Of a stretch of 64,000 bases of DNA, positions 1 to 64,000 are shown in pieces. The notes under the pieces were generated by a model. The model worked only from the letters and a program-made list of their open reading frames with translations, did no database searches and was not told the DNA's origin. Source of the DNA: Crocinitomicaceae bacterium (GTDB lineage Bacteria; Bacteroidota; Bacteroidia; Flavobacteriales_D; Crocinitomicaceae); the NCBI GenBank assembly GCA_018402525.1, contig JAGYIR010000010.1:372001-436000 (forward strand), in the 5' to 3' direction. Every line of letters starts with the position of its first letter. Positions within the stretch are counted from its first letter, which is position 1. Both the position numbers and the translations under genes were made by a program.

Positions 1-162
1 ATAATTGAATTTAGAAGATGAAAGACTGTCGAGAGTCTGATTGAGATCGGCATCTTTAACTTTTGGCAAACGCTCAGGCTTAACATCCGTCAATGTTTTC
101 GCACAAGAGAAGAACAGACCTATGGATAATAGGATGAAGACGTATTTAAAAAATGGGGTCAT
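1..162 (-). CDS. Truncated lipoprotein, possibly DUF4292 family (5' end only)
   Basis: The first 54 codons of a minus-strand gene that runs off the left edge. The ATG at 162 is followed by a hydrophobic stretch and a lipobox (LFFSC, Cys at residue 20), so the product is probably a lipoprotein exported to the envelope. Its start overlaps the 3' end of the upstream TPR lipoprotein gene by 17 nt, which implies co-transcription. In other flavobacteria the gene after a nucleotidyltransferase-TPR pair is often a DUF4292 lipoprotein; this identity is inferred from context only, because too little of the protein is visible to recognise a domain. Confidence 0.6.
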   Translation of the reverse strand, partial: MTPFFKYVFILLSIGLFFSCAKTLTDVKPERLPKVKDADLNQTLDSLSSSKFNY

Positions 163-1858
163 AGTATTTTTTCTCTTGAATTTTTTTGTCCAATACCAAG
201 TTGGTTGATTTTAACTCCTTTGCTTTTTTCCACCAGATAATCGCTTCATCGACATTACCCGTTTTGAAGAAGGCGTCGCCCATGTGTTCTACAATTACTT
301 TATCTGATTCGTTCAATTTGAACGCTTCTTCGTAGGCAGCTTTTGCCTGTGCGTATTCACCCTGCTGAAAGAGTACGAACCCATAGGTGTCGACAAACTG
401 TGACTGATTGGGTGAATTTTTCATTGCCTGATTGATCAATGATTTTGCTACTTCCAAGTCTTGCTTTGCCAACGCCAATCGATAGGCGAAATTGTTCTTT
501 ATCAAACTGCTGAATGGGTCCAACTCCATGGCTTTTTCATAACTTTTCTTTCCTTGGGCGTAGTTTTCCAATCCAAAATAGCTTTCCCCTAATTGTCCGT
601 AGAACTCAGCTTTCATTGGTTTATCGTTGATTACCATTTCCTTTCCTACTGATAATACTTCGATGGCTTCATCGTATTTTTTCAACTGATTGGCACTTAA
701 TCCCAATAGCAAGGAAACTACTGAGTTGGTCGGAAACAAAGTCAAACACTCCTTGGCATTCTTGTAAAGATCTTCAAACTTCTTTGCTTGGTATTCCATA
801 ATCAACACTTGATTCCATATAGCAAACTTGCTTTGGTCTAGTGCCAAGGCTTTTTTGTATGATTCTAGTGCCTTATCGTCTTGCTCAGCACGCAGGTAAT
901 AATCGGCTTGAATGGAATGTGCTTTCGACTCGTTTGGATAATCCAAAACCATTCGATTCGCCAGAGCAATCACTTTCGGGTCAATTTTGAACATGGATTC
1001 ATGAATACTGATCAAAATATTCATTTTCGTGTCAATGTCAATATCTGGAGATTGAAAAGCCAGAGTCAATTCATCGTAGGCTTTTTGCTCTTCATTTTGT
1101 TTCAGGTAGACATCCGCTAAAGCCAAATGCGCTCTTCCGTTTTGTGGATCTGCAATGACCAATTCCTTGAGCATTTCAATCGCTTTTTCCTCCTGATTGG
1201 CTCTAAAGTAATGATCAACGTAGGTGGCAATGATTTGCGGATCATTGGGATACATGGTACGTGCTTTTTCAAGTTCAAGCAACGCCTTTTCCTCCGATTT
1301 CAGTTCCATGTACATGTTGTACTTTTCGATGGAAAGCGCAGGATTTAATCCAACTTGATCCTCTGTTTTATTCAGGGCTTCAATGGCTTTTGCTGTTTCT
1401 CCTGTACGCACCAATACTTCTGCATAGCCATACTGCCATTCAACATTACGTGGTTCAATATCCACCAACTTTTTGAAATTATCACGCGATTTAGGAAAGT
1501 CGCCCATTTCAAAATACATGTAGGCAAGTTCTTGAATGTACCACGTGTTTTTTGTGTCAATCTCCGCTGCTTTGATAATGTATTCGGCAGACTTTTCTTT
1601 ATTTCCTTTTTGAAGTTCCAACTTAGCGAGCGCATAATAAACTGCATCGTCGTTTTGACGGATTTTCAGACACTCTTCTAACTTGAGAATGGATTCTTCT
1701 AGGCGCCCTTTTGCTTTGAGTCGCATGGCTTCATGAAAAAGCGAGATGTACGGATAATCGTTGGCACTGACCGTCGGTTTTTCGACGACTAGTTCTTTCT
1801 TAGCTCCGCATGCGGTGACCAAAACAACGAGTCCGAGTATAAAGAGGGCTTTAATCAT
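146..1858 (-). CDS. TPR-repeat lipoprotein
   Basis: A 570-residue protein that begins with a signal sequence and lipobox (VTAC, Cys17), followed by tetratricopeptide repeats over almost the whole length. TPR signatures such as A-L-x-x-G-x-x-x-x-A and alternating P-x-x motifs recur about every 34 residues. TPR solenoids are protein-protein scaffolds; with the lipid anchor this one probably works at the periplasmic face of the inner or outer membrane. Its start overlaps the end of the nucleotidyltransferase gene by 8 nt and its end overlaps the next lipoprotein by 17 nt, so it belongs to the flippase-dut-nucleotidyltransferase transcription unit. The partner and exact role cannot be read from sequence. 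Confidence 0.85.
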   Translation of the reverse strand: MIKALFILGLVVLVTACGAKKELVVEKPTVSANDYPYISLFHEAMRLKAKGRLEESILKLEECLKIRQNDDAVYYALAKLELQKGNKEKSAEYIIKAAEIDTKNTWYIQELAYMYFEMGDFPKSRDNFKKLVDIEPRNVEWQYGYAEVLVRTGETAKAIEALNKTEDQVGLNPALSIEKYNMYMELKSEEKALLELEKARTMYPNDPQIIATYVDHYFRANQEEKAIEMLKELVIADPQNGRAHLALADVYLKQNEEQKAYDELTLAFQSPDIDIDTKMNILISIHESMFKIDPKVIALANRMVLDYPNESKAHSIQADYYLRAEQDDKALESYKKALALDQSKFAIWNQVLIMEYQAKKFEDLYKNAKECLTLFPTNSVVSLLLGLSANQLKKYDEAIEVLSVGKEMVINDKPMKAEFYGQLGESYFGLENYAQGKKSYEKAMELDPFSSLIKNNFAYRLALAKQDLEVAKSLINQAMKNSPNQSQFVDTYGFVLFQQGEYAQAKAAYEEAFKLNESDKVIVEHMGDAFFKTGNVDEAIIWWKKAKELKSTNLVLDKKIQEKKYYDPIF

Positions 1859-2870
1859 TTATTTCTGTGTAGTCGCCAATACTCAAATCTTGCGCCAAAC
1901 CATTGTAGTTGACGTTTGAGCCTATCATAGCGTTCTTTAATACGACATTCGTAAGCGATGTTGCGTGTTGAACAATGGAATTTGATACCACACATGATTC
2001 GATCGCAGTATTTTTTCCAATCGAAGCATAAGGTCCAACCACTGAATTTCGAATCACCACGCCCTCACCAATAAAACAAGGTTCAATGATTTTTCCATTT
2101 TCCAACGTCACCGAAGCATGCACGTTGTTGATTCCCTTATTTTGATCGTTGGTAAGGACTTGTTGATTGGTTTCAATGGTGACTTTCTTGTTTCCACAAT
2201 CCATCCATTGATCAACAGCTCCTGTTTTAAACACCTTTCCTTTCGACATCATTCCTTTGATGCCGTCGTTGATTTGGTATTCACCTCCATTGATGATATT
2301 GTTGTCCAATACGTTCTGCAATTCTGCTTTTAACTCAGCGACTTCCTTGAAATAATAAATCCCAATTACAGCTAAATCACTCACAAATTCTATTGGTTTT
2401 TCGACCAATTCAACAATTTCAGAGCGGTCGTTTAATTTCACTACGCCAAATGCTTCTGGACGTTCCACTTGTTTCACCCAAATCACAGCATCTGCCGTTG
2501 GATCCAATTCAAAATTGGCTTGGATCAACGTATCTGCATAGGCGATGACCGCTGGTCCAGAAAGTGACTCTTTTGCGCACATAATAGCGTGACCGGTTCC
2601 CAAAGGTTGATCTTGACGGTAAATGGATACTTTTGCACCCAGTTCTTCTGCAAGTTCAGTCAGTTTGTCCACAACGTCATCACCAAAAAACGCTGGATCA
2701 CCGAGAATAAACGCCACCTCTTCAATTTGCTCACCGATGATTTCGGCAATATCTTTCACCAAACGGTGCACGATCGGTTGACCAGCCACTGGAATTAGTG
2801 GTTTGGGCACAGTTAACGTATGAGGTCTAAGTCGGCTACCTCTTCCAGCCATCGGGACGATTATTTTCAT
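1851..2870 (-). CDS. Sugar-phosphate nucleotidyltransferase with left-handed beta-helix tail
   Basis: A 339-residue enzyme of the glucose-1-phosphate nucleotidylyltransferase type, which transfers a nucleotide to a sugar phosphate to make an NDP-sugar. The N-terminal NTP-transferase fold shows the G-S-R-L-R-P signature and the K-P-L-I-P substrate loop within the first 30 residues. The C-terminal ~90 residues carry hexapeptide-like repeats of a left-handed beta helix, as in GlmU/RmlA-like enzymes. I place the start at the ATG at 2870, ten bases after the dut stop; an in-frame TTG at 2879 would add only three residues. The neighbouring flippase suggests it feeds surface polysaccharide synthesis. 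The sugar specificity cannot be told. Confidence 0.85.
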   Translation of the reverse strand: MKIIVPMAGRGSRLRPHTLTVPKPLIPVAGQPIVHRLVKDIAEIIGEQIEEVAFILGDPAFFGDDVVDKLTELAEELGAKVSIYRQDQPLGTGHAIMCAKESLSGPAVIAYADTLIQANFELDPTADAVIWVKQVERPEAFGVVKLNDRSEIVELVEKPIEFVSDLAVIGIYYFKEVAELKAELQNVLDNNIINGGEYQINDGIKGMMSKGKVFKTGAVDQWMDCGNKKVTIETNQQVLTNDQNKGINNVHASVTLENGKIIEPCFIGEGVVIRNSVVGPYASIGKNTAIESCVVSNSIVQHATSLTNVVLKNAMIGSNVNYNGLAQDLSIGDYTEIND

Positions 2871-2879
2871 TCCTTGCAA

Positions 2880-3314
2880 TTATTTTACACCAGTGCTACC
2901 AAATCCTCCGGCACCACGATCGGTTTCTGTCAAAATTTCTGTTTGTTTCCATTTGGCTTGTTTCACTTTCGCGAATACCAATTGTGCAATGCGTTCTCCA
3001 TCTTCAATGATAAACGTCTCGTTGGATAAGTTAATCAAAATCACCCCAACTTCTCCACGGTAATCCGCATCGATTGTTCCAGGAGCATTCAATACTGTAA
3101 TTCCATTTTTCAATGCCAATCCACTTCTTGGGCGTACTTGGCACTCAAATCCTTCGGGAATTTCCATGAAAAGTCCAGTTTTCACCAAGGTTCTTTCCAA
3201 GGGTTTTAATTCAATGGGAGCATCGATATTAGCACGGATATCAAGACCTGCGGAAGATTTTGTTTCGTACGCTGGCAACGGGTGCTTCGACTGATTGATG
3301 ACTTTAACTTTCAT
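2880..3314 (-). CDS. dut: dUTP diphosphatase
   Basis: A trimeric dUTPase of 144 residues, the normal length. It hydrolyses dUTP to dUMP and pyrophosphate, keeping uracil out of DNA and supplying dTMP synthesis. All five family motifs are visible in order: [15 protein letters not shown], the [11 protein letters not shown] active-site segment with the catalytic Asp/Tyr, GERIAQLV, and the glycine-rich C-terminal arm [10 protein letters not shown] that closes over the substrate. It lies between the flippase and nucleotidyltransferase genes on the same strand, an arrangement common in flavobacteria. Confidence 0.97.
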
Positions 3315-3392
3315 TGCAACTATTTAAACAGTCAAAATTACGAAAAAATGAAGGGTTAAAATGTCGAAAATGGTGCGTTTAGAGAGAAGTTA

Positions 3393-4862
3393 CTAACGTT
3401 CAGCCGTTAGTTCTTTGGGTTTTGTTGATTTCTCTACAAACCAAACGATGAAAACATAGAACAAAATTAGCGCGTTGTGGAAAACAAATTTTCGAAGACT
3501 GAACTCGCCTTCATCGAGGTTTACCATCCATGTTACAAAATAGAGTAACAGGGCTAAACCGAAGTAGAGTCCAAACTTACGCAAGTTGTAGTTGATAGGG
3601 TAATACTTCTGTCCTAGCATGTAGGAGGCGATCATTTGCAAGCCGTAAACGACCAGTGTTGCCCAAGCCGAAGCATAAAACCCGTAGATCGGAATAAAGA
3701 TGAAATTGATGGCAATGGTAATCAATGCACCACCAATGGCGATGTAAGCACCAAATTTTGTTTGACCGCTCAGTTTGTACCAAATGGATTGGTTGAAATA
3801 GATGCCTAAAAACACATTGGCGATGAGTAAAATTGGCACTACATCCAGGCCTACCCAGTACGCTTCGTTTCGAATGAAATGCTTGAAAATATCGATGTTA
3901 AATGCAACGCCAATGAACACCAAACAAACGATAGCAATGAAGTAGTTCATGATTTTCACGTACAACTTATTCCGATCTTCATTCTGAGCATTTGAAAAGA
4001 AAAATGGTTCTGCTGCATAGCGATAGGCTTGTAGAAATATGGTCACAATCATCGCTAATTTATAACATGCACTGTAAATTCCAAGTTGTGCTTCAGCAGC
4101 GGTTAGCGTGAGTCCACCACGATTATACAAAAGTTGTTTCAACATCACCCGATCCAACGTTTCGTTGATAATTCCTGCGAAACCAGCAATGACCAAAGGA
4201 ATAGCGTATTTAAACATTTCTTTTGCGAGCGTGGTGTTGTACACGATTTTTAATCCAATAAAATCCTTGTAAGTCGCTATGGGCTTCACTAATGAAGAAA
4301 GCAAGTTGGCAACCAATATAAACAAAATTCCCTCTTCTGGCCGCGATGGATCAAGGAAAAAGTACAAAAAGATGAGGTTCAATCCAATGTTGACTCCGAT
4401 CGCTGTGAAATGAATGGTTGAGAATCGCAACGCCTTGTTTTCAGAGCGCAACTTCGCCATGGGAAGGGCAGATGACGCATCAATACAAACGATAATCCCC
4501 AACAAAACAATGTATTCGTTGTGATTGGAATAGAGCAGCACATCAGCAATCGACTGATTGAAAAGCAAGAGTACAAGCAGGAAAATCAAGTTGATTCCTA
4601 AAACGGTCAAAAAGCTGTTCTTGAAGACAAGTTCTTTGTCCTCTTTGTCGTTGAAAAACTTGAAAAATGCCGTCTCCATTCCAAAGGTTAGCAAAACAAT
4701 CAAAAAGGCAACCCAGGCGTATAATTCAGAAACGACTCCGTAATTGGAGGGGGGAAGAACTGCCGTGTATAGCGGGACCAAAAAGTAATTCAGAAGACGT
4801 CCCACAATTGTGGGGAGTCCATAAATGGCTGTCTGTCCGAGTAAACTTTTTAGTGGATTCAA
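3393..4862 (-). CDS. Polysaccharide flippase (Wzx/MOP-like membrane protein)
   Basis: A 489-residue integral membrane protein with about 14 hydrophobic helices spread over the whole length, matching the polysaccharide-biosynthesis branch of the MOP exporter superfamily. Such proteins flip lipid-linked oligosaccharides across the inner membrane. The N-terminal Q-T-A-I-Y-G-L-P motif followed by a first helix with G-R-x-L-N-Y is typical of Bacteroidota members. The start codon immediately follows the stop of the enoyl-CoA hydratase gene, so the two may be transcribed together although their functions look unrelated. The downstream nucleotidyltransferase fits a role in surface glycan export. Substrate unknown. 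Confidence 0.88.
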   Translation of the reverse strand: MNPLKSLLGQTAIYGLPTIVGRLLNYFLVPLYTAVLPPSNYGVVSELYAWVAFLIVLLTFGMETAFFKFFNDKEDKELVFKNSFLTVLGINLIFLLVLLLFNQSIADVLLYSNHNEYIVLLGIIVCIDASSALPMAKLRSENKALRFSTIHFTAIGVNIGLNLIFLYFFLDPSRPEEGILFILVANLLSSLVKPIATYKDFIGLKIVYNTTLAKEMFKYAIPLVIAGFAGIINETLDRVMLKQLLYNRGGLTLTAAEAQLGIYSACYKLAMIVTIFLQAYRYAAEPFFFSNAQNEDRNKLYVKIMNYFIAIVCLVFIGVAFNIDIFKHFIRNEAYWVGLDVVPILLIANVFLGIYFNQSIWYKLSGQTKFGAYIAIGGALITIAINFIFIPIYGFYASAWATLVVYGLQMIASYMLGQKYYPINYNLRKFGLYFGLALLLYFVTWMVNLDEGEFSLRKFVFHNALILFYVFIVWFVEKSTKPKELTAER

Positions 4863-5639
4863 TTAGCTTCTAAAATTAGGTTTTCTTTTTTCAAGAAAAG
4901 CCGTCGTTCCTTCTTTAAAATCAGCTGTACCGAAGCACTTTCCAAATTCTTCAATTTCTGTTTCAAATCCATCGACGCCGTCTTGATAATTGGCGTTAAT
5001 GGCGCGAATGGCTGAGGAGATAGCGCTTCCTGAATTCGCCAAAATTTTTGTAGCAATTTCTTCGGCCTTCTCAAGTAAGACATCCTGTTCGACAACATGG
5101 TTCACCAATCCCCATTCAAGTGCTTCATCCGCTTTAATCATTCCTGCGGTAAACACCATTTCATTCGCTTTTCCACGACCGACCAGTTGCGCCAATCGTT
5201 GCGTACCTCCGTACCCAGGAATAACACCTAGACTTACTTCGGGCAATCCCATGCGTGCATTAGAAGAAGCGACGCGAATGTGTGATGCCATGGCTAACTC
5301 CAATCCTCCACCAAGTGCAAATCCATTCACCGCTGCAATGACTGGTTTCTGCATATTTTCGATGAAGCTGAACAGTATTTTTTGTCCGTTCATCGCCAAC
5401 TCACCACCTTGGGAAATGGAGAAATCTGCAAATTCTTTAATATCGGCACCAGCGACAAATGCTTTTTCACCGGAACCAGTAAGAATAACCACTCCGACGT
5501 TTTTATCTTCGTTTGCATTCGTTAATGCAGTGTTTAATTCTTGAATTGTTTCTTTGTTCAATGCGTTCAGTTGTGTTGGACGATTGATCGTGATAATTTC
5601 AATTTGTCCTTTGCGTTCGGTGATGATAGAATTGTACAT
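4863..5639 (-). CDS. Enoyl-CoA hydratase/isomerase (crotonase family)
   Basis: A 258-residue crotonase-fold protein, the usual length for short-chain enoyl-CoA hydratase. The family adds water to trans-2-enoyl-CoA in beta-oxidation and related pathways. The oxyanion-hole segment with AGADIKEF is at residues 63-70, and both catalytic glutamates are present (Glu114 in GGGLE and Glu134 in GLPEVSLG), which favours true hydratase activity over other crotonase reactions. Upstream on the minus strand is TATCTTTA, close to the flavobacterial -7 element. It is tightly joined to the downstream flippase gene. The physiological substrate cannot be told; a role in fatty acid or amino acid degradation is likely. 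Confidence 0.92.
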   Translation of the reverse strand: MYNSIITERKGQIEIITINRPTQLNALNKETIQELNTALTNANEDKNVGVVILTGSGEKAFVAGADIKEFADFSISQGGELAMNGQKILFSFIENMQKPVIAAVNGFALGGGLELAMASHIRVASSNARMGLPEVSLGVIPGYGGTQRLAQLVGRGKANEMVFTAGMIKADEALEWGLVNHVVEQDVLLEKAEEIATKILANSGSAISSAIRAINANYQDGVDGFETEIEEFGKCFGTADFKEGTTAFLEKRKPNFRS

Positions 5640-5733
5640 ATAATTTTTAATTAGATAAGGTAAAGATAATTATTCGATTGAATTGGAAAAATGACCAGCG
5701 AAATATGATGGCCACGATGTGAAGCTCATGGTT

Positions 5734-6264
5734 TTATTTTCTCAATCGTTTATAGATTTTAATACCAATCATTAATCCTATGGCAACTGCAAAAAATCCA
5801 ACTGTTCCTTTGATCCAGTTCAGTGAATCTTTCATCACAGCAAGGAAAACAATTGCAACCAATGCAAGTGTCGCGACTTCGTTCCAGATGCGTAAACCAT
5901 TTGAACTCCAGTTGTATTTTCCTTTTTTAAGGTCGAAGAGAATTTTCTGACAGACAAAATGGTATATGAGCAGAATCGCAACAAAGGATAGTTTGATGTG
6001 CATCCAACCCATCTGCAAATAACTGGGGACAAGAACGATCATCCAAGTACCAAAAACGAGGGTTAAAATCATGGCAGGCGTGGTGATAATCCACCAAAGT
6101 TTACGCTCCATAATTTCAAATTGTGCAGACAAAATTTGACGAGCTGTTTCTTCCTTTTGTTGTGCTTCTGTGTGGTAAATGAATAGGCGGACAATGTAAA
6201 AAAGTCCTGCGAACCAACTTACCACAAAAATGATGTGCAATGCTTTTACTGTTGCCAATTCCAT
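5734..6264 (-). CDS. hemJ: Protoporphyrinogen IX oxidase HemJ (CopD/UPF0093-like)
   Basis: A 176-residue membrane protein with about four transmembrane helices. The N-terminal A-L-H-I-I-F-V-V-S-W-F-A-G-L-F-Y segment with a conserved His, followed by R-L-F-I-Y-H, is the hallmark of the HemJ family. HemJ oxidises protoporphyrinogen IX to protoporphyrin IX, the penultimate step of haem synthesis, in bacteria that lack HemG or HemY. Length and topology fit. It is transcribed divergently from lysS across an 80-bp gap that contains a perfect 15-bp inverted repeat. Older annotations call such proteins CopD-family copper resistance; HemJ is the better-supported reading from the N-terminal motif. Confidence 0.82.
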   Translation of the reverse strand: MELATVKALHIIFVVSWFAGLFYIVRLFIYHTEAQQKEETARQILSAQFEIMERKLWWIITTPAMILTLVFGTWMIVLVPSYLQMGWMHIKLSFVAILLIYHFVCQKILFDLKKGKYNWSSNGLRIWNEVATLALVAIVFLAVMKDSLNWIKGTVGFFAVAIGLMIGIKIYKRLRK

Positions 6265-6270
6265 GGGGGT

Positions 6271-6323
6271 AAAGATAATTACAAAAAGCAGACTATGGTA
6301 ATCCGTAATTTGTAATTATCTTT
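6271..6323. promoter_or_regulatory. Divergent hemJ/lysS promoter region with 15-bp inverted repeat
   Basis: The arms AAAGATAATTACAAA (6271-6285) and TTTGTAATTATCTTT (6309-6323) are exact reverse complements separated by 23 bp. Each arm contains a flavobacterial -7-like element: TATCTTTG at 6317-6324 towards lysS, 19 bases before its ATG, and TATCTTTA at 6277-6270 on the minus strand towards hemJ. I could not find good TTTG -33 elements. The symmetry may simply come from two similar promoters back to back, or it may be a protein-binding site. Confidence 0.6.
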
Positions 6324-6343
6324 GGTCTCTTAAAAACTTTCAA

Positions 6344-8065
6344 ATGAACATTGAACTTTCGGATCAGGAGATCCAGCGTAGAGAAAAGCTAACAAAATTG
6401 CGTGAATTGGGGATTAACCCTTATCCAGCTGCATTGTATGCGGTTTCCGATTATTCAAAGGATATAAAGGAAAACTACGAGGAAGGTAAAGTTGTTTGTT
6501 TGGCAGGACGAATGATGTCGCAACGTATTATGGGGAAGGCATCTTTTGCTGAACTTCAGGACGCTCAAGGTAGAATTCAAGTGTACTTTAATCGCGATGA
6601 AATTTGTCCTGGTGAGGATAAAACCTTGTACAACGAAGTATTCAAAAAGTTGTTGGATCTAGGTGATTTTATCGGTGTGAAGGGAAAAGTGTTTAAAACG
6701 CAAGTAGGGGAGGTTTCTGTGCATGTTGATGAGTTTAGCTTGTTGAGCAAATCGCTAAAACCATTGCCATTACCTAAAACGGATGCTGAAGGTAAAGTCC
6801 ACGATGCGTTTACAGATCCAGAGATGCGTTACCGTCAGCGGTATACGGATTTGGTTGTAAATCCACAGGTAAAAGAAATTTTTGTGAAGCGGACGAAATT
6901 GTTTGCAGCAATGCGTAATTTTTTCAACGATGCGGGATACATGGAAGTGGAAACACCGATTTTGCAATCAATAGCAGGTGGAGCAGCTGCACGACCGTTC
7001 ATTACTCATCATAATGCGTTGGATATTCCATTGTATTTGAGAATTGCCAATGAGTTGTACTTAAAACGTTTGATTGTCGGTGGATTTGATGGCGTGTATG
7101 AATTTTCAAAAAACTTCAGAAACGAAGGAATGGATAGAACGCACAATCCTGAATTTACAGCCATGGAAATCTATGTTTCGTACAAAGATTACAACTGGAT
7201 GATGGAGTTTACAGAGAGCTTGTTAGAGCACTGCGCCATTGCGGTCAACGGAACACCAGAGTCGACATTTGGTGAAAATAAAATTAGCTTTAAAGCACCC
7301 TACAAACGAGTAACGATGCGTCAAGCAATCATCGATTTTACAGGCTTTGATATCCAAGGGAAATCGGAAGATGAATTGCGCACAGCTGCTAAGGGAATGG
7401 GAATTGAGGTGGATGAAACGATGGGGAAAGGCAAGCTCATCGACGAGATTTTTGGTGAAAAATGTGAAGGAAATTACATTCAACCGACATTCATCATTGA
7501 TTACCCGAAAGAAATGTCACCGTTGTGTAAAGAACACAGAGAAGACCCTTCGTTGACAGAGCGATTTGAGTTAATGGTATGTGGAAAAGAAATCGCCAAT
7601 GCCTACTCTGAGCTCAATGATCCAATTGATCAACGCGAGCGCTTTGAAGAACAAGTAAAATTGGCAGAAAAGGGAGATGATGAAGCAGGACAATTTATCG
7701 ATCAAGATTTCTTGAGAGCATTAGAATATGGAATGCCTCCAACGTCTGGATTAGGAATTGGAATGGATCGTCTGATCATGTTTTTAACGAACAATCCAGC
7801 AATTCAAGAAGTACTGTTCTTCCCACAAATGCGACCAGAGAAGTTTGAAATGGCGAAGGGACCCGAACTCACTGAAAACGAAAAACTGATTTTTGATATT
7901 TTAGTCAATGAGCAAACGATGGACTTGAATGCCTTGAAGGACAAAGTCGGCTTGAGCAACAAACAATGGGACGTTGCAGTGAAAGGTTTAGCAAAGCATG
8001 GACTGACCAAAGTTTCGAAGTTAGATGATGCGCTTTCAATTGAGCTTGTTGAAAATCAGAACTAA
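6344..8065 (+). CDS. lysS: Lysyl-tRNA synthetase, class II
   Basis: A 573-residue class II lysyl-tRNA synthetase. It has an N-terminal OB-fold anticodon-binding domain (about residues 55-165) and a catalytic core with motif 1 around MEVETPIL, motif 2 FRNEGMDRTHNPEFT, and motif 3 GLGIGMDRLIMFL. It activates lysine with ATP and charges tRNA-Lys in the cytoplasm. The protein is about 70 residues longer than the usual ~500-residue bacterial enzyme; the extra C-terminal segment (about 505-573) looks like a small helical, winged-helix-like domain, as seen in other Bacteroidota LysS. A -7-like element TATCTTTG lies 19 bases upstream of the ATG. Confidence 0.97.
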   Translation: MNIELSDQEIQRREKLTKLRELGINPYPAALYAVSDYSKDIKENYEEGKVVCLAGRMMSQRIMGKASFAELQDAQGRIQVYFNRDEICPGEDKTLYNEVFKKLLDLGDFIGVKGKVFKTQVGEVSVHVDEFSLLSKSLKPLPLPKTDAEGKVHDAFTDPEMRYRQRYTDLVVNPQVKEIFVKRTKLFAAMRNFFNDAGYMEVETPILQSIAGGAAARPFITHHNALDIPLYLRIANELYLKRLIVGGFDGVYEFSKNFRNEGMDRTHNPEFTAMEIYVSYKDYNWMMEFTESLLEHCAIAVNGTPESTFGENKISFKAPYKRVTMRQAIIDFTGFDIQGKSEDELRTAAKGMGIEVDETMGKGKLIDEIFGEKCEGNYIQPTFIIDYPKEMSPLCKEHREDPSLTERFELMVCGKEIANAYSELNDPIDQRERFEEQVKLAEKGDDEAGQFIDQDFLRALEYGMPPTSGLGIGMDRLIMFLTNNPAIQEVLFFPQMRPEKFEMAKGPELTENEKLIFDILVNEQTMDLNALKDKVGLSNKQWDVAVKGLAKHGLTKVSKLDDALSIELVENQN

Positions 8066-8130
8066 GCGTTAGCAATCCAATGAGTAACATATAGTAAAAC
8101 TGTTTAGTGCGCTGTATTTTTGCAATACAT

Positions 8131-8150
8131 CAACTAAATCGGTTTAGTTG
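8131..8150. promoter_or_regulatory. LacI-type palindromic operator candidate O1
   Basis: CAACTAAATCGGTTTAGTTG is a 20-bp palindrome with a single mismatched pair and a central CG step, the classic form of a LacI-family operator. It lies about 90 bp upstream of the lectin-like T9SS gene. A second, related palindrome is centred 56 bp downstream. A LacI-family regulator is encoded about 8 kb away at 16366-17358, the only one in the window; the regulator-site link is inferred. Confidence 0.6.
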
Positions 8151-8187
8151 CCTTACAAGATTAGATACATTTTTGGATCAACCGCTG

Positions 8188-8205
8188 TACTAAACCGATT
8201 TAATA
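8188..8205. promoter_or_regulatory. LacI-type palindromic operator candidate O2
   Basis: TACTAAACCGATTTAATA is an imperfect palindrome (two mismatched pairs) centred between 8196 and 8197. It shares the core CTAAA(C/T)CG(A/G)TTTA with O1. It ends 33 bases before the ATG of the lectin-like gene and overlaps a possible -7 element TAGCTTTA at 8204-8211, a position suited to repression. The two centres are 56 bp apart. Confidence 0.55.
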
Positions 8206-8238
8206 GCTTTAATTTCGTGGTGATTTTAAAGAACAACC

Positions 8239-10035
8239 ATGAAAACACTATTCTTATTTTTAGTACTTTTTGTTACTTTCACCGGCATTGCTTGTCCATT
8301 TGATGGCAATGAAACATTTGCAGGAGCATTGGCTCCAGGCGTTGCCTACCAAACCCAGGGCGGAGTCGCAAGTGGAAATTATTACTCCATAAATGTCTCC
8401 TGCGGAAACACCTACAATTTTAACTTTTGTAACAACGGAGGAGCTGCCGGGTGGGATACTCAGATCACCATCCTGGCGACAGATGGGACAACACAATTGG
8501 CATACAACGACGATGCTTGCGGATTACAGTCAAATGTTACATGGTATGCCAACTTCACCGGAACGATTTACGTGTTGATTTCTCAGTTTAATTGTAATAA
8601 TCTTGGCGGGTCAACTGGGGCCACATTGGCATACAACATGACAATAGGTGCAACGGACCCTTCGTTTAATCTATCTGTTTCTTGTGGCGGAGGTGTAGCA
8701 ACTGTAACAGGAACGACAGGAGGGAGTTTTGCGTTTAATCCAGCTCCTGGTGACGGCGCACAGGTAAATGCAACTACTGGAACGGTGTCCAATGGGACTG
8801 CGGGAACAACATATTTTGTTGAATACACCGTTTGTTCAAATTCTAGTATTGAATCAGTAATCGTTGTTGATGAAGACTGTTTTACGCTGAATGGCAATGC
8901 TCAGTACATTGATGTGAATGGCGAGGACTGTATTCAATTAACCCAAGAAATAAATAATCAGACAGGTTGTGCATGGAGTGGTTCTCAAATCGATTTTAAT
9001 TCCAATTTCTCCCTTTCATTAGATTATTACTTTGGAAACAATATCAATGGTGCTGACGGAAACACCTTTACGTTTCAACCTTCAAGTTCCACCGCGTGTG
9101 GACAGAATGGTGGACAGTTGGGTGCTGGTGGAATTGCCAACGCGCTGGTAGTCGAGTTTGACACTTACAACAATGACTTTCCTGCGCACATTATTGACAT
9201 AGCGTGCGATCATATTGCTGTTGAAATTGACGGAAATATGCTGAATGGAGCGCCTTATTGTGGTCCCGTTTGTGCCAAAGCCGGAGGCGGTAACATTGAT
9301 GATGGAGGTGTGTACGAGGTTGAAATCGCATGGAATGCAGCGACCCAACAATTGGAAGTTTATTTTGATGGTGCATTGAGACTTTCATGTGGTGGAGATT
9401 TTGTCAATACGGTTTTTGGAGGTCAGAACATGGTGTATTGGGGTGCAACGTCAGCTACAGGAGGGCTGAACAATGAGCAGTATTTCTGTCCAAGTACGAT
9501 CGTAATCCTACCTTCGGAATTAGCGTCATTCAATACAATATGCAATGATAAAAGCGAAGTGTTTAATTGGGTGGTGGCTTCGGAAAGCAGAGTAGATTAT
9601 TACCAACTTGAGTGCACTTACGACGGATCAATTTTTTATCCTATCGAACGAATTGAAGCCTTCGGGAACTCCACAAGTGAGATTTATTATTCAACTACTA
9701 TTTTTAACGATGATCCAAAGCAACGCTATTATCGTTTGAAAATCGTCGACGAGAATGGAGAATTTGAAAACACCGATTTGATATCAGGCAGACGATGCGC
9801 ATATTCGTCTGAGCTAATTTCAACTGTGTTTGAGAAAAATAATCTCCTTTCAATTTCGACTTCGGAAGACGTACAGTTAACTATTACGAATCAGTTGGGA
9901 CAAGTTATTTTAAATGATTTCGACTTTAGAAAGAAATTTGAAATGCCTACGGATGGGGTTTCTAAAGGAGTTTATTTTGTTATAGCAACTGCAAAGAATG
10001 GTCAACAAGAATCAAGAAAAGTGATTTTAATGTAG
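8239..10035 (+). CDS. Secreted L-type-lectin-like protein with T9SS type A sorting domain
   Basis: A 598-residue secreted protein. After a signal peptide (cleavage near residue 18) comes a Cys-rich PPC-like beta domain to about residue 135, then a linker and an L-type (legume) lectin-like domain at about 213-425. The lectin core is recognisable from ALVVEFDTYNND, which holds the acidic metal-binding residue, and from the F-D-G-x-L-R-L-S closing strand. Residues ~520-598 form a T9SS C-terminal sorting domain ending in G-V-Y-F-V-I-A and R-K-V-I-L-M, so the protein is probably secreted through type IX secretion and bound to the surface. Likely function is glycan binding; the sugar is unknown. 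Two LacI-type palindromes sit upstream and a strong terminator follows. Confidence 0.82.
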   Translation: MKTLFLFLVLFVTFTGIACPFDGNETFAGALAPGVAYQTQGGVASGNYYSINVSCGNTYNFNFCNNGGAAGWDTQITILATDGTTQLAYNDDACGLQSNVTWYANFTGTIYVLISQFNCNNLGGSTGATLAYNMTIGATDPSFNLSVSCGGGVATVTGTTGGSFAFNPAPGDGAQVNATTGTVSNGTAGTTYFVEYTVCSNSSIESVIVVDEDCFTLNGNAQYIDVNGEDCIQLTQEINNQTGCAWSGSQIDFNSNFSLSLDYYFGNNINGADGNTFTFQPSSSTACGQNGGQLGAGGIANALVVEFDTYNNDFPAHIIDIACDHIAVEIDGNMLNGAPYCGPVCAKAGGGNIDDGGVYEVEIAWNAATQQLEVYFDGALRLSCGGDFVNTVFGGQNMVYWGATSATGGLNNEQYFCPSTIVILPSELASFNTICNDKSEVFNWVVASESRVDYYQLECTYDGSIFYPIERIEAFGNSTSEIYYSTTIFNDDPKQRYYRLKIVDENGEFENTDLISGRRCAYSSELISTVFEKNNLLSISTSEDVQLTITNQLGQVILNDFDFRKKFEMPTDGVSKGVYFVIATAKNGQQESRKVILM

Positions 10036-10050
10036 TTGCGTTTAAGTTAT

Positions 10051-10090
10051 AAAAAAAGAGGTGTTACTTTGAACACCTCTTTTTTTTTTG
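10051..10090. terminator. Bidirectional intrinsic terminator
   Basis: GAGGTGTT (10058-10065) and AACACCTC (10072-10079) form a perfect 8-bp stem with a 6-nt loop. It is extended by A-T pairs because an A-run precedes it and a run of ten T follows. It serves both the lectin gene (plus) and the giant adhesin gene (minus), which converge here. Confidence 0.9.
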
Positions 10091-10097
10091 AATAACA

Positions 10098-13000
10098 CTA
10101 TCTAATAATATTTACATGACCTGTGAACATTTTTCGTTCATCATTTCTATTGGTTTTCACTTCAATTTTCCAGGTATACGTCCCGTCTTGAACGAGTTTA
10201 CCTCCGTAGGTTCCGTCCCAACCTACATCATAGTTGTGCGACTCCCAGACTATTTCTCCCCAGCGGTTGAAAATGTACATCGTGAAGTCATATGGATCAA
10301 ATCCTTGAGTGAAAATTGGTCTGAAGTGCTCGTTGTAATTGTCCCCATCTGGAGTAAATGTATTTGGGATGTAGAAAATTTCTTCCTCAATTACCGTTAT
10401 TGAAATCCAGGCTGTATCATAGCATATTTCCTGATTAGAAACTACCAACTGGATAGTATGTGTCCCAATTTCATACGTATAGTCATGCGTTGGATGGACT
10501 ACATTACTTGTTGGATTGCCACCACCAAAGTCCCATTCATTGGTTGTTGCATTTGTACTTCCATTGGTGAATGTCACGAGGCCAAATTCTGAACTCATGG
10601 ACATTGGACTGGCGCTAAATGCGGCATTTGGAGAAGGAATGATACAAATAAGTGAAGGCGCCGTACTACTATTTGAGCATCCATTGACTGGATTTGTAAC
10701 AGTAAGTGAAACATCAAAACATCCTGTTTGATTGTAATAATTAGAAACTGAAGTACCATTCGTTGAGCTGTTCCCATCTCCGAAACTCCAAGAGTACTCC
10801 ATACCTGATTGCCCAGAAACTTCTTGAAAGTTAACAGCTAATGCGTCGCAGCCGAACAATGTGTCTGCGACAAAGTTTACCTCTGGTATCACTTGATCTT
10901 CGTTAACCACAATATTTTCAATACTTGTACAGCCGTTAGCAAGGTCTGTAACTGTCAGCACGTACATTCCACCTTGGTTAACAGTTGGTGTCGCTGTATT
11001 GCCCCCAGCCGTAATTCCTGGTCCAAACCACGAGTAACTAACACCAGGAGTTGTTGAAGAACCGTTGATAGTGATTGATGGGAAGTTACAATTAATTGTT
11101 TGGGCGGGTGCAATAGAAATGTTTGGTGGTGTAATATTGATAGTTACGTCCACATCTGTTACACTAACACATCCATTTGACGGATCAGTTACCGTCAACA
11201 CATAATTACCTGGTTGATCAACGGTCGGTGTTGCAGTATTTCCACCAGAAACGATACCGGCCCCTGCCCATGCAAATGTTACACCAGCTGTTGTCGATGA
11301 ACCATTCAAAATAACGGTTGGATCATAACATGTAATCACTTGTTCGTTCCCTGGACTATTGTTAGGAACACCTATATCGTTTGTGACGTCTACAGTCGAT
11401 GTATTGGTGCAGCCATTGGCAGGGTCAGTAATCGTAAGCGTATAAGTTCCAATTTGGTTCACAGTTGGAGTTGCAGTGTTAACACCAGCTGTAATTCCTG
11501 GTCCACTCCAAGCGAATGTTGCTCCTGGAGTAGCCGAAGCACCCGCCAACTGCACGCTCGCTGTAGCACAAGAGATAATCTGGGCTGGTCCTGCGTTTGC
11601 ATCAGGAATGGCAATGTTTTGAGTGATAGTGACATTATCAGTATTGGTACAGCCATTGGCCGGGTTAGTCACTGTTAACACATAGTTTCCGGGTTGATTC
11701 AACGTTGGAGTAGTAGTGTTTCCTCCCGAAACGATTCCAGATCCTGCCCAAGCGAATGTCACTCCAGGAGTTACTGAAGAACCATTTTGAACCACCGAAG
11801 TCACCAGACAAGTGAGTTCTTGAGTTGGTCCAGCTACTGCGTTAGGAATTGCGATATTTTGTGTAATGTTCACATTATCGGTATTTGTACATCCGTTCGC
11901 AGGATCAGTTACTGTTAACACGTAGTTTCCAGGTTGATCGATGGTAGGAGTTGCCGTGTTTCCACCAGAAACGATTCCAGGACCTGCCCAAGCAAAAGTT
12001 GCTCCCGGTGTTGCTGAAGCTCCATTTTGAACGACAGAAGTCACTACGCACGTCAACTCTTGCGTAGCTCCAGCGTCAACATCAGGTGGTGTTAAGTTTT
12101 CAGTTACATTGACGTTCGCATTTGCAGAACAACCATTTGAAGCGTCAAATACTGTTAACACATAATTCCCAGGTTGGTTCACGGTTGGCGTTGCCGTGTT
12201 TCCACCAGAAACGATACCGGGCCCTGCCCAAGTAAACGTAACCCCTGGAGTAATCGAAGAACCATTCAACACAACAGTTGGGTCGTTACAAGTTATTTCT
12301 TGAGCTGCACCAGGATTGACATTAGGTATACCAACATCATTAGCAACATCCACGGTGGAAGTATTTGTACATCCATTTGCAGGGTCGGTAACGGTTAGCG
12401 TGTAGGTACCAACTTGGTCAACGGTTGGTGTCGCTGTGTTTCCACCAGCAATAATTCCCGGTCCAGCCCAGACAAAGGTTGCTCCTGGAGTCGCCGACGC
12501 ACCCGCCAACTGAACGCTCGCTGTAGCACAAGAGATTATCTGTGCAGGACCTGCATTTGCATCTGGTATAGCGATATTTTGAGTGATGTTCACATTGTCC
12601 GTATTGGTACAGCCGTTAGTGGGATCCGTAACAGTTACAACGTAGTTTCCAGGTTGATTAATCGTAGGAGTTGCCGTGTTTCCCCCTGAAACGATTCCTG
12701 GTCCTGCCCATGCGAATGTAGCACCAGCTGTTGCAGAAGCTCCATTTTGGATAATTGATGTCACTAGACAATTCAGTTCTTGAGTTGGTCCAGCTACTGC
12801 GTTAGGAATTGCGATATTCTGTGTAATATTTACATTGTCGGTATTTGTACAGCCGTTTCCGAGATCTGTAACGGTTAAAATGTAGTTACCAGGTTGATTA
12901 AGCGTAGGAGTCGTTGTGTTTCCACCAGAAACGATTCCCGGACCAGCCCATGAGAAAGTAACTCCAGGACTAGTGGATGAACCATTTTGTACGAAGGAGG

Positions 13001-15569
13001 TAACCAAACAATTTAACTCCTGTGTAGGTCCCGCTTCAGCATTGGGAATGCCGACATCGTTTGAAACATCCACTGTCGAGGTGTTGATACAACCTGTTGT
13101 TGGATTCGTTACGGTTAGCGTATACGTGCCAATTTGATTAACGGTTGGTGTGGCTGTGTTTCCACCGGCAACAATTCCGGGTCCAGCCCACGAATAATTG
13201 ATACCTGGAGTCGCTGAAGACCCACTCAATTGAACAGTGGCTGAGGCACATGAAATAATTTGATTTGGACCAGCATTTGCGTCTGGAAGAGGATGCACCG
13301 TAACGGTTGTTACATCCGTGCAGAGTACTCCATTGTCATTTGCTTCAACCGTGAAATCATAGGTTCCAGCAGCGGAAGGCACAGGAACGTTTGTAGGGTT
13401 TTGAGCGTTGCTCACAAAACCACTGGGTCCAGTCCAACTGTATGTAGCACCAGGAATGTTTGATGCAGTAAGATCAACTGTTAATCCAGGGCCGCTGCAC
13501 AAAGGACCATTGTTGTTAGCTGTAACAGTACAAGCACAGTTTTCTACAGTAATAGTTACATCGTCGGTCATTGAGCAACCGTTAAAAGTGACTGTTAAAG
13601 TGTAAGTCGTAGTGACAGCTGGTGAAACGGAAACTTGTCCGTTGATTCCGCCGCCAAGGTTAATTGTACCTGCACCAGCACCGCTAGTCCAAGAGTAGGT
13701 TGCTCCATTGTCTGCTGTAACAGGAGCTGCACCGATTAGCACCGCAGGATCTCCAATACAGATCGTTTGATCTGGACCTGCGTCTGCAGTGGTTCCAGGA
13801 GGCACTGGTATGGTAATGGATGTAGTACACGAATCCGCTCCGTTTGTGTACGTAACCGTATAGGTAGTTGTTTGGGTAATATTGGTGTTTTGGACAGGGT
13901 TGTCATCTCCTCCAGGAACATGCCAATAATTGTAAACGTATGGATTACAATCGACTAGAGAAGAAATGGTTACATTGTCAATTCCCCAGTGGTCATTCCC
14001 TATACCCGAACTTCCTGTTTGTGCCCAGTGAAAGAGTGTGTTCGGCGTCATTGCACCAGGAGGTATCGTATAACAATACTGATTCCAAGCAGTCATAATT
14101 GGGTCGTATCCACCGTTAGGATGGAAGTAGTCAATTTGAACCCATGTAGCACCACCATTGGTGCTGTATTCAAAGTAAACTCCTTCACCGGCTAAATCTG
14201 GACCTTCACATGGTGATGCTCCGCCTTGGGTAGAGAAATCGAGGTAAAAACAAATTTCACCGCCACAAGAAACATCCATTGGCACAGTTTCAATGATCCT
14301 TGGGTGTGGTGCTGAATTCCCCATCCACATGTACGTTCCGCCATCGACTGATGGATCACATGGATTACTAAAATCAGCCGTAATGTTTGTATTCCAACCT
14401 GTTCCTGCATCGCCTGCATCAAAGTCGTTGTCCATTACGAGGTTATACTCTCCTTGCCCAACAGCGGTTAGAACGATGTCCCCACCGTTGCAGTCAAGTG
14501 GTTGAGGAACATTAACACAATTTATAGTTGCTGTCCAGCCAGCTCCTACCACACTTCCATCTGAATCCCAAACGAAGGTCAAACAACCAGTTGTCGAAGT
14601 AATGGTGCCAGGATTGGTGGAACCATGGCCGTAAAACAGTTGAGTGCCAGATGTATTGGGTCCATCGTAAATGGTGAGGTAATCACAACAGTTTTCTAGA
14701 GCCCATTGCGTAAATACGAACTGAAGTTGACCACCAGGCATATCTGAACAAAATGTCTGTGTACCTAGGTTGTTGTTTCCGTAATTTCCTGTTCCTCCTG
14801 GATCGTAAAAAGTCCCTCCACACGTATTGATGACGTTATTAATTGAGTTGTTCGGCATGTTGTATGCTGGACCTCCTACAGGTGGCGGGTTGTAAGTTGG
14901 TGTTGTATATGTTAAATCAACATTACAAGGTTCTGGACATGGAAAACACGAACCTCCGCAGTCTACATCAGTTTCATCACCACTTAAGATTCCATCTGAG
15001 CAATGACAAGGTTCTGGACAGGTAGGTCCACAGTCTATTCCTGTTTCGTTTCCATCTTGGATTCCGTTGTTACAGTCGGAGCAGGGTGGACAAAAACCTC
15101 CACAATCGATACCTGTCTCGAATCCATTTTGAATGCCGTCATTACATGAAATACAGCTAATTGTTGCTTGCCATCCTGAATAGGTAACTGAACCATCAGA
15201 AGTCCAGGTGATATGCAAACAGCCTGAAGTTGATATTATTAAGCCTGGATTGGTAGTGCCCCCAGCGGTTTGAGAATTGTGCAGTTGGGTGCCAGCAGTA
15301 TTGGTTCCATCATAAATTCTAAGAAAATCGAAGTTAGTTTCAACTTGAAACGGAAATCCTGTAAAATCTAAAACTATTTGTCCACCGTTGTTAGAACAAA
15401 TTGTCATTGAAAAATTTTGATTATTGCCATAATTACCAGCTCCACCGGGATCATAAAATGTTCCTGAGCAGGTATTAATAGTGGTGTTTGACATGTTGTA
15501 AACTTGTCCATTCGAACTGTTAATAATAAGAAAGGATAAAAGGGTAATAAGAATTATGGAAATTTTCAT
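10098..15569 (-). CDS. Giant CUB/Ig-like-repeat surface adhesin with T9SS type B (CHU_C) domain
   Basis: A 1823-residue secreted protein. In order: signal peptide (1-21); CUB-like domain (~22-140); three Cys-rich repeats of the form D-G-I-x-x-G-x-E-T-x-x-D-C-G-G (~141-212); a second CUB-like domain (~225-350); a jelly-roll or MAM-like domain (~355-545); two or three Ig/PKD-like domains; ten consecutive 80-residue Ig-like repeats (764-1563); PKD-like domains (~1564-1730), one with W-D-F-G-G-G-N-P; and a C-terminal gliding-motility domain (~1735-1823) with IPNTFTPDGDNYNE, F-N-R-W-G-E and D-G-T-Y-T-W-K. The last domain is the type B T9SS signal. It is probably a long cell-surface filament or adhesin. 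It converges with the lectin gene at a shared terminator. Confidence 0.9.
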   Translation of the reverse strand: MKISIILITLLSFLIINSSNGQVYNMSNTTINTCSGTFYDPGGAGNYGNNQNFSMTICSNNGGQIVLDFTGFPFQVETNFDFLRIYDGTNTAGTQLHNSQTAGGTTNPGLIISTSGCLHITWTSDGSVTYSGWQATISCISCNDGIQNGFETGIDCGGFCPPCSDCNNGIQDGNETGIDCGPTCPEPCHCSDGILSGDETDVDCGGSCFPCPEPCNVDLTYTTPTYNPPPVGGPAYNMPNNSINNVINTCGGTFYDPGGTGNYGNNNLGTQTFCSDMPGGQLQFVFTQWALENCCDYLTIYDGPNTSGTQLFYGHGSTNPGTITSTTGCLTFVWDSDGSVVGAGWTATINCVNVPQPLDCNGGDIVLTAVGQGEYNLVMDNDFDAGDAGTGWNTNITADFSNPCDPSVDGGTYMWMGNSAPHPRIIETVPMDVSCGGEICFYLDFSTQGGASPCEGPDLAGEGVYFEYSTNGGATWVQIDYFHPNGGYDPIMTAWNQYCYTIPPGAMTPNTLFHWAQTGSSGIGNDHWGIDNVTISSLVDCNPYVYNYWHVPGGDDNPVQNTNITQTTTYTVTYTNGADSCTTSITIPVPPGTTADAGPDQTICIGDPAVLIGAAPVTADNGATYSWTSGAGAGTINLGGGINGQVSVSPAVTTTYTLTVTFNGCSMTDDVTITVENCACTVTANNNGPLCSGPGLTVDLTASNIPGATYSWTGPSGFVSNAQNPTNVPVPSAAGTYDFTVEANDNGVLCTDVTTVTVHPLPDANAGPNQIISCASATVQLSGSSATPGINYSWAGPGIVAGGNTATPTVNQIGTYTLTVTNPTTGCINTSTVDVSNDVGIPNAEAGPTQELNCLVTSFVQNGSSTSPGVTFSWAGPGIVSGGNTTTPTLNQPGNYILTVTDLGNGCTNTDNVNITQNIAIPNAVAGPTQELNCLVTSIIQNGASATAGATFAWAGPGIVSGGNTATPTINQPGNYVVTVTDPTNGCTNTDNVNITQNIAIPDANAGPAQIISCATASVQLAGASATPGATFVWAGPGIIAGGNTATPTVDQVGTYTLTVTDPANGCTNTSTVDVANDVGIPNVNPGAAQEITCNDPTVVLNGSSITPGVTFTWAGPGIVSGGNTATPTVNQPGNYVLTVFDASNGCSANANVNVTENLTPPDVDAGATQELTCVVTSVVQNGASATPGATFAWAGPGIVSGGNTATPTIDQPGNYVLTVTDPANGCTNTDNVNITQNIAIPNAVAGPTQELTCLVTSVVQNGSSVTPGVTFAWAGSGIVSGGNTTTPTLNQPGNYVLTVTNPANGCTNTDNVTITQNIAIPDANAGPAQIISCATASVQLAGASATPGATFAWSGPGITAGVNTATPTVNQIGTYTLTITDPANGCTNTSTVDVTNDIGVPNNSPGNEQVITCYDPTVILNGSSTTAGVTFAWAGAGIVSGGNTATPTVDQPGNYVLTVTDPSNGCVSVTDVDVTINITPPNISIAPAQTINCNFPSITINGSSTTPGVSYSWFGPGITAGGNTATPTVNQGGMYVLTVTDLANGCTSIENIVVNEDQVIPEVNFVADTLFGCDALAVNFQEVSGQSGMEYSWSFGDGNSSTNGTSVSNYYNQTGCFDVSLTVTNPVNGCSNSSTAPSLICIIPSPNAAFSASPMSMSSEFGLVTFTNGSTNATTNEWDFGGGNPTSNVVHPTHDYTYEIGTHTIQLVVSNQEICYDTAWISITVIEEEIFYIPNTFTPDGDNYNEHFRPIFTQGFDPYDFTMYIFNRWGEIVWESHNYDVGWDGTYGGKLVQDGTYTWKIEVKTNRNDERKMFTGHVNIIR
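10881..13280 (-). repeat. Ten tandem 240-bp repeats within the adhesin gene
   Basis: Ten in-frame units of exactly 240 bp (80 residues) without gaps. Each has the pattern A-G-x-x-Q-x-(I/L)-x-C ... W-A-G-P-G-I-V-(S/A)-G-G-N-T-(A/T)-T-P-T ... G-x-Y-x-(L/V)-T-V-T-(D/N)-P-x-(N/T)-G-C. By sequence type the order from the N-terminus is A-C-C-A-B-C-C-A-B-D, so units four apart (960 bp) are the most alike. For example, 11815-11858 and 12775-12818 are identical over 44 bp. Confidence 0.95.
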
Positions 15570-15608
15570 ATTTTGTATAGTAATTGTAAGTTCTAAAGGG
15601 CTCTGTAG

Positions 15609-16085
15609 TTATTTTATTATCCAGTTCAATTGATTGAATTGAAATCCAGTCAGGACCTCCCCTTTGGTATAGTTTTCATCTATAAATCGCGAAAAGAGTT
15701 TTAGTTGGCTGTTGTCGGCATAAACACTGCAATCAGTTGTTTTTTCAGAGCTTGGTCCAAGTTCGATACTGAAGGTATACTCCTCTTCATAATCACACGT
15801 TTTGCATTCTGAGTCGTAATGCAAAATCATATGCCAGTTAATGGACAAGTGACCTGATGTTTTATTGATAAATTTTAGAAATACAGATTCTTGGTCGTAA
15901 CCCATTTCTGGATCACAATCAACAAATTGATATTCAATGGAAAATTCGTTAGTTGAGAAACACTCAGTCCACTCCGATGGCTGTGTGATTTTTGTGTCAA
16001 CAAATGGCGAGTTGAGCTGAGCATTGCAAGAAAAACTGTGTAGTGTTAGGAACAGACTTAATGCAACTAGTGTAAATAGTTTCAT
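15609..16085 (-). CDS. Small secreted protein of unknown function
   Basis: I do not recognise this 158-residue protein. It has a signal peptide (residues 1-22, with a Ser-Phe-Ser-Cys-Asn-Ala-Gln region, so either signal peptidase I cleavage at A-Q or lipidation at Cys20 is possible). The mature part is rich in aromatic and acidic residues with a C-x-x-C pair (SECKTCDYEEEY, around residue 98) and a third Cys. The pattern of alternating strands suggests a small beta sandwich. It lies just upstream of the giant adhesin gene on the same strand (39-bp gap), so the two may be co-expressed. A LacI-type half-palindrome lies about 175 bp upstream. Confidence 0.7.
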   Translation of the reverse strand: MKLFTLVALSLFLTLHSFSCNAQLNSPFVDTKITQPSEWTECFSTNEFSIEYQFVDCDPEMGYDQESVFLKFINKTSGHLSINWHMILHYDSECKTCDYEEEYTFSIELGPSSEKTTDCSVYADNSQLKLFSRFIDENYTKGEVLTGFQFNQLNWIIK

Positions 16086-16365
16086 AATAGTTTAGCGATT
16101 GATTGTTTTTAATCAGTTGGTTTAAAGACATAAAATTAAGTAAAACGTTGCCTATAAGTGCGGTAATTGCATGGATAACTTGGTGTTTTTACGGTGCGAT
16201 TGAATATTTAGTCCGTTTCATTGAGCAAACTAGGCTTTTAGACGAAAATTTAAATTCGACTATACCGATTTAAATGAAGCTAACTATTTGTAAAAAAGAA
16301 TGATAGAGAGGTTTATTCACAAAACGAATGCTTTGAGTTAAATTCTGCAATAATAAAACGTGAAA
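16086..16365. promoter_or_regulatory. 280-bp intergenic stretch with a LacI-like site
   Basis: No ORF of note. ACTATACCGATTTAAA at 16259-16274 resembles the operator candidates near 8131-8205 (shared core ACCGATTTAA). It lies upstream of the minus-strand small secreted gene and just downstream of the LacI-family regulator gene. A weaker GGTTTA half-site lies near 16119. Assignment as an operator is inference. Confidence 0.35.
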
Positions 16366-17358
16366 TTAATGTGAAGCGCGCTCTTGAAATACACAATCAA
16401 GCAAGAAATGTTCGCCGGGTGCTTTGGATTCTTTCAAGCGCTCATAAAGACGATCCACAGATTTCAACCCAATGTCCATGATCGGCAGTCGAAGTGCGCT
16501 GATAGGTGGGTTCATGTATTCAAAAGAGTCACTATCGTCAAAGGAGATCAGTCGCGCGTTTTTTGGTATTTCGACATTGAATTTTTTCAACGCAGCAAGC
16601 ACTGGCAACGTGCATTTATTGTTCAGTGTTAAAAAAGAATCCGTGCCGTCGTCAAGTTCTTTTTTTATCAATGCATCAATTGATGTTTGATCGTTTGGCA
16701 ATTCGATAACCGAAAACTGAATTTTGTTCTTCTCACAACCCTTTTTAGCTCCTTCAATTCTATTTTGAATGGTAGAAACGTCAGAAGGAAATGGCGCCAA
16801 TGCGACCAATTTTTTTGGTTTGACAGAAAATAGATCGACAATTCCTTTGGCTTCATCAACGTTATTTATTCCAACAAAATCAGCATTTTCATCCCCTGGG
16901 CGATCGACAAATACGACTGGAATGTGCGTTGCAACTAAAATTGGGATCAACGCCTGAATGTCGTTGCTTGGAGCGATAATCATTCCATCGATACTTCGTT
17001 GAATTAATTCCGTCATCAATACCTTTTCCAAATCTTTGTCATCGTTCGTGTTGACAATAAAGGTGTTGTAACCAGCGGCAAACAATTTTTCTTGAATACC
17101 CTTGCTCATTTCCGCATAAAACGGATTCGAAATATCTGGAAGTACGAGGCCTATCGTATTTGTTTCGCCATGACGTAAGCTTTTCGCAAAGAAATTGGGT
17201 ACGTACAATAATTCTTTCGCCTTCTCTTTGATTAAGCGTTGTTTTTCCTTACTAATATTAAATTGATCTCCCTTGCCGTTCAGTACAAATGACACCGTTG
17301 CTTTAGATACATCTAAGGCTTTTGCAATGTCACTAAGGGAGGTACGTTTCTCTTTCAT
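16366..17358 (-). CDS. LacI-family transcriptional regulator
   Basis: A 330-residue LacI/GalR-type repressor. The N-terminal helix-turn-helix is clear: SLSDIAKALDVSKATVSFVL in the first 30 residues, followed by the hinge ending LLYVPNFFAKSLRHG. The remainder is a periplasmic-binding-protein-like effector domain (~60-330) with N-T-I-G-L-V-L-P-D-I-S-N-P-F at its start. I choose the ATG at 17358; an upstream in-frame GTG at 17364 would add two residues. Family members bind pseudo-palindromes with a central CG and respond to sugars. No sugar-catabolism genes adjoin it, so its targets are probably elsewhere; the palindromes upstream of the lectin gene and the small secreted gene are candidates. 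Confidence 0.93.
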   Translation of the reverse strand: MKEKRTSLSDIAKALDVSKATVSFVLNGKGDQFNISKEKQRLIKEKAKELLYVPNFFAKSLRHGETNTIGLVLPDISNPFYAEMSKGIQEKLFAAGYNTFIVNTNDDKDLEKVLMTELIQRSIDGMIIAPSNDIQALIPILVATHIPVVFVDRPGDENADFVGINNVDEAKGIVDLFSVKPKKLVALAPFPSDVSTIQNRIEGAKKGCEKNKIQFSVIELPNDQTSIDALIKKELDDGTDSFLTLNNKCTLPVLAALKKFNVEIPKNARLISFDDSDSFEYMNPPISALRLPIMDIGLKSVDRLYERLKESKAPGEHFLLDCVFQERASH

Positions 17359-17452
17359 TATCACTCGGTTGATTGTTCTAAATATAGCAAAAACTATAGA
17401 AACTCAACAATTTAATATTGGGAAGACTATTTATGTGGACTTTCAATTGGAC

Positions 17453-18256
17453 TCAAGGTAATTTGGAAACCATCAATTGGTATTCTGTTTTGTAATCCTT
17501 ATTTCCTTGACAGGCCAAACCAATTGCTGCCTCATGAAAGTGCTCAATTCGATTTCCTGGATCTGGATGGGTGCTTAAAAATTCCGGGACATTTGAGCCT
17601 CCTGCATCTTGAATTTTTTGGAAAAAACCTGCACCTCCGTATGCATTATAATCTGTTCCACACAGGTATTCAACGGATTTTTGATCGGCTTCAGTTTCAT
17701 GTTTGCGCGAAAATTTTAATCCAACCAATTGACCTGTAACGCTGGCCAATGCAGCACGATCACCTGCAAGTACTTGCAACAGGACTTCGACTCCAAACAT
17801 ACTTGTCATCTGACGCGTTGAGTGACGCATGTCTGCATGAGCAATTTCATGACCAAGTACTCCAGCAAATTGATCTTCAGAATCTAAAAACTTTAGAATT
17901 CCGGTATAGATGTAGATATAACCACCTGGTGTGCAAAATGCATTTAAGGTGTTGTCATCGTGTATAATTCGTAAACGCCATTCAAATTCATCCTTGTAGT
18001 CAACACCGCCAGCATTCAAAATTTTGTCACGCACTTTATTCACATAGGCATATACATCTTTGTGCTGATTTGGATCTAAAACCGGATATTGAGCAGGATT
18101 TCCGTCAATTTCACCAGCGACTTGAGCACCAAGCTCTTTGTCCTGTTGAACTGTAAATAGGTTCACACCCTTTCCTTTGTTTTTTTCATTGATGACTCCA
18201 CACCCTGAAATGGTAAGTGCTGTTAAACCAATAACGATAAACGTGTTAAATTTCAT
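17453..18256 (-). CDS. M48-family zinc metalloprotease lipoprotein
   Basis: A 267-residue lipoprotein (lipobox ISGC, Cys19) with an M48/Ste24-type peptidase domain. The zinc-binding HEIAH motif is at residues 136-140 and the third ligand glutamate is in ETEADQKSVEYL near residue 190. This is the BepA/LoiP-like architecture, in which envelope-anchored proteases degrade misfolded or stalled outer-membrane proteins. The overall length fits single-domain lipoprotein members without the BepA TPR tail. It is preceded on the same strand by the PAP2-like/rpoN pair with a 29-bp gap. Function in envelope quality control is inferred from the family. Confidence 0.9.
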   Translation of the reverse strand: MKFNTFIVIGLTALTISGCGVINEKNKGKGVNLFTVQQDKELGAQVAGEIDGNPAQYPVLDPNQHKDVYAYVNKVRDKILNAGGVDYKDEFEWRLRIIHDDNTLNAFCTPGGYIYIYTGILKFLDSEDQFAGVLGHEIAHADMRHSTRQMTSMFGVEVLLQVLAGDRAALASVTGQLVGLKFSRKHETEADQKSVEYLCGTDYNAYGGAGFFQKIQDAGGSNVPEFLSTHPDPGNRIEHFHEAAIGLACQGNKDYKTEYQLMVSKLP

Positions 18257-18285
18257 GTTTGTTGAGATTTATAACTAACTAATAA

Positions 18286-18930
18286 TTAATAGAAATAGTT
18301 GATACCAAAGGTAATGAAACTTCCAATGATCCATCCAATAATTAACTCAGAAAATGTATGTCTTTCTAGATACAATCGCGCTGACATGACTAATCCAGAT
18401 ATTAAAATGGTGAATGTAAATATCCAAACTTGGTATTCCGTTTGCGTTAGAATGTATGCTAAAACGAATCCGCTAAGAATTCCCGCAGCACCGCTATGAA
18501 TACTGATCTTTTTCCATCGATTAATGACTAGGAAGAAAGCCGTAACTACTACGCCAGATAATGGCAAGGCGAAGATGAATTTAGGAATAATTAATTCTTT
18601 GGCTTTTAATACGAACATGACATATAGTACTAGACAATAGATCATCATCACGATGATGGGGATTGTTCGTTCCTTTTTAGTATCCATTTCGACAGATGAA
18701 ATAATCCCAGATCTTTTTAATAGAAGAAATGAAATTCCTGGAGCAACCACACAGAAAATACCAAACATGGTCAGTAAGGCAGTTTTAAACTGAAATGGTT
18801 GAACGAAAAGATTATCGTAATTGAATAAAAAGTCCTGATTGGACGGAACGAACATGACCAGCAGCAATGCATACATTGGCATAAAGAGCGGCATGAACAC
18901 CCAAGAAATAACTTGTGCAAATATCTTCAT
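18286..18930 (-). CDS. PAP2-like integral membrane protein with divergent catalytic motifs
   Basis: A 214-residue membrane protein with about six hydrophobic helices. The C-terminal half resembles the PAP2 lipid-phosphatase fold: a K-K-E-R-T-I-P segment (~80), I-H-S-G-A-A-G where PAP2 has P-S-G-H, and R-L-Y-L-E-R-H-T-F-S-E, matching R-x5-H-x3-D except that Asp is Glu. If active it would dephosphorylate a lipid phosphate such as undecaprenyl pyrophosphate or phosphatidate; the altered motifs leave this uncertain. Its ATG overlaps the rpoN stop by one base (TAATG), so it is translationally coupled to rpoN. Confidence 0.65.
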   Translation of the reverse strand: MKIFAQVISWVFMPLFMPMYALLLVMFVPSNQDFLFNYDNLFVQPFQFKTALLTMFGIFCVVAPGISFLLLKRSGIISSVEMDTKKERTIPIIVMMIYCLVLYVMFVLKAKELIIPKFIFALPLSGVVVTAFFLVINRWKKISIHSGAAGILSGFVLAYILTQTEYQVWIFTFTILISGLVMSARLYLERHTFSELIIGWIIGSFITFGINYFY

Positions 18931-20375
18931 TAAAGTTCTTTTCGAAGTCGCGCTACTGGAATGTTCAGTTGTTCTCTGTATTTTGCCACTGTCCGTCGAG
19001 CAATGTTGTAACCTTTTTCCTTTAAAAGTGTAGTTAACTTTTCATCGGTTAACGGTTTTCGTTTCTCTTCCCCCTCAATAGCTTCAGAAAGAATTTTCTT
19101 TACTTGACGTGTAGAAACTTCTTCTCCAGAATCAGTTGACATAGACTCTGAGAAGAAAAATTTAAGAGGAATGACGCCGTAACTGGTTTGAACATGTTTA
19201 CTATTTGCTACACGAGAAATGGTCGAAATATCAAGGTTCACCATTTCCGCAATGTCTTTTAAAATCATTGGTTTCAGCATGGTTTCATCACCTGTTTCGA
19301 AATACGCTTTTTGATATTTCATAATCGCGTCCATCGTTAAAAGCAATGTATTCTGACGTTGCTTGATTGCATCAATGAACCATTTTGCACTGTCGAGTTT
19401 TTGCTTGACAAACGTCACCGCTTCTTTGTCAGACTTGGTCGTTTTTGCTCCTTCAGCATAACTTTTGAGCATGTTTTTGTACGCGTGACTAACCTTTAAT
19501 TCGGGTGCATTCCTTCCGTTAATAGTGAGGTGCAACTTGCCCTCAGTTTCAGTAATAAGAAAATCGGGAACGATGTGCTGGAAATTTCCAGTAGATTCCT
19601 TCATCGACCCTCCAGGCTTTGGATTCAATTTGATGATTTCATCAATCGCATCTTTCAGATTACTGTCATCAATTTCTAATTTCTTTTTGATTCGGTCGTA
19701 ATGCTTTTTCGTAAACTCCTCGAAATAATCTTCTAATATTTTTCGTGCTGTGTAGCGTGAAATGTTTCCATCTTGTCTTCGTTTAATCTGAAGTAGCAGA
19801 CATTCACGCAAATCGCGCGCTCCAATTCCTGCTGGATCTAAATCTTGAATCAGTCTCAGTACGACTTCAATTTCTTCTTCAGTGGTGGTTATGTTTGCAG
19901 AAAAAGCTAAATCATCCACGATGGATTCAGTGTCTCGATTTAAATAACCTGAGTCGTCTAGATTTCCAATCAACGTTTCAGCAATTACAAACTCCTTTTC
20001 AGTGAGATTTAACATGTGCAATTGACTCGACAGTCGCTCTTGAAATGATTCATCTCCCGAGTAGGGCATTGATTTTTCCTCGTCGTCTTTGCTCGTGTTG
20101 TTTACTTGAGTTTTATAATTATCGTCATCGCTGATGTAATCTGAAATGTCAAATTCATCTTCCGAACTATCTTTTTCATCAAATTCATCCTCATGATCAT
20201 CTAACTCATCCTCGTCCTTGTCCTCTCCTTCTTCCAGTGCTGGATTTTCTTCAATTTCTTGTTTGATGCGCTGATCCAATTCCATCGTCGGAACTTCCAA
20301 CAACTTCATCAATTGAATTTGCTGAGGAGAGAGTCGCTGCTCTAACTTAAACGATAAATTTTGTTTTAATGCCAT
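18930..20375 (-). CDS. rpoN: RNA polymerase sigma-54 factor
   Basis: A 481-residue sigma-54. Region I, which contacts enhancer-binding proteins, is at residues 5-50 (Q-x-L-x-P-Q-Q-I-Q-L-M-K-L-L). It is followed by an acidic region II (~50-105), the core-binding domain (~110-310), a helix-turn-helix (~375-400, D-I-S-T-I-S-R-V-A-N-S-K), and the RpoN box ARRTVAKYRE at about 459-468, which recognises the -24 element. It directs core RNA polymerase to -24/-12 promoters and needs an AAA+ activator, none of which is encoded in this window. All regions are present, so it should be functional. It is followed by a PAP2-like gene with a one-base overlap. Confidence 0.96.
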   Translation of the reverse strand: MALKQNLSFKLEQRLSPQQIQLMKLLEVPTMELDQRIKQEIEENPALEEGEDKDEDELDDHEDEFDEKDSSEDEFDISDYISDDDNYKTQVNNTSKDDEEKSMPYSGDESFQERLSSQLHMLNLTEKEFVIAETLIGNLDDSGYLNRDTESIVDDLAFSANITTTEEEIEVVLRLIQDLDPAGIGARDLRECLLLQIKRRQDGNISRYTARKILEDYFEEFTKKHYDRIKKKLEIDDSNLKDAIDEIIKLNPKPGGSMKESTGNFQHIVPDFLITETEGKLHLTINGRNAPELKVSHAYKNMLKSYAEGAKTTKSDKEAVTFVKQKLDSAKWFIDAIKQRQNTLLLTMDAIMKYQKAYFETGDETMLKPMILKDIAEMVNLDISTISRVANSKHVQTSYGVIPLKFFFSESMSTDSGEEVSTRQVKKILSEAIEGEEKRKPLTDEKLTTLLKEKGYNIARRTVAKYREQLNIPVARLRKEL

Positions 20376-20383
20376 TATTTTCC

Positions 20384-20940
20384 TAGTTCAAAGTTCAAGG
20401 TTGAAAAAAGTTCAAAGAGATCAGTTGTACTTTTGACCTTTAAAACCTGAGTTTTTTATACTTTTTATCAAGCCATAAATTGTGCGGGAGATTTCCTCAG
20501 TTTTTGATTTAAAATCTTCGAATTCTGATTTAGTTATTAGTTCTAAATCATACGCTCGGTAAATCTGAGAGCGACACTCACCAGCACTTGCTTTTGCTAT
20601 CCAAAGATACTGTAAAAATTCTTTATTACCACCGCGTTCAAATCCTTCGGCGATATTGTCCATCACGCTTCCAGATGCACGAATGATTTGATTGTTGATC
20701 ACACCAAAATATGATTTTGGTTTTTCAGTAAATTTGAGATAGATTTCCTTTGAAAAAGTACGACTTAACTGCCATGCTTTTATGTCTTCAAAACGTGTAA
20801 AGTTCATTTCAATAGTAGTTAGAATTCTAAATTAAGATACAAAAAAAAACGAATAGAGTTATCTATTTCTTTTAACTTTTCCTGCCTGTCGGCAGACAGG
20901 GAACCTGTTGAACCTTGAACTATTAAAACTTTGAACTATT
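20384..20940. repeat. Inverted repeats and palindrome flanking a four-helix-bundle gene
   Basis: On the left, 20384-20418 carries AGTTCAAAGTTCAAGGTTGA followed by a further AAGTTCAAAG. On the right, 20907-20938 carries TTGAACCTTGAACT and then ACTTTGAACTA, together the reverse complement of the left side with a 6-bp insertion. Between the gene and the right arm is CCTGCCTGTCGGCAGACAGG (20881-20900), a hairpin-forming palindrome of a kind I know as dispersed in flavobacterial genomes. The arrangement looks like an inserted cassette between rpoN and asnS. Confidence 0.6.
20421..20807 (-). CDS. Four-helix-bundle protein (23S rRNA intervening-sequence / S23 type)
   Basis: A 128-residue all-helical protein of the S23 / 23S-rRNA-intervening-sequence family. 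It is recognised by the N-terminal F-x-D-I-x-A-W-Q-L-S-R pattern, the central S-G-S-V-M-D-N-I-A-E-G-F-E-R-G motif, and E-F-L-Q-Y-L-x-I-A-x-A-S-A-G-E-C-R-S. The family forms pentameric four-helix bundles; members lie either inside 23S rRNA insertions or, as here, free in chromosomes, and their function is not established. It sits between rpoN and asnS and is flanked by inverted short repeats, which suggests it was inserted as a unit. It is complete and intact. Confidence 0.9.
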   Translation of the reverse strand: MNFTRFEDIKAWQLSRTFSKEIYLKFTEKPKSYFGVINNQIIRASGSVMDNIAEGFERGGNKEFLQYLWIAKASAGECRSQIYRAYDLELITKSEFEDFKSKTEEISRTIYGLIKSIKNSGFKGQKYN

Positions 20941-20950
20941 TAGAACTCCC

Positions 20951-22390
20951 CTAAAACTCGGCGTTCATTGGTGTTCTCGGAAAAGGAATAACATCACGGA
21001 TATTTGTCATACCCGTTACAAACATGATCATGCGCTCAAACCCAAGTCCGAAGCCAGCATGCGGTGCTGTACCAAATCTTCTAGTATCTAAATACCAATT
21101 CAGTTCTTCTTCGTGAATATTGAAGTCTGCCATTTTCGATTTTAGCACATCCAAACGCTCTTCACGTTGTGAACCACCAACAATTTCACCTATCCCAGGA
21201 AATAAGACATCCATCGCAGCAACGGTTTTTCCATCGTCGTTTTGACGCATGTAAAACGCTTTTATTTTCGCTGGATAATTAGTTAGGATAACGGGACATT
21301 TAAACTCCTTCTCTACCAAATAGCGTTCGTGCTCACTCTGTAAATCAATTCCCCATTCAACGTCGTATTGGAACTTGCCTTTTTTGTATGGTTTTGAATT
21401 GCGTAACACCTCAATTGCTTCAGTGTAGGTCAATCGTTTGAAATCGTTATCAACCACGAACTTCAAGCGCTCAATTAAGCTCAGTTCGTTGCGCTCAGCT
21501 TCTGGTTTTGATTTTTGTTCTTGTTCTTCGCGATCGTTCAAAAATTGCAGATCGTCTTGACAGTTCGTAAGGACGTAATTGGCAATGTATTTCAAGAAAT
21601 CTTCGGTCAAATTCATGTTGTCCGTCAAATCGTTGAAAGCAACTTCTGGTTCGATCATCCAAAATTCGGCGAGGTGACGAGAAGTATTTGAGTTCTCTGC
21701 TCTGAACGTTGGTCCGAATGTATATACCTGTCCCAATGCCATTGCACCCAATTCCGCTTCCAACTGTCCGGAAACGGTTAGGTTTACCTGTTTTCCAAAG
21801 AAATCTTCTTTGTAATCAACTTCTCCTTCTTCGTTAAGAGGTGGATTGACAGGGTCTAAATTCGTTACGCGAAACATTTCACCAGCACCTTCAGCATCGG
21901 AACCTGTAATGATAGGCGTGTGCAAATAGAAAAATCCATTGTCGTTAAAATACTTATGAATCGCAAAAGCGACAGCGTGACGAATACGAAATACCGCTCC
22001 AAACGTGTTTGTTCTAAAACGCAAGTGGGCTTGTTCACGCAAAAATTCCATGCTGTGTTTCTTGGGTTGCATGACCGTTTTCTGTACTTCATCTGGATTT
22101 GCGTCTCCAAGAATAACAACGGATTCTACTTGTATTTCAATTGCTTGACCTGCACCTTGAGATTCAACGAGCTGCCCCTTAATTTCAACTGCTGCACCTG
22201 TTGTGATGCGCTTTAGCAATTTCTCATCGAAATTTTCAAAATCAACAACAGCTTGTATATTTTTAATTGTCGAACCGTCATTCACTTGAATAAAACGATT
22301 ACTGCGAAATGCTCTTACCCATCCTTTTACCAATACGGCGTTTCCAACAACACCCGTCGCAAGTATTTCTACAATTTTTTCTCTTTTCAT
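20951..22390 (-). CDS. asnS: Asparaginyl-tRNA synthetase
   Basis: A 479-residue class IIb aminoacyl-tRNA synthetase. It has an N-terminal OB-fold anticodon-binding domain (~15-105) and a catalytic core with [16 protein letters not shown] (motif 1 region), motif 2 [21 protein letters not shown], and motif 3 [13 protein letters not shown] near the C-terminus. The N-S-N-T-S-R-H-L sequence after motif 2 distinguishes AsnRS from AspRS. It charges tRNA-Asn in the cytoplasm. The minus-strand -7 element TATCTTTG (22421-22414) lies 23 bases before the ATG, so it probably has its own promoter. Confidence 0.97.
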
Positions 22391-22413
22391 GCTTTTAGCT
22401 ATAAATCAGTCGG

Positions 22414-22421
22414 CAAAGATA
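22414..22421 (-). promoter_or_regulatory. -7 promoter element of asnS
   Basis: TATCTTTG on the minus strand matches the Bacteroidota -7 consensus TAnnTTTG and lies 23 bases before the asnS ATG. A clear -33 TTTG is not seen. Confidence 0.55.
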
Positions 22422-22439
22422 AATATAATTAGAGATTAT

Positions 22440-22500
22440 GAATGGTGAATTAATAGTGAAGAATTTAGAGTTAGGATTAAGAGCTAAAAATTGAGAATTG
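22440..22500. repeat. Degenerate GAATTTAGAGTTAGGATTAAGAG-type repeat tract
   Basis: The gap between pth and asnS holds imperfect iterations of an 8-10-bp AT-rich unit (variants of GAATTAAGAGTT). The same kind of tract occurs at 56524-56592. No ORF or hairpin is evident. Confidence 0.5.
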
Positions 22501-22504
22501 TGCT

Positions 22505-23068
22505 CTATTTGTTGTTCCAATTCGTCATGGTGAGTTGAAGTCCAAGGGTTGTAAATCCTTTGATAAATTCTGTCGCAACGTTGATGCGTTCTTCAAGTGT
22601 TTTCTTTTCATCAGCGTTCCATTCGCCTAATACATAATCCACTTGTTGACCTTGGCCAAATTCACTTCCAACTCCAAAACGTAATCGCGCATAATCTTGT
22701 GAGTTGAGTGTCGCCTGAATGTCTTTCAATCCATTGTGACCGCCATCACTTCCTTTTCCCTTCATGCGCAATTTCCCAAAGGGTAATGCTAAATCGTCGG
22801 TGATGACCAACACATTTTCACGAGGAATTTTCTCGGTTTGCATCCAGTAATTTACGGCTTTTCCTGAAAGGTTCATGAAGGTCGTAGGTTTTATCAAGAC
22901 AATCGTTCTCCCTTTGAATTTTGCACGTGCCACTTCTGCTTGTTTATCCAAATTGAATGTTGCTTCGCGTTCTTTTGCAAAAGCTTCTACAACCTTAAAT
23001 CCAATGTTGTGACGGGTATTTTCATATTTTGAACCCGGATTCCCAAGACCGACAACGAGATATTTCAT
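22505..23068 (-). CDS. pth: Peptidyl-tRNA hydrolase
   Basis: A 187-residue bacterial Pth, normal length. It cleaves the ester bond of peptidyl-tRNAs released from stalled ribosomes, recycling tRNA. The signature V-G-L-G-N-P-G-x-x-Y-x-x-T-R-H-N-I-G is at residues 6-23 with catalytic His20; the P-x-x-F-M-N-L-S-G motif is near residue 65 and the conserved Asp pair (ITDDLALP) near 91-92. The glycine-rich K-G-S-D-G-G-H-N-G-L-K motif is also intact. Its gene is followed 27 bp earlier on the minus strand by the GNAT-like/ADH pair. Confidence 0.97.
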   Translation of the reverse strand: MKYLVVGLGNPGSKYENTRHNIGFKVVEAFAKEREATFNLDKQAEVARAKFKGRTIVLIKPTTFMNLSGKAVNYWMQTEKIPRENVLVITDDLALPFGKLRMKGKGSDGGHNGLKDIQATLNSQDYARLRFGVGSEFGQGQQVDYVLGEWNADEKKTLEERINVATEFIKGFTTLGLQLTMTNWNNK

Positions 23069-23095
23069 GGAGCAAAGTTAATGAATGAAAATTGA

Positions 23096-24106
23096 TTATA
23101 TAAAATCAAAGCCAGAAGTATATACTGGCTGATTGTTGATTGATCTTTTTTGCTCTGAATTAGTGCGCTGAACAACATGAGCTAAACTTATACCAATCAG
23201 TTTATGTAAAATTCCCCAGTTGGTTTTCGGTTGAATTGTTTTGTACAGTCCATCTTTTTCATCTACCCACCAAAGTAGGAGATTTCGTTTTTCTTCGAAT
23301 AAAATTCCTTCAAATAATTCTTCAAGAAGGTTGGAATCATTGTTTTTTATCCAAACCGCTTCCGGAACAATAAATGCGTGATTTTTTGGTCGAATGATCT
23401 TATTCAAGCGAGGAATGAATGGAATTAGCTTCGTCAACATTCCACCGAATTTTCCTGGGAGACGTTTAATTTCCCACGTTGCAGAATTGATCTTTGCAAA
23501 GGCGATTATTTCGTTGTCGTCTTTCAACACGTAAAAAGGCGGTTTGGAAGTTTGCGCTTCAAAATAATAGTGATGACCGCTGAAATTCGTTTGAACGATA
23601 TCTTTCACCTCGTTCCAGTCAGTTAATTTTTCAATACGAATTGAGTTTCTCGGGTTTACGCGACTAAATGATTGTGTAGCAATGCGAGCGATGGTTTCGA
23701 ATCCAAAATTTTCTGACATCCACAGACTTTTCACGTTGTCTGGATCGATATAGGCGTAAAATGATACTGGTTCTTGTTGATCAAGGACTTTTTGAAAAAA
23801 TGATTCGATTTCACGTTTAATGAGACTGTTTCCCGATGATTTTTTCGTCCCGCTTGACTGAAAACGATTGTCAAATGCAAAATATCGGATGTACCAATTT
23901 TTATCACGTCGGCAGAAGGTAACGTTACCAAGCAGCTGTTCGTTCCGTTCAATGGTCAAGAAAAGTGGTTCATCTGCCTCTGAAATTCTTCTGCGCGTAT
24001 CTAGGTGACTGTACTGAGCACCATTGGTTCCCAAAGTCACTGATTCTAACAATTCGATAATTGCTGGAGTGGCAGATTCTCTGGTATTTAAAAGTGATAA
24101 TTTCAT
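23096..24106 (-). CDS. GNAT-like acetyltransferase-fold protein of unknown function
   Basis: A 336-residue soluble protein I recognise only as GNAT-like. The N-terminal half (to ~150) has the strand-helix pattern of an N-acetyltransferase, with the strand L-F-L-T-I-E-R-N-E-Q-L-L-G-N-V-T-F and a C-terminal N-V-K-S-L-W-M-S-E-N-F-G-F-E motif. The second half (~155-310) may be a degenerate second GNAT lobe. The ATG at 24106 overlaps the stop of the alcohol dehydrogenase gene by one base (TGATG), and an upstream in-frame TTG (24109) is less likely as a start. Translational coupling suggests a shared pathway with the dehydrogenase, but the substrate is unknown. Confidence 0.6.
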   Translation of the reverse strand: MKLSLLNTRESATPAIIELLESVTLGTNGAQYSHLDTRRRISEADEPLFLTIERNEQLLGNVTFCRRDKNWYIRYFAFDNRFQSSGTKKSSGNSLIKREIESFFQKVLDQQEPVSFYAYIDPDNVKSLWMSENFGFETIARIATQSFSRVNPRNSIRIEKLTDWNEVKDIVQTNFSGHHYYFEAQTSKPPFYVLKDDNEIIAFAKINSATWEIKRLPGKFGGMLTKLIPFIPRLNKIIRPKNHAFIVPEAVWIKNNDSNLLEELFEGILFEEKRNLLLWWVDEKDGLYKTIQPKTNWGILHKLIGISLAHVVQRTNSEQKRSINNQPVYTSGFDFI

Positions 24107-25269
24107 CAAATGGCGGCAAGTACAATTTCTTCAACATCTTCTGGAGTTAATGATTGCCGTTCGCCCATTGCTGTCCAACCTCGCTCTTCAAAGGTTTCTT
24201 TGATTTTTGCTTCAATTCCTTGATACTCCTGCGTGTAATCAGAAATGCGTGTTTTAATTCCGAGTGATTGAAAGAATTCCTCCGTTTTTACAATTGCTTC
24301 TTTCGCAATGGTTGTGTCATCTCCCGTTAAGTTCCAAACTCGTTTTCCGTACTGTGTCAGTTTTTCTTTTTTGTCTTCGAATTTATGTTCGCACAACCTT
24401 GGAGCGATGATGGCCAAGGTACATGCGTGATCAATTCCAAAGTGAGCGGTTAACTCGTGACCAATCATGTGCGTACTCCAATCGGTGATGACGCCACAAC
24501 GTAAATTTCCATTCAAGGCGTGGGTAGCGCAATGCATTAAATTGGCTGCTAAACGGTAATCTTCAGGATGATTGATAACATCCTTAATTTCAATCAATGT
24601 AGAGAGAATTCCCTCTGCTTCTCGTTCTTGCAATAAATTGTGTGAAGGGAAAGTGAGGTACTGTTCCAATGTATGCATGAAGGCATCGGTGATTCCATTC
24701 GCCAATTGTCGTTTTGGTAAGGTTGCCACGAGCGTTGGATCGCAAAAAGAGAACACAGGAAAGAACAATGGTCCACCCATGGTGACTTTCACTCCCAGTT
24801 CATGACGACTAATCACTGCACCCGAATTTGCTTCAGATCCAGTTGCTGGCAATGTCAGTACCGTTCCAAATGGAACAGCAGAAGTAAATACAGCACCTTG
24901 TTTTCGCGTTAGTACATCCCAAGGATCTCTGTGATAGTTGATGGCTCCAGAAATGAACTTTGTCCCGTCGATGACAGAACCACCTCCAACAGCTAGCAGA
25001 AAATCGACTTTTTCAGCTTTTGCTATTTCGACAGCTTTCATTAGCGTCGTATATTCTGGGTTGGGCTCAATGCCACTGAATTCAACAATGTCAAAATCTT
25101 CCAGTTGTGCTTTGATTTTATCCAGTAGTCCAGTTTTTATGATACTTCCGCCACCGTAGGTGATCATTATTTTCGTAGCATTTACTGTCCTCAATAACTG
25201 CGGGAGTCGACCCAACTGATTTTTCCCAAACAAAATCCGCGTTGGGTTGATTACTTCAAAATTCTCCAT
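24106..25269 (-). CDS. Iron-containing alcohol dehydrogenase (YqhD/butanol-dehydrogenase type)
   Basis: A 387-residue group III alcohol dehydrogenase. The N-terminal nucleotide-binding half has the GGGSVID motif (~95-101), and the metal site includes D-W-S-T-H-M-I-G-H-E-L-T-A-H-F-G-I-D-H around residues 255-275, which supplies the Asp and His ligands. Family members reduce aldehydes with NAD(P)H in the cytoplasm; YqhD-like members detoxify short-chain and lipid-derived aldehydes. The length is typical. The following GNAT-like gene overlaps by one base. No promoter was pinned down; a terminator of the neighbouring exbD operon lies immediately upstream. Confidence 0.92.
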   Translation of the reverse strand: MENFEVINPTRILFGKNQLGRLPQLLRTVNATKIMITYGGGSIIKTGLLDKIKAQLEDFDIVEFSGIEPNPEYTTLMKAVEIAKAEKVDFLLAVGGGSVIDGTKFISGAINYHRDPWDVLTRKQGAVFTSAVPFGTVLTLPATGSEANSGAVISRHELGVKVTMGGPLFFPVFSFCDPTLVATLPKRQLANGITDAFMHTLEQYLTFPSHNLLQEREAEGILSTLIEIKDVINHPEDYRLAANLMHCATHALNGNLRCGVITDWSTHMIGHELTAHFGIDHACTLAIIAPRLCEHKFEDKKEKLTQYGKRVWNLTGDDTTIAKEAIVKTEEFFQSLGIKTRISDYTQEYQGIEAKIKETFEERGWTAMGERQSLTPEDVEEIVLAAI

Positions 25270-25287
25270 AGTTTTTATAAATAAAAA

Positions 25288-25314
25288 ACCCCGTCAACTT
25301 AAAGCGGACGGGGT
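25288..25314 (-). terminator. Intrinsic terminator of the exbB-exbD operon
   Basis: ACCCCGTC and GACGGGGT form a perfect 8-bp GC-rich stem with an 11-nt loop. Read on the minus strand it is followed by a T-run (plus-strand A-run 25283-25288). It lies 18 bp after the last exbD stop and before the dehydrogenase start. Confidence 0.88.
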
Positions 25315-25332
25315 AAATAAACTTAAACTTTC

Positions 25333-25854
25333 TTAAATGTTTCCGTTGTCTCTAACGGCGTATGCTATAGTAAGCGCATCAATTTCTTGAAGTTCTTTAC
25401 GAATGTCGAAAATCATTCCCGTTGGAGCGCCTTCATCTGCTTTTACACACGTAATAACAGATTCGATAGGTTCACTCATACGCGCTGGTTTTGAATCAAA
25501 CTTATCCAATTTCCAACGACGGATTGCGTTTACATTGTACAAATCGTCTGGGGTAGATTGAGCCACGTTGTCCATGAATAACAAGTACTCCATTCCCATC
25601 TCCTTGTACTTTGCAGCTCGAGCAGCATTAAGCGGCTTTCCTAGATAAAGGAAGTCAATCTCTGAACGTTGCTTATACGGTGTCATGTCTGTTGTTCTCA
25701 CCCCTTTTGGCTGAACCACCTTAACCGTAGGATCTGACTCCTTACTTGTAGTTGCAACCATGAAGAAGAACAACAACATAAATACAATATCTGGTAAGGA
25801 GGAGGTGTTTACCCCTGGCGCTCCCTTTTTACCTTCTTTTCTAAATTTTGACAT
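25333..25854 (-). CDS. exbD: ExbD/TolR-family transport protein (second copy)
   Basis: A 173-residue ExbD/TolR-type protein: a short cytoplasmic N-terminus, one transmembrane helix (~25-42) with the conserved Asp in S-L-P-D-I-V-F-M-L-L-F-F-F-M-V, and a periplasmic domain. With ExbB it forms the proton-driven motor that energises TonB-dependent outer-membrane transport or related envelope work. It follows a longer ExbD paralogue 34 bp upstream, and a terminator follows it, so it ends the operon. The periplasmic part is longer than in E. coli ExbD (141 residues). Confidence 0.92.
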   Translation of the reverse strand: MSKFRKEGKKGAPGVNTSSLPDIVFMLLFFFMVATTSKESDPTVKVVQPKGVRTTDMTPYKQRSEIDFLYLGKPLNAARAAKYKEMGMEYLLFMDNVAQSTPDDLYNVNAIRRWKLDKFDSKPARMSEPIESVITCVKADEGAPTGMIFDIRKELQEIDALTIAYAVRDNGNI

Positions 25855-25888
25855 AGTATATCAAATTTTGTTAACCTTCTGTGAAGAA

Positions 25889-26647
25889 TTATTTCTTCGG
25901 TGTTACTTCAATAAATTTATCTGGGTACAAAATTTTCAATAAATCCATTTTGTCCTTGTCTTTAGGGTCTTTGTCCATTGAATATCTTCGCGATATTACG
26001 TTGTAAGACTCCCCAAACACATCCAGTGCAGCAGCATCACGCAATTGGTAAATTGCTTCCTCTAATTCAGATTGAATTTTTGCAAACAATTTGTATTCCG
26101 TTGCTTGTTGAACTTCAATACGCACGTGTGCTTGAAAATGAATTTCGGGTAATTTATCTTTTCCGTACAGCTTCAATGCTTTCTTTTTGTTTTCCCATTC
26201 AGTTACCTGACGCCATTTGAAATCAATGATATCGTTAGAAGCACCCGGTGTATTTTCGACTTCTTCAGCTGCTGATTCAGCCGCAGCTAATTGAGATTCA
26301 ATTTCTGACATACTGATGCGAGAATACATAGGAAAGTCATTCGATGGATCGTTTACCTTTTCATTTTTGGTATAGAACTCAATCACTCTTTCCGAAATGT
26401 CATCTGGATTTTGCATTAGTTCTTTACGTACCATCAATTCATTGTTGCTGTTCGCGCGAATTGCAAAGATATTACGTTGTTCAACTTTTATGTCAGTATC
26501 TGGTGGAACTTCTACTTTCTTAGGTATACTTCTTAGGTAAGCTTGATCTTTATCCATGGTTGTTGTTACCAAGAAGAAGATCAATAGCAAGAAAGCGATA
26601 TCCGCCATCGAACCAGCATTTATTTCAGGAATTTCTCGCTTTGCCAT
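25889..26647 (-). CDS. exbD: ExbD/TolR-family transport protein (long copy)
   Basis: A 252-residue ExbD paralogue. The membrane helix (~14-32) contains the essential Asp in G-S-M-A-D-I-A-F-L-L-L-I-F-F-L-V. The periplasmic region is about 110 residues longer than usual and includes an Ala/Glu-rich helical insertion around residues 120-145 (E-S-A-A-E-E-V-E), before the conserved C-terminal fold with P-E-I-H-F-Q-A. Paired ExbDs with one ExbB are typical of Bacteroidota. It lies five bases after the preceding membrane protein gene, within one operon. Which TonB partner it serves is not shown; a tonB gene lies at 52343-53053. Confidence 0.9.
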   Translation of the reverse strand: MAKREIPEINAGSMADIAFLLLIFFLVTTTMDKDQAYLRSIPKKVEVPPDTDIKVEQRNIFAIRANSNNELMVRKELMQNPDDISERVIEFYTKNEKVNDPSNDFPMYSRISMSEIESQLAAAESAAEEVENTPGASNDIIDFKWRQVTEWENKKKALKLYGKDKLPEIHFQAHVRIEVQQATEYKLFAKIQSELEEAIYQLRDAAALDVFGESYNVISRRYSMDKDPKDKDKMDLLKILYPDKFIEVTPKK

Positions 26648-26652
26648 ACTAA

Positions 26653-27126
26653 TTATTTTCTCATTCTACCCATCAATGGGCTCAAAAACCATACTAACAA
26701 TCCTACAAACAATCCAACCAACGCAGTATATAAACCAGCTGTTGTTGTTGCAATTGTTCCTTGTTCAACTTGAACATCTTCTAGTAAATTCAATGACTCG
26801 TTCGTATCACTTGTTCCCATTGCCCAAAAGATGAGGTACAATACCAATGCAACAAGAATCCCGATAATCGACATAACTGTTCTTTTGGTATTTGTAATCA
26901 ATTGAACTACGAAGAAAAATAGCACGACTGCAACGCTGGCAATGATGATAAGCATTGTATAGTTGATCGCTAATCCAAGGCTTGCACCTTCTCTAAAAGC
27001 TTCTTGATCTTCAAGTGTAGCTTCCATGTTTGGACCAGTAATAACTAAAATACATGCGATCACACCAACTGCAACAAGTCCGAACTTTAAAATGTTCATG
27101 AACAAATTGAGTTTTTTCGTATCCAT
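26653..27126 (-). CDS. Four-helix membrane protein of an ExbB/ExbD operon, unknown function
   Basis: A 157-residue membrane protein with hydrophobic segments at about 10-28, 50-72, 83-103 and 128-150. I do not recognise a named domain. It is encoded between exbB and the two exbD genes (37 and 5-bp gaps), a position such a gene occupies in related flavobacterial clusters, which suggests it is an accessory subunit of the motor. The C-terminus is basic (G-R-M-R-K), presumably cytoplasmic. No catalytic motif is visible. Function is inferred only from gene order. Confidence 0.75.
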   Translation of the reverse strand: MDTKKLNLFMNILKFGLVAVGVIACILVITGPNMEATLEDQEAFREGASLGLAINYTMLIIIASVAVVLFFFVVQLITNTKRTVMSIIGILVALVLYLIFWAMGTSDTNESLNLLEDVQVEQGTIATTTAGLYTALVGLFVGLLVWFLSPLMGRMRK

Positions 27127-27163
27127 ATTTTAATTTTTTAAAATTAGTTGTGTATCAAAAAGC

Positions 27164-27955
27164 TTACGCTTTCACTGCTTTATTTTTCAACATCATATCT
27201 ACTAAAGAGATAGACGCATCTTCCATTTCGTTTACTAAACCGTCTACTTTAGAAACGATATAGTTGTAAAAGATTTGAAGAATAATTGCAGCGATCAAAC
27301 CAAATACAGTTGTCAAAAGCGATACTTTAATACCACCTGCTACTGTTGTTGGAGATACTTGACCATCGGATACAATTTTATCGAAGGCGAAAATCATCCC
27401 GATTACCGTTCCCAAGAAACCAAGCATTGGTGCAAGGGCGATAAATAAAGACAACCATGAAAGTCCTTTTTCTAATAATCCCATTTGAACGCCACCGTAG
27501 GAAACAACTGATTTTTCAACCATTTCAATTCCTTCGTCAGAACGATCTAAACCTTGATAAAAGATAGAAGCAATCGGTCCACGTGTATTTCTACATACAT
27601 CTTTTGCCGCTTCAACACCACCATTTTTCAATGCTGTTTCAACTTCATCCAAGAATTTTTTCGTGTTGATTGTAGATAAGTTCAAATAAACAATACGCTC
27701 AATTGAAAGCGCTAATCCAATAATCAAACAAATCAATACTGGAGTCATCCAAAATGGATCTCCCTCGATGTATTTTTGTTTTAATGTTTGAACGAAATCC
27801 AACTCAACCGCATCTGCAGGAGTATCCGCTTTTGTTTCACCGGCCTTAGCTTGCTCAGCTACATTTGATGTTTCACCTTCTTGAGCAGCAGAAATAGTCG
27901 CAAAACCAAATGTCATTACCGCTGCAATAGCAAAAGAACTAATTATTTTTTTCAT
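27164..27955 (-). CDS. exbB: ExbB/TolQ/MotA-family proton channel
   Basis: A 263-residue ExbB-type protein. An N-terminal hydrophobic, signal-like segment ending A-A-Q (residues 1-25) precedes the three-helix core. The core has a helix at ~68-90, then the long cytoplasmic loop, and the conserved final pair with A-P-M-L-G-F-L-G-T-V-I-G-M-I and T-T-V-F-G-L-I-A-A-I. I choose ATG at 27955 over the TTG at 27985, since the likely promoter lies at 27999-28006. It forms the proton channel with the downstream ExbDs. First gene of the exbB-(157 aa)-exbD-exbD operon. Confidence 0.93.
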   Translation of the reverse strand: MKKIISSFAIAAVMTFGFATISAAQEGETSNVAEQAKAGETKADTPADAVELDFVQTLKQKYIEGDPFWMTPVLICLIIGLALSIERIVYLNLSTINTKKFLDEVETALKNGGVEAAKDVCRNTRGPIASIFYQGLDRSDEGIEMVEKSVVSYGGVQMGLLEKGLSWLSLFIALAPMLGFLGTVIGMIFAFDKIVSDGQVSPTTVAGGIKVSLLTTVFGLIAAIILQIFYNYIVSKVDGLVNEMEDASISLVDMMLKNKAVKA

Positions 27956-27998
27956 GTTCTCAAAGATTAATTTAATCGTGTTCAAGTTTTATTTTAGC

Positions 27999-28006
27999 CA
28001 AAAATA
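27999..28006 (-). promoter_or_regulatory. -7 element of the exbB operon
   Basis: TATTTTTG on the minus strand matches TAnnTTTG and lies about 43 bases before the chosen exbB ATG. A TTG about 20 bases further upstream could serve as -33. Confidence 0.5.
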
Positions 28007-28120
28007 ATAAAATTTATTTGACAACAAGTATCAATGTCAATTTATGAATTGAATATACTGTTTTATTGATTGAACGGTTGCTGGAAAGTGTTAAAGTCGT
28101 AACCTTAAAAATGATTCCCC

Positions 28121-29983
28121 CTAAAATTGTAGATAGACAAATGGTGGTTGTTCAGCCCCAAGGGCTTGGTAAATTAGTACAACAATTATAGCGACTGAAA
28201 TTACCTGAAGCAGCAACGGCAATGCGGTAAATGCTTTTTCCCATAGCAATTTGACTTTGTTGGGAAGCCAGTGAATGATGAAACCGAACAGCATGATCCA
28301 GAATACTTTGTCATACGTTTTAAGAACAGTGACGAACAAATCCCACGAAAAGTCGAAGTGATTCCACATTTGATCTAACATAACGAGTGGGAGTGTGTCA
28401 GAATCGGCTTCGTCGAGTTTAAACCAGATTCGTGTTAGTGTTATAAAATTAAACGTGATGAAAACTTGCCAGAAAGTGGTGTACACTTTTTTTCCATGTT
28501 CGTGATAAGCAGACTTGAGAGTGATTGAATGATAAATGAATGCTAAGGCTGATGTAGCCATCCAGAAATAGAAGAAGTAGGGGAGCGCTTCATGCTTCGT
28601 GGCAGGAAAAATGATATTGAGTAAACTATAAATTCCAAACGCTAGAACACCTTTGGTCAGGTACCACAGCGAAGATTTTGATGTCAAGTATTCATTGATA
28701 TCTTTCCAATATTTAAAGATCAACAAGGCACAACCGTTCATCGCTCCCCAAATCACGAAATTCTGACTTGGTCCGTGCCAAAGCCCTCCAACCACCATGG
28801 TGATGAGTAAGTTTAAATCGCGGTGGACATACTTCTTAAAGTTCTTGATGGTGGCAACACCTATCAGGTAGACCACGGTTAAACCAGCATAGACATACAG
28901 CAGTTCATACCATTGCGTAATGAAAATCAAAAAGGTAAAGATGATGAAGATAGCAATGTAAGAACCAACCGTCCCAGTTCTATTTCCACCCAACGGGATA
29001 TACAAGTAATCTTTTAACCAAGAGCCGAGAGAAATATGCCATCTACGCCAAAAGTCAGCGACATTTCGTGCTTTGTAGGGTGAGTTGAAGTTTGGTTTTA
29101 ATTGGAAACCCATTAAGCGTGACAGTCCAATTGCGACATCGGTATAACCTGAGAAATCGGCGTAAATATGGAGCGAATACGCCCACATAGCAAGCACACT
29201 TACGAATCCCGGGTAGGTGTCTGGAGCAAAAACAATGATATCAATGAAGTGCATCAAAATGAAATCTGCAATCACTATCTTTTTGATCAACCCTTTTACA
29301 ATTTGAATAATCGCCCAGCTGAAATCTTGTTTATTGAGTGAATAGGGCTCTTGTATTTGAGGAATAAAGTCACGCGCACGGACGATAGGCCCCATGACCA
29401 ACTGCGGGAAGAACGTTACGAAGAACGTATAATCGAAGAAATTGTAAACGGGTTTGATTTCTTTACGGTAGATATCAACTACGTAACTAATATTCTGAAA
29501 CGTGAAAAAGGATACGCCGACGGGTAAAAGTATTTTCTCAACGAATGTTCCATCTCCAAAAATGCCGTTTCCGAATTGTGCGAAGTGGTTGACCAATTCA
29601 TAATCGGTATGAAACATCGCATTGAATGAGTCGGTAAAGAAGTAGGCATACTTAAAATAACCTAGAATCAATACATTGAAAATGGCAGAAAACGCAATGA
29701 TCCATTTCCGTTTGACATCATTCGGGGCGGTGTAAATCTTTTTCCCGAGAAAGTAGTTGACGGTGATACTCAGCCCTAACAGCAATACATAGAGTCCAGA
29801 AGTCTTGTAGAAAAAGAAGACACTTACGGCTGTAAGAAAAATACTCCGCACCAATTTGTTTTTGTGCAGAAAAGAAAAAAGTACCATTACCAGTAGGAAG
29901 AAGAGCCAGAAATCTAGCTTGGTAAATACAAGCGAGCTTCCGTCTCCTACTTCAAATGAAAATATACTGTACAGCCTTTCCAT
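28121..29983 (-). CDS. MBOAT-family O-acyltransferase (AlgI-like)
   Basis: A 620-residue membrane-bound O-acyltransferase with many transmembrane helices. AlgI/PatA-type features are clear: F-P-Q-L-V-M-G-P-I-V-R near residue 198, the W-R-R-W-H-I-S-L-G-S-W-L-K-D-Y-L-Y-I-P-L-G-G core around 310-335, and the catalytic His in G-G-L-W-H-G-P-S. Such proteins move acyl (usually acetyl) groups across the inner membrane to modify extracellular polysaccharide. It is the last gene of a three-gene operon after two SGNH-fold genes; the start follows the preceding stop with no gap. It is about 100 residues longer than E. coli- or Pseudomonas-type AlgI. Glycan target unknown. Confidence 0.92.
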   Translation of the reverse strand: MERLYSIFSFEVGDGSSLVFTKLDFWLFFLLVMVLFSFLHKNKLVRSIFLTAVSVFFFYKTSGLYVLLLGLSITVNYFLGKKIYTAPNDVKRKWIIAFSAIFNVLILGYFKYAYFFTDSFNAMFHTDYELVNHFAQFGNGIFGDGTFVEKILLPVGVSFFTFQNISYVVDIYRKEIKPVYNFFDYTFFVTFFPQLVMGPIVRARDFIPQIQEPYSLNKQDFSWAIIQIVKGLIKKIVIADFILMHFIDIIVFAPDTYPGFVSVLAMWAYSLHIYADFSGYTDVAIGLSRLMGFQLKPNFNSPYKARNVADFWRRWHISLGSWLKDYLYIPLGGNRTGTVGSYIAIFIIFTFLIFITQWYELLYVYAGLTVVYLIGVATIKNFKKYVHRDLNLLITMVVGGLWHGPSQNFVIWGAMNGCALLIFKYWKDINEYLTSKSSLWYLTKGVLAFGIYSLLNIIFPATKHEALPYFFYFWMATSALAFIYHSITLKSAYHEHGKKVYTTFWQVFITFNFITLTRIWFKLDEADSDTLPLVMLDQMWNHFDFSWDLFVTVLKTYDKVFWIMLFGFIIHWLPNKVKLLWEKAFTALPLLLQVISVAIIVVLIYQALGAEQPPFVYLQF

Positions 29984-31321
29984 TTAGTGCTTCGCCATTT
30001 GTTTTGACTCCATTTGATCCATAAATTTTAAAAATGCATCGATGTATAATTCTCCTTTAAAATGGTAACCTGGAAAGGTAAAGTGAATCATGTCACTGCG
30101 CATGAGTCCTTCATTTTTCCATTTTTTGCTGGAACCCAGTTCTCCCATTATTCCGTACATGTCCCAAACAGCCATTTCATATTCTTTCGCCAATTCAATA
30201 ATGACTTCTCGTTCTCGTTCAATGTTTTTATTGAGGTAACGTCTACGGTAGTACGAATCGTTTGGAACGGTTAATAACAAGGCGCAATCAGGATTGGCAC
30301 GCAATGCCATTTTCATCATTTTTTCGAGATTTCGTTTGTAAACTTCTGGCTTGAAATCATCGTATGGAACGTTCCCATCGTTTGTTCCTACGGAATAGGC
30401 AAACAAATCGGGTGGGTATGTTTTTAATTGTTCTTCAAAACGGATATTGTCCAAATACGTATACAGTCCAGCTCCATTAACGCCAATGGATGTATAGGAA
30501 ATTCCCGGTTCATCATTCATCATAATAAAGCCGTAAATCTCTAATTCAGGCGCACTTTCATTTTTTCGAGCAAATTGAAGGTCCAACGAATCAAGAGGAT
30601 CCGTGAAGTAAATATCGGAATAGCCATGCTCCAGGTTGCGTGTGATTTTTTCAACCAATAACTCGTCGTCTCCAAAGTTCAACCAGAAAGGAAATTCTCC
30701 AACGTTGTGAAAGATACGTATGTGATTAAATACTGGGCGAACTGTGGTGCGGTTGTGTTTGAACTGAAGTTGAACCGCAGAATCTGGACAAGTTATGACA
30801 AAACCCATCAGTCCATAGTCCAATTCTATTTTTGAAGGTTTCTGCGCGACACTTCGGTAGCCTGACCAGTCGTTCGGTGATGTAAAGCGGTAATTTCCAG
30901 GATTGTTTGTCCCTGCCAAATTAAAAGGAAACACCCAGCCTCGTTCACCCGTAACGCCATCCCAACGGGACTGCAAATAGGTGCGAACATCATGCGTATA
31001 AATGTCAGCTTGAATGTGAGAGCCACCAATATGGTACATGTTGAGCTTTCCTTTTTTTGTAGTGATAAGCTTGTCGAGTTTGTTATAAAGTGTTTCGAAA
31101 TTTGGACTTTCCTTTGAGTAGAATTGATAATTATTTTTTGAATAATCAACAAAGGGGTGGGTAGTCCGCAAAGCCGTATCCATATCTCTGAAATCAGGGA
31201 ATATGTAGGTTGAAAGTGAATCGCTAGTAGCAGAAATTGAACGGACAGTGTCGTTCATATCTTGAGCCAACACAAGAGATGCGGAAACAACCCAAAAAGC
31301 TATGTGTAGGATATACTTCAA
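29984..31321 (-). CDS. SGNH/GDSL-family periplasmic acyl-transfer protein
   Basis: A 445-residue exported protein with a signal peptide (1-19, ending L-A-Q) and an SGNH-hydrolase fold. Block I is I-G-G-S-H-I-Q-A-D (catalytic Ser in place of GDS), block III is V-G-T-N-D-G, and block V is D-M-I-H-F with the catalytic Asp and His. It begins with TTG at 31321, which overlaps the preceding SGNH gene's stop (TTGA), and it abuts the MBOAT gene. By analogy with AlgJ/AlgX and PatB it probably takes an acyl group delivered by the MBOAT and puts it on a glycan in the periplasm. Confidence 0.82.
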   Translation of the reverse strand: MKYILHIAFWVVSASLVLAQDMNDTVRSISATSDSLSTYIFPDFRDMDTALRTTHPFVDYSKNNYQFYSKESPNFETLYNKLDKLITTKKGKLNMYHIGGSHIQADIYTHDVRTYLQSRWDGVTGERGWVFPFNLAGTNNPGNYRFTSPNDWSGYRSVAQKPSKIELDYGLMGFVITCPDSAVQLQFKHNRTTVRPVFNHIRIFHNVGEFPFWLNFGDDELLVEKITRNLEHGYSDIYFTDPLDSLDLQFARKNESAPELEIYGFIMMNDEPGISYTSIGVNGAGLYTYLDNIRFEEQLKTYPPDLFAYSVGTNDGNVPYDDFKPEVYKRNLEKMMKMALRANPDCALLLTVPNDSYYRRRYLNKNIEREREVIIELAKEYEMAVWDMYGIMGELGSSKKWKNEGLMRSDMIHFTFPGYHFKGELYIDAFLKFMDQMESKQMAKH

Positions 31322-32832
31322 TTAACCGTTTTTTTCCATGATGCAAACTCTGCAATAAATGCTTGGTAAAAGAGCTGCGATGCGACTTTCGTTCCAGCGT
31401 TGCTGAAGTGTATATAATCCTTTCCTGCGAGTCCTTTTTCTACCCACGAAGGCATTGAATTGTATCCACCCATTCCTGCGTACAAGTTCCAATAAGCTCC
31501 ACCAGCAGATTTAGTCGCTTCCATCATTTGTTCGACACAGTAGGGTAAGAATTTGTAAGTGTTGTAGATTCCATCTTCTAAGACAGACATGTCACTGGGT
31601 CCAATAACGATGATCATGGCGCCAGGATTTAAATTTTTCACTGTGTTGATCTGACTTTTGAAGAAGCTTGCAAAGTTGCGAACCGAGAGACTATCCTTAA
31701 AGAAAGGAACTGAGTTTCCCCCAAACTGCATGATGACCAATTTCGTATTCAATTCATCGTACATGCGTTTCAGCACGTTTTGATTGATCGCTCGAAAAAC
31801 GGTTCCGCTAGACCCACGCATGGCAATGTTTGAGACTTGTACACCATAATCGCCTTCCAAGGAAAATCCGCAAACGTTTGGACTGATTTTGCCCTTAAAT
31901 TCAAATTTCAGCTTGGGAGTTGATGGAAACGATAGTTGAACAGTATGTTGCCCACCATCGGTGATCAATTGTTCTTCGTGAATGAGGTTTCCATCTTTAT
32001 ACACCTTTAAGAGTGTTGGTGCGATGCAACTATTGTAGTGCATTTTCACATTGTTGTATGTTCGTGCACGTTCGTAGGCAGATCCAGAAGGTTCAATAGT
32101 GATCCAACCAGTTTGCTCCGTGAGGGAGTCAAGCTTAACTAAACTATCCAACTTATATTCTGGTGTGAATCGTGAAGCCGATGCCATGGCACCGTATTTG
32201 GCACTTTTCAATTTTTCTTTTCCAAAAGCGATGTAGCGTTGGAAGTTGTCTGAATACGATTGTTTGAAGGTAATGGTGTTATAGACGTTTGTTGCAGGAA
32301 TTAATCCAGGACCATTCCCTCCGAATTGATTTTGAATTTTTTGGCGAATATAACCCGTCATTCGATCACCCTCAATTTGTGAGTCTCCATAGTGTAGAAT
32401 GGAGATTTTCTTTTTGGCTGCCGCCACGTTATCGAGTTCTGCAAAGAAGGCATGAAGATTTTTCTTGCCAGATTCATTCATAATTAATTGCGTGGAAGAT
32501 AACTCGGTCAATTCACCACCATTCGGAGCCCCCACATCTCCCTTTGATCCATTTTTGTGTTTAATCAGGGGATCTTCTGGCGTGTCTACCATTGAAGTGT
32601 CAACGGCTGCAATGATGTCGGTAATATCCGTCTTTTCTTGCTTTTGGGGATGGTATAATTTTTCTTGAGAAAGGAAACTCACTTTTACGCCATTGATATC
32701 CCATCCATTTTCAGGCACAAAATACACGATAGGCGCCAACAAGAGTAGCACTCCCAAAATGTACAATGTAATTTGATATGGTTTAATTTCCTTCACGAAA
32801 AACTGAATTAGAATGTAAAAATAATCAGTCAT
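31318..32832 (-). CDS. Membrane-anchored SGNH/GDSL-family protein
   Basis: A 504-residue protein with one N-terminal transmembrane helix (~20-40) and a periplasmic SGNH domain. Block I is H-Y-G-D-S-Q-I-E-G-D, block II/III is represented by F-G-G-N-S-V, and block V by D-Y-I-H-F. The residues needed for hydrolysis or acyl transfer are therefore present. Between ~75 and 160 is a low-complexity Asp/Thr/Gly-rich linker and the start of the fold. It is the first gene of the SGNH-SGNH-MBOAT operon. Both SGNH proteins look active, so they may act in series or on two substrates. Confidence 0.82.
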   Translation of the reverse strand: MTDYFYILIQFFVKEIKPYQITLYILGVLLLLAPIVYFVPENGWDINGVKVSFLSQEKLYHPQKQEKTDITDIIAAVDTSMVDTPEDPLIKHKNGSKGDVGAPNGGELTELSSTQLIMNESGKKNLHAFFAELDNVAAAKKKISILHYGDSQIEGDRMTGYIRQKIQNQFGGNGPGLIPATNVYNTITFKQSYSDNFQRYIAFGKEKLKSAKYGAMASASRFTPEYKLDSLVKLDSLTEQTGWITIEPSGSAYERARTYNNVKMHYNSCIAPTLLKVYKDGNLIHEEQLITDGGQHTVQLSFPSTPKLKFEFKGKISPNVCGFSLEGDYGVQVSNIAMRGSSGTVFRAINQNVLKRMYDELNTKLVIMQFGGNSVPFFKDSLSVRNFASFFKSQINTVKNLNPGAMIIVIGPSDMSVLEDGIYNTYKFLPYCVEQMMEATKSAGGAYWNLYAGMGGYNSMPSWVEKGLAGKDYIHFSNAGTKVASQLFYQAFIAEFASWKKTVN

Positions 32833-32953
32833 TCTGTTTTTGAGTGGTAGAGTGACACTTATTTATTAAGATTGAGTCAGTGAAAACTATTGTGAACGAA
32901 AAAATTACTCGAAGTTGTGCCGATTTTGGCGGTCATTTTATTTCCTTTGCACA

Positions 32954-33835
32954 ATGAAAAATCTCTTGGTTCTTCTTTTCTTGTTTCCAACGCTTGTGTT
33001 TGCTCAGGTTTTGGACAATAGAAATGGTGAAGCATTCACGGATAAACCCTTTTTTAATGAATCCTTCGTCAAGGAGAACAAACTCAAGCAACTCACAGGA
33101 ACATACGTGTATAAAAAAACGGGTGAGGCAATGAAAACCACCACCTTCAAGTACGTTTACAATTTTGATAGGGAAGGTCACCTTGTTTCTACCTACGAAA
33201 CTAAAAAGGACGAGGGTGCAAAAGACACACTTTGGAACATCTACAGCTATGATGCAAATAATCGTTTAGCATTTCACCGTAAAACAGATTTAGAAGGATT
33301 TACGACTGTGCATTACACGTATGACGATAAAGGTCGTGTGATCGCAGAAGAGTTCAAGCGTGATATTGATTCACTGGGTAGAATTGTACGTTCACTTTCT
33401 TTCAACAAGGAAAAGATTGTCTACAGTGCTTATGATGATCAGCAAAAGAAAACGCGCTACAACAATTATGATTTGCCCTATTTGGATGAGTTCGTGAAAC
33501 ACGATTCACTTGGTTATTTAATTGAGCGCACAGAGCGGGTGAAGATGACCTCGACAATTTATACATACAAGTATGAGTACAATGAGCAGGGAAAATTGTC
33601 CGCCATTAGAAAATCGAGTAATCGCGAAGAGGGATACATTGAAGAATGGACGTTTCGCTACGATGAATTGGGCAATTTGATTGAAAAACACATCTATAAG
33701 AATGGTGTTTTCACCACGGATATTCAAATCATTTACAACAGCAAGACAAAGCTATTGGCGACAGTCATTACGAAGCAAGTCAGCACAGGATTTTTAATCA
33801 TTCTTCGTTTTCAGGATTACGAATTTTACGATTAA
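32954..33835 (+). CDS. Secreted YD-repeat-like protein of unknown function
   Basis: A 293-residue protein with a signal peptide (M-K-N-L-L-V-L-L-F-L-F-P, cleaved near A-Q at 18) and several Y-D-(A/D/E)-x-(N/G)-(R/K/N)-(L/V) motifs about every 20-30 residues, as in RHS/YD-type beta strands. I place the start at 32954 since the signal peptide begins there, not at the earlier ATG. The protein is too short to be a full RHS toxin and has no toxin domain. Its stop codon overlaps that of the converging epimerase gene by 4 bases. Function unknown; a periplasmic or surface beta-rich protein is likely. Confidence 0.7.
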   Translation: MKNLLVLLFLFPTLVFAQVLDNRNGEAFTDKPFFNESFVKENKLKQLTGTYVYKKTGEAMKTTTFKYVYNFDREGHLVSTYETKKDEGAKDTLWNIYSYDANNRLAFHRKTDLEGFTTVHYTYDDKGRVIAEEFKRDIDSLGRIVRSLSFNKEKIVYSAYDDQQKKTRYNNYDLPYLDEFVKHDSLGYLIERTERVKMTSTIYTYKYEYNEQGKLSAIRKSSNREEGYIEEWTFRYDELGNLIEKHIYKNGVFTTDIQIIYNSKTKLLATVITKQVSTGFLIILRFQDYEFYD

Positions 33836-34875
33836 TTGATTCTTCCAGCAATGGAATTTTCTATGGTGTCCTCCAAGCTTCGAAATTTAAAATCAAGGGC
33901 ACTTTTTACTTTTTCACTTGAATAGCTTCGTTCGCCGAACAGACTCTGCACTGTTTCTTTTGTGATCGATGGCTTTTTGCGTGTAAAGATGGAAATGAAT
34001 CCAGCCATTCGTCGTACCAAGTTGACTAAAAAACGCGGCGCTTCTTTTGAAGGCGCTTTTACACCCAATTGCATCGATATTTTCGACATCAATTCAAAAA
34101 ACGATTGGTTACTTCCAATGCACAAAAAACGTTCACTATGAATATCGCTTTCCATGAGTCGAACCATTATTTCTGCGACATCTCGCGCATCGACAATAGA
34201 ATTGGAACCAGGTGGATAGAACTTCATTCCTTTTTTCAATGTGCGAAAAATGGTTAAAGAACTGTCGTTCCAGTTTCCAGCGCCAAGAATGACACAAGGA
34301 TTCACCATAACAGCATTGAGCCCTTCCTCAATTCCTCTCCAAACTTCTCGCTCGGCGTTGTATTTTGAAATGCTATAACCAGTGGTTGTTGGCGTGTTTT
34401 TCCAAGGAGTTTTTTCGGTGATGAGTTTTGCTGAACCGGTTTCTGAGCTGTCTCCACTGAGCTTGCCGAAGTGTGTCGAAGAACCGACTGCCGCAGTGGA
34501 GCTTACATAGCAGAGTTTTTCTACACCCAGATCAAGACAAACATTTACGATGTTGCCTGTGCCTTCACGGTTGAGTTTAATGAGTTGTTGAAAATCATCG
34601 CGATGAAAGGAAACGAGCGCAGCACAATGGTAGACTTTTGTACAACCCTTCATGGAGTCCATCAAAAAGGGAATGTCTAGAATATCGCCTTGCACCCAAT
34701 CAATTTGATTAAAATTGTCATCACCTTTTTCACCAAAATAATAACGAAAGAGCTTTTTTGTTTGATCTAATTTGGATTTGGAGCGGTATACTGCTCGAAT
34801 GGAAACGTGTTGGACGGCCAAATTAACAAGTAGATGACTTCCCAATAAGCCTGTTCCTCCAGTTACATAAATCAT
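33832..34875 (-). CDS. NAD(P)-dependent epimerase/dehydratase (extended SDR)
   Basis: A 347-residue extended short-chain dehydrogenase/reductase. The N-terminal Rossmann motif is V-T-G-G-T-G-L-L-G-S-H (4-14) and the catalytic Y-x-x-x-K is Y-S-I-S-K around residue 168-172, with the upstream conserved Ser in V-S-S-T-A-A-V-G-S-S. It most resembles the dihydroflavonol-4-reductase/3-beta-HSD-like branch. Substrate unknown. It converges with the YD-like gene, sharing a 4-bp overlap at the stops. Confidence 0.85.
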   Translation of the reverse strand: MIYVTGGTGLLGSHLLVNLAVQHVSIRAVYRSKSKLDQTKKLFRYYFGEKGDDNFNQIDWVQGDILDIPFLMDSMKGCTKVYHCAALVSFHRDDFQQLIKLNREGTGNIVNVCLDLGVEKLCYVSSTAAVGSSTHFGKLSGDSSETGSAKLITEKTPWKNTPTTTGYSISKYNAEREVWRGIEEGLNAVMVNPCVILGAGNWNDSSLTIFRTLKKGMKFYPPGSNSIVDARDVAEIMVRLMESDIHSERFLCIGSNQSFFELMSKISMQLGVKAPSKEAPRFLVNLVRRMAGFISIFTRKKPSITKETVQSLFGERSYSSEKVKSALDFKFRSLEDTIENSIAGRIN

Positions 34876-34980
34876 AGGGTAAATTTACAATCTTTAACGG
34901 TGCGAAAAGGATTTGTTGATTAATTAACGATTAGATAACTTATTTAAATGAATATTTACAGAACTTGGCTAAACATTTAA

Positions 34981-35012
34981 TTTGGTCAGTCTATAAACCC
35001 GTCGTAAATTTG
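34981..35012 (+). promoter_or_regulatory. Consensus Bacteroidota promoter for the small lipoprotein
   Basis: TTTG at 34981-34984, a 20-bp spacer, then TAAATTTG at 35005-35012: an ideal match to the TTTG-N19/20-TAnnTTTG flavobacterial consensus. The ATG of the lipoprotein is only four bases after the -7 element, so the transcript would be leaderless or nearly so. Confidence 0.72.
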
Positions 35013-35016
35013 TCGC

Positions 35017-35268
35017 ATGAAATTGCTAATACCACTAGTTGTCACCATATTTTTGCTGAGCTTAACTGCCTGTACTTCGGAATATGAAGAACGTTTGAAA
35101 CAAGGTCGAACACTGAAAAAGCAATTGACCATGTTACATGGAAGCGATGTGGTCTCCATTTCTGGCAATGAAGAACCTGAGGTGATAGAAATTTACAACG
35201 AAATTATCTTGTTAGCAAAGGTTTCTGGCAATGAAGAACTTTTTTTGAAAGAGGTTTTCGAGAATTAG
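35017..35268 (+). CDS. Small lipoprotein of unknown function
   Basis: An 83-residue product with a lipoprotein signal (lipobox L-T-A-C, Cys19) and a short mature part rich in Glu, Lys and Leu with two G-N-E-E motifs. I recognise no family. It has an excellent promoter only four bases upstream of its ATG. Its stop overlaps the stop of the converging alkyltransferase-like gene. The clear signal peptide and promoter argue it is real. Function unknown. Confidence 0.75.
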   Translation: MKLLIPLVVTIFLLSLTACTSEYEERLKQGRTLKKQLTMLHGSDVVSISGNEEPEVIEIYNEIILLAKVSGNEELFLKEVFEN

Positions 35269-35615
35269 AGTTCTAACTCCGTAGAAGGATCCCAAAAACA
35301 TGCCTTTAAATCTATGATTGCGTCGTTTTTCACTACGATTCCTTCTTTACCTAATCGTTTTTCCATTTCATCTGCAGACGAAAAGTGATGTTTTCCTGTT
35401 AGTAATCCGTTTCGGTTTACAACCCTATGCGCAGGAACGTCATGATAGCTGTGTGCATTGTTCATCGCCCAACCCACCATGCGACTGGAGCGCGGAGTCC
35501 CAAGGTATTTTGCAATTGCACCATAGGAAGTCACACGGCCTTTTGGAATTAATCGAACTACAGCGTAAACATTCTCAAAAAAGCCATCGTTCTTTGTTGA
35601 GAGCGGAGATTCCAT
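35265..35615 (-). CDS. Alkyltransferase-like protein (MGMT fold without the acceptor cysteine)
   Basis: A 116-residue MGMT-C-terminal-domain protein. The family signature P-C-H-R-V is P-A-H-R-V here (Ala62), so the alkyl-accepting cysteine is replaced; the helix-turn-helix (K-G-R-V-T-S-Y-G-A-I-A) and arginine finger region (R-S-S-R-M-V-G-W-A) are intact. Such proteins (ATL type) bind O6-alkylguanine and recruit nucleotide excision repair rather than remove the alkyl group. It overlaps the glmS stop by one base and may be translationally coupled. The ATL activity is inferred from the family. Confidence 0.87.
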   Translation of the reverse strand: MESPLSTKNDGFFENVYAVVRLIPKGRVTSYGAIAKYLGTPRSSRMVGWAMNNAHSYHDVPAHRVVNRNGLLTGKHHFSSADEMEKRLGKEGIVVKNDAIIDLKACFWDPSTELEL

Positions 35616-37459
35616 TATTCTACCGTTACTGATTTTGCCAAGTTTCTAGGTTGATCGACATTGCAATTACGCATCACAGCAATATGGTAGGAAAGTAATT
35701 GAAATGGGATTGTTGCCAAGAGCGGTACCAAATGCTCGTCCGTTTCTGGAATTTCAATGGTATGATCCGCTATTTCTTTCACCTGAACATCACCTTCGGT
35801 AACGATTGCAATGATTTTTCCTTTTCGCGCTTTAACTTCTTGAATATTGCTTACTACTTTTTCATACGACGTACCTTTTGTCGCAATTACAAATACTGGC
35901 ATTTCTTCGTCAATCAAGGCGATCGGACCGTGTTTCATTTCAGCTGCAGGATATCCTTCGGCGTGAATGTAGGAGATCTCCTTTAGTTTGAGCGCACCTT
36001 CCAAAGCGACAGGGAACGAACTTCCGCGACCGAGGTATAATGCATTCGTTGCATTTTTATACGTTTCAGCAATTTCTTTTATGCCATCATTCTTATCGAG
36101 AATCTGCTGAACTTTTTGAGGAATTGCCTCAAGTTCAGAACAAATCGTACGGAATTTGGATTCACTGATCGTGCCTTTTTTCTTCGCCAGCGACAATGCC
36201 ATTAACGTAAGGACAGTTACTTGTGCTGTAAATGCTTTGGTGGATGCAACACCAATTTCTGGTCCTGCGTGGGTATATGATCCAGCATCTGTTATTCGCG
36301 AAATGGAAGAACCAACCACGTTACAAATACCCAATATCGTTGCACCTTTTGACTTCGCCAATTCTAATGCGGCAAGTGTATCAGCCGTTTCTCCAGATTG
36401 AGAAATCGCAATGACAATATCATTTTCATTAATAATCGGATTTCTGTAGCGGAACTCGCTTGCATACTCCACTTCGACATTAATACGAGCTAAATCTTCA
36501 AATAAATATTCGCCTACAAGTCCAGCATGCCAAGATGTTCCACAAGCGATCATGATAATGCGGTTGGCATTGATCATTTTTTGCTCGTAATCCTTAATTC
36601 CACCTAATTGCACCCACCCTTCAGCAGCGTTCAAGCGCCCCCTAAAACAATCTGTAATTGATCTTGGTTGTTCATGAATTTCTTTCAGCATGAAGTGCTC
36701 GTAACCTCCTTTTTCAAGCGCCTCTAACTGAAGCTCAAGCTCTTGCACGTAGGGAGTTTTTGCAACATCATCGATGCTGTACAATTTCAATCCCTGATCC
36801 AAATCAACGACAGCAATTTCTTCATCCTCCATGTAAACGACGCGCTTGGTGTATTCGACAATGGGGGTTGCGTCAGAAGCTAAGTAAAAATCACCTTCTT
36901 TACCAATTCCCACCACCAAAGGACTACTTTTTCTAGCTGCAATTAATTGACGTGGATTTTCTTTTGACAACACTACAATTGCATAGGCTCCCACGACATG
37001 TTGAAGTGCCAATCGCACAGCTTCACCAATAGAAACATTCGATTTTTTCTTAATATCATCGATCAGGTAGGTGAGTACTTCAGTATCGGTTTCACTTTTG
37101 AATGTGTACCCAAGATTAATGAGCTCACGTTTTAATGAGTCGTAATTTTCAATAATTCCATTGTGAATTAGCGCAATATCGCCATCTTCAGAATAGTGTG
37201 GATGCGCATTGACATCATTAGGAGCACCGTGAGTCGCCCAACGCGTATGTCCAATTCCCGCCGATCCTAATCGGTCCTTACCCTCGGTAAACTCTTCTAA
37301 GTTGGCGACTTTACCTTGTTTTTTATAGATGTTAAGCTGACTTCCGTGTAACAATGCTATTCCAGCACTGTCGTAACCACGGTATTCCAAACGCTGCAAT
37401 CCTTTTATAATGATTGGATACGCTTCTTTGTGTCCTATATAAGCAACAATTCCACACAT
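35615..37459 (-). CDS. glmS: Glutamine-fructose-6-phosphate aminotransferase (isomerizing)
   Basis: A 614-residue GlmS, normal length. It makes glucosamine-6-phosphate from fructose-6-phosphate and glutamine, the first step of UDP-GlcNAc synthesis for peptidoglycan and LPS. The N-terminal nucleophile Cys follows Met1 in MCGIVAYIG, the glutaminase domain runs to ~240, and two SIS domains follow. The C-terminal tail ends with L-A-K-S-V-T-V-E, typical of the enzyme. No glmS ribozyme/riboswitch-like structure was seen in the short upstream gap. It is separated by 11 bp from the upstream DUF4270 gene. Confidence 0.98.
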   Translation of the reverse strand: MCGIVAYIGHKEAYPIIIKGLQRLEYRGYDSAGIALLHGSQLNIYKKQGKVANLEEFTEGKDRLGSAGIGHTRWATHGAPNDVNAHPHYSEDGDIALIHNGIIENYDSLKRELINLGYTFKSETDTEVLTYLIDDIKKKSNVSIGEAVRLALQHVVGAYAIVVLSKENPRQLIAARKSSPLVVGIGKEGDFYLASDATPIVEYTKRVVYMEDEEIAVVDLDQGLKLYSIDDVAKTPYVQELELQLEALEKGGYEHFMLKEIHEQPRSITDCFRGRLNAAEGWVQLGGIKDYEQKMINANRIIMIACGTSWHAGLVGEYLFEDLARINVEVEYASEFRYRNPIINENDIVIAISQSGETADTLAALELAKSKGATILGICNVVGSSISRITDAGSYTHAGPEIGVASTKAFTAQVTVLTLMALSLAKKKGTISESKFRTICSELEAIPQKVQQILDKNDGIKEIAETYKNATNALYLGRGSSFPVALEGALKLKEISYIHAEGYPAAEMKHGPIALIDEEMPVFVIATKGTSYEKVVSNIQEVKARKGKIIAIVTEGDVQVKEIADHTIEIPETDEHLVPLLATIPFQLLSYHIAVMRNCNVDQPRNLAKSVTVE

Positions 37460-37470
37460 AATGATTAGAG

Positions 37471-38784
37471 TTAGAAATCAGTATATAAAATTCTGATTTT
37501 TGGTTTTGATTTATTCGTTGTGTTTGGTCCGTTAAAGACAATTCGATCTGCCGAGGTACTGTGCAATAATGGCGATAGAACCAATCCACTATTTGGAACT
37601 TCTCCGTTCACGATTGCCTGCACATAGGCTCTTAAGTTTATTTTAAAAGACTTAGAAAAAGAGTCAAAAGTACCAGTGGTATTTACACTGAACAAATCTG
37701 TGGAACCGGGGATCAATCGCGTGGCTACAGAAATATCAAACCCAGGTGAATAGGGATTTCCTGTTTGATAAGCCACAGGAAGTTCAAGCACAGCTGAGTG
37801 TATCACTGCCGTTGAAGGGATATTTGATAATCCAGCGATTTCCACCACTGCACGTGAACCAAACGATTGCGTGAAATATTGAATTTGTCCTGTAATAGTA
37901 TCATTATTCACCGCTTCTACAGCTGTCATTGAATTGTCGATATCTACGTGGTTAAAATCCGCGCAGCTAGAGTTTATCAAAAAGCTAAATGTTTTTTGAA
38001 CACCATTTTGCGTGTAATACATTACCAATTTCGATGCAGGGTCATTTAAGCTAAAATAGGCTACACCACCATCTCCAGAAGACTGTCCGATATTATTGGT
38101 TCGAATATGTAAACCTTTAAAATAGCTCAAGAAACTTTCGTTTGTTGCAAATGTTGTGCTTCCTGACATTGCTTCAATAAGCATGCTTTTTGCCTTCGAG
38201 GTACTCAATGGAATACGCAACTGCGAATCAAGTGTGTCTTGCCCAACAACTGTCAAGTTTTTCGAGTTCACCTCGATGGTTTCCTTTCCAGGTTGAACGA
38301 GATTCGTGTTGTTTAGGTGTGCTTTTGTGGTAAAAGAGTAATAGGTTGAATCGATACTTAAATCTTCTCCAATTTCGTATACTTCAAATGTTTGAGGACC
38401 AGTTTTACCATACATGTTGATGTATTTCAATGCCAAAACAAACGAGTCAACGGCTATCGTATTGAGATCTCCGAAGTCAGGATTTAAACCCTCCAAGCGA
38501 AATTGCGTATAGATTTCTGCATTGTACCTTCCGAAAACTGGATCAACATAAGAACCCAAAAGTCCAAAGGCTGCATTATCTGAAATAATCGAATCGTCGA
38601 AATAGTTAAAGGTCTTTAACTGAAAGGTATCAATGCCTGCAGAGGCTAGTAATTGATTTTGGTCAATCACATTGCTTCCAAGTGGGTTTTCTTTCTTTTT
38701 ACAGGCGAAGAACAAAAAAACACTGAATAAAAAAGTAGCGGAAAGAAACAATCCTTTCCGCCACATGAATGGGTTATTAATCAT
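37471..38784 (-). CDS. DUF4270-family lipoprotein
   Basis: A 437-residue lipoprotein of a Bacteroidota-specific family (DUF4270). The signal sequence ends in L-F-F-A-C-K-K-K, which gives a lipobox Cys followed by basic residues. The body is beta-rich and contains the family-typical G-S-Y-x-D-P-V-F-G motif near residue 75. I start at ATG 38784, since the longer reading begins with TTG at 38808 and overlaps the upstream gene by 23 bp. It stands between the starch-synthase-like gene and glmS, an order conserved in flavobacteria. Function is not known; an outer-membrane or surface role is possible. Confidence 0.87.
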   Translation of the reverse strand: MINNPFMWRKGLFLSATFLFSVFLFFACKKKENPLGSNVIDQNQLLASAGIDTFQLKTFNYFDDSIISDNAAFGLLGSYVDPVFGRYNAEIYTQFRLEGLNPDFGDLNTIAVDSFVLALKYINMYGKTGPQTFEVYEIGEDLSIDSTYYSFTTKAHLNNTNLVQPGKETIEVNSKNLTVVGQDTLDSQLRIPLSTSKAKSMLIEAMSGSTTFATNESFLSYFKGLHIRTNNIGQSSGDGGVAYFSLNDPASKLVMYYTQNGVQKTFSFLINSSCADFNHVDIDNSMTAVEAVNNDTITGQIQYFTQSFGSRAVVEIAGLSNIPSTAVIHSAVLELPVAYQTGNPYSPGFDISVATRLIPGSTDLFSVNTTGTFDSFSKSFKINLRAYVQAIVNGEVPNSGLVLSPLLHSTSADRIVFNGPNTTNKSKPKIRILYTDF

Positions 38785-38785
38785 T

Positions 38786-39607
38786 TTATATAAGAACTTC
38801 TGCTTCAATTACTCTATCCAAAAATGCCGAAACTTCTTTCACTTGATGTTCTTCAGCGACAAAGTCTAACTTCTCGCATTGCGCTTCATCAAAAATAGCT
38901 TTTAGTTCAGGACTTATGTTATCACTAGCAACGCTTAAACCGTCAACATATTTTGTCACAATTCTAGAAATGTTTTCAAAAGAAGTATCCGTAAAATCTT
39001 TTGTTACATCGTCATCAAATCCGTCAAACTTAAGTTTTTCGGCAATTCTAGCATCCCAATTATTGTTAAACCCTTCGTTGTACATGTTGTAAACAACTTT
39101 CGTGTCAGCAAAATGAGGATCGTTCTTGTACAATTTTTTAATGTACAAAGGCATTAAAGAGGTCATCCAACCATTGCAGTGAATTACGTCTGGTTGCCAT
39201 CCTAATTTTTTCACAGTCTCCAATACACCTCTACAAAAGAACATCGAACGCTCATCGTTATCTGGGTATTCTGTTCCGTCTGGGTCAGCAAAAGTGCTTT
39301 TTCTCCTAAAATATTCTTCGTTATCGATAAAGTAGACCTGCATACGCGCTGCCGAAATGGAAGCGACTTTAATGATAAGTGGGTGGTCAGTATCGTCGAT
39401 GATTAAATTCATTCCTGAAAGTCGAATTACTTCATGAAGTTGATGTCTTCTCTCGTTAATTACTCCGAATCGTGGCATAAACACACGTATTTCTTTTCCT
39501 CCTTCTTGAACCCCTTGCGACAAACTTCTCGCCGTTGCTGATACCTCTGATTTAGGTAAAAATGGCGATATCTCCTGCGAGATAAAAAGTATTTTCTTTT
39601 TCTCCAT
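38786..39607 (-). CDS. Single-domain glycogen/starch synthase-like protein (GT5 N-terminal half)
   Basis: A 273-residue protein that corresponds to the N-terminal catalytic half of GT5 glycogen/starch synthase (full enzymes are ~480). The start K-K-I-L-F-I-S-Q-E-I-S-P-F matches GlgA, but the ADP-glucose-binding K-x-G-G-L motif is K-S-E-V-S here. It keeps D-V-I-H-C-N-G-W-M near residue 150. The C-terminal GT-B half is missing, so glycogen synthase activity is doubtful. Such proteins are encoded next to panC in many flavobacteria, as here (divergent). Likely promoter: TATTTTTG on the minus strand, 39642-39635. Confidence 0.8.
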   Translation of the reverse strand: MEKKKILFISQEISPFLPKSEVSATARSLSQGVQEGGKEIRVFMPRFGVINERRHQLHEVIRLSGMNLIIDDTDHPLIIKVASISAARMQVYFIDNEEYFRRKSTFADPDGTEYPDNDERSMFFCRGVLETVKKLGWQPDVIHCNGWMTSLMPLYIKKLYKNDPHFADTKVVYNMYNEGFNNNWDARIAEKLKFDGFDDDVTKDFTDTSFENISRIVTKYVDGLSVASDNISPELKAIFDEAQCEKLDFVAEEHQVKEVSAFLDRVIEAEVLI

Positions 39608-39634
39608 GAAATTTTTATTGGTAAAAATCGATTA

Positions 39635-39642
39635 CAAAAATA
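39635..39642 (-). promoter_or_regulatory. -7 element of the starch-synthase-like gene
   Basis: TATTTTTG on the minus strand, 27 bases before the ATG at 39607. A TTTTG at 39670-39666 could be the -33 element (spacer 23). On the plus strand TAGTTTTG at 39676-39683 lies 21 bases before the panC ATG and may be its -7 element. Confidence 0.5.
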
Positions 39643-39704
39643 TAGAAAAAAAAGCGGAACTTCAACAAAAACAAATAGTTTTGTCGTTCTCAATACGTCA
39701 CTCA

Positions 39705-40550
39705 ATGAAGGTTAGAACTGTGTTTTCAACGGTTGAATCGTTACAAAATAGACTAAAAAACGCAGGTAAATCAAACGGTATTGCCTTTGTTCCGACAATG
39801 GGAGCGCTGCATCAGGGACATATAGAGCTGGTGAAGCAGGCACTTGATTTATCCGAGACCGTAGTAGTTAGCATCTTTGTCAATCCGACCCAGTTTAATT
39901 CGAAAGAGGACCTTCAAAATTACCCAAGAACATTAGAAAATGATCTTAAATTGTTGGAAACTGCTAGAGATGTGATCGTTTTTGCACCAGCCGTTGAAGA
40001 AATGTATCCACCTAACTTCAAAACAATTGACGTCGAGCTGGGTGAATTGGCCAATGTGATGGAGGGTAAGTTTCGACCTGGACATTTCAGTGGCGTGATG
40101 AATGTCGTTCACCGTTTGTTTGAAATTGTTCAACCGACTTTCGCGCTGTTTGGAGAAAAGGATTTTCAACAGTTGGCTGTCATTCGAAGAATGGTAGAGC
40201 AGTTGAAATTAGATGTGCAGATTGTGCCCTGTGAGACCATTCGCGAAACATCAGGATTAGCAAGAAGTAGTAGAAATCAACGATTGAATTCAGAAGAATT
40301 GGAAGATTCCCTAATAATTATTGAATCAATGAGGTACGCTCAATCCCTCGTTGAACAGTATTCTCCGCAAGAAGTTGCAGAGAAGACAATTGATTATTTC
40401 AACAAGGGAAAATTGAGGTTGGAATACCTTGAAATTGTCAATCCAACAAACCTTCAGCCATTATATGAATGGACTTCAGGTGCTAGAATTTGCATCGCTG
40501 CATACTGCAATGAGGTGCGATTGATCGATAATATGGAATTGATTAAATAA
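39705..40550 (+). CDS. panC: Pantoate-beta-alanine ligase
   Basis: A 281-residue pantothenate synthetase, the usual length. It joins pantoate and beta-alanine with ATP, the last step of vitamin B5 synthesis. The start V-P-T-M-G-A-L-H-Q-G-H carries the HxGH nucleotide-binding motif at residues 36-39. The pantoate site segment F-G-E-K-D-F-Q-Q-L is present, and S-R-N-Q-R-L is the KMSKS-like loop. I choose the ATG at 39705 because the longer reading adds a lysine-rich, non-conserved N-terminus. panD follows 49 bp downstream and provides beta-alanine. Confidence 0.96.
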   Translation: MKVRTVFSTVESLQNRLKNAGKSNGIAFVPTMGALHQGHIELVKQALDLSETVVVSIFVNPTQFNSKEDLQNYPRTLENDLKLLETARDVIVFAPAVEEMYPPNFKTIDVELGELANVMEGKFRPGHFSGVMNVVHRLFEIVQPTFALFGEKDFQQLAVIRRMVEQLKLDVQIVPCETIRETSGLARSSRNQRLNSEELEDSLIIIESMRYAQSLVEQYSPQEVAEKTIDYFNKGKLRLEYLEIVNPTNLQPLYEWTSGARICIAAYCNEVRLIDNMELIK

Positions 40551-40571
40551 TGCTGGTTTTTAAAATTAATC

Positions 40572-40579
40572 TAACTTTG
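40572..40579 (+). promoter_or_regulatory. -7 promoter element before panD
   Basis: TAACTTTG matches TAnnTTTG and ends 20 bases before the panD ATG, so panD may have its own promoter in addition to read-through from panC. Confidence 0.5.
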
Positions 40580-40599
40580 CACAGCAATCAAATAGGAAA

Positions 40600-40950
40600 A
40601 TGTTAATACAAGTAGTAAAATCAAAAATACACAGAGTTTCTGTCACCCAAGCCGACCTAAATTACATCGGTAGCATCACCATTGATGAAGATTTGATGGA
40701 TGCTTCAAATATTGTAGAAGGCGAGCGTGTTCAAATTGTGAACATCAATAACGGTGAGCGACTTGAAACGTATACGATCAAAGGAGCACGTGGAACAGGA
40801 ACGATCTGTTTAAACGGACCGGCAGCGCGTAGAGTGGCGTTAGGAGATAAAATCATCATTATTGGCTATGGTTTTATGGACATCGAAGAAGCAAAATCTT
40901 TCAAACCGTCCTTGGTCTTCCCAAATGAACAAACGAACTTAATCGATTAG
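40600..40950 (+). CDS. panD: Aspartate 1-decarboxylase
   Basis: A 116-residue PanD proenzyme, normal length. It decarboxylates aspartate to beta-alanine for pantothenate and coenzyme A. The autocleavage site Gly24-Ser25 in N-Y-I-G-S-I-T-I-D is intact; self-cleavage makes the pyruvoyl cofactor at Ser25. The conserved T-Y-x-I (Tyr58 region) and the N-G-P-A-A-R motif are also present. It directly follows panC and is followed without a gap by a YbhN-like gene. Confidence 0.97.
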
Positions 40951-42006
40951 ATGACCAAAAAGACAGTATTAGTTCTCGTAAAAACGGTTTTGCCTCTTTT
41001 ATTGGGAATTTACTTGTTTTGGTTGTTCTTCTCGAAAATGACAGACGAACACATTGTCAGTTTTAAAAGGGCACTGTCCGAAGCGAACTATTTTTGGATC
41101 ATTCTCTCGCTAGTTTTTGCGTTTATCGCTTTAGTGGCAAGAGCTGCACGTTGGAAGTACATGCTGGAACCAATGGGATATAAAACGCCTTTCTGGAATC
41201 GTTACCATGCGTTGCTCATCGGTTATTTGATCAATTTTACCATTCCCCGCGCTGGTGAACCTTCACGCGCAGCGATGTTATATCGTTCAGACGGTGTTCC
41301 GTTTTCAAAATCTTTTGGGACGATTATCGGTGAACGTGTGTTCGATATCATTATGCTGGGAATGATTACTGGCGTTACGATGCTCGTTGGATACGATGAC
41401 CTCATGCTGATTTTCGATCGAATTGCTGGACTGGGTGATTCTTCAACCCCAACCAACGAAATGAGCTCAACCAAGATCATTATTTATGCTGTAATAAGTA
41501 TGTTGGCCGTCGGTGGGATTTTAGTCATTTCTATCAGCAAGACATTGCGACTAAAGTTTTTGCAGTTCATTCGTGACATTGTCAAAGGTGCATTATCGAT
41601 TTTCAAATCCAAGAATCCATGGGCCTTTATTTTTTACACCTTGCTCATTTGGACGTGTTACCTACTCATGTTTATTGTTCCCTTTTATGCATTAGTAGAA
41701 ACGGCTGACTTCCCAATGAGTGGATTTTTAATCGGCTTCGTCGCTGGTTCAGTGGGAATTTCATTGACAAATGGTGGAATTGGTGTGTATCCATTGTTAG
41801 TTGGAATGGTAGTTGCGTTTTACCTTCAGAACGATTACCCAACTGACGCCGAGGGAATTGGAAAAGCGCTGGGAATGATTGCTTGGACTTCTCAAACGAT
41901 TTTAATGATTACATTGGGTTTATTATCTTTGGTACTAATCCCGAAAAATTTCTCAAAGGAAAATGACAAAACTCGAACAGCTCCAGAAGAAAATAGCCAA
42001 CCTTAA
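40951..42006 (+). CDS. Lysylphosphatidylglycerol-synthase-TM/YbhN-like membrane protein
   Basis: A 351-residue protein with about eight transmembrane helices, of the UPF0104/YbhN (lysylphosphatidylglycerol synthase transmembrane region) family. Recognisable features are N-F-T-I-P-R-A-G-E-P-S-R in the loop after helix 3 and the late G-F-V-A-G-S-V-G-I-S-L-T-N-G-G-I-G-V-Y segment. Family members act as lipid flippases or carry a fused synthetase, absent here. Its start directly follows the panD stop. The next gene overlaps its last 44 bases. Substrate unknown. Confidence 0.85.
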   Translation: MTKKTVLVLVKTVLPLLLGIYLFWLFFSKMTDEHIVSFKRALSEANYFWIILSLVFAFIALVARAARWKYMLEPMGYKTPFWNRYHALLIGYLINFTIPRAGEPSRAAMLYRSDGVPFSKSFGTIIGERVFDIIMLGMITGVTMLVGYDDLMLIFDRIAGLGDSSTPTNEMSSTKIIIYAVISMLAVGGILVISISKTLRLKFLQFIRDIVKGALSIFKSKNPWAFIFYTLLIWTCYLLMFIVPFYALVETADFPMSGFLIGFVAGSVGISLTNGGIGVYPLLVGMVVAFYLQNDYPTDAEGIGKALGMIAWTSQTILMITLGLLSLVLIPKNFSKENDKTRTAPEENSQP

Positions 42007-42481
42007 CGAGGCTAAGCTTACGGTTCAAACCTGGAAAAATGATGGGTTGAAAGTCGTTTTCACCAACGGTTGTTTCGATTTATTGCACAAAGGTCACGTT
42101 GTTTACCTTACACAAGCAGCTGATTTAGGGGATAAATTAGTCGTTGGACTAAACACCGACGCTTCTGTCAAACGCCAAGGAAAGGGAGGCGATCGCCCCA
42201 TCAATTCAGAAGATGCACGTTTAGCAGTACTGGCAGGATTACAAGCCGTAGATTTAGTGGTATTGTTTGATGCCGATACACCTTTGGATTTAATCCGAGA
42301 ATTACAACCAAATACCGTTGCAAAAGGCGCCGATTATGATCCAAATGAAACCGACGTGACATCCAAAAAATACATTGTTGGGAAAGATGTGATGCAACAA
42401 ACGGGTGGTGAAGTTGTCGCAATTCCATTAGTTGAAGGGTTTTCCACGACTGGAATTATAGAGATGATGAAGAAAGATTGA
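41963..42481 (+). CDS. rfaE2: D-glycero-beta-D-manno-heptose 1-phosphate adenylyltransferase (HldE C-terminal type)
   Basis: A 172-residue cytidylyltransferase-fold enzyme matching the adenylyltransferase half of HldE/RfaE. It adenylates heptose-1-phosphate to ADP-heptose for LPS core. The HxGH motif is at residues 42-45 in G-C-F-D-L-L-H-K-G-H. The C-terminal E-V-V-A-I-P-L-V-E-G-F-S-T-T motif is family-typical. No kinase domain is fused, unlike E. coli HldE. It begins 44 bases inside the preceding gene, a strong sign of translational coupling. A role in another ADP-sugar is possible. Confidence 0.9.
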   Translation: MTKLEQLQKKIANLNEAKLTVQTWKNDGLKVVFTNGCFDLLHKGHVVYLTQAADLGDKLVVGLNTDASVKRQGKGGDRPINSEDARLAVLAGLQAVDLVVLFDADTPLDLIRELQPNTVAKGADYDPNETDVTSKKYIVGKDVMQQTGGEVVAIPLVEGFSTTGIIEMMKKD

Positions 42482-42509
42482 TAATTGAACCATTCAAAAA
42501 TTTACAAAC

Positions 42510-42562
42510 TTAGGATACATTAACTCAGTGTCCTCCAAAACTCTGTCCCTCTGTGTTAAAGA
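42510..42562. repeat. Degenerate CTCTGTG-type repeat
   Basis: Between the converging rfaE2 and gpmI genes, TTAACTCAGTGTCCTC and AACTCTGTCCCTCTGTGTTA are partial copies of one another. Similar CTCTGTGTCCTCTGTG-like units are scattered in Bacteroidota genomes by my recollection. No hairpin terminator was seen here. Confidence 0.4.
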
Positions 42563-42566
42563 AGAG

Positions 42567-44081
42567 TTAATTGGCATTCACCAAACTCTTCCCTGTCATT
42601 TCTTTCGGCTGTGCGATGTTCAATCGACTTAAAATCGTTGGTGCCACATCTGCCAAAATACCATCTGCCAAAACGAGATCTTTTTCGTCCGTCACCAAGA
42701 CCACAGGAACTGGATTTAACGAATGGGCAGTATTTGGAGAACCATCTGGATTAATTGCTACATCCGCATTTCCGTGATCGGCAATGACGATGAATTCATA
42801 GCCTTTTTGGAGTCCAGCGTTCACCACCGATTCGAGACAACTGTCTATGGTTTCCACCGCTTTCACAATCGCCGAATAAACACCCGTATGTCCAACCATA
42901 TCAGGATTGGCAAAATTCAAGCAAATAAAGTTGGGCGTGTTTTGTTCAATGTCGGAAATAATCGCATCACGGACTTCATACGCACTCATTTCTGGTTGTA
43001 AATCGTAGGTTGCGACTTTCGGTGAATTGATCAACAAACGTCGTTCTCCATCAAATACTTTTTCTCGACCTCCGCTAAAGAAAAAGGTGACGTGAGGGTA
43101 CTTTTCCGTTTCTGCAATACGGACTTGCGTTTTTCCATGGTTGGCAATGACTTCCCCTAAAGTGTGATTCAAATTCTCCTTTTCAAAAATCACGTCGATG
43201 TTGGTAAACGTTCTGTCGTAATTCGTCATAGTGAAGTACGAAAGATCCAATGGTTTCATGTCAAATTCAGAAAATTCTTTTTGTGTTAAAGCAATGGAAA
43301 TTTCGCGTGGACGGTCCGTTCGAAAATTGAAAGAGATGACTACATCACCATTCGCAATCGTTCCTTCTGGGGAAATAACTGCAGGCTCGACAAACTCGTC
43401 CGTGGTGTTTTTTGCGTAAGAACTTTTTAGCGCTTCACTTGCTGAAGAAAATCGCTCACCGATTCCTTTCACCATGACATCGTATGCTTTTCGCACCCGT
43501 TCCCAGCGGTTGTCACGATCCATCGCAAAATAGCGACCGACAACCGAAGCAATTTTCACAGGTGTTCCATTAATTTTTTCTTCCAGTTGCTGAATGAAGT
43601 GCAAACCACTTTTCGGATCACAATCGCGTCCATCAGTAAATGCATGGATGAAAACGTTGTTCAATTGGTAAGTCTTTGCCATATCAATCAATGCGTGCAA
43701 ATGTTCTTGTGAACTGTGCACGCCGCCGTTGGAGACCAATCCCATAAAATGCAACTTGACGTTTTTATCTTTTGCCGTTTGAAATGCCTTTTTTAAGGTT
43801 GGATTTTCAAAAAATGCTCCTTCACGAATGGATTTGTTGATGCGTGTTAATTCTTGGTAAACGATTCTTCCAGCTCCAATGTTTAAGTGACCGACTTCTG
43901 AATTTCCCATCTGTCCTTCAGGTAAACCAACATCCTCTCCACTTGTTCCCAACTTTGCATTTGGGTAGTTGAGCAAAAGACTATCCATAAAGGGTGTATG
44001 AGCATTAAAAATGGCATCTGACTTGGATTTATCTCCAATTCCCCAACCGTCCAAAATGATTAATCCTACGTTAGTTGCCAT
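42567..44081 (-). CDS. gpmI: 2,3-bisphosphoglycerate-independent phosphoglycerate mutase
   Basis: A 504-residue cofactor-independent mutase of the alkaline-phosphatase superfamily. It interconverts 3- and 2-phosphoglycerate in glycolysis and gluconeogenesis. The metal-binding L-D-G-W-G at residues 10-14, the phosphorylated serine in Q-M-G-N-S-E-V-G-H (Ser61), and the late D-H-G-N-A-D metal motif are all present. Normal length. Its ATG overlaps the stop of the upstream histidine kinase gene by 11 bases, so the two are translationally linked. Pyruvate kinase, another glycolytic enzyme, is encoded elsewhere in the window. Confidence 0.98.
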   Translation of the reverse strand: MATNVGLIILDGWGIGDKSKSDAIFNAHTPFMDSLLLNYPNAKLGTSGEDVGLPEGQMGNSEVGHLNIGAGRIVYQELTRINKSIREGAFFENPTLKKAFQTAKDKNVKLHFMGLVSNGGVHSSQEHLHALIDMAKTYQLNNVFIHAFTDGRDCDPKSGLHFIQQLEEKINGTPVKIASVVGRYFAMDRDNRWERVRKAYDVMVKGIGERFSSASEALKSSYAKNTTDEFVEPAVISPEGTIANGDVVISFNFRTDRPREISIALTQKEFSEFDMKPLDLSYFTMTNYDRTFTNIDVIFEKENLNHTLGEVIANHGKTQVRIAETEKYPHVTFFFSGGREKVFDGERRLLINSPKVATYDLQPEMSAYEVRDAIISDIEQNTPNFICLNFANPDMVGHTGVYSAIVKAVETIDSCLESVVNAGLQKGYEFIVIADHGNADVAINPDGSPNTAHSLNPVPVVLVTDEKDLVLADGILADVAPTILSRLNIAQPKEMTGKSLVNAN

Positions 44082-44973
44082 CGCTCATTGTTATTTTAAA
44101 ATTTGCTCCGTTTGGCACGTTGTCTTCACAGGTAATTGTCCCGCCGTGCATGCGCACTAATTCGGACACAATGAACAAACCGAGTCCAGTCCCTTTTTGG
44201 GTTCTGACTTCCTCATTTCCGATGCGAAAGAACTTCTTAAAAACATCATTTTTGAAATCCTTTGAAACTCCCGGACCGAGGTCTTTTACGCCGAATAGAA
44301 TTTCGGAATCACTTTTTTTGCTCCAAATCGTTATGGGTTGATCCTTGCCTGCGTATTTCAATGCGTTTTCAATCAGATTGCTGAAAATCGTTTCCAGCAT
44401 AAATCGATCGGCTGAAATTTTAATGGTAGTATCGCTGTCTAATTCGAGGATTTCAGCGTCGAGCAGTGAATTGTACTTTTGTTGAATGGAAGACATGAAA
44501 TCATTCAAGTCAATTGTCTCTTTTTCCAAAGTTAAACGGTTGTTCTCTAATCGTGAAGCGTTCAGGATATTGTCAATCATACGTTCCAAACGCACATTTT
44601 CATCGATTGATTTTTTGAGCAGGTCGCTGATTTGGTCTTTGGATAAATCACGCTTAAGAACAGTCTGCAAATAAAGCTTATTGGCAGCAAGAGGTGTTTT
44701 TAACTCGTGCGTAACCGACAGCAGGAAATTATTTTGACGCTCTGAGAGTTTCAATTCTTTTCGAATGGATCTTCGAATTTGCCAGATTCCGATGAGCAAT
44801 AAAAGGAGAAAAACTGCTCCCTCGCCGATGATCATCGTAACACGTTTCGATACTTGCGCCGATTCTTGACTGACTTCTTCCGTTAATTCGATGAGGTGAT
44901 ATCCCCACCAAACGAATTGAACAACCACGTAGACGCTCAGTATGTAAAATATGATTGCCGTACGTCTATTCAT
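44071..44973 (-). CDS. Sensor histidine kinase
   Basis: A 300-residue histidine kinase with two transmembrane helices (~7-28 and ~48-66) around a short periplasmic loop of about 20 residues, so there is no classical extracellular sensor domain. The HisKA H-box has His89 in S-V-T-H-E-L-K-T-P. The HATPase has the N-box F-S-N-L-I-E-N-A-L-K-Y, G-P-G-V, and G-T-G-L-G-L-F-I-V. It autophosphorylates and passes phosphate to a response regulator, but no regulator gene is in the window. It overlaps gpmI by 11 bases and lies 9 bases after the purF stop. Signal unknown. Confidence 0.93.
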   Translation of the reverse strand: MNRRTAIIFYILSVYVVVQFVWWGYHLIELTEEVSQESAQVSKRVTMIIGEGAVFLLLLLIGIWQIRRSIRKELKLSERQNNFLLSVTHELKTPLAANKLYLQTVLKRDLSKDQISDLLKKSIDENVRLERMIDNILNASRLENNRLTLEKETIDLNDFMSSIQQKYNSLLDAEILELDSDTTIKISADRFMLETIFSNLIENALKYAGKDQPITIWSKKSDSEILFGVKDLGPGVSKDFKNDVFKKFFRIGNEEVRTQKGTGLGLFIVSELVRMHGGTITCEDNVPNGANFKITMSDGN

Positions 44974-44982
44974 AGTTCGATT

Positions 44983-46884
44983 TTAATAGGCGCGTTCATT
45001 TTTCCCCTCCATCCAATTCATGAACGCTTTGTTGACGACCTTGTTTCCTCCGGGTGTCGGATAGTTACCAGTGAAATACCAATCTCCTTTGTTATTTGGA
45101 CAAGCTAAATGCAAGTTTTCTACCGTTTGGTAAATAATTTCTACTTCAGCATTAATGGTTTCCGGGCGCAACAATTCACTGATTTTTGCGGAAACTTCTT
45201 CGTCCGTAAACGGTGCGTAAATTTCTTGTACGTAATTTTTTATTTGCTCTTTTGGGAGTTTTTCTTGCTCCTTGCATTTCATGTACACTTCGTCAATGAT
45301 GTTGCTCATTTTTCGTTCGTTGAGCAAAGAAATAGCAGCTTCAAAGGCAATAAAGTCGCCCATTTTTGCCATGTCAATTCCGTAACAATCCGGGTAGCGA
45401 ATTTGCGGTGCTGATGAAACAACAATTATTTTTTTTGGCTCTAGACGATCTAAAATACGCAAAATTGACTGTTTCAACGTTGTTCCGCGCACGATACTGT
45501 CATCGATAATTACCAAATTATCCTTGCCTTTTACAACGCTTCCATACGTAATGTCATAGACGTGTGCTACGAGGTCGTCGCGTGAATCATCTTGTGTGAT
45601 GAAGGTGCGAAGTTTGGCGTCTTTTATGGCTATTTTTTCAATACGAGCGCGTTTCAGCAGAATTTCGCGGATATCTTCCTGCTTTGGATTCGACCCCAAC
45701 GCAGTAATTTTTTCAATCTTTTCCTCGTTCAAATGGTCTTCCAATCCTTTGATCATCCCATAGAAGGAAACTTCCGCAGTATTTGGAATAAAAGAGAACA
45801 CTGAGTTATCCAAATCGTTGTCGATCGAACGCATAATTTGCGGAACAATGTTCTTTCCTAATTGCTTGCGCTCTTTGTAAATATCTTGATCACTTCCTCG
45901 AGAGAAATAGATGCGTTCAAAAGAACATTTCAATTCTTCACGCGGTGTGTTGATCATTTTCTCGGAGATGCCACCATTCTTTTTCATGATGAGCGCATGT
46001 CCCGGTTTTAATTCCTGGATATCTTCGGTTCTTAAATTGAATGCTGTCTGAATCACAGGTCGCTCTGACGCTACGACACATACTTCGTCATCCTCGTACC
46101 AAAATGCAGGGCGAATTCCTGAAGGATCGCGCAATACAAAAGCATCGCCATGTCCCAATAAACCAGCCATGGCATACCCTCCATCCCAATCTTCAGATGC
46201 ACGCTTCAAGATGCGTTCGATATCTATGCGCTCAGCAATTTTGGCATAAATCTCGGCATTTGAGTAGCCCTGAGGTTTCAATTCGTTGTAAATCTCTTCG
46301 TTTTCACAGTCCAGAAAGTGACCGATTTTTTCAAGTACCGTTACCGTGTCCGATTTTTCCTTGGGGTGCTGACCGACGTCTAGTAATACCTCAAATAGTT
46401 CATCGACATTTGTCAAGTTGAAGTTACCAGCCACGACTAGATTTCGTGTAATCCAGTTATTCTGACGCAAGAAAGGGTGGCAGCTTTCGATGGAATTTTT
46501 ACCAAAAGTACCATAGCGCAAATGCCCCAAAAACAATTCGCCAGTAAATCCTGCGTTCTTTTTAAGGTAATCAACATCTTTTAAGCGCTCAGGATTTTCC
46601 TCTTCGATCAACGCAAACTTCTTATTGACATAGTCAAAAATATCTTGAATGGGTTTACTGTCGATGGAGCGATACCTAGAAATGTAACGTTCACCTGGCG
46701 ACATATCAAACTTGATGTTAGCAATCCCAGCACCGTCTTGACCGCGATTGTGTTGCTTTTCCATGAGCAAATGCAATTTATTCAACCCGTAAAAAGCTGT
46801 TCCGTATTTATCAAGATAGTACTGAAGGGGTTGTTTTAATCTTAGAAGCGCGATTCCACACTCATGTTTTATTGGGTCACTCAT
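44983..46884 (-). CDS. purF: Amidophosphoribosyltransferase (long Bacteroidota form)
   Basis: A 633-residue PurF-type enzyme, longer than the ~500-residue E. coli enzyme. It makes 5-phosphoribosylamine from PRPP and glutamine, starting purine synthesis. The N-terminal nucleophile is Cys9 in K-H-E-C-G-I-A-L, exposed after propeptide removal; the class II amidotransferase domain is followed by the phosphoribosyltransferase domain with V-I-I-D-D-S-I-V-R-G-T-T, the PRPP motif. I start at ATG 46884, because the longer reading (46911) runs into the -7 element and adds non-conserved residues. The following gene is a histidine kinase. Confidence 0.93.
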   Translation of the reverse strand: MSDPIKHECGIALLRLKQPLQYYLDKYGTAFYGLNKLHLLMEKQHNRGQDGAGIANIKFDMSPGERYISRYRSIDSKPIQDIFDYVNKKFALIEEENPERLKDVDYLKKNAGFTGELFLGHLRYGTFGKNSIESCHPFLRQNNWITRNLVVAGNFNLTNVDELFEVLLDVGQHPKEKSDTVTVLEKIGHFLDCENEEIYNELKPQGYSNAEIYAKIAERIDIERILKRASEDWDGGYAMAGLLGHGDAFVLRDPSGIRPAFWYEDDEVCVVASERPVIQTAFNLRTEDIQELKPGHALIMKKNGGISEKMINTPREELKCSFERIYFSRGSDQDIYKERKQLGKNIVPQIMRSIDNDLDNSVFSFIPNTAEVSFYGMIKGLEDHLNEEKIEKITALGSNPKQEDIREILLKRARIEKIAIKDAKLRTFITQDDSRDDLVAHVYDITYGSVVKGKDNLVIIDDSIVRGTTLKQSILRILDRLEPKKIIVVSSAPQIRYPDCYGIDMAKMGDFIAFEAAISLLNERKMSNIIDEVYMKCKEQEKLPKEQIKNYVQEIYAPFTDEEVSAKISELLRPETINAEVEIIYQTVENLHLACPNNKGDWYFTGNYPTPGGNKVVNKAFMNWMEGKNERAY

Positions 46885-46908
46885 GGTATGACGGTATATT
46901 ATTGAGTA

Positions 46909-46916
46909 CAAATTTA
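46909..46916 (-). promoter_or_regulatory. -7 promoter element of purF
   Basis: TAAATTTG on the minus strand, 24 bases before the chosen ATG, matches TAnnTTTG. A TTG about 24 bases further upstream is a possible -33 element. Its position supports the start at 46884. Confidence 0.6.
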
Positions 46917-47086
46917 CACATAAAAATAAACCTAGGAAGCCAATTTTTGCCTTAGTTTTTAGTTCGTGGAAAAGGCAACTTTTTTGAAACTAAAACGATT
47001 AACTATCAGAACAATGTGTGAAAAGCAATAATCATTGATTCAGATGATTATTATTCTGCACGAAATGTTGTAACTTTCAGGCAATT

Positions 47087-50000
47087 ATGTTGAAACCGTA
47101 TTTGGCTTTATTCTACTTTATGCTCTTGTTTTTTAATGGACAAGGTCAACAGGTATGGATGCATCCGAATGCAGGTCAATGGGACAATAGGATTGAATAC
47201 AAAATTGACATTGTTCTAGGCGAAATGTTTATTGAGCGGGATGGGGTGACCTACTTCATGAGCGATATATCAGAAAAATCTCACCAACACGATCATGGTG
47301 AGGGCGATCACCACCATGCCGAAGATGATTTAATTCATTACCATGCGATCCAGTCGAAGTACATCGGAATGAATGAGCAGGTACAGACAATTCCAAGTAA
47401 TCCTTCGGAGTTTTACCGAAACTACATTCTTGGAAATGATTCAAGCCAATGGAAATCGAACCTTAAAAGTGTATCGCATATTAAAAAACAGGGGATTTAC
47501 GATGGTATTGACTTAATTTATGCAGCCACTGAGGATGAATTGAATTACTCATTCGAAATCGCTCCATTTGCAGATGTGTCAAAGTTGAAAAGAGAGTTTC
47601 TTGGTCATGAAAAATTGGATATCGATGAAGACGGGAACTTAATTGTATCCCACCGTTTCGGAGAAATCAAAGAATCCAGACCTATCGCTTGGAACGTCGT
47701 AGGAGAGAAAAGGGTGGATGTCCCAGTAGAGTTTAAAATTGAGGATAACATAGTTTCTTTTTATTTTCCGGAGGACTATTCGAAAGATTATGAATTGGTC
47801 ATTGACCCAAGCATTACGTTTTCCACGTTTACTGGGTCAACTTCTGACAATTGGGGATTATCTGCAACGCCAGATGTGTCTGGTAACTTGATTGGTGGCG
47901 GTGTATCTTTTGCTCCTGGTTATCCGATTGTCCCTGGTGCATATGACGCTACTTTTAATGGCGGTACTGTTGATTTGGCCATTACAAAATTCAATGCCGA
48001 TGGAACGAATTTAATGTATTCAACTTACATCGGAGGTGTAGGATCGGAAACTCCTAACAGTATGATTTGTGCTCCAAATGGAGAACTGTTCATTTTTGGG
48101 GTTACGTCATCGGTAAATTTCCCTATGGCTGGAACACCCTATGATCCAGTTTTTTCGGGAGGACCAAATGTTTCGACAAGTGTAAATGCGTTAGGCTTTC
48201 AAGATGGTTCTGATTTATTCATAGCTCGATTGAGTGCGGATGGAACTGCTTTGTTGGCTTCGACATTTATCGGTGGTTCCTCAACGGATGGACTTAACAT
48301 TAGTAATCTACAATACAATTATGGGGATCAATTTCGCGGAGAAATTATTTTAGACGACGCTGGAGATGTCTATGTTGCTTCATCGACGCAATCCAATGAT
48401 TTTCCAGTCGTTTTGGGAGCCCAAGGCGCAATTGGGGGAGGGCAGGATGCTGTCGCGTTCAAGATGCCACCCACGTTGAATACGTTGTATTGGTCGACTT
48501 ACCTCGGTGGAAATGGAACCGAAACAGGAAATTCTATTCAAATCAGTAGTGCAGGAAATGCTTATATTGTGGGTGGTACTACTTCCGCAAATTTAAACTT
48601 GCCTGTTGGAGAAGATTTAACTTTCAATGGGGGTCTTTCAGATGGTTTTGTAATTCAATTGAACGGGACAAATGGTTCGATGATTTCTGGAAGCTACATG
48701 GGATTTAATGAGTACGATCAAGCGTATTGTGTGCAACTCGACATTGATGACAATGTGTACGTCCTTGGGCAATCGGAGAGCAACTGGCCAATTACGCCTG
48801 GACATTATGGTGTGGCAAATTCAGGGCAATACATTCGTAAATACAACTCCAACTTAACTACAATAGAGTGGACGACCATGGTAGGAGCAGGTAGCGGACA
48901 CGTTGAGATTTCGCCGACTGCATTTTTAGTGTCAGATTGTTACGACATTTATTATTCTGGATGGGGCGGACAACTTAATGTGAGTGCTGGTAACGCTACG
49001 TTTTCATCTTCGAATGGATTTCCGGTCACACCAGATGCTTATCAGTCAGCAACGACAGGTAACAACTTTTATATTTCTGTTCTAGGGGCAGACGCTATGA
49101 GTTTGAAGTATGGAACGTTTATGGGGGGTACCACAGGCCCCTACAATCACGTGGATGGCGGAACGAGTCGCTTCGATAAGGCAGGAAGGATTTATCATGC
49201 TGTCTGTGCGGCTTGCGGTGGAAATGCAAATGGATTTACGTCGACTCCAGGGGTGTGGTCGACTACGAACAATAGTTCAAATTGTAATCTAGCGGCATTT
49301 AAATTTGAATTGAGTACGATTGATGCTGTGGTTACCGAACCTACGGCAACGGTATGTATTCCTGATCCAGTTATTTTCGACAACAATAGCGCCAATGGAA
49401 ATGATTTCTTCTGGAATTTTGGCGACGGAAATACTTCCACGGATGTAAACCCCACGCATTTATATAGTAACCCCGGTGTTTATAATATTACGCTTGTCGT
49501 TTCAGACACGAATGGTTGTTTTACACCTGATTCAGTCCAGTTTCAAGTGACGATTGGTGATTTTGAAGGTGGTGTTATTCAACCTACAGCTCCTATTTGT
49601 CCTGGTGAAAATTTTCAGTTCGAAGCGTACGGAGGATCAGTGTATGCGTGGTCGCCAGGCCAGTTTTTGGACGATTCTACAAGTGCTACACCAATAGCAA
49701 CAGTAAATGTTACCACAGATTTTATGATTATTATATCAGATACTTGCGGTATTGACACCGTCTATGTCACGCTTCCCGTATTTTTGGGAGCAAGCAATAT
49801 TTCGAGTGACACCAGCATTTGTATTGGTAACTCGGTAACGTTAAACGCTGAAGGAGGGGTTTCGTATCAATGGTCACCTCCCACCTACTTGGACGACCCA
49901 AGTTCTCCTACCCCAGTTTCTACACCGGATGTTACAACTGTATACAACGTGGAAATTGTCACTTCTAATGGCTGTGAACTAAACGAGGAGGTTGTAATTA

Positions 50001-50968
50001 CCGTGTATTACGATCCACCAGTTCCTGTCCTTGAAGACACCTTATATATGTGTTCTGGAAGCTCAATTGAAATAGAGGCGAGTGGGGCCGACACTTATTT
50101 TTGGTATCCAAATAACTTCATTTCCCAAAACACGGGACCGTTAATCACTGCTAGTCCACCAACAAGTCAATGGTATTATTGCGATTTTGAAAACCCATGT
50201 GGCGTTGAAGTAGATAGTGTTTTTATTGAAGTGATATTTCCAGATGTTACTGCAGGAAATGACACTGTTATTTGTCCAGGTGAATCAGCAATTCTATGGG
50301 CGGCAGGCGGCGTTGAGTACCAATGGCATCCCCACCATTACGTTTCGCATTTAAGTTTTGACACTGTCGCAGTCACTCCAACTGGTCCTACGATCTACAC
50401 CGTTATTGGTACGGATGAGTTTGGGTGTACTGATTCAGATTCTGTAGTCGTTGATTTTTATCCACTCCCAAGTGTAGTCGCCAATCCAGATGTATATGCG
50501 TTTTATGGAGATGAGGTTCAATTGTCAGCGTCTTCGAATCCTTCCGGAACGATGGTCTGGTCACCCACCGATTTCTTGACATGTGAATATTGCAGTAACC
50601 CAGTGGCAACTCCAAATCAAACATTGACGTACACAGTAACAGTGACGGACCTTAACGGCTGTCAATCTAGCGATGATGTAACGATTCATTACGACCCGAT
50701 CATCTATGTTCCGAATACTTTTACTCCCGATGAAGATGAGTTTAACCAATCGTTTTTAGCAGTTGGCGGAAACATTGAATCTTTCCAGATGCTCATCTTT
50801 GATCGTTGGGGCGAGCTTATTTTTGAATCGCATGACATGCAATTTGGTTGGGATGGAACGTATAACGGTCAAAAGTGCCAAGACGGTACTTATGTTTGGA
50901 AAATCCTTATAGCCGATTTAGAAGGTAAGAATAAGGAGTATGTAGGACACGTAAATTTAATTCGTTAA
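47087..50968 (+). CDS. SBBP/PKD-repeat surface protein with T9SS type B (CHU_C) domain
   Basis: A 1293-residue secreted protein. Signal peptide (1-21); an N-terminal DUF7948-like domain (~22-240) starting V-W-M-H-P-N-A-G-Q-W-D, with a His-rich loop (66-86); beta-propeller SBBP repeats (~245-760) of the form Y-(S/L)-T-(Y/F)-(I/L)-G-G; a PKD domain (~770-840) with F-F-W-N-F-G-D-G-N-T-S-T; Ig-like repeats with V-x-Y-Q-W-x-P (~850-1200); and a gliding-motility C-terminal domain with V-P-N-T-F-T-P-D-E-D-E-F-N, ending N-L-I-R. The last domain is the type B T9SS signal, as in the 1823-residue protein. Probably surface-bound adhesin or enzyme scaffold. It converges directly on the HAAO gene. Confidence 0.9.
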   Translation: MLKPYLALFYFMLLFFNGQGQQVWMHPNAGQWDNRIEYKIDIVLGEMFIERDGVTYFMSDISEKSHQHDHGEGDHHHAEDDLIHYHAIQSKYIGMNEQVQTIPSNPSEFYRNYILGNDSSQWKSNLKSVSHIKKQGIYDGIDLIYAATEDELNYSFEIAPFADVSKLKREFLGHEKLDIDEDGNLIVSHRFGEIKESRPIAWNVVGEKRVDVPVEFKIEDNIVSFYFPEDYSKDYELVIDPSITFSTFTGSTSDNWGLSATPDVSGNLIGGGVSFAPGYPIVPGAYDATFNGGTVDLAITKFNADGTNLMYSTYIGGVGSETPNSMICAPNGELFIFGVTSSVNFPMAGTPYDPVFSGGPNVSTSVNALGFQDGSDLFIARLSADGTALLASTFIGGSSTDGLNISNLQYNYGDQFRGEIILDDAGDVYVASSTQSNDFPVVLGAQGAIGGGQDAVAFKMPPTLNTLYWSTYLGGNGTETGNSIQISSAGNAYIVGGTTSANLNLPVGEDLTFNGGLSDGFVIQLNGTNGSMISGSYMGFNEYDQAYCVQLDIDDNVYVLGQSESNWPITPGHYGVANSGQYIRKYNSNLTTIEWTTMVGAGSGHVEISPTAFLVSDCYDIYYSGWGGQLNVSAGNATFSSSNGFPVTPDAYQSATTGNNFYISVLGADAMSLKYGTFMGGTTGPYNHVDGGTSRFDKAGRIYHAVCAACGGNANGFTSTPGVWSTTNNSSNCNLAAFKFELSTIDAVVTEPTATVCIPDPVIFDNNSANGNDFFWNFGDGNTSTDVNPTHLYSNPGVYNITLVVSDTNGCFTPDSVQFQVTIGDFEGGVIQPTAPICPGENFQFEAYGGSVYAWSPGQFLDDSTSATPIATVNVTTDFMIIISDTCGIDTVYVTLPVFLGASNISSDTSICIGNSVTLNAEGGVSYQWSPPTYLDDPSSPTPVSTPDVTTVYNVEIVTSNGCELNEEVVITVYYDPPVPVLEDTLYMCSGSSIEIEASGADTYFWYPNNFISQNTGPLITASPPTSQWYYCDFENPCGVEVDSVFIEVIFPDVTAGNDTVICPGESAILWAAGGVEYQWHPHHYVSHLSFDTVAVTPTGPTIYTVIGTDEFGCTDSDSVVVDFYPLPSVVANPDVYAFYGDEVQLSASSNPSGTMVWSPTDFLTCEYCSNPVATPNQTLTYTVTVTDLNGCQSSDDVTIHYDPIIYVPNTFTPDEDEFNQSFLAVGGNIESFQMLIFDRWGELIFESHDMQFGWDGTYNGQKCQDGTYVWKILIADLEGKNKEYVGHVNLIR

Positions 50969-51493
50969 TCACACGAAGCGACTGTCTACTTCCATTACAT
51001 GACCGCAGTTATCACATGTACGTAAATCTTCTGAAGCATAAAACTCTCTAAAGCGAGAAATAAAATCATATTCGATATCCTTCAATGGAAACTTAAATTC
51101 GTGTAATTGGTGATTGCATTCATCGCAAAACCACATCAAACCGTCTATTAAATCTGTCCCTTTGCGGACTTTTTCTATCACCAAACCAACCGTATTTGCA
51201 CCTCTAATTGGACTGTGAGGAATGTTACCAGGAAGCAAGAAAATATCTCCTTCTTTGATTACAATTTCTCGCGCTATACCGTTTTCTTGAATCTTCACTG
51301 TCGCATCACCTTCAATTTGATAGAACAGTTCTTCGCTTTCGTTGTAATGATAATCTTTACGTGCATTTGGACCACCGACAATCATCACTATAAAATCACC
51401 CGCTTCAACGTACAGGTTCTTATTTCCAACAGGTGGTTTCAATAAATCGCGGTTATCATCGATCCATTTTTGAAGATTGAAAGGTGCTAGCAT
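50969..51493 (-). CDS. nbaC: 3-hydroxyanthranilate 3,4-dioxygenase
   Basis: A 174-residue cupin dioxygenase, normal length. It cleaves 3-hydroxyanthranilate to the semialdehyde that leads to quinolinate, in tryptophan breakdown or NAD synthesis. The iron ligands are His49, Glu55 and His93 (in D-Y-H-Y-N-E-S-E-E and N-I-P-H-S-P), and Arg45 matches the substrate arginine. Two C-terminal C-x-x-C pairs (C-D-E-C, C-D-N-C) make the rubredoxin-like structural metal site of bacterial enzymes. No other kynurenine-pathway gene is in the window. It abuts the stop of the converging adhesin gene. Confidence 0.95.
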   Translation of the reverse strand: MLAPFNLQKWIDDNRDLLKPPVGNKNLYVEAGDFIVMIVGGPNARKDYHYNESEELFYQIEGDATVKIQENGIAREIVIKEGDIFLLPGNIPHSPIRGANTVGLVIEKVRKGTDLIDGLMWFCDECNHQLHEFKFPLKDIEYDFISRFREFYASEDLRTCDNCGHVMEVDSRFV

Positions 51494-51554
51494 ATAAATG
51501 ATTTTAGAGTAAAGTTAAAAAATAGCTAGAAATCCGAAAGTTAAATCTAAAAAA

Positions 51555-51584
51555 ATAGCCGTTTCAATTTCTTAAAACGGCTAT
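51555..51584 (-). terminator. Intrinsic terminator after the secreted 203-residue gene
   Basis: ATAGCCGTTT (51555-51564) and AAACGGCTAT (51575-51584) form a perfect 10-bp stem with a 10-nt loop. Read on the minus strand it is followed by a T-run (plus-strand A-run 51549-51555). Confidence 0.85.
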
Positions 51585-51601
51585 AAAAAGTAAAATGATA
51601 T

Positions 51602-52213
51602 TTATTTCAATTGCTTTGCAAGATATCCAGCAAGCATTTTTCCAGCTTTAGCATAGGACTCAGAAATTCGCGTAGATGTATCAAAATCCATCCCCATCGC
51701 TTGAGCTCCAGGAACTCCGTTTTGAACAAATTTCGCTAAGACATTATCACGATTAGCTGTTTCAACGAAAATGTACTCAACATTAATAGAAGCCGCTTTT
51801 TTTGTAACACCAATATTAAAACCAGGCTCTGTGAATGTCGTTTTAACGATGAGTGTGTATTCAGCGCCTTCCATTCCTCTCGCTCCAGAAATTCCTTTGG
51901 CTGCCATACCTTTATTGAACAGCTCTTCAAATTTTGGGTGATAAACACGGTCTCTTGAACCTACCCAGCTATCTCTCCATTTGTCTCCCGATCCAGCTTC
52001 CTTTTTGTTTCTTTCAGCAGCTTTTTCTTCTAGGTAAGATTCTTCAGTTTTGTATTTCCCAACCCCCATTTCTGAGTAATCATACTCAATATTGATGGCT
52101 TTTTGACCTTTTAAAAATGCAACTTTAGCGTCTCCACTTGTGTTTACAATTTTTTGTCCAAATGAGAAGGCAGCAACGCCTACAAATAGCATTAAAACAG
52201 ATAATTTTTTCAT
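51602..52213 (-). CDS. Secreted protein of unknown function (203 residues)
   Basis: A 203-residue protein with a signal peptide (1-19, ending S-F-G-Q). The mature part has a basic/acidic helical stretch (~70-100, including K-W-R-D-S-W) and then a Gly-rich beta region with E-Y-T-L-I-V-K-T. The C-terminal R-I-S-E-S-Y-A-K-A-G-K-M-L-A-G-Y-L motif is one I associate with unnamed Bacteroidota proteins, but I do not know a function. A strong terminator follows and a palindromic terminator separates it from tonB upstream, so it is its own transcription unit. Periplasmic or outer-membrane location is likely. Confidence 0.72.
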   Translation of the reverse strand: MKKLSVLMLFVGVAAFSFGQKIVNTSGDAKVAFLKGQKAINIEYDYSEMGVGKYKTEESYLEEKAAERNKKEAGSGDKWRDSWVGSRDRVYHPKFEELFNKGMAAKGISGARGMEGAEYTLIVKTTFTEPGFNIGVTKKAASINVEYIFVETANRDNVLAKFVQNGVPGAQAMGMDFDTSTRISESYAKAGKMLAGYLAKQLK

Positions 52214-52297
52214 TGTTTAGTAAATTTTGGTTTGTTAAATAGTGGTCTTTCCTTAAAACCGAACCGAAGATATTAAAATTTTGGTGAGTTAAAAAAT

Positions 52298-52322
52298 AAC
52301 GGTCGTAAATTTTACGACCGTT
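52298..52322 (-). terminator. Palindromic intrinsic terminator after tonB
   Basis: AACGGTCGTAAA and TTTACGACCGTT are exact reverse complements around a single T (52298-52309 and 52311-52322). On the minus strand the hairpin is followed by T-rich sequence (plus A-run 52291-52296). In practice the loop would open to several A/T bases. Confidence 0.85.
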
Positions 52323-52342
52323 TTGCTACCAAAGAGAACGTT

Positions 52343-53053
52343 CTATTTGGCGATGATAAACTTTATAGGCAAGCGAACAATTGTTCTTACTTTACCATAA
52401 GCATTCTCCGCTGGTTTCCATTTCGGGAAATTTTGAACAATTCGCTTTGCTTCGCGATCAATCGTTTCAGAGATTCCTCTTTCGATTTTCACATTGGATA
52501 TGCTTCCATCTTTCTCCACAACAAATGACACGTAAACTGTACCTTGATTTCCAAGTTCAATGTCGATTTGTGGGTATTTAAGCTTGGTAAGGATTTCTTC
52601 CTGCATTTTTGGGGGACCACCAATGTATTGAGCTTCGACCGGAGGGAAAGGATCAATATCTTCTCCAGTTACATCGACTAACACACCCAGTACACCATCT
52701 CCGGGTTGTCCAACGATTGGCAAATCCACTCCTGGAATGGGTAGGTCCGATGTGTTTACCGTTACATTGATTGCATCACTGATACTTTGGTCGGTTAACC
52801 CTGCTGTTTGCTGATCATCTTTGTTTTGAATTTCAGGAGGCTGAACAACTGGTTCTGGTTTTTCAATTTCAGGTTCTTCTAATTGAAAATAAACCGGCTC
52901 AAACGTTACAGCTAGCTTTTCTTGTTGCGTTTTAACGGGCGTTGAGTAAGTGAATGCGGCCCAAGTAAAGGAACCTGCTGTCAATAATCCTATCTGAAAT
53001 AGGACAATTCTTTTCCGCTCGAGGTCGTACCTCGAATTTTTCTTTGCGATCAT
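52343..53053 (-). CDS. tonB: TonB-family energy-transducing protein
   Basis: A 236-residue TonB-type protein: a cytoplasmic basic N-terminus, one transmembrane helix (~17-35), a Pro/Glu-rich periplasmic spacer (E-E-P-E-I-E-K-P-E-P-V-V, ~55-75), and a C-terminal TonB domain (~155-236) with G-x-V-x-V-x-F-V-V-E-K-D-G-S-I and P-K-W-K-P-A. It couples the ExbB/ExbD motor to outer-membrane receptors. It lies ~25 kb from the exbB-exbD operon and is bordered by a terminator. The Y-x-x-G-x-V-x-V form of the C-terminal domain is the usual Bacteroidota type. Confidence 0.92.
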   Translation of the reverse strand: MIAKKNSRYDLERKRIVLFQIGLLTAGSFTWAAFTYSTPVKTQQEKLAVTFEPVYFQLEEPEIEKPEPVVQPPEIQNKDDQQTAGLTDQSISDAINVTVNTSDLPIPGVDLPIVGQPGDGVLGVLVDVTGEDIDPFPPVEAQYIGGPPKMQEEILTKLKYPQIDIELGNQGTVYVSFVVEKDGSISNVKIERGISETIDREAKRIVQNFPKWKPAENAYGKVRTIVRLPIKFIIAK

Positions 53054-53350
53054 AATTAATAAAATTTATGTGTTATGTCTTGTCAAATTTCAAAAGACGT
53101 GCCAATAATTCAAGTAATTGAAAATCAAATTAATATAGCTTATTATTTGTTATTTTTTTGTTAACGAACTACTGATTTCTTTGTCAGCTAACTTTCGTTT
53201 TTCCAAGGAACCAATCTTGAATAACCGTTTGGCATTTTGTTTGAATGCAACGCATTTTGAGCTTGTCAACTTTAAGAGCAGATAACGCTTTAATTATTTC
53301 ATTGTTCTACGGAAATACGTTAATTTTATAGTCATATTTAACTTTTTTCA
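53054..53350. other. 297-bp divergent intergenic region, no gene seen
   Basis: Divergent spacer between tonB (minus) and the AsmA-like gene (plus). It is AT-rich and I see no ORF, hairpin or palindrome strong enough to name. TATTTAAC before the ATG at 53351 is only a poor match to a -7 element. Confidence 0.5.
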
Positions 53351-56300
53351 ATGCGCCCAATTTCATTTAAATTTTTAAAGAGGAAAAAATTCTGGAAACG
53401 GACGATGTGGTTTGGATTGATTACTCCCTTACTAGTTTTTTCTGCCTTGATTTTTGTCGTTTACCTAAAGCAAGATGCAATTGTAAAAAGTTTGATTGAA
53501 ACGGCGAATGAAGATTTTAAGGGTGCCATACGAATCAAGGATAGTCACGTAGCACCTTTCGCAAACTTCCCTTATATCTCTATCGACATTGAAGGATTAG
53601 AAATTTTTGAAGGAAAGGAGTTTACCAATTCAACGCGTATCGTTCACATTGAAGACACCTACATTGGATTTAACATTTTTGAATTGCTGGGTGGACGGTA
53701 CGATGTAAAATCAATTAAATTGTCAGGTGGCGATATTCGCATTGTCCAGCATAAAAATGAGGATTTTAATATTGTAAAGGCTTTCGAAAGTAACAAGCCT
53801 ATTGAGGAAATTGAAGAGGAACTTCACCTGGATTTAGAGTCCATTAAACTTAGTCGGATTGATATATCGAAATTGAATGAGCTCAATAATGTTATGGTTG
53901 ATTTCTTCGTAGAAAAGGCGTTGGCCGAGTTTGAAACCAGTAATGATCACTTGATGATTGGTCTGGATTCGAAATTTGAGTTCAACTTAATCAATCATGG
54001 TGACACCTCGTTTTTAAAACACAAGCATTTTGAGGTGGATACGCAGATTGATATTGATCAAACAAAACAACTGCTCACGGTTAGCCCAACAGAAATAATG
54101 CTTGAAAAGGCAACTTTCAACTTTGATGGATCTGTGGATTTGGCAAATGACATGGACTTAGACTTGCATTTCAGCGGAAATAAATCGGATTTCAATTTGT
54201 TTCTGTCGTTAGCCCCTGAAGAATTGGAACCAACCTTGAAGAAGTTTGAGAACAACGGGAAGATATTTTTTGATGCTACGATCAAAGGAAAATCCATTCA
54301 TGGACATCAACCTGCGATTAATGCAAAATTTGGATGCGAGCAGGGCTATTTTAACAACCTTGAATCAGGAAAAAAATTAGATCAAATCGGCTTCAAAGGG
54401 ACGTTCTCGAATGGTAAAAATCGCGATATCTCCACCATGCGTTTTGAATTGGAAAATTTCACAGCCAAACCTGAGGCTGGAACGTTTAGAGGCAAACTGG
54501 TCGTTGAAAATTTTGATTCGCCTGATATCGATATGAGGTTAAACTCTGATTTTGACTTGGACTTTCTGTCTAAATTTTTAAATACCCCTGAATTAAGAGG
54601 TTTGTCTGGGCGTGTTGCTTTGACTATGAATTTTAGAGACATTATCGATATCGATCATCCGGAGAAGAGTATAGAACGATTGAATGAATCCTATTACACC
54701 GAATTGAAAATTGAACGTCTCAAGTTTGTTTCAGACGCATTGAGTGCTCCCGTGAAAAGTATTGATTTACATGCTGTCATGAATGGACATGAGGCGAAAT
54801 TGGATTATTTAACGATGAAAATCGGTGGTTCCGATATTCGTATTCAAGGTTCAGTGAGTGATTTACCTGCCATTATTCATCATACAGATCTGCCGATTGA
54901 AACGGATTTAAAAATAAGTTCAAAAATGCTTGATTTAAAGGAGTTGACTTCTGGTAAAAAGGACAGCAAACCCATTGATGAGCAAATCGAAAACTTGAGT
55001 TTGAATCTAAAATTTTTAAGTTCAGCCAAAGCAATGACTGAGTCACCCAGCTTGCCAATCGGAGAGTTTTTCATCACTGATTTGTATGCTAAAATGAAAC
55101 ACTATCCGCACACCTTGCACGATTTTCATGCGGATGTTTTTGTCGATGATAATGATTTTAGAGTCATGGATTTTTCAGGAATGATTGACAAATCAGATTT
55201 TCATTTTTCGGGTAAGCTCGACAATTACAACTTATGGTTTGATGAAAAAATGCACGGTGACACACGTATTGAGTTTGATTTGACCTCCAAAATGCTTCAG
55301 TTCGACAATCTATTTACCTATGGAGGAGAACAATTCGTTCCCGAAGATTACCGACACGAAGAAATTGATAACCTGAAATTGCATTGTCGCACGGATTTAC
55401 ATTTTGACAATGGATTGAAATCGACCGATTTTTATCTTACTCAATTTGACGGAAAGATGAAGATTCATCCCCTTCGTTTTGAGGACTTCAAAGGACGTTG
55501 CCACTTGGAGGGTGGACAGTTGACGATTAGCGATTTTGGAGGAAAAATGGGGCATTCTTCTTTCAATGTCAACTTAGATTATGCATTGGAAAAGAATAAG
55601 AAGGGAATTCCTAATCAATTGATTATTTCTGGTCCGCGTTTGGATTTGGATGAGTTATTAAATTACAACGAACGCGCATCGACAAATACGACTGAAAAAG
55701 TAGATCATGACGCTGTTTTTAGTATTTACGATTTCGACTTTCCTGAGTTTAAGATAAATACCGATGTCAAGCTGCTGAATTACCACAATTATAAGTTAGG
55801 TAACTTTAAAACAGCGCTTCGCATGGAGAAGAACCACATGATTTACGTGGATAAACTGGACTTCGATGCTGCTGGTGGTCACTTCGATATGACCGGTTAC
55901 TTGAGCGGAAAGGATAAGCACCATATTTATTTTAACCCAACCATCAAAGTGCGAAATCTTGATTTGGATAAGTTCATGGTCAAGTTTGATAATTTTGGTC
56001 AAGATCAATTGGTTTCAGAAAATTTGCACGGTACGTTTAGCGGAACGATTACTGGTAAAATTCACCTACACGCTGACTTAGTTCCAAAAATTGATGATTC
56101 AGAATTGAAAATCGATATGACGGTTTTGAATGGGAAACTGGAGAACTACGGACCAATACTGGCTTTGAGCAGCTATTTTGAGGATGAAAACCTAAAAAGT
56201 GTTCGTTTTGACACGTTGACCAATGTGTTTACGCTGAAAAAGAGCGTTCTTGATATACCCGCTATGACTATTAATTCAAGTATTGGGTTTATGGAAATAA

Positions 56301-56521
56301 GTGGTAAGCAGAAAATTGATGGTGCGATGGACATGGATTATGTCATAGGAATTCCTTGGAAAATGGTTTCCCAAATTGCGGGAAGAAAGTTGTTTGGACG
56401 TTTTTCTAAGGAGAAGCCATCAGATAATGAGATCAAATACCGCAAGGAGAACGATAAGTTACTGTACGTGAGAATGAAAGGGGATATGGATAATTACTCG
56501 GTGAGTTTGGGGAAGAAGTAA
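53351..56521 (+). CDS. AsmA-like envelope protein
   Basis: A 1056-residue protein with one N-terminal transmembrane helix (~20-42) and a very long periplasmic region. The N-terminal part (~45-150) and a C-terminal AsmA_2-like part (~800-1010) match the AsmA/TamB-like family, with L-x-G-G-x-(I/V)-x-(I/V)-x-x strand repeats in between. AsmA-type proteins are thought to bridge the envelope and move phospholipid to the outer membrane. A coiled-coil or helix is not obvious. It stands alone upstream of the AT-repeat gap. Family assignment is good; function is inferred. Confidence 0.85.
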   Translation: MRPISFKFLKRKKFWKRTMWFGLITPLLVFSALIFVVYLKQDAIVKSLIETANEDFKGAIRIKDSHVAPFANFPYISIDIEGLEIFEGKEFTNSTRIVHIEDTYIGFNIFELLGGRYDVKSIKLSGGDIRIVQHKNEDFNIVKAFESNKPIEEIEEELHLDLESIKLSRIDISKLNELNNVMVDFFVEKALAEFETSNDHLMIGLDSKFEFNLINHGDTSFLKHKHFEVDTQIDIDQTKQLLTVSPTEIMLEKATFNFDGSVDLANDMDLDLHFSGNKSDFNLFLSLAPEELEPTLKKFENNGKIFFDATIKGKSIHGHQPAINAKFGCEQGYFNNLESGKKLDQIGFKGTFSNGKNRDISTMRFELENFTAKPEAGTFRGKLVVENFDSPDIDMRLNSDFDLDFLSKFLNTPELRGLSGRVALTMNFRDIIDIDHPEKSIERLNESYYTELKIERLKFVSDALSAPVKSIDLHAVMNGHEAKLDYLTMKIGGSDIRIQGSVSDLPAIIHHTDLPIETDLKISSKMLDLKELTSGKKDSKPIDEQIENLSLNLKFLSSAKAMTESPSLPIGEFFITDLYAKMKHYPHTLHDFHADVFVDDNDFRVMDFSGMIDKSDFHFSGKLDNYNLWFDEKMHGDTRIEFDLTSKMLQFDNLFTYGGEQFVPEDYRHEEIDNLKLHCRTDLHFDNGLKSTDFYLTQFDGKMKIHPLRFEDFKGRCHLEGGQLTISDFGGKMGHSSFNVNLDYALEKNKKGIPNQLIISGPRLDLDELLNYNERASTNTTEKVDHDAVFSIYDFDFPEFKINTDVKLLNYHNYKLGNFKTALRMEKNHMIYVDKLDFDAAGGHFDMTGYLSGKDKHHIYFNPTIKVRNLDLDKFMVKFDNFGQDQLVSENLHGTFSGTITGKIHLHADLVPKIDDSELKIDMTVLNGKLENYGPILALSSYFEDENLKSVRFDTLTNVFTLKKSVLDIPAMTINSSIGFMEISGKQKIDGAMDMDYVIGIPWKMVSQIAGRKLFGRFSKEKPSDNEIKYRKENDKLLYVRMKGDMDNYSVSLGKK

Positions 56522-56523
56522 GT

Positions 56524-56592
56524 TTAGAGTTAGGAATTAAGAGTTAAGAATTAAGAATTAAGAGTTAAGAATTAGGAGTTGTGAATTAAGAG
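56524..56592 (+). repeat. Tandem GAATTAAGAGTTAA repeats
   Basis: About five imperfect copies of a 14-16-bp unit (GAATTAAGAGTTAA with variants) right after the AsmA-like stop. A similar tract is at 22440-22500. No coding potential or terminator is seen. Confidence 0.7.
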
Positions 56593-56725
56593 TTTTGTAG
56601 TTTTTCACTCGATCTTTCAGGGTATTTTTTTATGAATTTTAAGCAACGTTAAGAGAATGTTATTTCACTGTTTTGTCTGCGTTGGAGTCAACTAAAAAGC
56701 GTAAATTCGCCAAAGGATTTACTGC

Positions 56726-57157
56726 ATGTCAAAAAGCAAAAAACACATACTGGCCTTTGAGGAGGAAATCGATTTTGAAATGATTGGGCTTTGTTCCCAT
56801 CACAGTGATTATCGCTTGGTTTGGGGTATAAACGATTTATTGAAATACAAATTGGTGAAATCAGACGACGAGTACATTGTCACAAACAAGAAGGGCGAAC
56901 CAGTTTCATCGCATTCCATGTATACGTATTGCGATGAGGAGAATAGAATTGATTTTTACTTGATTAAAAATAAGGTAGAGGGAAAGTTCTTGATCCCTGA
57001 AAAATCAGCGATTGATTATTTTCTATTTTTGTGCAATAACACCTCCATTGAACTATTGGACATTGTACAGCAATTGAAACTAGTTCCAAGTGTGTTAGCA
57101 GCGTATCCTTTTTATCCGGAAGAAATTTCTTCCACACATAATTTAGCATTTAATTAG
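56726..57157 (+). CDS. IPExxxVDY-family protein
   Basis: A 143-residue cytoplasmic protein of the Bacteroidota IPExxxVDY family, named after a motif that here reads I-P-E-K-S-A-I-D-Y (near residue 92-100). No catalytic function is known. The start of the protein has F-E-M-I-G-L-C-S-H-H-S-D-Y-R-L-V-W-G-I-N, typical of the family. It is followed by the pyruvate kinase gene after one base, so co-expression is likely; the pairing is conserved in relatives. Whether it regulates the kinase is untested. Confidence 0.9.
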   Translation: MSKSKKHILAFEEEIDFEMIGLCSHHSDYRLVWGINDLLKYKLVKSDDEYIVTNKKGEPVSSHSMYTYCDEENRIDFYLIKNKVEGKFLIPEKSAIDYFLFLCNNTSIELLDIVQQLKLVPSVLAAYPFYPEEISSTHNLAFN

Positions 57158-57158
57158 A

Positions 57159-58577
57159 ATGAAAAAAACGAAGATAATTGCAACCATGGGTCCCGCTTCA
57201 AGTGGAAAGGAAACCTTGAGAAAAATGTTTGAGGCAGGTTTAAACGTTTGTCGACTTAATTTTTCGCACGGTTCACACCAGGATCATGCCGAAACAATTA
57301 AAACAATTCGAGAACTAAATGATGAGACCGGTCTGAATGTTGCAATTTTGGCGGATTTACAAGGCCCAAAAATTCGGACAGGGAAAATGAAGGACAATGC
57401 AATGGAATTGGTTCCTGGTGCATCCATCAAAATTATAACGAATGACATTCTTGGTGAAAACAACCGTTTTTCTATCAATTACCAACAATTGCCAGCAGAT
57501 GTGAAAGTAGGCGAGCGCATTCTGCTTGATGATGGAAAGCTCGCATTGGAGGTAACGGCAACAAATCACAAAGATGAGATGGTCGCCAAAGTAATTTATG
57601 GTGGAATTTTATCTTCTCACAAAGGAGTCAATCTCCCAAATACAAAAATTTCGTTGCCAAGTTTGACAGAAAAGGACTTAGAGGATTTGGCGTTTGCCTT
57701 GGAGCAAAATGTGGATTGGTTAGGACTTTCATTTGTGCGATCAGCACAGGATATTACCGAGTTGAAAAAACTTGTAAAGGAGAAAAAAGCCAAAGCTAAA
57801 ATTATTGCAAAAATTGAGAAACCAGAGGCGGTAGAAGATATCGACGATATTGTAAAAGCAGCCGATGCGTTAATGGTCGCGCGTGGAGATTTAGGGGTCG
57901 AAGTTCCCTACCAAAACGTTCCGCTGATTCAAAAAATGATCATTCAAAAGGGAATTGTTCATGCAAAACCTGTGATTGTGGCGACACAAATGATGGAAAG
58001 CATGATCGTGAGTTCATCACCAACAAGAGCTGAGGTGAACGATGTTGCCAATGCTGTGCTAGACGGTGCAGATGCCGTGATGTTATCTGGAGAAACTTCT
58101 GTGGGAAAATACCCAGTAGAGGTGATTCAAACAATGTCAAACATTGTCACCGAAATGGAAACTTTTGATGGAATCTATAACAAGGAAGAGCTACCTGAAA
58201 GAAATCAACAGCGATTTATAACGGATTCGATCTGCTTTAATGCATGTCGACTTTCTCGAAGAGTTGACGCTGAAGCGATTTTGACCATGTCCTTTTCAGG
58301 GTACACGGCGTACAAGATTGCATCGCAACGCCCGAATTCGCATATTTTCGTTTTCACAAGTAACAAAAGCATTTTGACCCAATTAAGCTTAATATGGGGA
58401 GTACGAGGTTTCTATTACAACAAAATGGTCAGCACGGACGATACCATCGCCGATATTAAAAACTTACTCAAGGAACAAGGTATTTTGGCGATTGGTGACA
58501 TGGTGATAAACATTGCTTCCATGCCGATAGAAGCCCGTGGAAACTCAAATATGTTGAAGCTAAGCTACGTCGAATAG
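57159..58577 (+). CDS. pyk: Pyruvate kinase
   Basis: A 472-residue pyruvate kinase, normal length. It makes pyruvate and ATP from phosphoenolpyruvate and ADP. The N-terminal A-T-M-G-P-A-S and R-L-N-F-S-H-G, the catalytic Lys in K-I-I-A-K-I-E-K-P-E-A, and M-V-A-R-G-D-L-G-V-E are present. The substrate/K+ site segment T-Q-M-M-E-S-M-I is also intact. The C-terminal domain is present. It follows the IPExxxVDY gene by one base. An AT-poor weak hairpin follows but I do not call it a terminator. Confidence 0.98.
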   Translation: MKKTKIIATMGPASSGKETLRKMFEAGLNVCRLNFSHGSHQDHAETIKTIRELNDETGLNVAILADLQGPKIRTGKMKDNAMELVPGASIKIITNDILGENNRFSINYQQLPADVKVGERILLDDGKLALEVTATNHKDEMVAKVIYGGILSSHKGVNLPNTKISLPSLTEKDLEDLAFALEQNVDWLGLSFVRSAQDITELKKLVKEKKAKAKIIAKIEKPEAVEDIDDIVKAADALMVARGDLGVEVPYQNVPLIQKMIIQKGIVHAKPVIVATQMMESMIVSSSPTRAEVNDVANAVLDGADAVMLSGETSVGKYPVEVIQTMSNIVTEMETFDGIYNKEELPERNQQRFITDSICFNACRLSRRVDAEAILTMSFSGYTAYKIASQRPNSHIFVFTSNKSILTQLSLIWGVRGFYYNKMVSTDDTIADIKNLLKEQGILAIGDMVINIASMPIEARGNSNMLKLSYVE

Positions 58578-58662
58578 AGAACAATTCCATTGTTGGGTTT
58601 CTATTTGTTTTTGTTAATAAAGTTAATTTTTTGAAAACGTTTTCTTAAATCACGGAACACCG

Positions 58663-58670
58663 TATATTTG
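58663..58670 (+). promoter_or_regulatory. -7 promoter element of gcvP
   Basis: TATATTTG matches TAnnTTTG and ends 20 bases before the gcvP ATG. No glycine riboswitch is recognisable in the ~110-bp gap upstream. Confidence 0.55.
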
Positions 58671-58690
58671 TACGACTAAATAACGGGTAA

Positions 58691-61549
58691 ATGAGTGATT
58701 TTTCAAAAAGACACATTGGTCCAGACGACGCTGAGAAGGCGGCAATGTTGGGCAAAATAGGAATTAATTCGATCGAAGAGTTAATCAACAAAACAATCCC
58801 TGGCCATATACGACTGAATGGTGAATTGAATATTTCTGAAGCGATGAGTGAGCAGGAATACCTGAAGCACATTACAGCGTTGGGTAACAAGAATAAATTG
58901 TTCACTTCATTTATCGGGTTAGGATACAACGAAACAATCGTTCCATCAGTGATTTTAAGAAATGTGCTTGAAAATCCAGGGTGGTATACAGCTTATACAC
59001 CTTATCAAGCGGAAATTTCACAAGGACGTTTGGAAGCATTGTTGAATTTTCAAACAATGATTTCCGATTTGACAGGGATGGAATTGACAAACGCATCGTT
59101 GTTGGATGAAGGAACAGCAGCTTCTGAAGCAATGATCATGTTTTATAATTCACGTTCTAGAGAAGCAGTAAAAGAAAACAAGAATAAATTTTTCATTACG
59201 GAGAACGCATTTCCGCAAACAATTGATGTTGTTGCTGGAAAAGCGAAAAATTTAGAGATTGAACTGGTAATAGGAAACGCCGAGACATTTGTACCAACAA
59301 ATGATTTCTTCGGAGCAATTATTCAATACCCAGATGCAAAAGGTACCGTAAGCGATATCGCACCGATTATGGCGCGTTTGCAAGCAGCGGGACTTCAAGT
59401 CGCAGTTGCAGCAGATTTATTGTCACTCGTTTTGTTGCAATCACCAGGATCTTTAGGTGCTGATGTGGTATTTGGAACAAGTCAACGTTTTGGTGTGCCA
59501 ATGGGCGCTGGTGGACCGCATGCAGCTTATTTTGGAGCGAAAGACGATTACAAACGTCAAATGCCTGGACGAATCATTGGAGTTTCCATTGACGATGACC
59601 AAAATATGGCAATGAGAATGGCGCTTCAAACACGTGAGCAACATATTAAGCGTGGAAAAGCAACGTCGAATATTTGTACAGCACAAGCTTTGTTGGCGGT
59701 AATGGCTAGTATGTACGCTGTGTATCATGGACCAAAAGGATTGAAAGCAATTGCTGAGCACGTGCATTCAATGGCGTCAAAAACAGCGACAGGACTTACA
59801 TCAATGGGAATTACCATTGGTAGTGACCAATTTTTCGATACTGTTTGGGTGAAAGGAGTAGATTGCAAAGCGATTCGTTCTAAGGCTGAGGCAAAAGAAA
59901 TGAACTTCAATTATTTGAACGAGAACGAATTGACGATCAATTTTGGAGAACCTCACACAGATAGGGATGTCGAAGCGGTATTGTCGGTTTTTGCTGAAGT
60001 AGCTGGAAAAAGCACACCTTCAGTTTCGTCTGAATTGGCGGTCTCTTTGAACAAAGGAGCTTTCAGAACAGATGCCATTTTAACGCATCCAACCTTCAAC
60101 CGTTTTCATTCAGAATCGAAAATGATGCGTTATTTGAAACGTTTGGAGAACAAAGATTTATCGTTGGTACACAGTATGATTCCATTGGGATCATGTACGA
60201 TGAAATTGAATGCAGCATCGGAATTAATGCCAATCACCAATCCTCAGTTTGCGAACATGCACCCGTTTGCTCCATTGGATCAAGCAGCTGGTTACCACGA
60301 AATGTTCCACCAATTAGAGAAAGATTTGTGTGAGTGCACTGGTTTTGCAGCGATGTCGTTGCAACCAAATTCTGGAGCTCAAGGAGAATATGCTGGATTG
60401 ATGGTCATGAAAGCATACCATGAATCGAACGGCGATTTTAACAGAAAAGTAATGCTTATTCCATCTTCAGCGCACGGAACAAACCCAGCATCTGCGGTAA
60501 TGGCAGGATTTGAAGTGGTTGTCACCGGTTGTGATGAAAATGGAAACATCAACATTGATGAGTTGCGACAAAAAGCAACAGAATTGAAAGACACTTTGGG
60601 TGGAATCATGGTCACGTATCCTTCAACCCATGGTGTTTACGAAGAGGGAATTAAGGAAATCACCTCTATTATTCACGAAAACGGTGGACAAGTTTACATG
60701 GATGGTGCGAATATGAATGCTCAAGTTGGATTGACCAACCCTGGAAACATTGGAGCAGATGTTTGTCACTTGAACTTGCACAAAACATTTGCAATTCCTC
60801 ACGGTGGTGGTGGACCTGGAATGGGACCAATTGGTGTCGCAAAGCACCTAGCGCCATTTTTACCTGGATCACCAGTAATTAAAGCAGGTGGTGAAAAGGC
60901 GATCCATGCAATCTCAGCGGCACCTTACGGTTCAGCGTTGATTTTATTGATTTCTTACGGTTACATAAAAATGCTTGGAGCAAAAGGGTTACGTCATTCA
61001 ACTGAAATGGCAATTTTGAATGCAAACTACATTGCGGCAGCTCTAAAGAACCATTACGGAATTTTATATTCAGGTGTCAACGGAACAGTAGCGCATGAGA
61101 TGATTTTAGATTGTCGTGATTTCAAGAAAACAGCAGATGTAGAAGTCGCAGATATTGCAAAACGTTTAATCGATTACGGTTTCCACGCTCCAACAGTATC
61201 ATTTCCAGTAGCTGGAACCTTAATGGTAGAGCCAACGGAGAGTGAGGATAAGGAAGAACTCGATCGTTTCATTCAAGCGATGATTTCCATTCGTCAAGAA
61301 ATTAGGGATATTGAAGAAGGAAAGGCTGACAAAGCAAATAATTTATTGAAAAATGCACCGCACACTGCAGACTGTATCATCAATCAAGAATGGAACTATC
61401 CATACACACCAAAGCAAGCGGCATACCCTGTCGACTACTTGAAAGAGTGGAAGTACTGGGTACCTGTACGCCGTGTTGACAATGCGTATGGGGATAGAAA
61501 TCTGATCTGTACGTGTCCAAGCGTAGAAAGCTATATGGTTACGGAGTAA
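58691..61549 (+). CDS. gcvP: Glycine dehydrogenase (decarboxylating), P-protein
   Basis: A 952-residue single-chain P-protein. It decarboxylates glycine through a PLP Schiff base and transfers the aminomethyl group to the lipoyl H-protein. Two homologous PLP-fold halves are present; the N-terminal half begins R-H-I-G-P and the C-terminal half has the PLP lysine in N-L-H-K-T-F-A-I-P-H-G-G-G-G-P-G. The length matches fused P-proteins. gcvT and gcvH are not in the window, so it stands alone, with a -7 element before and a hairpin after it. Confidence 0.98.
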   Translation: MSDFSKRHIGPDDAEKAAMLGKIGINSIEELINKTIPGHIRLNGELNISEAMSEQEYLKHITALGNKNKLFTSFIGLGYNETIVPSVILRNVLENPGWYTAYTPYQAEISQGRLEALLNFQTMISDLTGMELTNASLLDEGTAASEAMIMFYNSRSREAVKENKNKFFITENAFPQTIDVVAGKAKNLEIELVIGNAETFVPTNDFFGAIIQYPDAKGTVSDIAPIMARLQAAGLQVAVAADLLSLVLLQSPGSLGADVVFGTSQRFGVPMGAGGPHAAYFGAKDDYKRQMPGRIIGVSIDDDQNMAMRMALQTREQHIKRGKATSNICTAQALLAVMASMYAVYHGPKGLKAIAEHVHSMASKTATGLTSMGITIGSDQFFDTVWVKGVDCKAIRSKAEAKEMNFNYLNENELTINFGEPHTDRDVEAVLSVFAEVAGKSTPSVSSELAVSLNKGAFRTDAILTHPTFNRFHSESKMMRYLKRLENKDLSLVHSMIPLGSCTMKLNAASELMPITNPQFANMHPFAPLDQAAGYHEMFHQLEKDLCECTGFAAMSLQPNSGAQGEYAGLMVMKAYHESNGDFNRKVMLIPSSAHGTNPASAVMAGFEVVVTGCDENGNINIDELRQKATELKDTLGGIMVTYPSTHGVYEEGIKEITSIIHENGGQVYMDGANMNAQVGLTNPGNIGADVCHLNLHKTFAIPHGGGGPGMGPIGVAKHLAPFLPGSPVIKAGGEKAIHAISAAPYGSALILLISYGYIKMLGAKGLRHSTEMAILNANYIAAALKNHYGILYSGVNGTVAHEMILDCRDFKKTADVEVADIAKRLIDYGFHAPTVSFPVAGTLMVEPTESEDKEELDRFIQAMISIRQEIRDIEEGKADKANNLLKNAPHTADCIINQEWNYPYTPKQAAYPVDYLKEWKYWVPVRRVDNAYGDRNLICTCPSVESYMVTE

Positions 61550-61569
61550 CAAGAAATAAAATGAAAATG

Positions 61570-61597
61570 AAAAGTCTTCCCTTTTGGGAGGACTTTT
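61570..61597 (+). terminator. Intrinsic terminator after gcvP
   Basis: AAAAGTCTTCCC and GGGAGGACTTTT pair over 12 bp with one T-G pair and a TTTT loop. It lies 20 bp after the gcvP stop. The trailing T-run is short (TTTTC), so it is probably moderate in strength. Confidence 0.75.
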
Positions 61598-61698
61598 CTC
61601 GTTTAAAAGATGCCAAGAATGGACTATACCTCGTTTTAGCAACATGTAACGATGGCAATGTCTATAGAAACAGGGTTTTAATTACCAAATAATTCTCT

Positions 61699-61754
61699 TA
61701 ACTTTAACTTATCAACGCACCCATCGACCAACTTATTGGTCGGTGGTGTCGTTG
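61699..61754 (+). promoter_or_regulatory. Candidate promoter and 5' leader hairpin of the type A T9SS gene
   Basis: TAACTTTA at 61699-61706 resembles a -7 element. Downstream, 61713-61731 (CAACGCACCCATCGACCAA) and 61736-61754 (TTGGTCGGTGGTGTCGTTG) form an imperfect 19-nt-arm hairpin with a CTTA loop. It ends seven bases before the ATG at 61762, so it lies where it could hide or shape translation start. Confidence 0.45.
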
Positions 61755-61761
61755 TACATAT

Positions 61762-63624
61762 ATGAAGGTGATATTTGTACATATTATATTTTTCCTAATG
61801 CCTGTGTTGTGCATTGGGCAAAACTTTCATAAGATTTACCCTTTTGATGATGCCATTGCCATATCTCATGATATTTATGTGACAGACAGTTGTTATTATT
61901 TGGGTGGCACTTCAGCTTTTGGTACAGCCCAGTTGGACGTGCTACTCACTAAACTTGATTTGGAGGGCAACGAACTTTCATTGGTTAAGCAGGTAACTCC
62001 CGGCGAACTGAATTTAGCCTATGGTGGGAACACCCAGTTGGACACAAATTTCAGAGGAAATTTTATACATGGCTATACAAATCATATCAGTGGTATAAAT
62101 AGCTTTCCCCATCTAACAGAAATGGATGTGCATGGCAACACCGTTAATTATTTCAACTATACTTTGTTTGAAGCGGACAGTTTGGTTTTTTTTGATTTTG
62201 GTCGTTTTGTGGTGCACAATGCCGACAGCTCGTATTATGGATTTTTCACCTACAAGGATGAGCGCGTGCATAAAAACGGAGAGGGAGGGTCGCTACTTTT
62301 TAAAGTAAATGCATCGGGAGATACATTGTGGACACAGCGTTTTCACCATGCCTCAACAGTAACAAACAAACCAAGCCATTTGGTCAAAGACTTGGATATT
62401 TTGGACAATGGAACACTGTTGTTAACCATAGGTGAAGTAAAGCAGGCTGGCATGGCTATTAATGAATGGGCAAGAATCCACTTCATCACCACCGATTTGG
62501 ACGGCAATGAACTTGGTAGGCACCTGTATCAAGACAATACATATACTTATGGTGGCTTTGAAACGCTACCCTTGGAAGATGGAGGGGTAATTTATTCTTA
62601 TTTTGAGACCATTGAAGATGACAATGATTTGCTTTTCCGTGCTGTATTATGTCGGTTGGACAGTGATTTTGATTTAGTATGGAAGAGTCCTTTGAAACCG
62701 AATTTTTCGAATGGAGCTTTTTATACAGTGCCTAACAAATTACGTTTTGTCAATGATTCGGTAGTCGCTGGTGTCTACACTTGGTCTGAGAAAATCATGT
62801 ATGATACTACTGTTTGGAATTCCGCACGTTACCCAATGGCTGTCCGCGTATTCAATAGGCACCTCAATGGAGATCTTTTATGGGCAAGAAACCACTACTA
62901 CTGGCCATTGACAGATAGCCTCAATGAACCAGAATACACCCTGAAGGATTTTGAGCTTACCCCCGATGGAGGCTTTATTATGTGTGGAGACGTTAAAAAC
63001 TTTGATTCGCTTGTGGCTGGCGTGCAAGGGCAATTCGCATACGTATTAAAAACCAATTGCCTCGGCTTTTTAGGAGACCCTGAGGCTGCTGCAGATTATA
63101 TAATAGAAGATGATTATGCCATTACGTTTATAAATACCAGTACCCAGGCAGGAAGTTATACGTGGCATTTTGGCCCTTCGTCGAGCTCAGGAACCGTTGA
63201 GACTCTTTACACGGATGAGTATACAGATACTGTTACTCACATCTTTCCTGGACCAGGTAGCTATGAGGTGCAGCTTATAGCCCATGGTTGCAACGCCGCC
63301 GCCGATACGCTTGCGTTTATTGTTGAACCTGAAAAAGTGGAAGATCCTACTGTCATTCCGAATGGCAATGGTTATTTTACCTTCTTTCCAAATCCTGTAT
63401 CAACGGGAGGTTACCTTTCGCTTTACCTGAATGCATTAAACCCACAAGATGGAGAGGTTTACGTGCTTTTCCATGCCATGAACGGAGATTTAGTACAACG
63501 GATTTCTTTGGGCTGGGAAGAAGGTAGTTACCTGATCCAAACAAACATGGCAAGCGGAATGTATCACGTATCTTTGTATCAGGGAGACAGCTTTTTACAA
63601 ACTCGGAAGTTGGTGGTGAGGTAG
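61762..63624 (+). CDS. Secreted beta-rich protein with PKD-like and T9SS type A domains
   Basis: A 620-residue secreted protein with a signal peptide (1-19, ending C-I-G-Q). The central part (~25-430) looks like a beta-propeller with D-L-D-I-L-D-N-G-T and D-F-E-L-T-P-D-G-G-F-I-M repeats, followed by a PKD-like domain (~440-520, with Y-T-W-H-F-G). Residues ~540-620 form a type A T9SS sorting domain that starts F-F-P-N-P-V-S and ends R-K-L-V-V-R. It is probably surface-displayed or released through T9SS. Base and codon use looks somewhat richer in GC than the neighbouring gcvP gene, by eye. Function unknown. Confidence 0.82.
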   Translation: MKVIFVHIIFFLMPVLCIGQNFHKIYPFDDAIAISHDIYVTDSCYYLGGTSAFGTAQLDVLLTKLDLEGNELSLVKQVTPGELNLAYGGNTQLDTNFRGNFIHGYTNHISGINSFPHLTEMDVHGNTVNYFNYTLFEADSLVFFDFGRFVVHNADSSYYGFFTYKDERVHKNGEGGSLLFKVNASGDTLWTQRFHHASTVTNKPSHLVKDLDILDNGTLLLTIGEVKQAGMAINEWARIHFITTDLDGNELGRHLYQDNTYTYGGFETLPLEDGGVIYSYFETIEDDNDLLFRAVLCRLDSDFDLVWKSPLKPNFSNGAFYTVPNKLRFVNDSVVAGVYTWSEKIMYDTTVWNSARYPMAVRVFNRHLNGDLLWARNHYYWPLTDSLNEPEYTLKDFELTPDGGFIMCGDVKNFDSLVAGVQGQFAYVLKTNCLGFLGDPEAAADYIIEDDYAITFINTSTQAGSYTWHFGPSSSSGTVETLYTDEYTDTVTHIFPGPGSYEVQLIAHGCNAAADTLAFIVEPEKVEDPTVIPNGNGYFTFFPNPVSTGGYLSLYLNALNPQDGEVYVLFHAMNGDLVQRISLGWEEGSYLIQTNMASGMYHVSLYQGDSFLQTRKLVVR

Positions 63625-64000
63625 GGAGCTCGTTGTCATACTTTGACTTTTCTTGTTTAATTAGATTCCTTTTCTATCTTTGTGCTCATGGAATTGACGC
63701 AGAAATATACATTTCATTCTAATCATTGGCAGACCGCGAAGCAGCACCAACGGTCCATCTGTCATCGCTATTGCGTCATTCGTATGGCTTGTTGTTAAGC
63801 AAGTTCTGAGTTACTATATCTCTTCGAAAAATAGATCATTCAATTAATTACTTTACCGAAATTTTCCTTCTCATGGAAACATTGACCATCAATGAGAATG
63901 GTGTATCAGCTCAACTGGACACCCAAGAAGCGCTCATAACGCGTTTGACAGAACTAGAAACAAAATCGCAAGAAATGCAGGAGAGCATTCGCTATGCGGG
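63625..64000. other. Edge region with a possible partial ORF and promoter
   Basis: After the T9SS gene, TTG at 63653-63655 and TATCTTTG at 63675-63682 (19-bp spacer) form a good promoter. It is followed by a 36-codon ORF (63688-63798, MELTQKYTFHSNHW...), which I cannot assign. A second ORF opens at ATG 63873 and runs off the edge (42 codons visible: METLTINENG..., then a Leu/Glu/Gln-rich, coiled-coil-like stretch). A transposase N-terminus (for example IS66-type) is conceivable, but too little is visible to call it. Confidence 0.4.

What the first reader, a model, noticed from the sequence alone, without database searches (positions are those of the whole stretch)
8131..8205. Paired LacI-type operators upstream of a secreted lectin gene
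The sequence shows a 20-bp palindrome with one mismatched pair (8131-8150) and a related 18-bp imperfect palindrome (8188-8205), both with a central CG and the core CTAAA(C/T)CG(A/G)TTTA. The second overlaps a possible -7 element of the lectin-like T9SS gene. Their centres are 56 bp apart, compatible with cooperative or looped binding. From established knowledge, LacI-family operators have this form; the only LacI-family gene in the window is at 16366-17358. That a sugar-responsive repressor controls a surface lectin is inference, but a plausible and testable regulatory link.
Basis: partly seen in the sequence, partly recalled or inferred. Interest (0 to 1): 0.55.

Follow-up and report, generated by a model that had tools for sequence, protein, structure and literature searches.

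The report
Sugar-type repressor switch for surface lectin
Two DNA landing sites in front of a sugar-binding surface-protein gene match those of a lac-repressor-type regulator encoded nearby, and the trio of regulator, sites and lectin recurs in related bacteria, so the regulator probably switches the lectin on and off.

Summary
In detail: 8131-8150 is a 20-bp palindrome with one mismatched pair, 8188-8205 an imperfect 18-bp one, centres 56 bp apart, before an L-type-lectin gene (ATG 8239). Such a palindrome alone is no rarer than chance; two copies of the motif within 120 bp are (0 of 20 shuffles). The reading also holds. The assembly has one LacI-family HTH gene, 6.3 kb beyond the lectin. In 10 of 11 same-genus genomes with both genes (this one included) they lie within 6.4 kb. 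CTAAANCGNTTTAG (at most one mismatch) precedes 16 of 18 lectin homologues and 5 of 626 other genes, 7 of 7 in loci that did not define the motif. The proximal site ends 2-7 bp before a TAnnTTYG box in 11 of 19 promoters. Distant LacI homologues carry the motif before their own start in 7 of 16 loci. Of 24 sites elsewhere, 13 lie just before a gene, 11 of them secreted-looking, so the regulon may be wider. Binding, repression and effector are untested. Against: G018 has both genes but no site; lacI itself has none (9 orthologues).

The parts
8131..8150 (.). Distal operator, 20-bp palindrome CAACTAAATCGGTTTAGTTG (14-bp core 8134-8147, starts 105 bp before the ATG)
   Evidence: counterparts in lectin promoters of related genomes, though it lacks the outer TTTA/TAAA arms kept in 8 of them
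8188..8205 (.). Proximal operator, 18-bp imperfect palindrome (core 8190-8203, starts 49 bp before the ATG)
   Evidence: similar place relative to the -7 box in relatives
8210..8217 (+). Candidate -7 promoter element TAATTTCG (consensus TAnnTTTG), 6 bp after the proximal core
   Evidence: TAnnTTTG as the flavobacterial sigma-A -7 box in PMC9723704 (passages)
8239..10035 (+). Secreted L-type lectin, 598 aa: hydrophobic N-terminus, PF18483 domain (residues 213-419), T9SS-type C-terminal tail (below Pfam's cut-off)
16366..17358 (-). LacI-family regulator, 330 aa (PF00356 HTH plus periplasmic-binding-protein effector domain), the only LacI HTH found in the assembly

Best explanation
The two palindromes are operators of the LacI-family protein encoded at 16366-17358. 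As a dimer it binds the proximal site, just upstream of the lectin promoter's -7 box, and blocks RNA polymerase; the distal site strengthens repression, perhaps by cooperative binding or a loop. When the protein's effector (probably a sugar or sugar phosphate) changes its DNA affinity, the lectin is made, exported by the type IX system and displayed on the surface. Shown by comparison: motif, its place in the promoter, its link to lectin genes, and its link to this kind of LacI protein. Inferred: binding, repression, effector, looping, surface display.
For: One LacI HTH gene in the assembly. Synteny: lectin and lacI on one contig, convergent, within 6.4 kb in the window's genome, G019, G028, G026, G018, G021, G010, G004, G009 and G029, that is 10 of the 11 genomes of the genus with lacI and a full lectin; directly adjacent in 6 of the 10. 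Motif upstream of 16 of 18 lectin homologues vs 5 of 626 other genes, Fisher p 9e-26 (relatives are not independent, so the p overstates); 3 of the 5 share the intergenic region of a lectin and a fourth is the unrelated T9SS gene beside lacI in G016. 7 of 7 lectin homologues in loci that had no part in defining the motif. Footprint: in 8 promoters chosen for alignment, distal TTTACTAAAnnnGTTTAGTAAAC is invariant and parts of the proximal site and TAnnTTYG are kept amid diverged sequence (the window was not among the 8). Extended palindrome TACTAAANNNNTTTAGTAAA, exact: 8 of 10 places in 34 genomes are lectin promoters. Proximal core ends 2-7 bp before a TAnnTTYG box in 11 of 19 promoters. HTH VSKATVSFVLN and hinge PNFFAKSL invariant in 25 aligned orthologues. 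LacI homologues from other families carry the motif within 75 bp upstream of their own start in 7 of 16 loci, e.g. CTAAACCGATTTAG in Wocania. Overlapping sites 13 bp apart recur (G026, G021, G009, G011, L203, L222, L226, L232; one partner often weak), a spacing reported for LacI-family sites (PMC4052901, section 9).
Against: G018 has lacI and lectin adjacent but no site (best score -0.7 bits). In G017 the lectin is a remnant without a site. The window's distal site lacks the outer arms that 8 relatives keep (no match in G000). No site upstream of lacI in the 9 of 26 orthologues checked, whereas 72% of studied LacI regulators are autoregulated (PMC4052901, passage). In the own genome motif counts are not clearly above the reversed control (4 vs 3; 4 vs 4). 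15 of 26 LacI-bearing genomes have no full lectin, so the lectin is not the regulator's only reason to persist. In L211 and L227 the motif is imperfect and lies downstream of the best -7 box; in G026 and G021 there is no proximal site. No -33 element was identified.
Confidence: 0.87

Rival explanations
1. (Compatible with the best explanation.) The sites belong to the LacI protein, but it is a wider regulator of type IX secreted surface proteins; the lectin is only its best-kept target.
For: Outside lectin loci, 13 of 24 sites lie within 200 bp before a gene start and 11 of those genes look secreted; reversed-pattern control 2 and 1 of 27, same-composition swapped palindrome 1 and 0 of 27. Background: 21 of 92 neighbouring genes look secreted. 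8 of 10 full-length downstream proteins that I picked have a T9SS tail. In the own genome sites precede a CHU_C protein (C1:10465) and a Por-tail protein (C14:8843). G016 and G008 share a site-bearing CHU_C protein. lacI persists in 15 of 26 genomes without a full lectin.
Against: So few control sites lie near genes that the secreted share among near-gene sites does not differ significantly from the controls (p 0.21 to 0.43). Targets differ between genomes; sites are usually single; 11 of 24 sites are not just before a gene; some precede genes that look like housekeeping genes (pyrR- and comF-like, named by recall); total counts are not above the reversed control; my signal-peptide rule is a crude hydropathy test; LacI-lacking genomes G022 and G032 also have a site before a secreted-looking gene.
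Confidence: 0.5
2. Another regulator with the same recognition sequence, not the LacI protein, uses the sites.
For: No direct binding data; LacI-lacking genomes hold a few sites, one a perfect palindrome 119 bp before a 493-aa gene in G032.
Against: Central-CG even palindrome is the usual LacI-family form (PMC4052901); synteny with lacI; distant lacI genes carry the motif at their own promoter; exact 13-mer matches in 15 of 26 LacI-bearing but 1 of 8 LacI-lacking genomes; the lectin of G032, which has no detected lacI, lacks the site, though that genome is only 72% complete.
Confidence: 0.06
3. The palindromes are RNA hairpins, e.g. the terminator of the upstream lysS-like gene or an mRNA leader structure.
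For: The first lies 66 bp after that gene's stop and could form a short stem.
Against: No T-run follows and no terminator-like site was found in 8000-8300; proximal sites keep a place relative to the -7 box, and sites also occur where that gene is not next door, as in G026, G021 and G010.
Confidence: 0.03
4. Chance palindromes in AT-rich intergenic DNA.
For: 20-bp palindromes with one mismatch are expected by chance in 64 kb.
Against: Recurrence before 16 of 18 lectin homologues vs 5 of 626 other genes and the 8-promoter footprint.
Confidence: 0.01

Closest known systems
LacI-family local regulons (Ravcheev et al. 2014, PMC4052901; seen: start of the abstract in a listing, passages by term search, section 9 in full)
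   Same: HTH plus periplasmic-binding-protein domain; even palindrome with central CG; sites between about -140 and -30; more than one site per promoter; 13-bp overlapping sites in several relatives
   Different: That survey describes nearly 90% as local regulators of sugar utilisation; here the neighbouring target is a secreted lectin, and no autoregulatory site was found. Words beginning adhesi- or secret- do not occur in its main text.
CcpA, RbsR and PurR, among the nearest solved LacI-family proteins (7e5w 131.6 bits; 9ny7; 1jh9)
   Same: Alignment across HTH and effector domain; central-CG operators (recalled)
   Different: Recognition helix SKATVSF, own operator CTAAANCGNTTTAG, and the only LacI HTH found in its genome
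L-type (legume-like) lectins, PF18483
   Same: Domain at 146 bits, cut-off 78; E-x-D-x-Y-x-N ... D-H metal-site pattern invariant in 20 homologues (its meaning recalled from legume lectins)
   Different: Bacterial, with other N-terminal regions and a T9SS-type tail
Known control of flavobacterial T9SS adhesins, e.g. the sprB operon of F. psychrophilum (PMC9723704, passages only)
   Same: Surface protein exported by T9SS under transcriptional control
   Different: There promoters of alternative sigma factors (sigma-54, SM5) are implicated, here a one-component LacI-family protein; the term LacI does not occur in that paper's main text

Membership tests
LacI-family transcription factor | N-terminal LacI HTH (PF00356) | tested here: met
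   33.8 bits, cut-off 27; 37.7 bits in the genome search
LacI-family transcription factor | C-terminal periplasmic-binding-protein-like effector domain | tested here: met
   PF00532 61.9 bits, PF13377 53.5 bits, both over cut-off; profile aligns along CcpA, PurR and RbsR structures
LacI-family transcription factor | Even palindromic operator with central CG | tested here: met
   criterion from PMC4052901 section 9. Some sites in relatives lack the central CG (CTAAATCCGTTTAG, CTAAAATGGTTTAG)
[quoted passage not shown]
   cores start at -105 and -49
LacI-family transcription factor | Autoregulation (common, not obligatory) | tested here: not met
   no motif in 150 bp upstream of lacI in the 9 orthologues checked, the window's included
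LacI-family transcription factor | Effector-controlled DNA binding | not testable with these tools
   needs purified protein
L-type lectin | Legume-lectin beta-barrel domain | tested here: met
   PF18483 E 1.5e-42
L-type lectin | Conserved metal-site acidic/Asn/His residues | tested here: met
   E306, D308, Y310, N312, D313, D324, H325 invariant in 20 homologues; role recalled from legume lectins
L-type lectin | Sugar binding | not testable with these tools
   needs a glycan array
T9SS cargo | C-terminal sorting domain | tested here: inconclusive
   PF18962 22 bits, below the cut-off of 27, in the window protein; above it in homologues L222 and L226

The most novel reading that the evidence does not exclude
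In Crocinitomicaceae a single LacI-family protein, taken out of sugar catabolism, acts as a surface switch: it reads an internal sugar signal and controls a changing set of type IX secreted proteins, the L-type lectin beside it being the oldest target, so that what the cell binds is tied to what it senses, perhaps the lectin's own sugar.
Probability: 0.4. Interest if true: 0.62.

Novelty: new variant of a known kind. Interest (0 to 1): 0.45.

Why it matters
How Bacteroidota choose which of their many type IX secreted surface proteins to display is, as far as I know, little understood (recall). My four searches of the held open-access library for LacI-family regulators with T9SS, lectins or adhesins, and for L-type lectins with T9SS, listed no paper whose title or abstract start makes that link; subscription papers are not held. 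Here regulator, operator, promoter and target are defined to the base pair and recur in related genomes, so a link between sugar sensing and surface adhesion can be tested with one protein and a 90-bp fragment. The motif also gives a handle for finding further members of the regulon.

Tried and rejected
Palindrome as evidence by itself: rejected, chance gives as many. Genome-wide over-representation of the motif: not found in the own genome (4 vs 3; 4 vs 4; with up to 2 mismatches 42 vs 89), so the argument rests on position and conservation, not on counts. Terminator or sigma-70 promoter scan at 8000-8300: nothing. Autoregulation of lacI: no site in 9 orthologues. Helical phasing of distal and proximal sites: seven distinct spacings (56, 88, 98, 100, 99, 65, 46) cluster near multiples of 11 bp, p 0.006 with the period scanned from 10 to 11.5; chosen after the fact, from related species, and the 91/104 spacings of L222 and L226 were left out, so it is only suggestive of looping. 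The reversed-pattern control for regulon content was backed by a second, same-composition palindrome. Literature on LacI with T9SS, lectins or adhesins, on T9SS L-type lectins, and on lectins in Fluviicola: one polysaccharide-genome paper and one Enterococcus transcriptome paper, both judged unrelated by title and abstract start, otherwise nothing (listings only). Structure prediction and fold search were not used: both proteins were placed by sequence.

Limits of the counts. One search used the first 26 kb of the window, 25 loci of other genomes anchored on lacI and 29 new loci; its pattern was written after the new loci had been scanned with the earlier weight matrix, which itself came from the first set only. 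L139, L140 and L141 (lectins not on a lacI contig) were outside: L139 has no site, L140 one of 17.2 bits, L141 two above 16 bits. The 8 promoters were those with the extended distal site; the window, G029 and others were left out. Searches used the loci returned by the searches, not every listed place; lectin loci were dropped from the regulon count. The ten proteins were picked by me from site-bearing promoters, mostly ones that looked secreted. An earlier count said lacI is in 26 of 33 relatives; the right count is 25 of 33 (26 of 34 with this genome). The names lysS, M48 peptidase, pyrR, comF and patatin are from recall, not from a call.

Full report
What is there. The window lies in a 3.16-Mb assembly, 98% complete; loci with close relatives of its LacI protein come from records titled Fluviicola sp., Crocinitomicaceae and Flavobacteriales, so the source is probably a Crocinitomicaceae bacterium. 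The protein has an L-type lectin domain (PF18483, E 1.5e-42) and a sub-threshold T9SS tail. The LacI-family gene is at 16366-17358 on the minus strand; PF00356 finds no other LacI HTH in the assembly.

Chance. A gapless 20-bp palindrome with one mismatched pair is expected in 64 kb (2 found; 1 to 8 in 12 shuffles). The cluster of two is not: the window has two CTAAANCGNTTTAG matches (at most one mismatch), one pair within 120 bp; 20 shuffles averaged 0.15 matches and no pair. Genome-wide the motif is rare but not clearly above the reversed pattern.

Conservation. The LacI protein has an orthologue in 25 of 33 same-genus genomes, with recognition helix and hinge invariant in 25 aligned sequences. 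Full lectin orthologues (over 50% identity) occur in 12 of 34 genomes including this one, 11 of which have lacI. In ten of those eleven the lectin lies convergent with lacI on the same contig within 6.4 kb: directly adjacent in G028, G018, G010, G004, G009 and G029, one gene away in G026 and G021, two genes away here and in G019; the eleventh, G011, has the two on separate short contigs. On the far side the lectin is followed by the lysS-like gene in five of the ten and, after three more genes, in G029; not in G026, G021 and G010, and the contig ends in G009. In lectin-less genomes the place beside lacI holds other genes or none.

The lectin promoters. CTAAANCGNTTTAG with at most one mismatch lies in the 250 bp before (or first 30 bases of) 16 of 18 lectin homologues and 5 of 626 other genes in the same loci (Fisher p 9e-26; shared ancestry makes the p too small). 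Three of the five are divergent neighbours of a lectin and share its intergenic region, one is an unrelated T9SS gene beside lacI in G016, the fifth is a 1343-aa gene in L227. In loci that had no part in finding the motif, 7 of 7 lectin homologues have it. Misses: G018 (intact, adjacent to lacI) and G017 (remnant). In 8 aligned promoters the distal block TTTACTAAAnnnGTTTAGTAAAC is invariant while little else is, and parts of the proximal palindrome and the -7 box stand out again. The extended palindrome, searched exactly in 34 genomes, falls on lectin promoters in 8 of 10 places; this genome has no match to it, since its distal site has the core but not the outer arms.

Promoter geometry. The proximal core ends 2-7 bp before a TAnnTTYG box in 11 of 19 promoters: the window (6), G019, G010, G004, G029 (4 each), G009, G011 (5 each), L198, L230 (7 each), L222 and L226 (2 each). 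Of the other eight, G028, one G009 paralogue, L203 and the G016 gene have no box of that form, G026 and G021 no proximal site, and L211 and L227 have the box upstream of the site. TAnnTTTG is the sigma-A -7 consensus in a flavobacterium (PMC9723704, passages). A protein bound there would cover the promoter, hence repression is the likely sense; this is inference. Distal sites lie 46 to 104 bp further up, and several relatives add an overlapping, often weaker, site exactly 13 bp away, a spacing singled out, without agreed explanation, in the LacI-family survey PMC4052901 (section 9).

Which protein. Besides synteny and uniqueness, LacI homologues from other families, found by peptide patterns of helix and hinge, carry the motif (13 bits or more) within 75 bp upstream of their own start in 7 of 16 loci, at 25-34% identity to the query: CTAAACCGATTTAG in Wocania ichthyoenteri, CTAAACCGCTTTAG in a Flavobacteriaceae MAG, a 13-bp tandem GTAAACCGATTTAGTAAACCGATTTAG in Ancylomarina, and looser versions in four Bacillaceae. 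The motif therefore tends to go with this kind of recognition helix.

Beyond the lectin. Of 24 distinct degenerate-motif sites elsewhere in the genus, 15 are intergenic, 13 within 200 bp before a gene start, and 11 of these before a gene with a signal-like N-terminus; a reversed pattern gave 2, 2 and 1 of 27 and a palindrome of the same composition 2, 1 and 0 of 27. Against all sites the excess is clear (p 0.0006 and 0.00005); among near-gene sites alone the secreted share does not differ significantly from the few controls (p 0.37 and 0.21), though it is well above the 21 of 92 neighbouring genes. Of ten full-length downstream proteins that I picked, eight carry a T9SS tail. In this genome the further candidates are a CHU_C protein followed by a collagen/S74 protein (C1:10465) and a Por-tail protein (C14:8843). 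The regulator may thus head a small regulon of surface proteins, which would explain why lacI persists where the lectin is lost. Against it: total counts are not above control, targets differ between genomes, some sites precede other kinds of gene, and LacI-lacking G022 and G032 each have a site before a secreted-looking gene.

Verdict. As biochemistry it would be an ordinary LacI-type operator pair; the target is what is unusual. Binding, sense of regulation, effector and looping remain to be shown.

Noticed in passing
window 16260-16273: Weak third motif match CTATACCGATTTAA (13.7 bits, 2 mismatches) between lacI and the 158-aa gene, upstream of that gene and the 1823-aa CUB/PKD protein; could be a third target.
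   Followed up: partly
L148:6466 (G000 C1:10465) and L308:844 (G000 C14:8843): Operator-like sites 83 and about 110 bp before the start of a CHU_C protein (followed by a collagen/S74 protein) and of a Por-tail protein: candidate further regulon members in the same genome.
   Followed up: partly
L128:11766 (G016): In a genome without the lectin, the place beside lacI holds an unrelated T9SS protein (464 aa), and that gene carries the operator.
   Followed up: yes
L013, L062, L063: A motif variant lies 45-170 bp upstream of pyrR-like genes (name recalled; proteins 85-88% identical) in G000, G028 and G004; may be a different regulator's site.
   Followed up: no
L113:11740, L115:11176, L120:7650, L141:5868, L203:7504, L222:13307, L226:6314, L232:9958: Recurrent overlapping palindromes exactly 13 bp apart (one partner often weak), a LacI-family spacing that PMC4052901 reports without a settled explanation; for L222 and L226 the overlapping pair is the distal one.
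   Followed up: partly
L121, L124, L127, L129, L130: Beside lacI there are often one or two patatin-like genes (name recalled; QGGGFRTG motif) instead of, or besides, the lectin; no motif match was seen before them.
   Followed up: no
window 10098-15569: 1823-aa secreted protein with CUB, repeated PKD-like stretches and a CHU_C tail, lying between lectin and lacI here and in G019 but in none of the other eight lectin-lacI loci.
   Followed up: no
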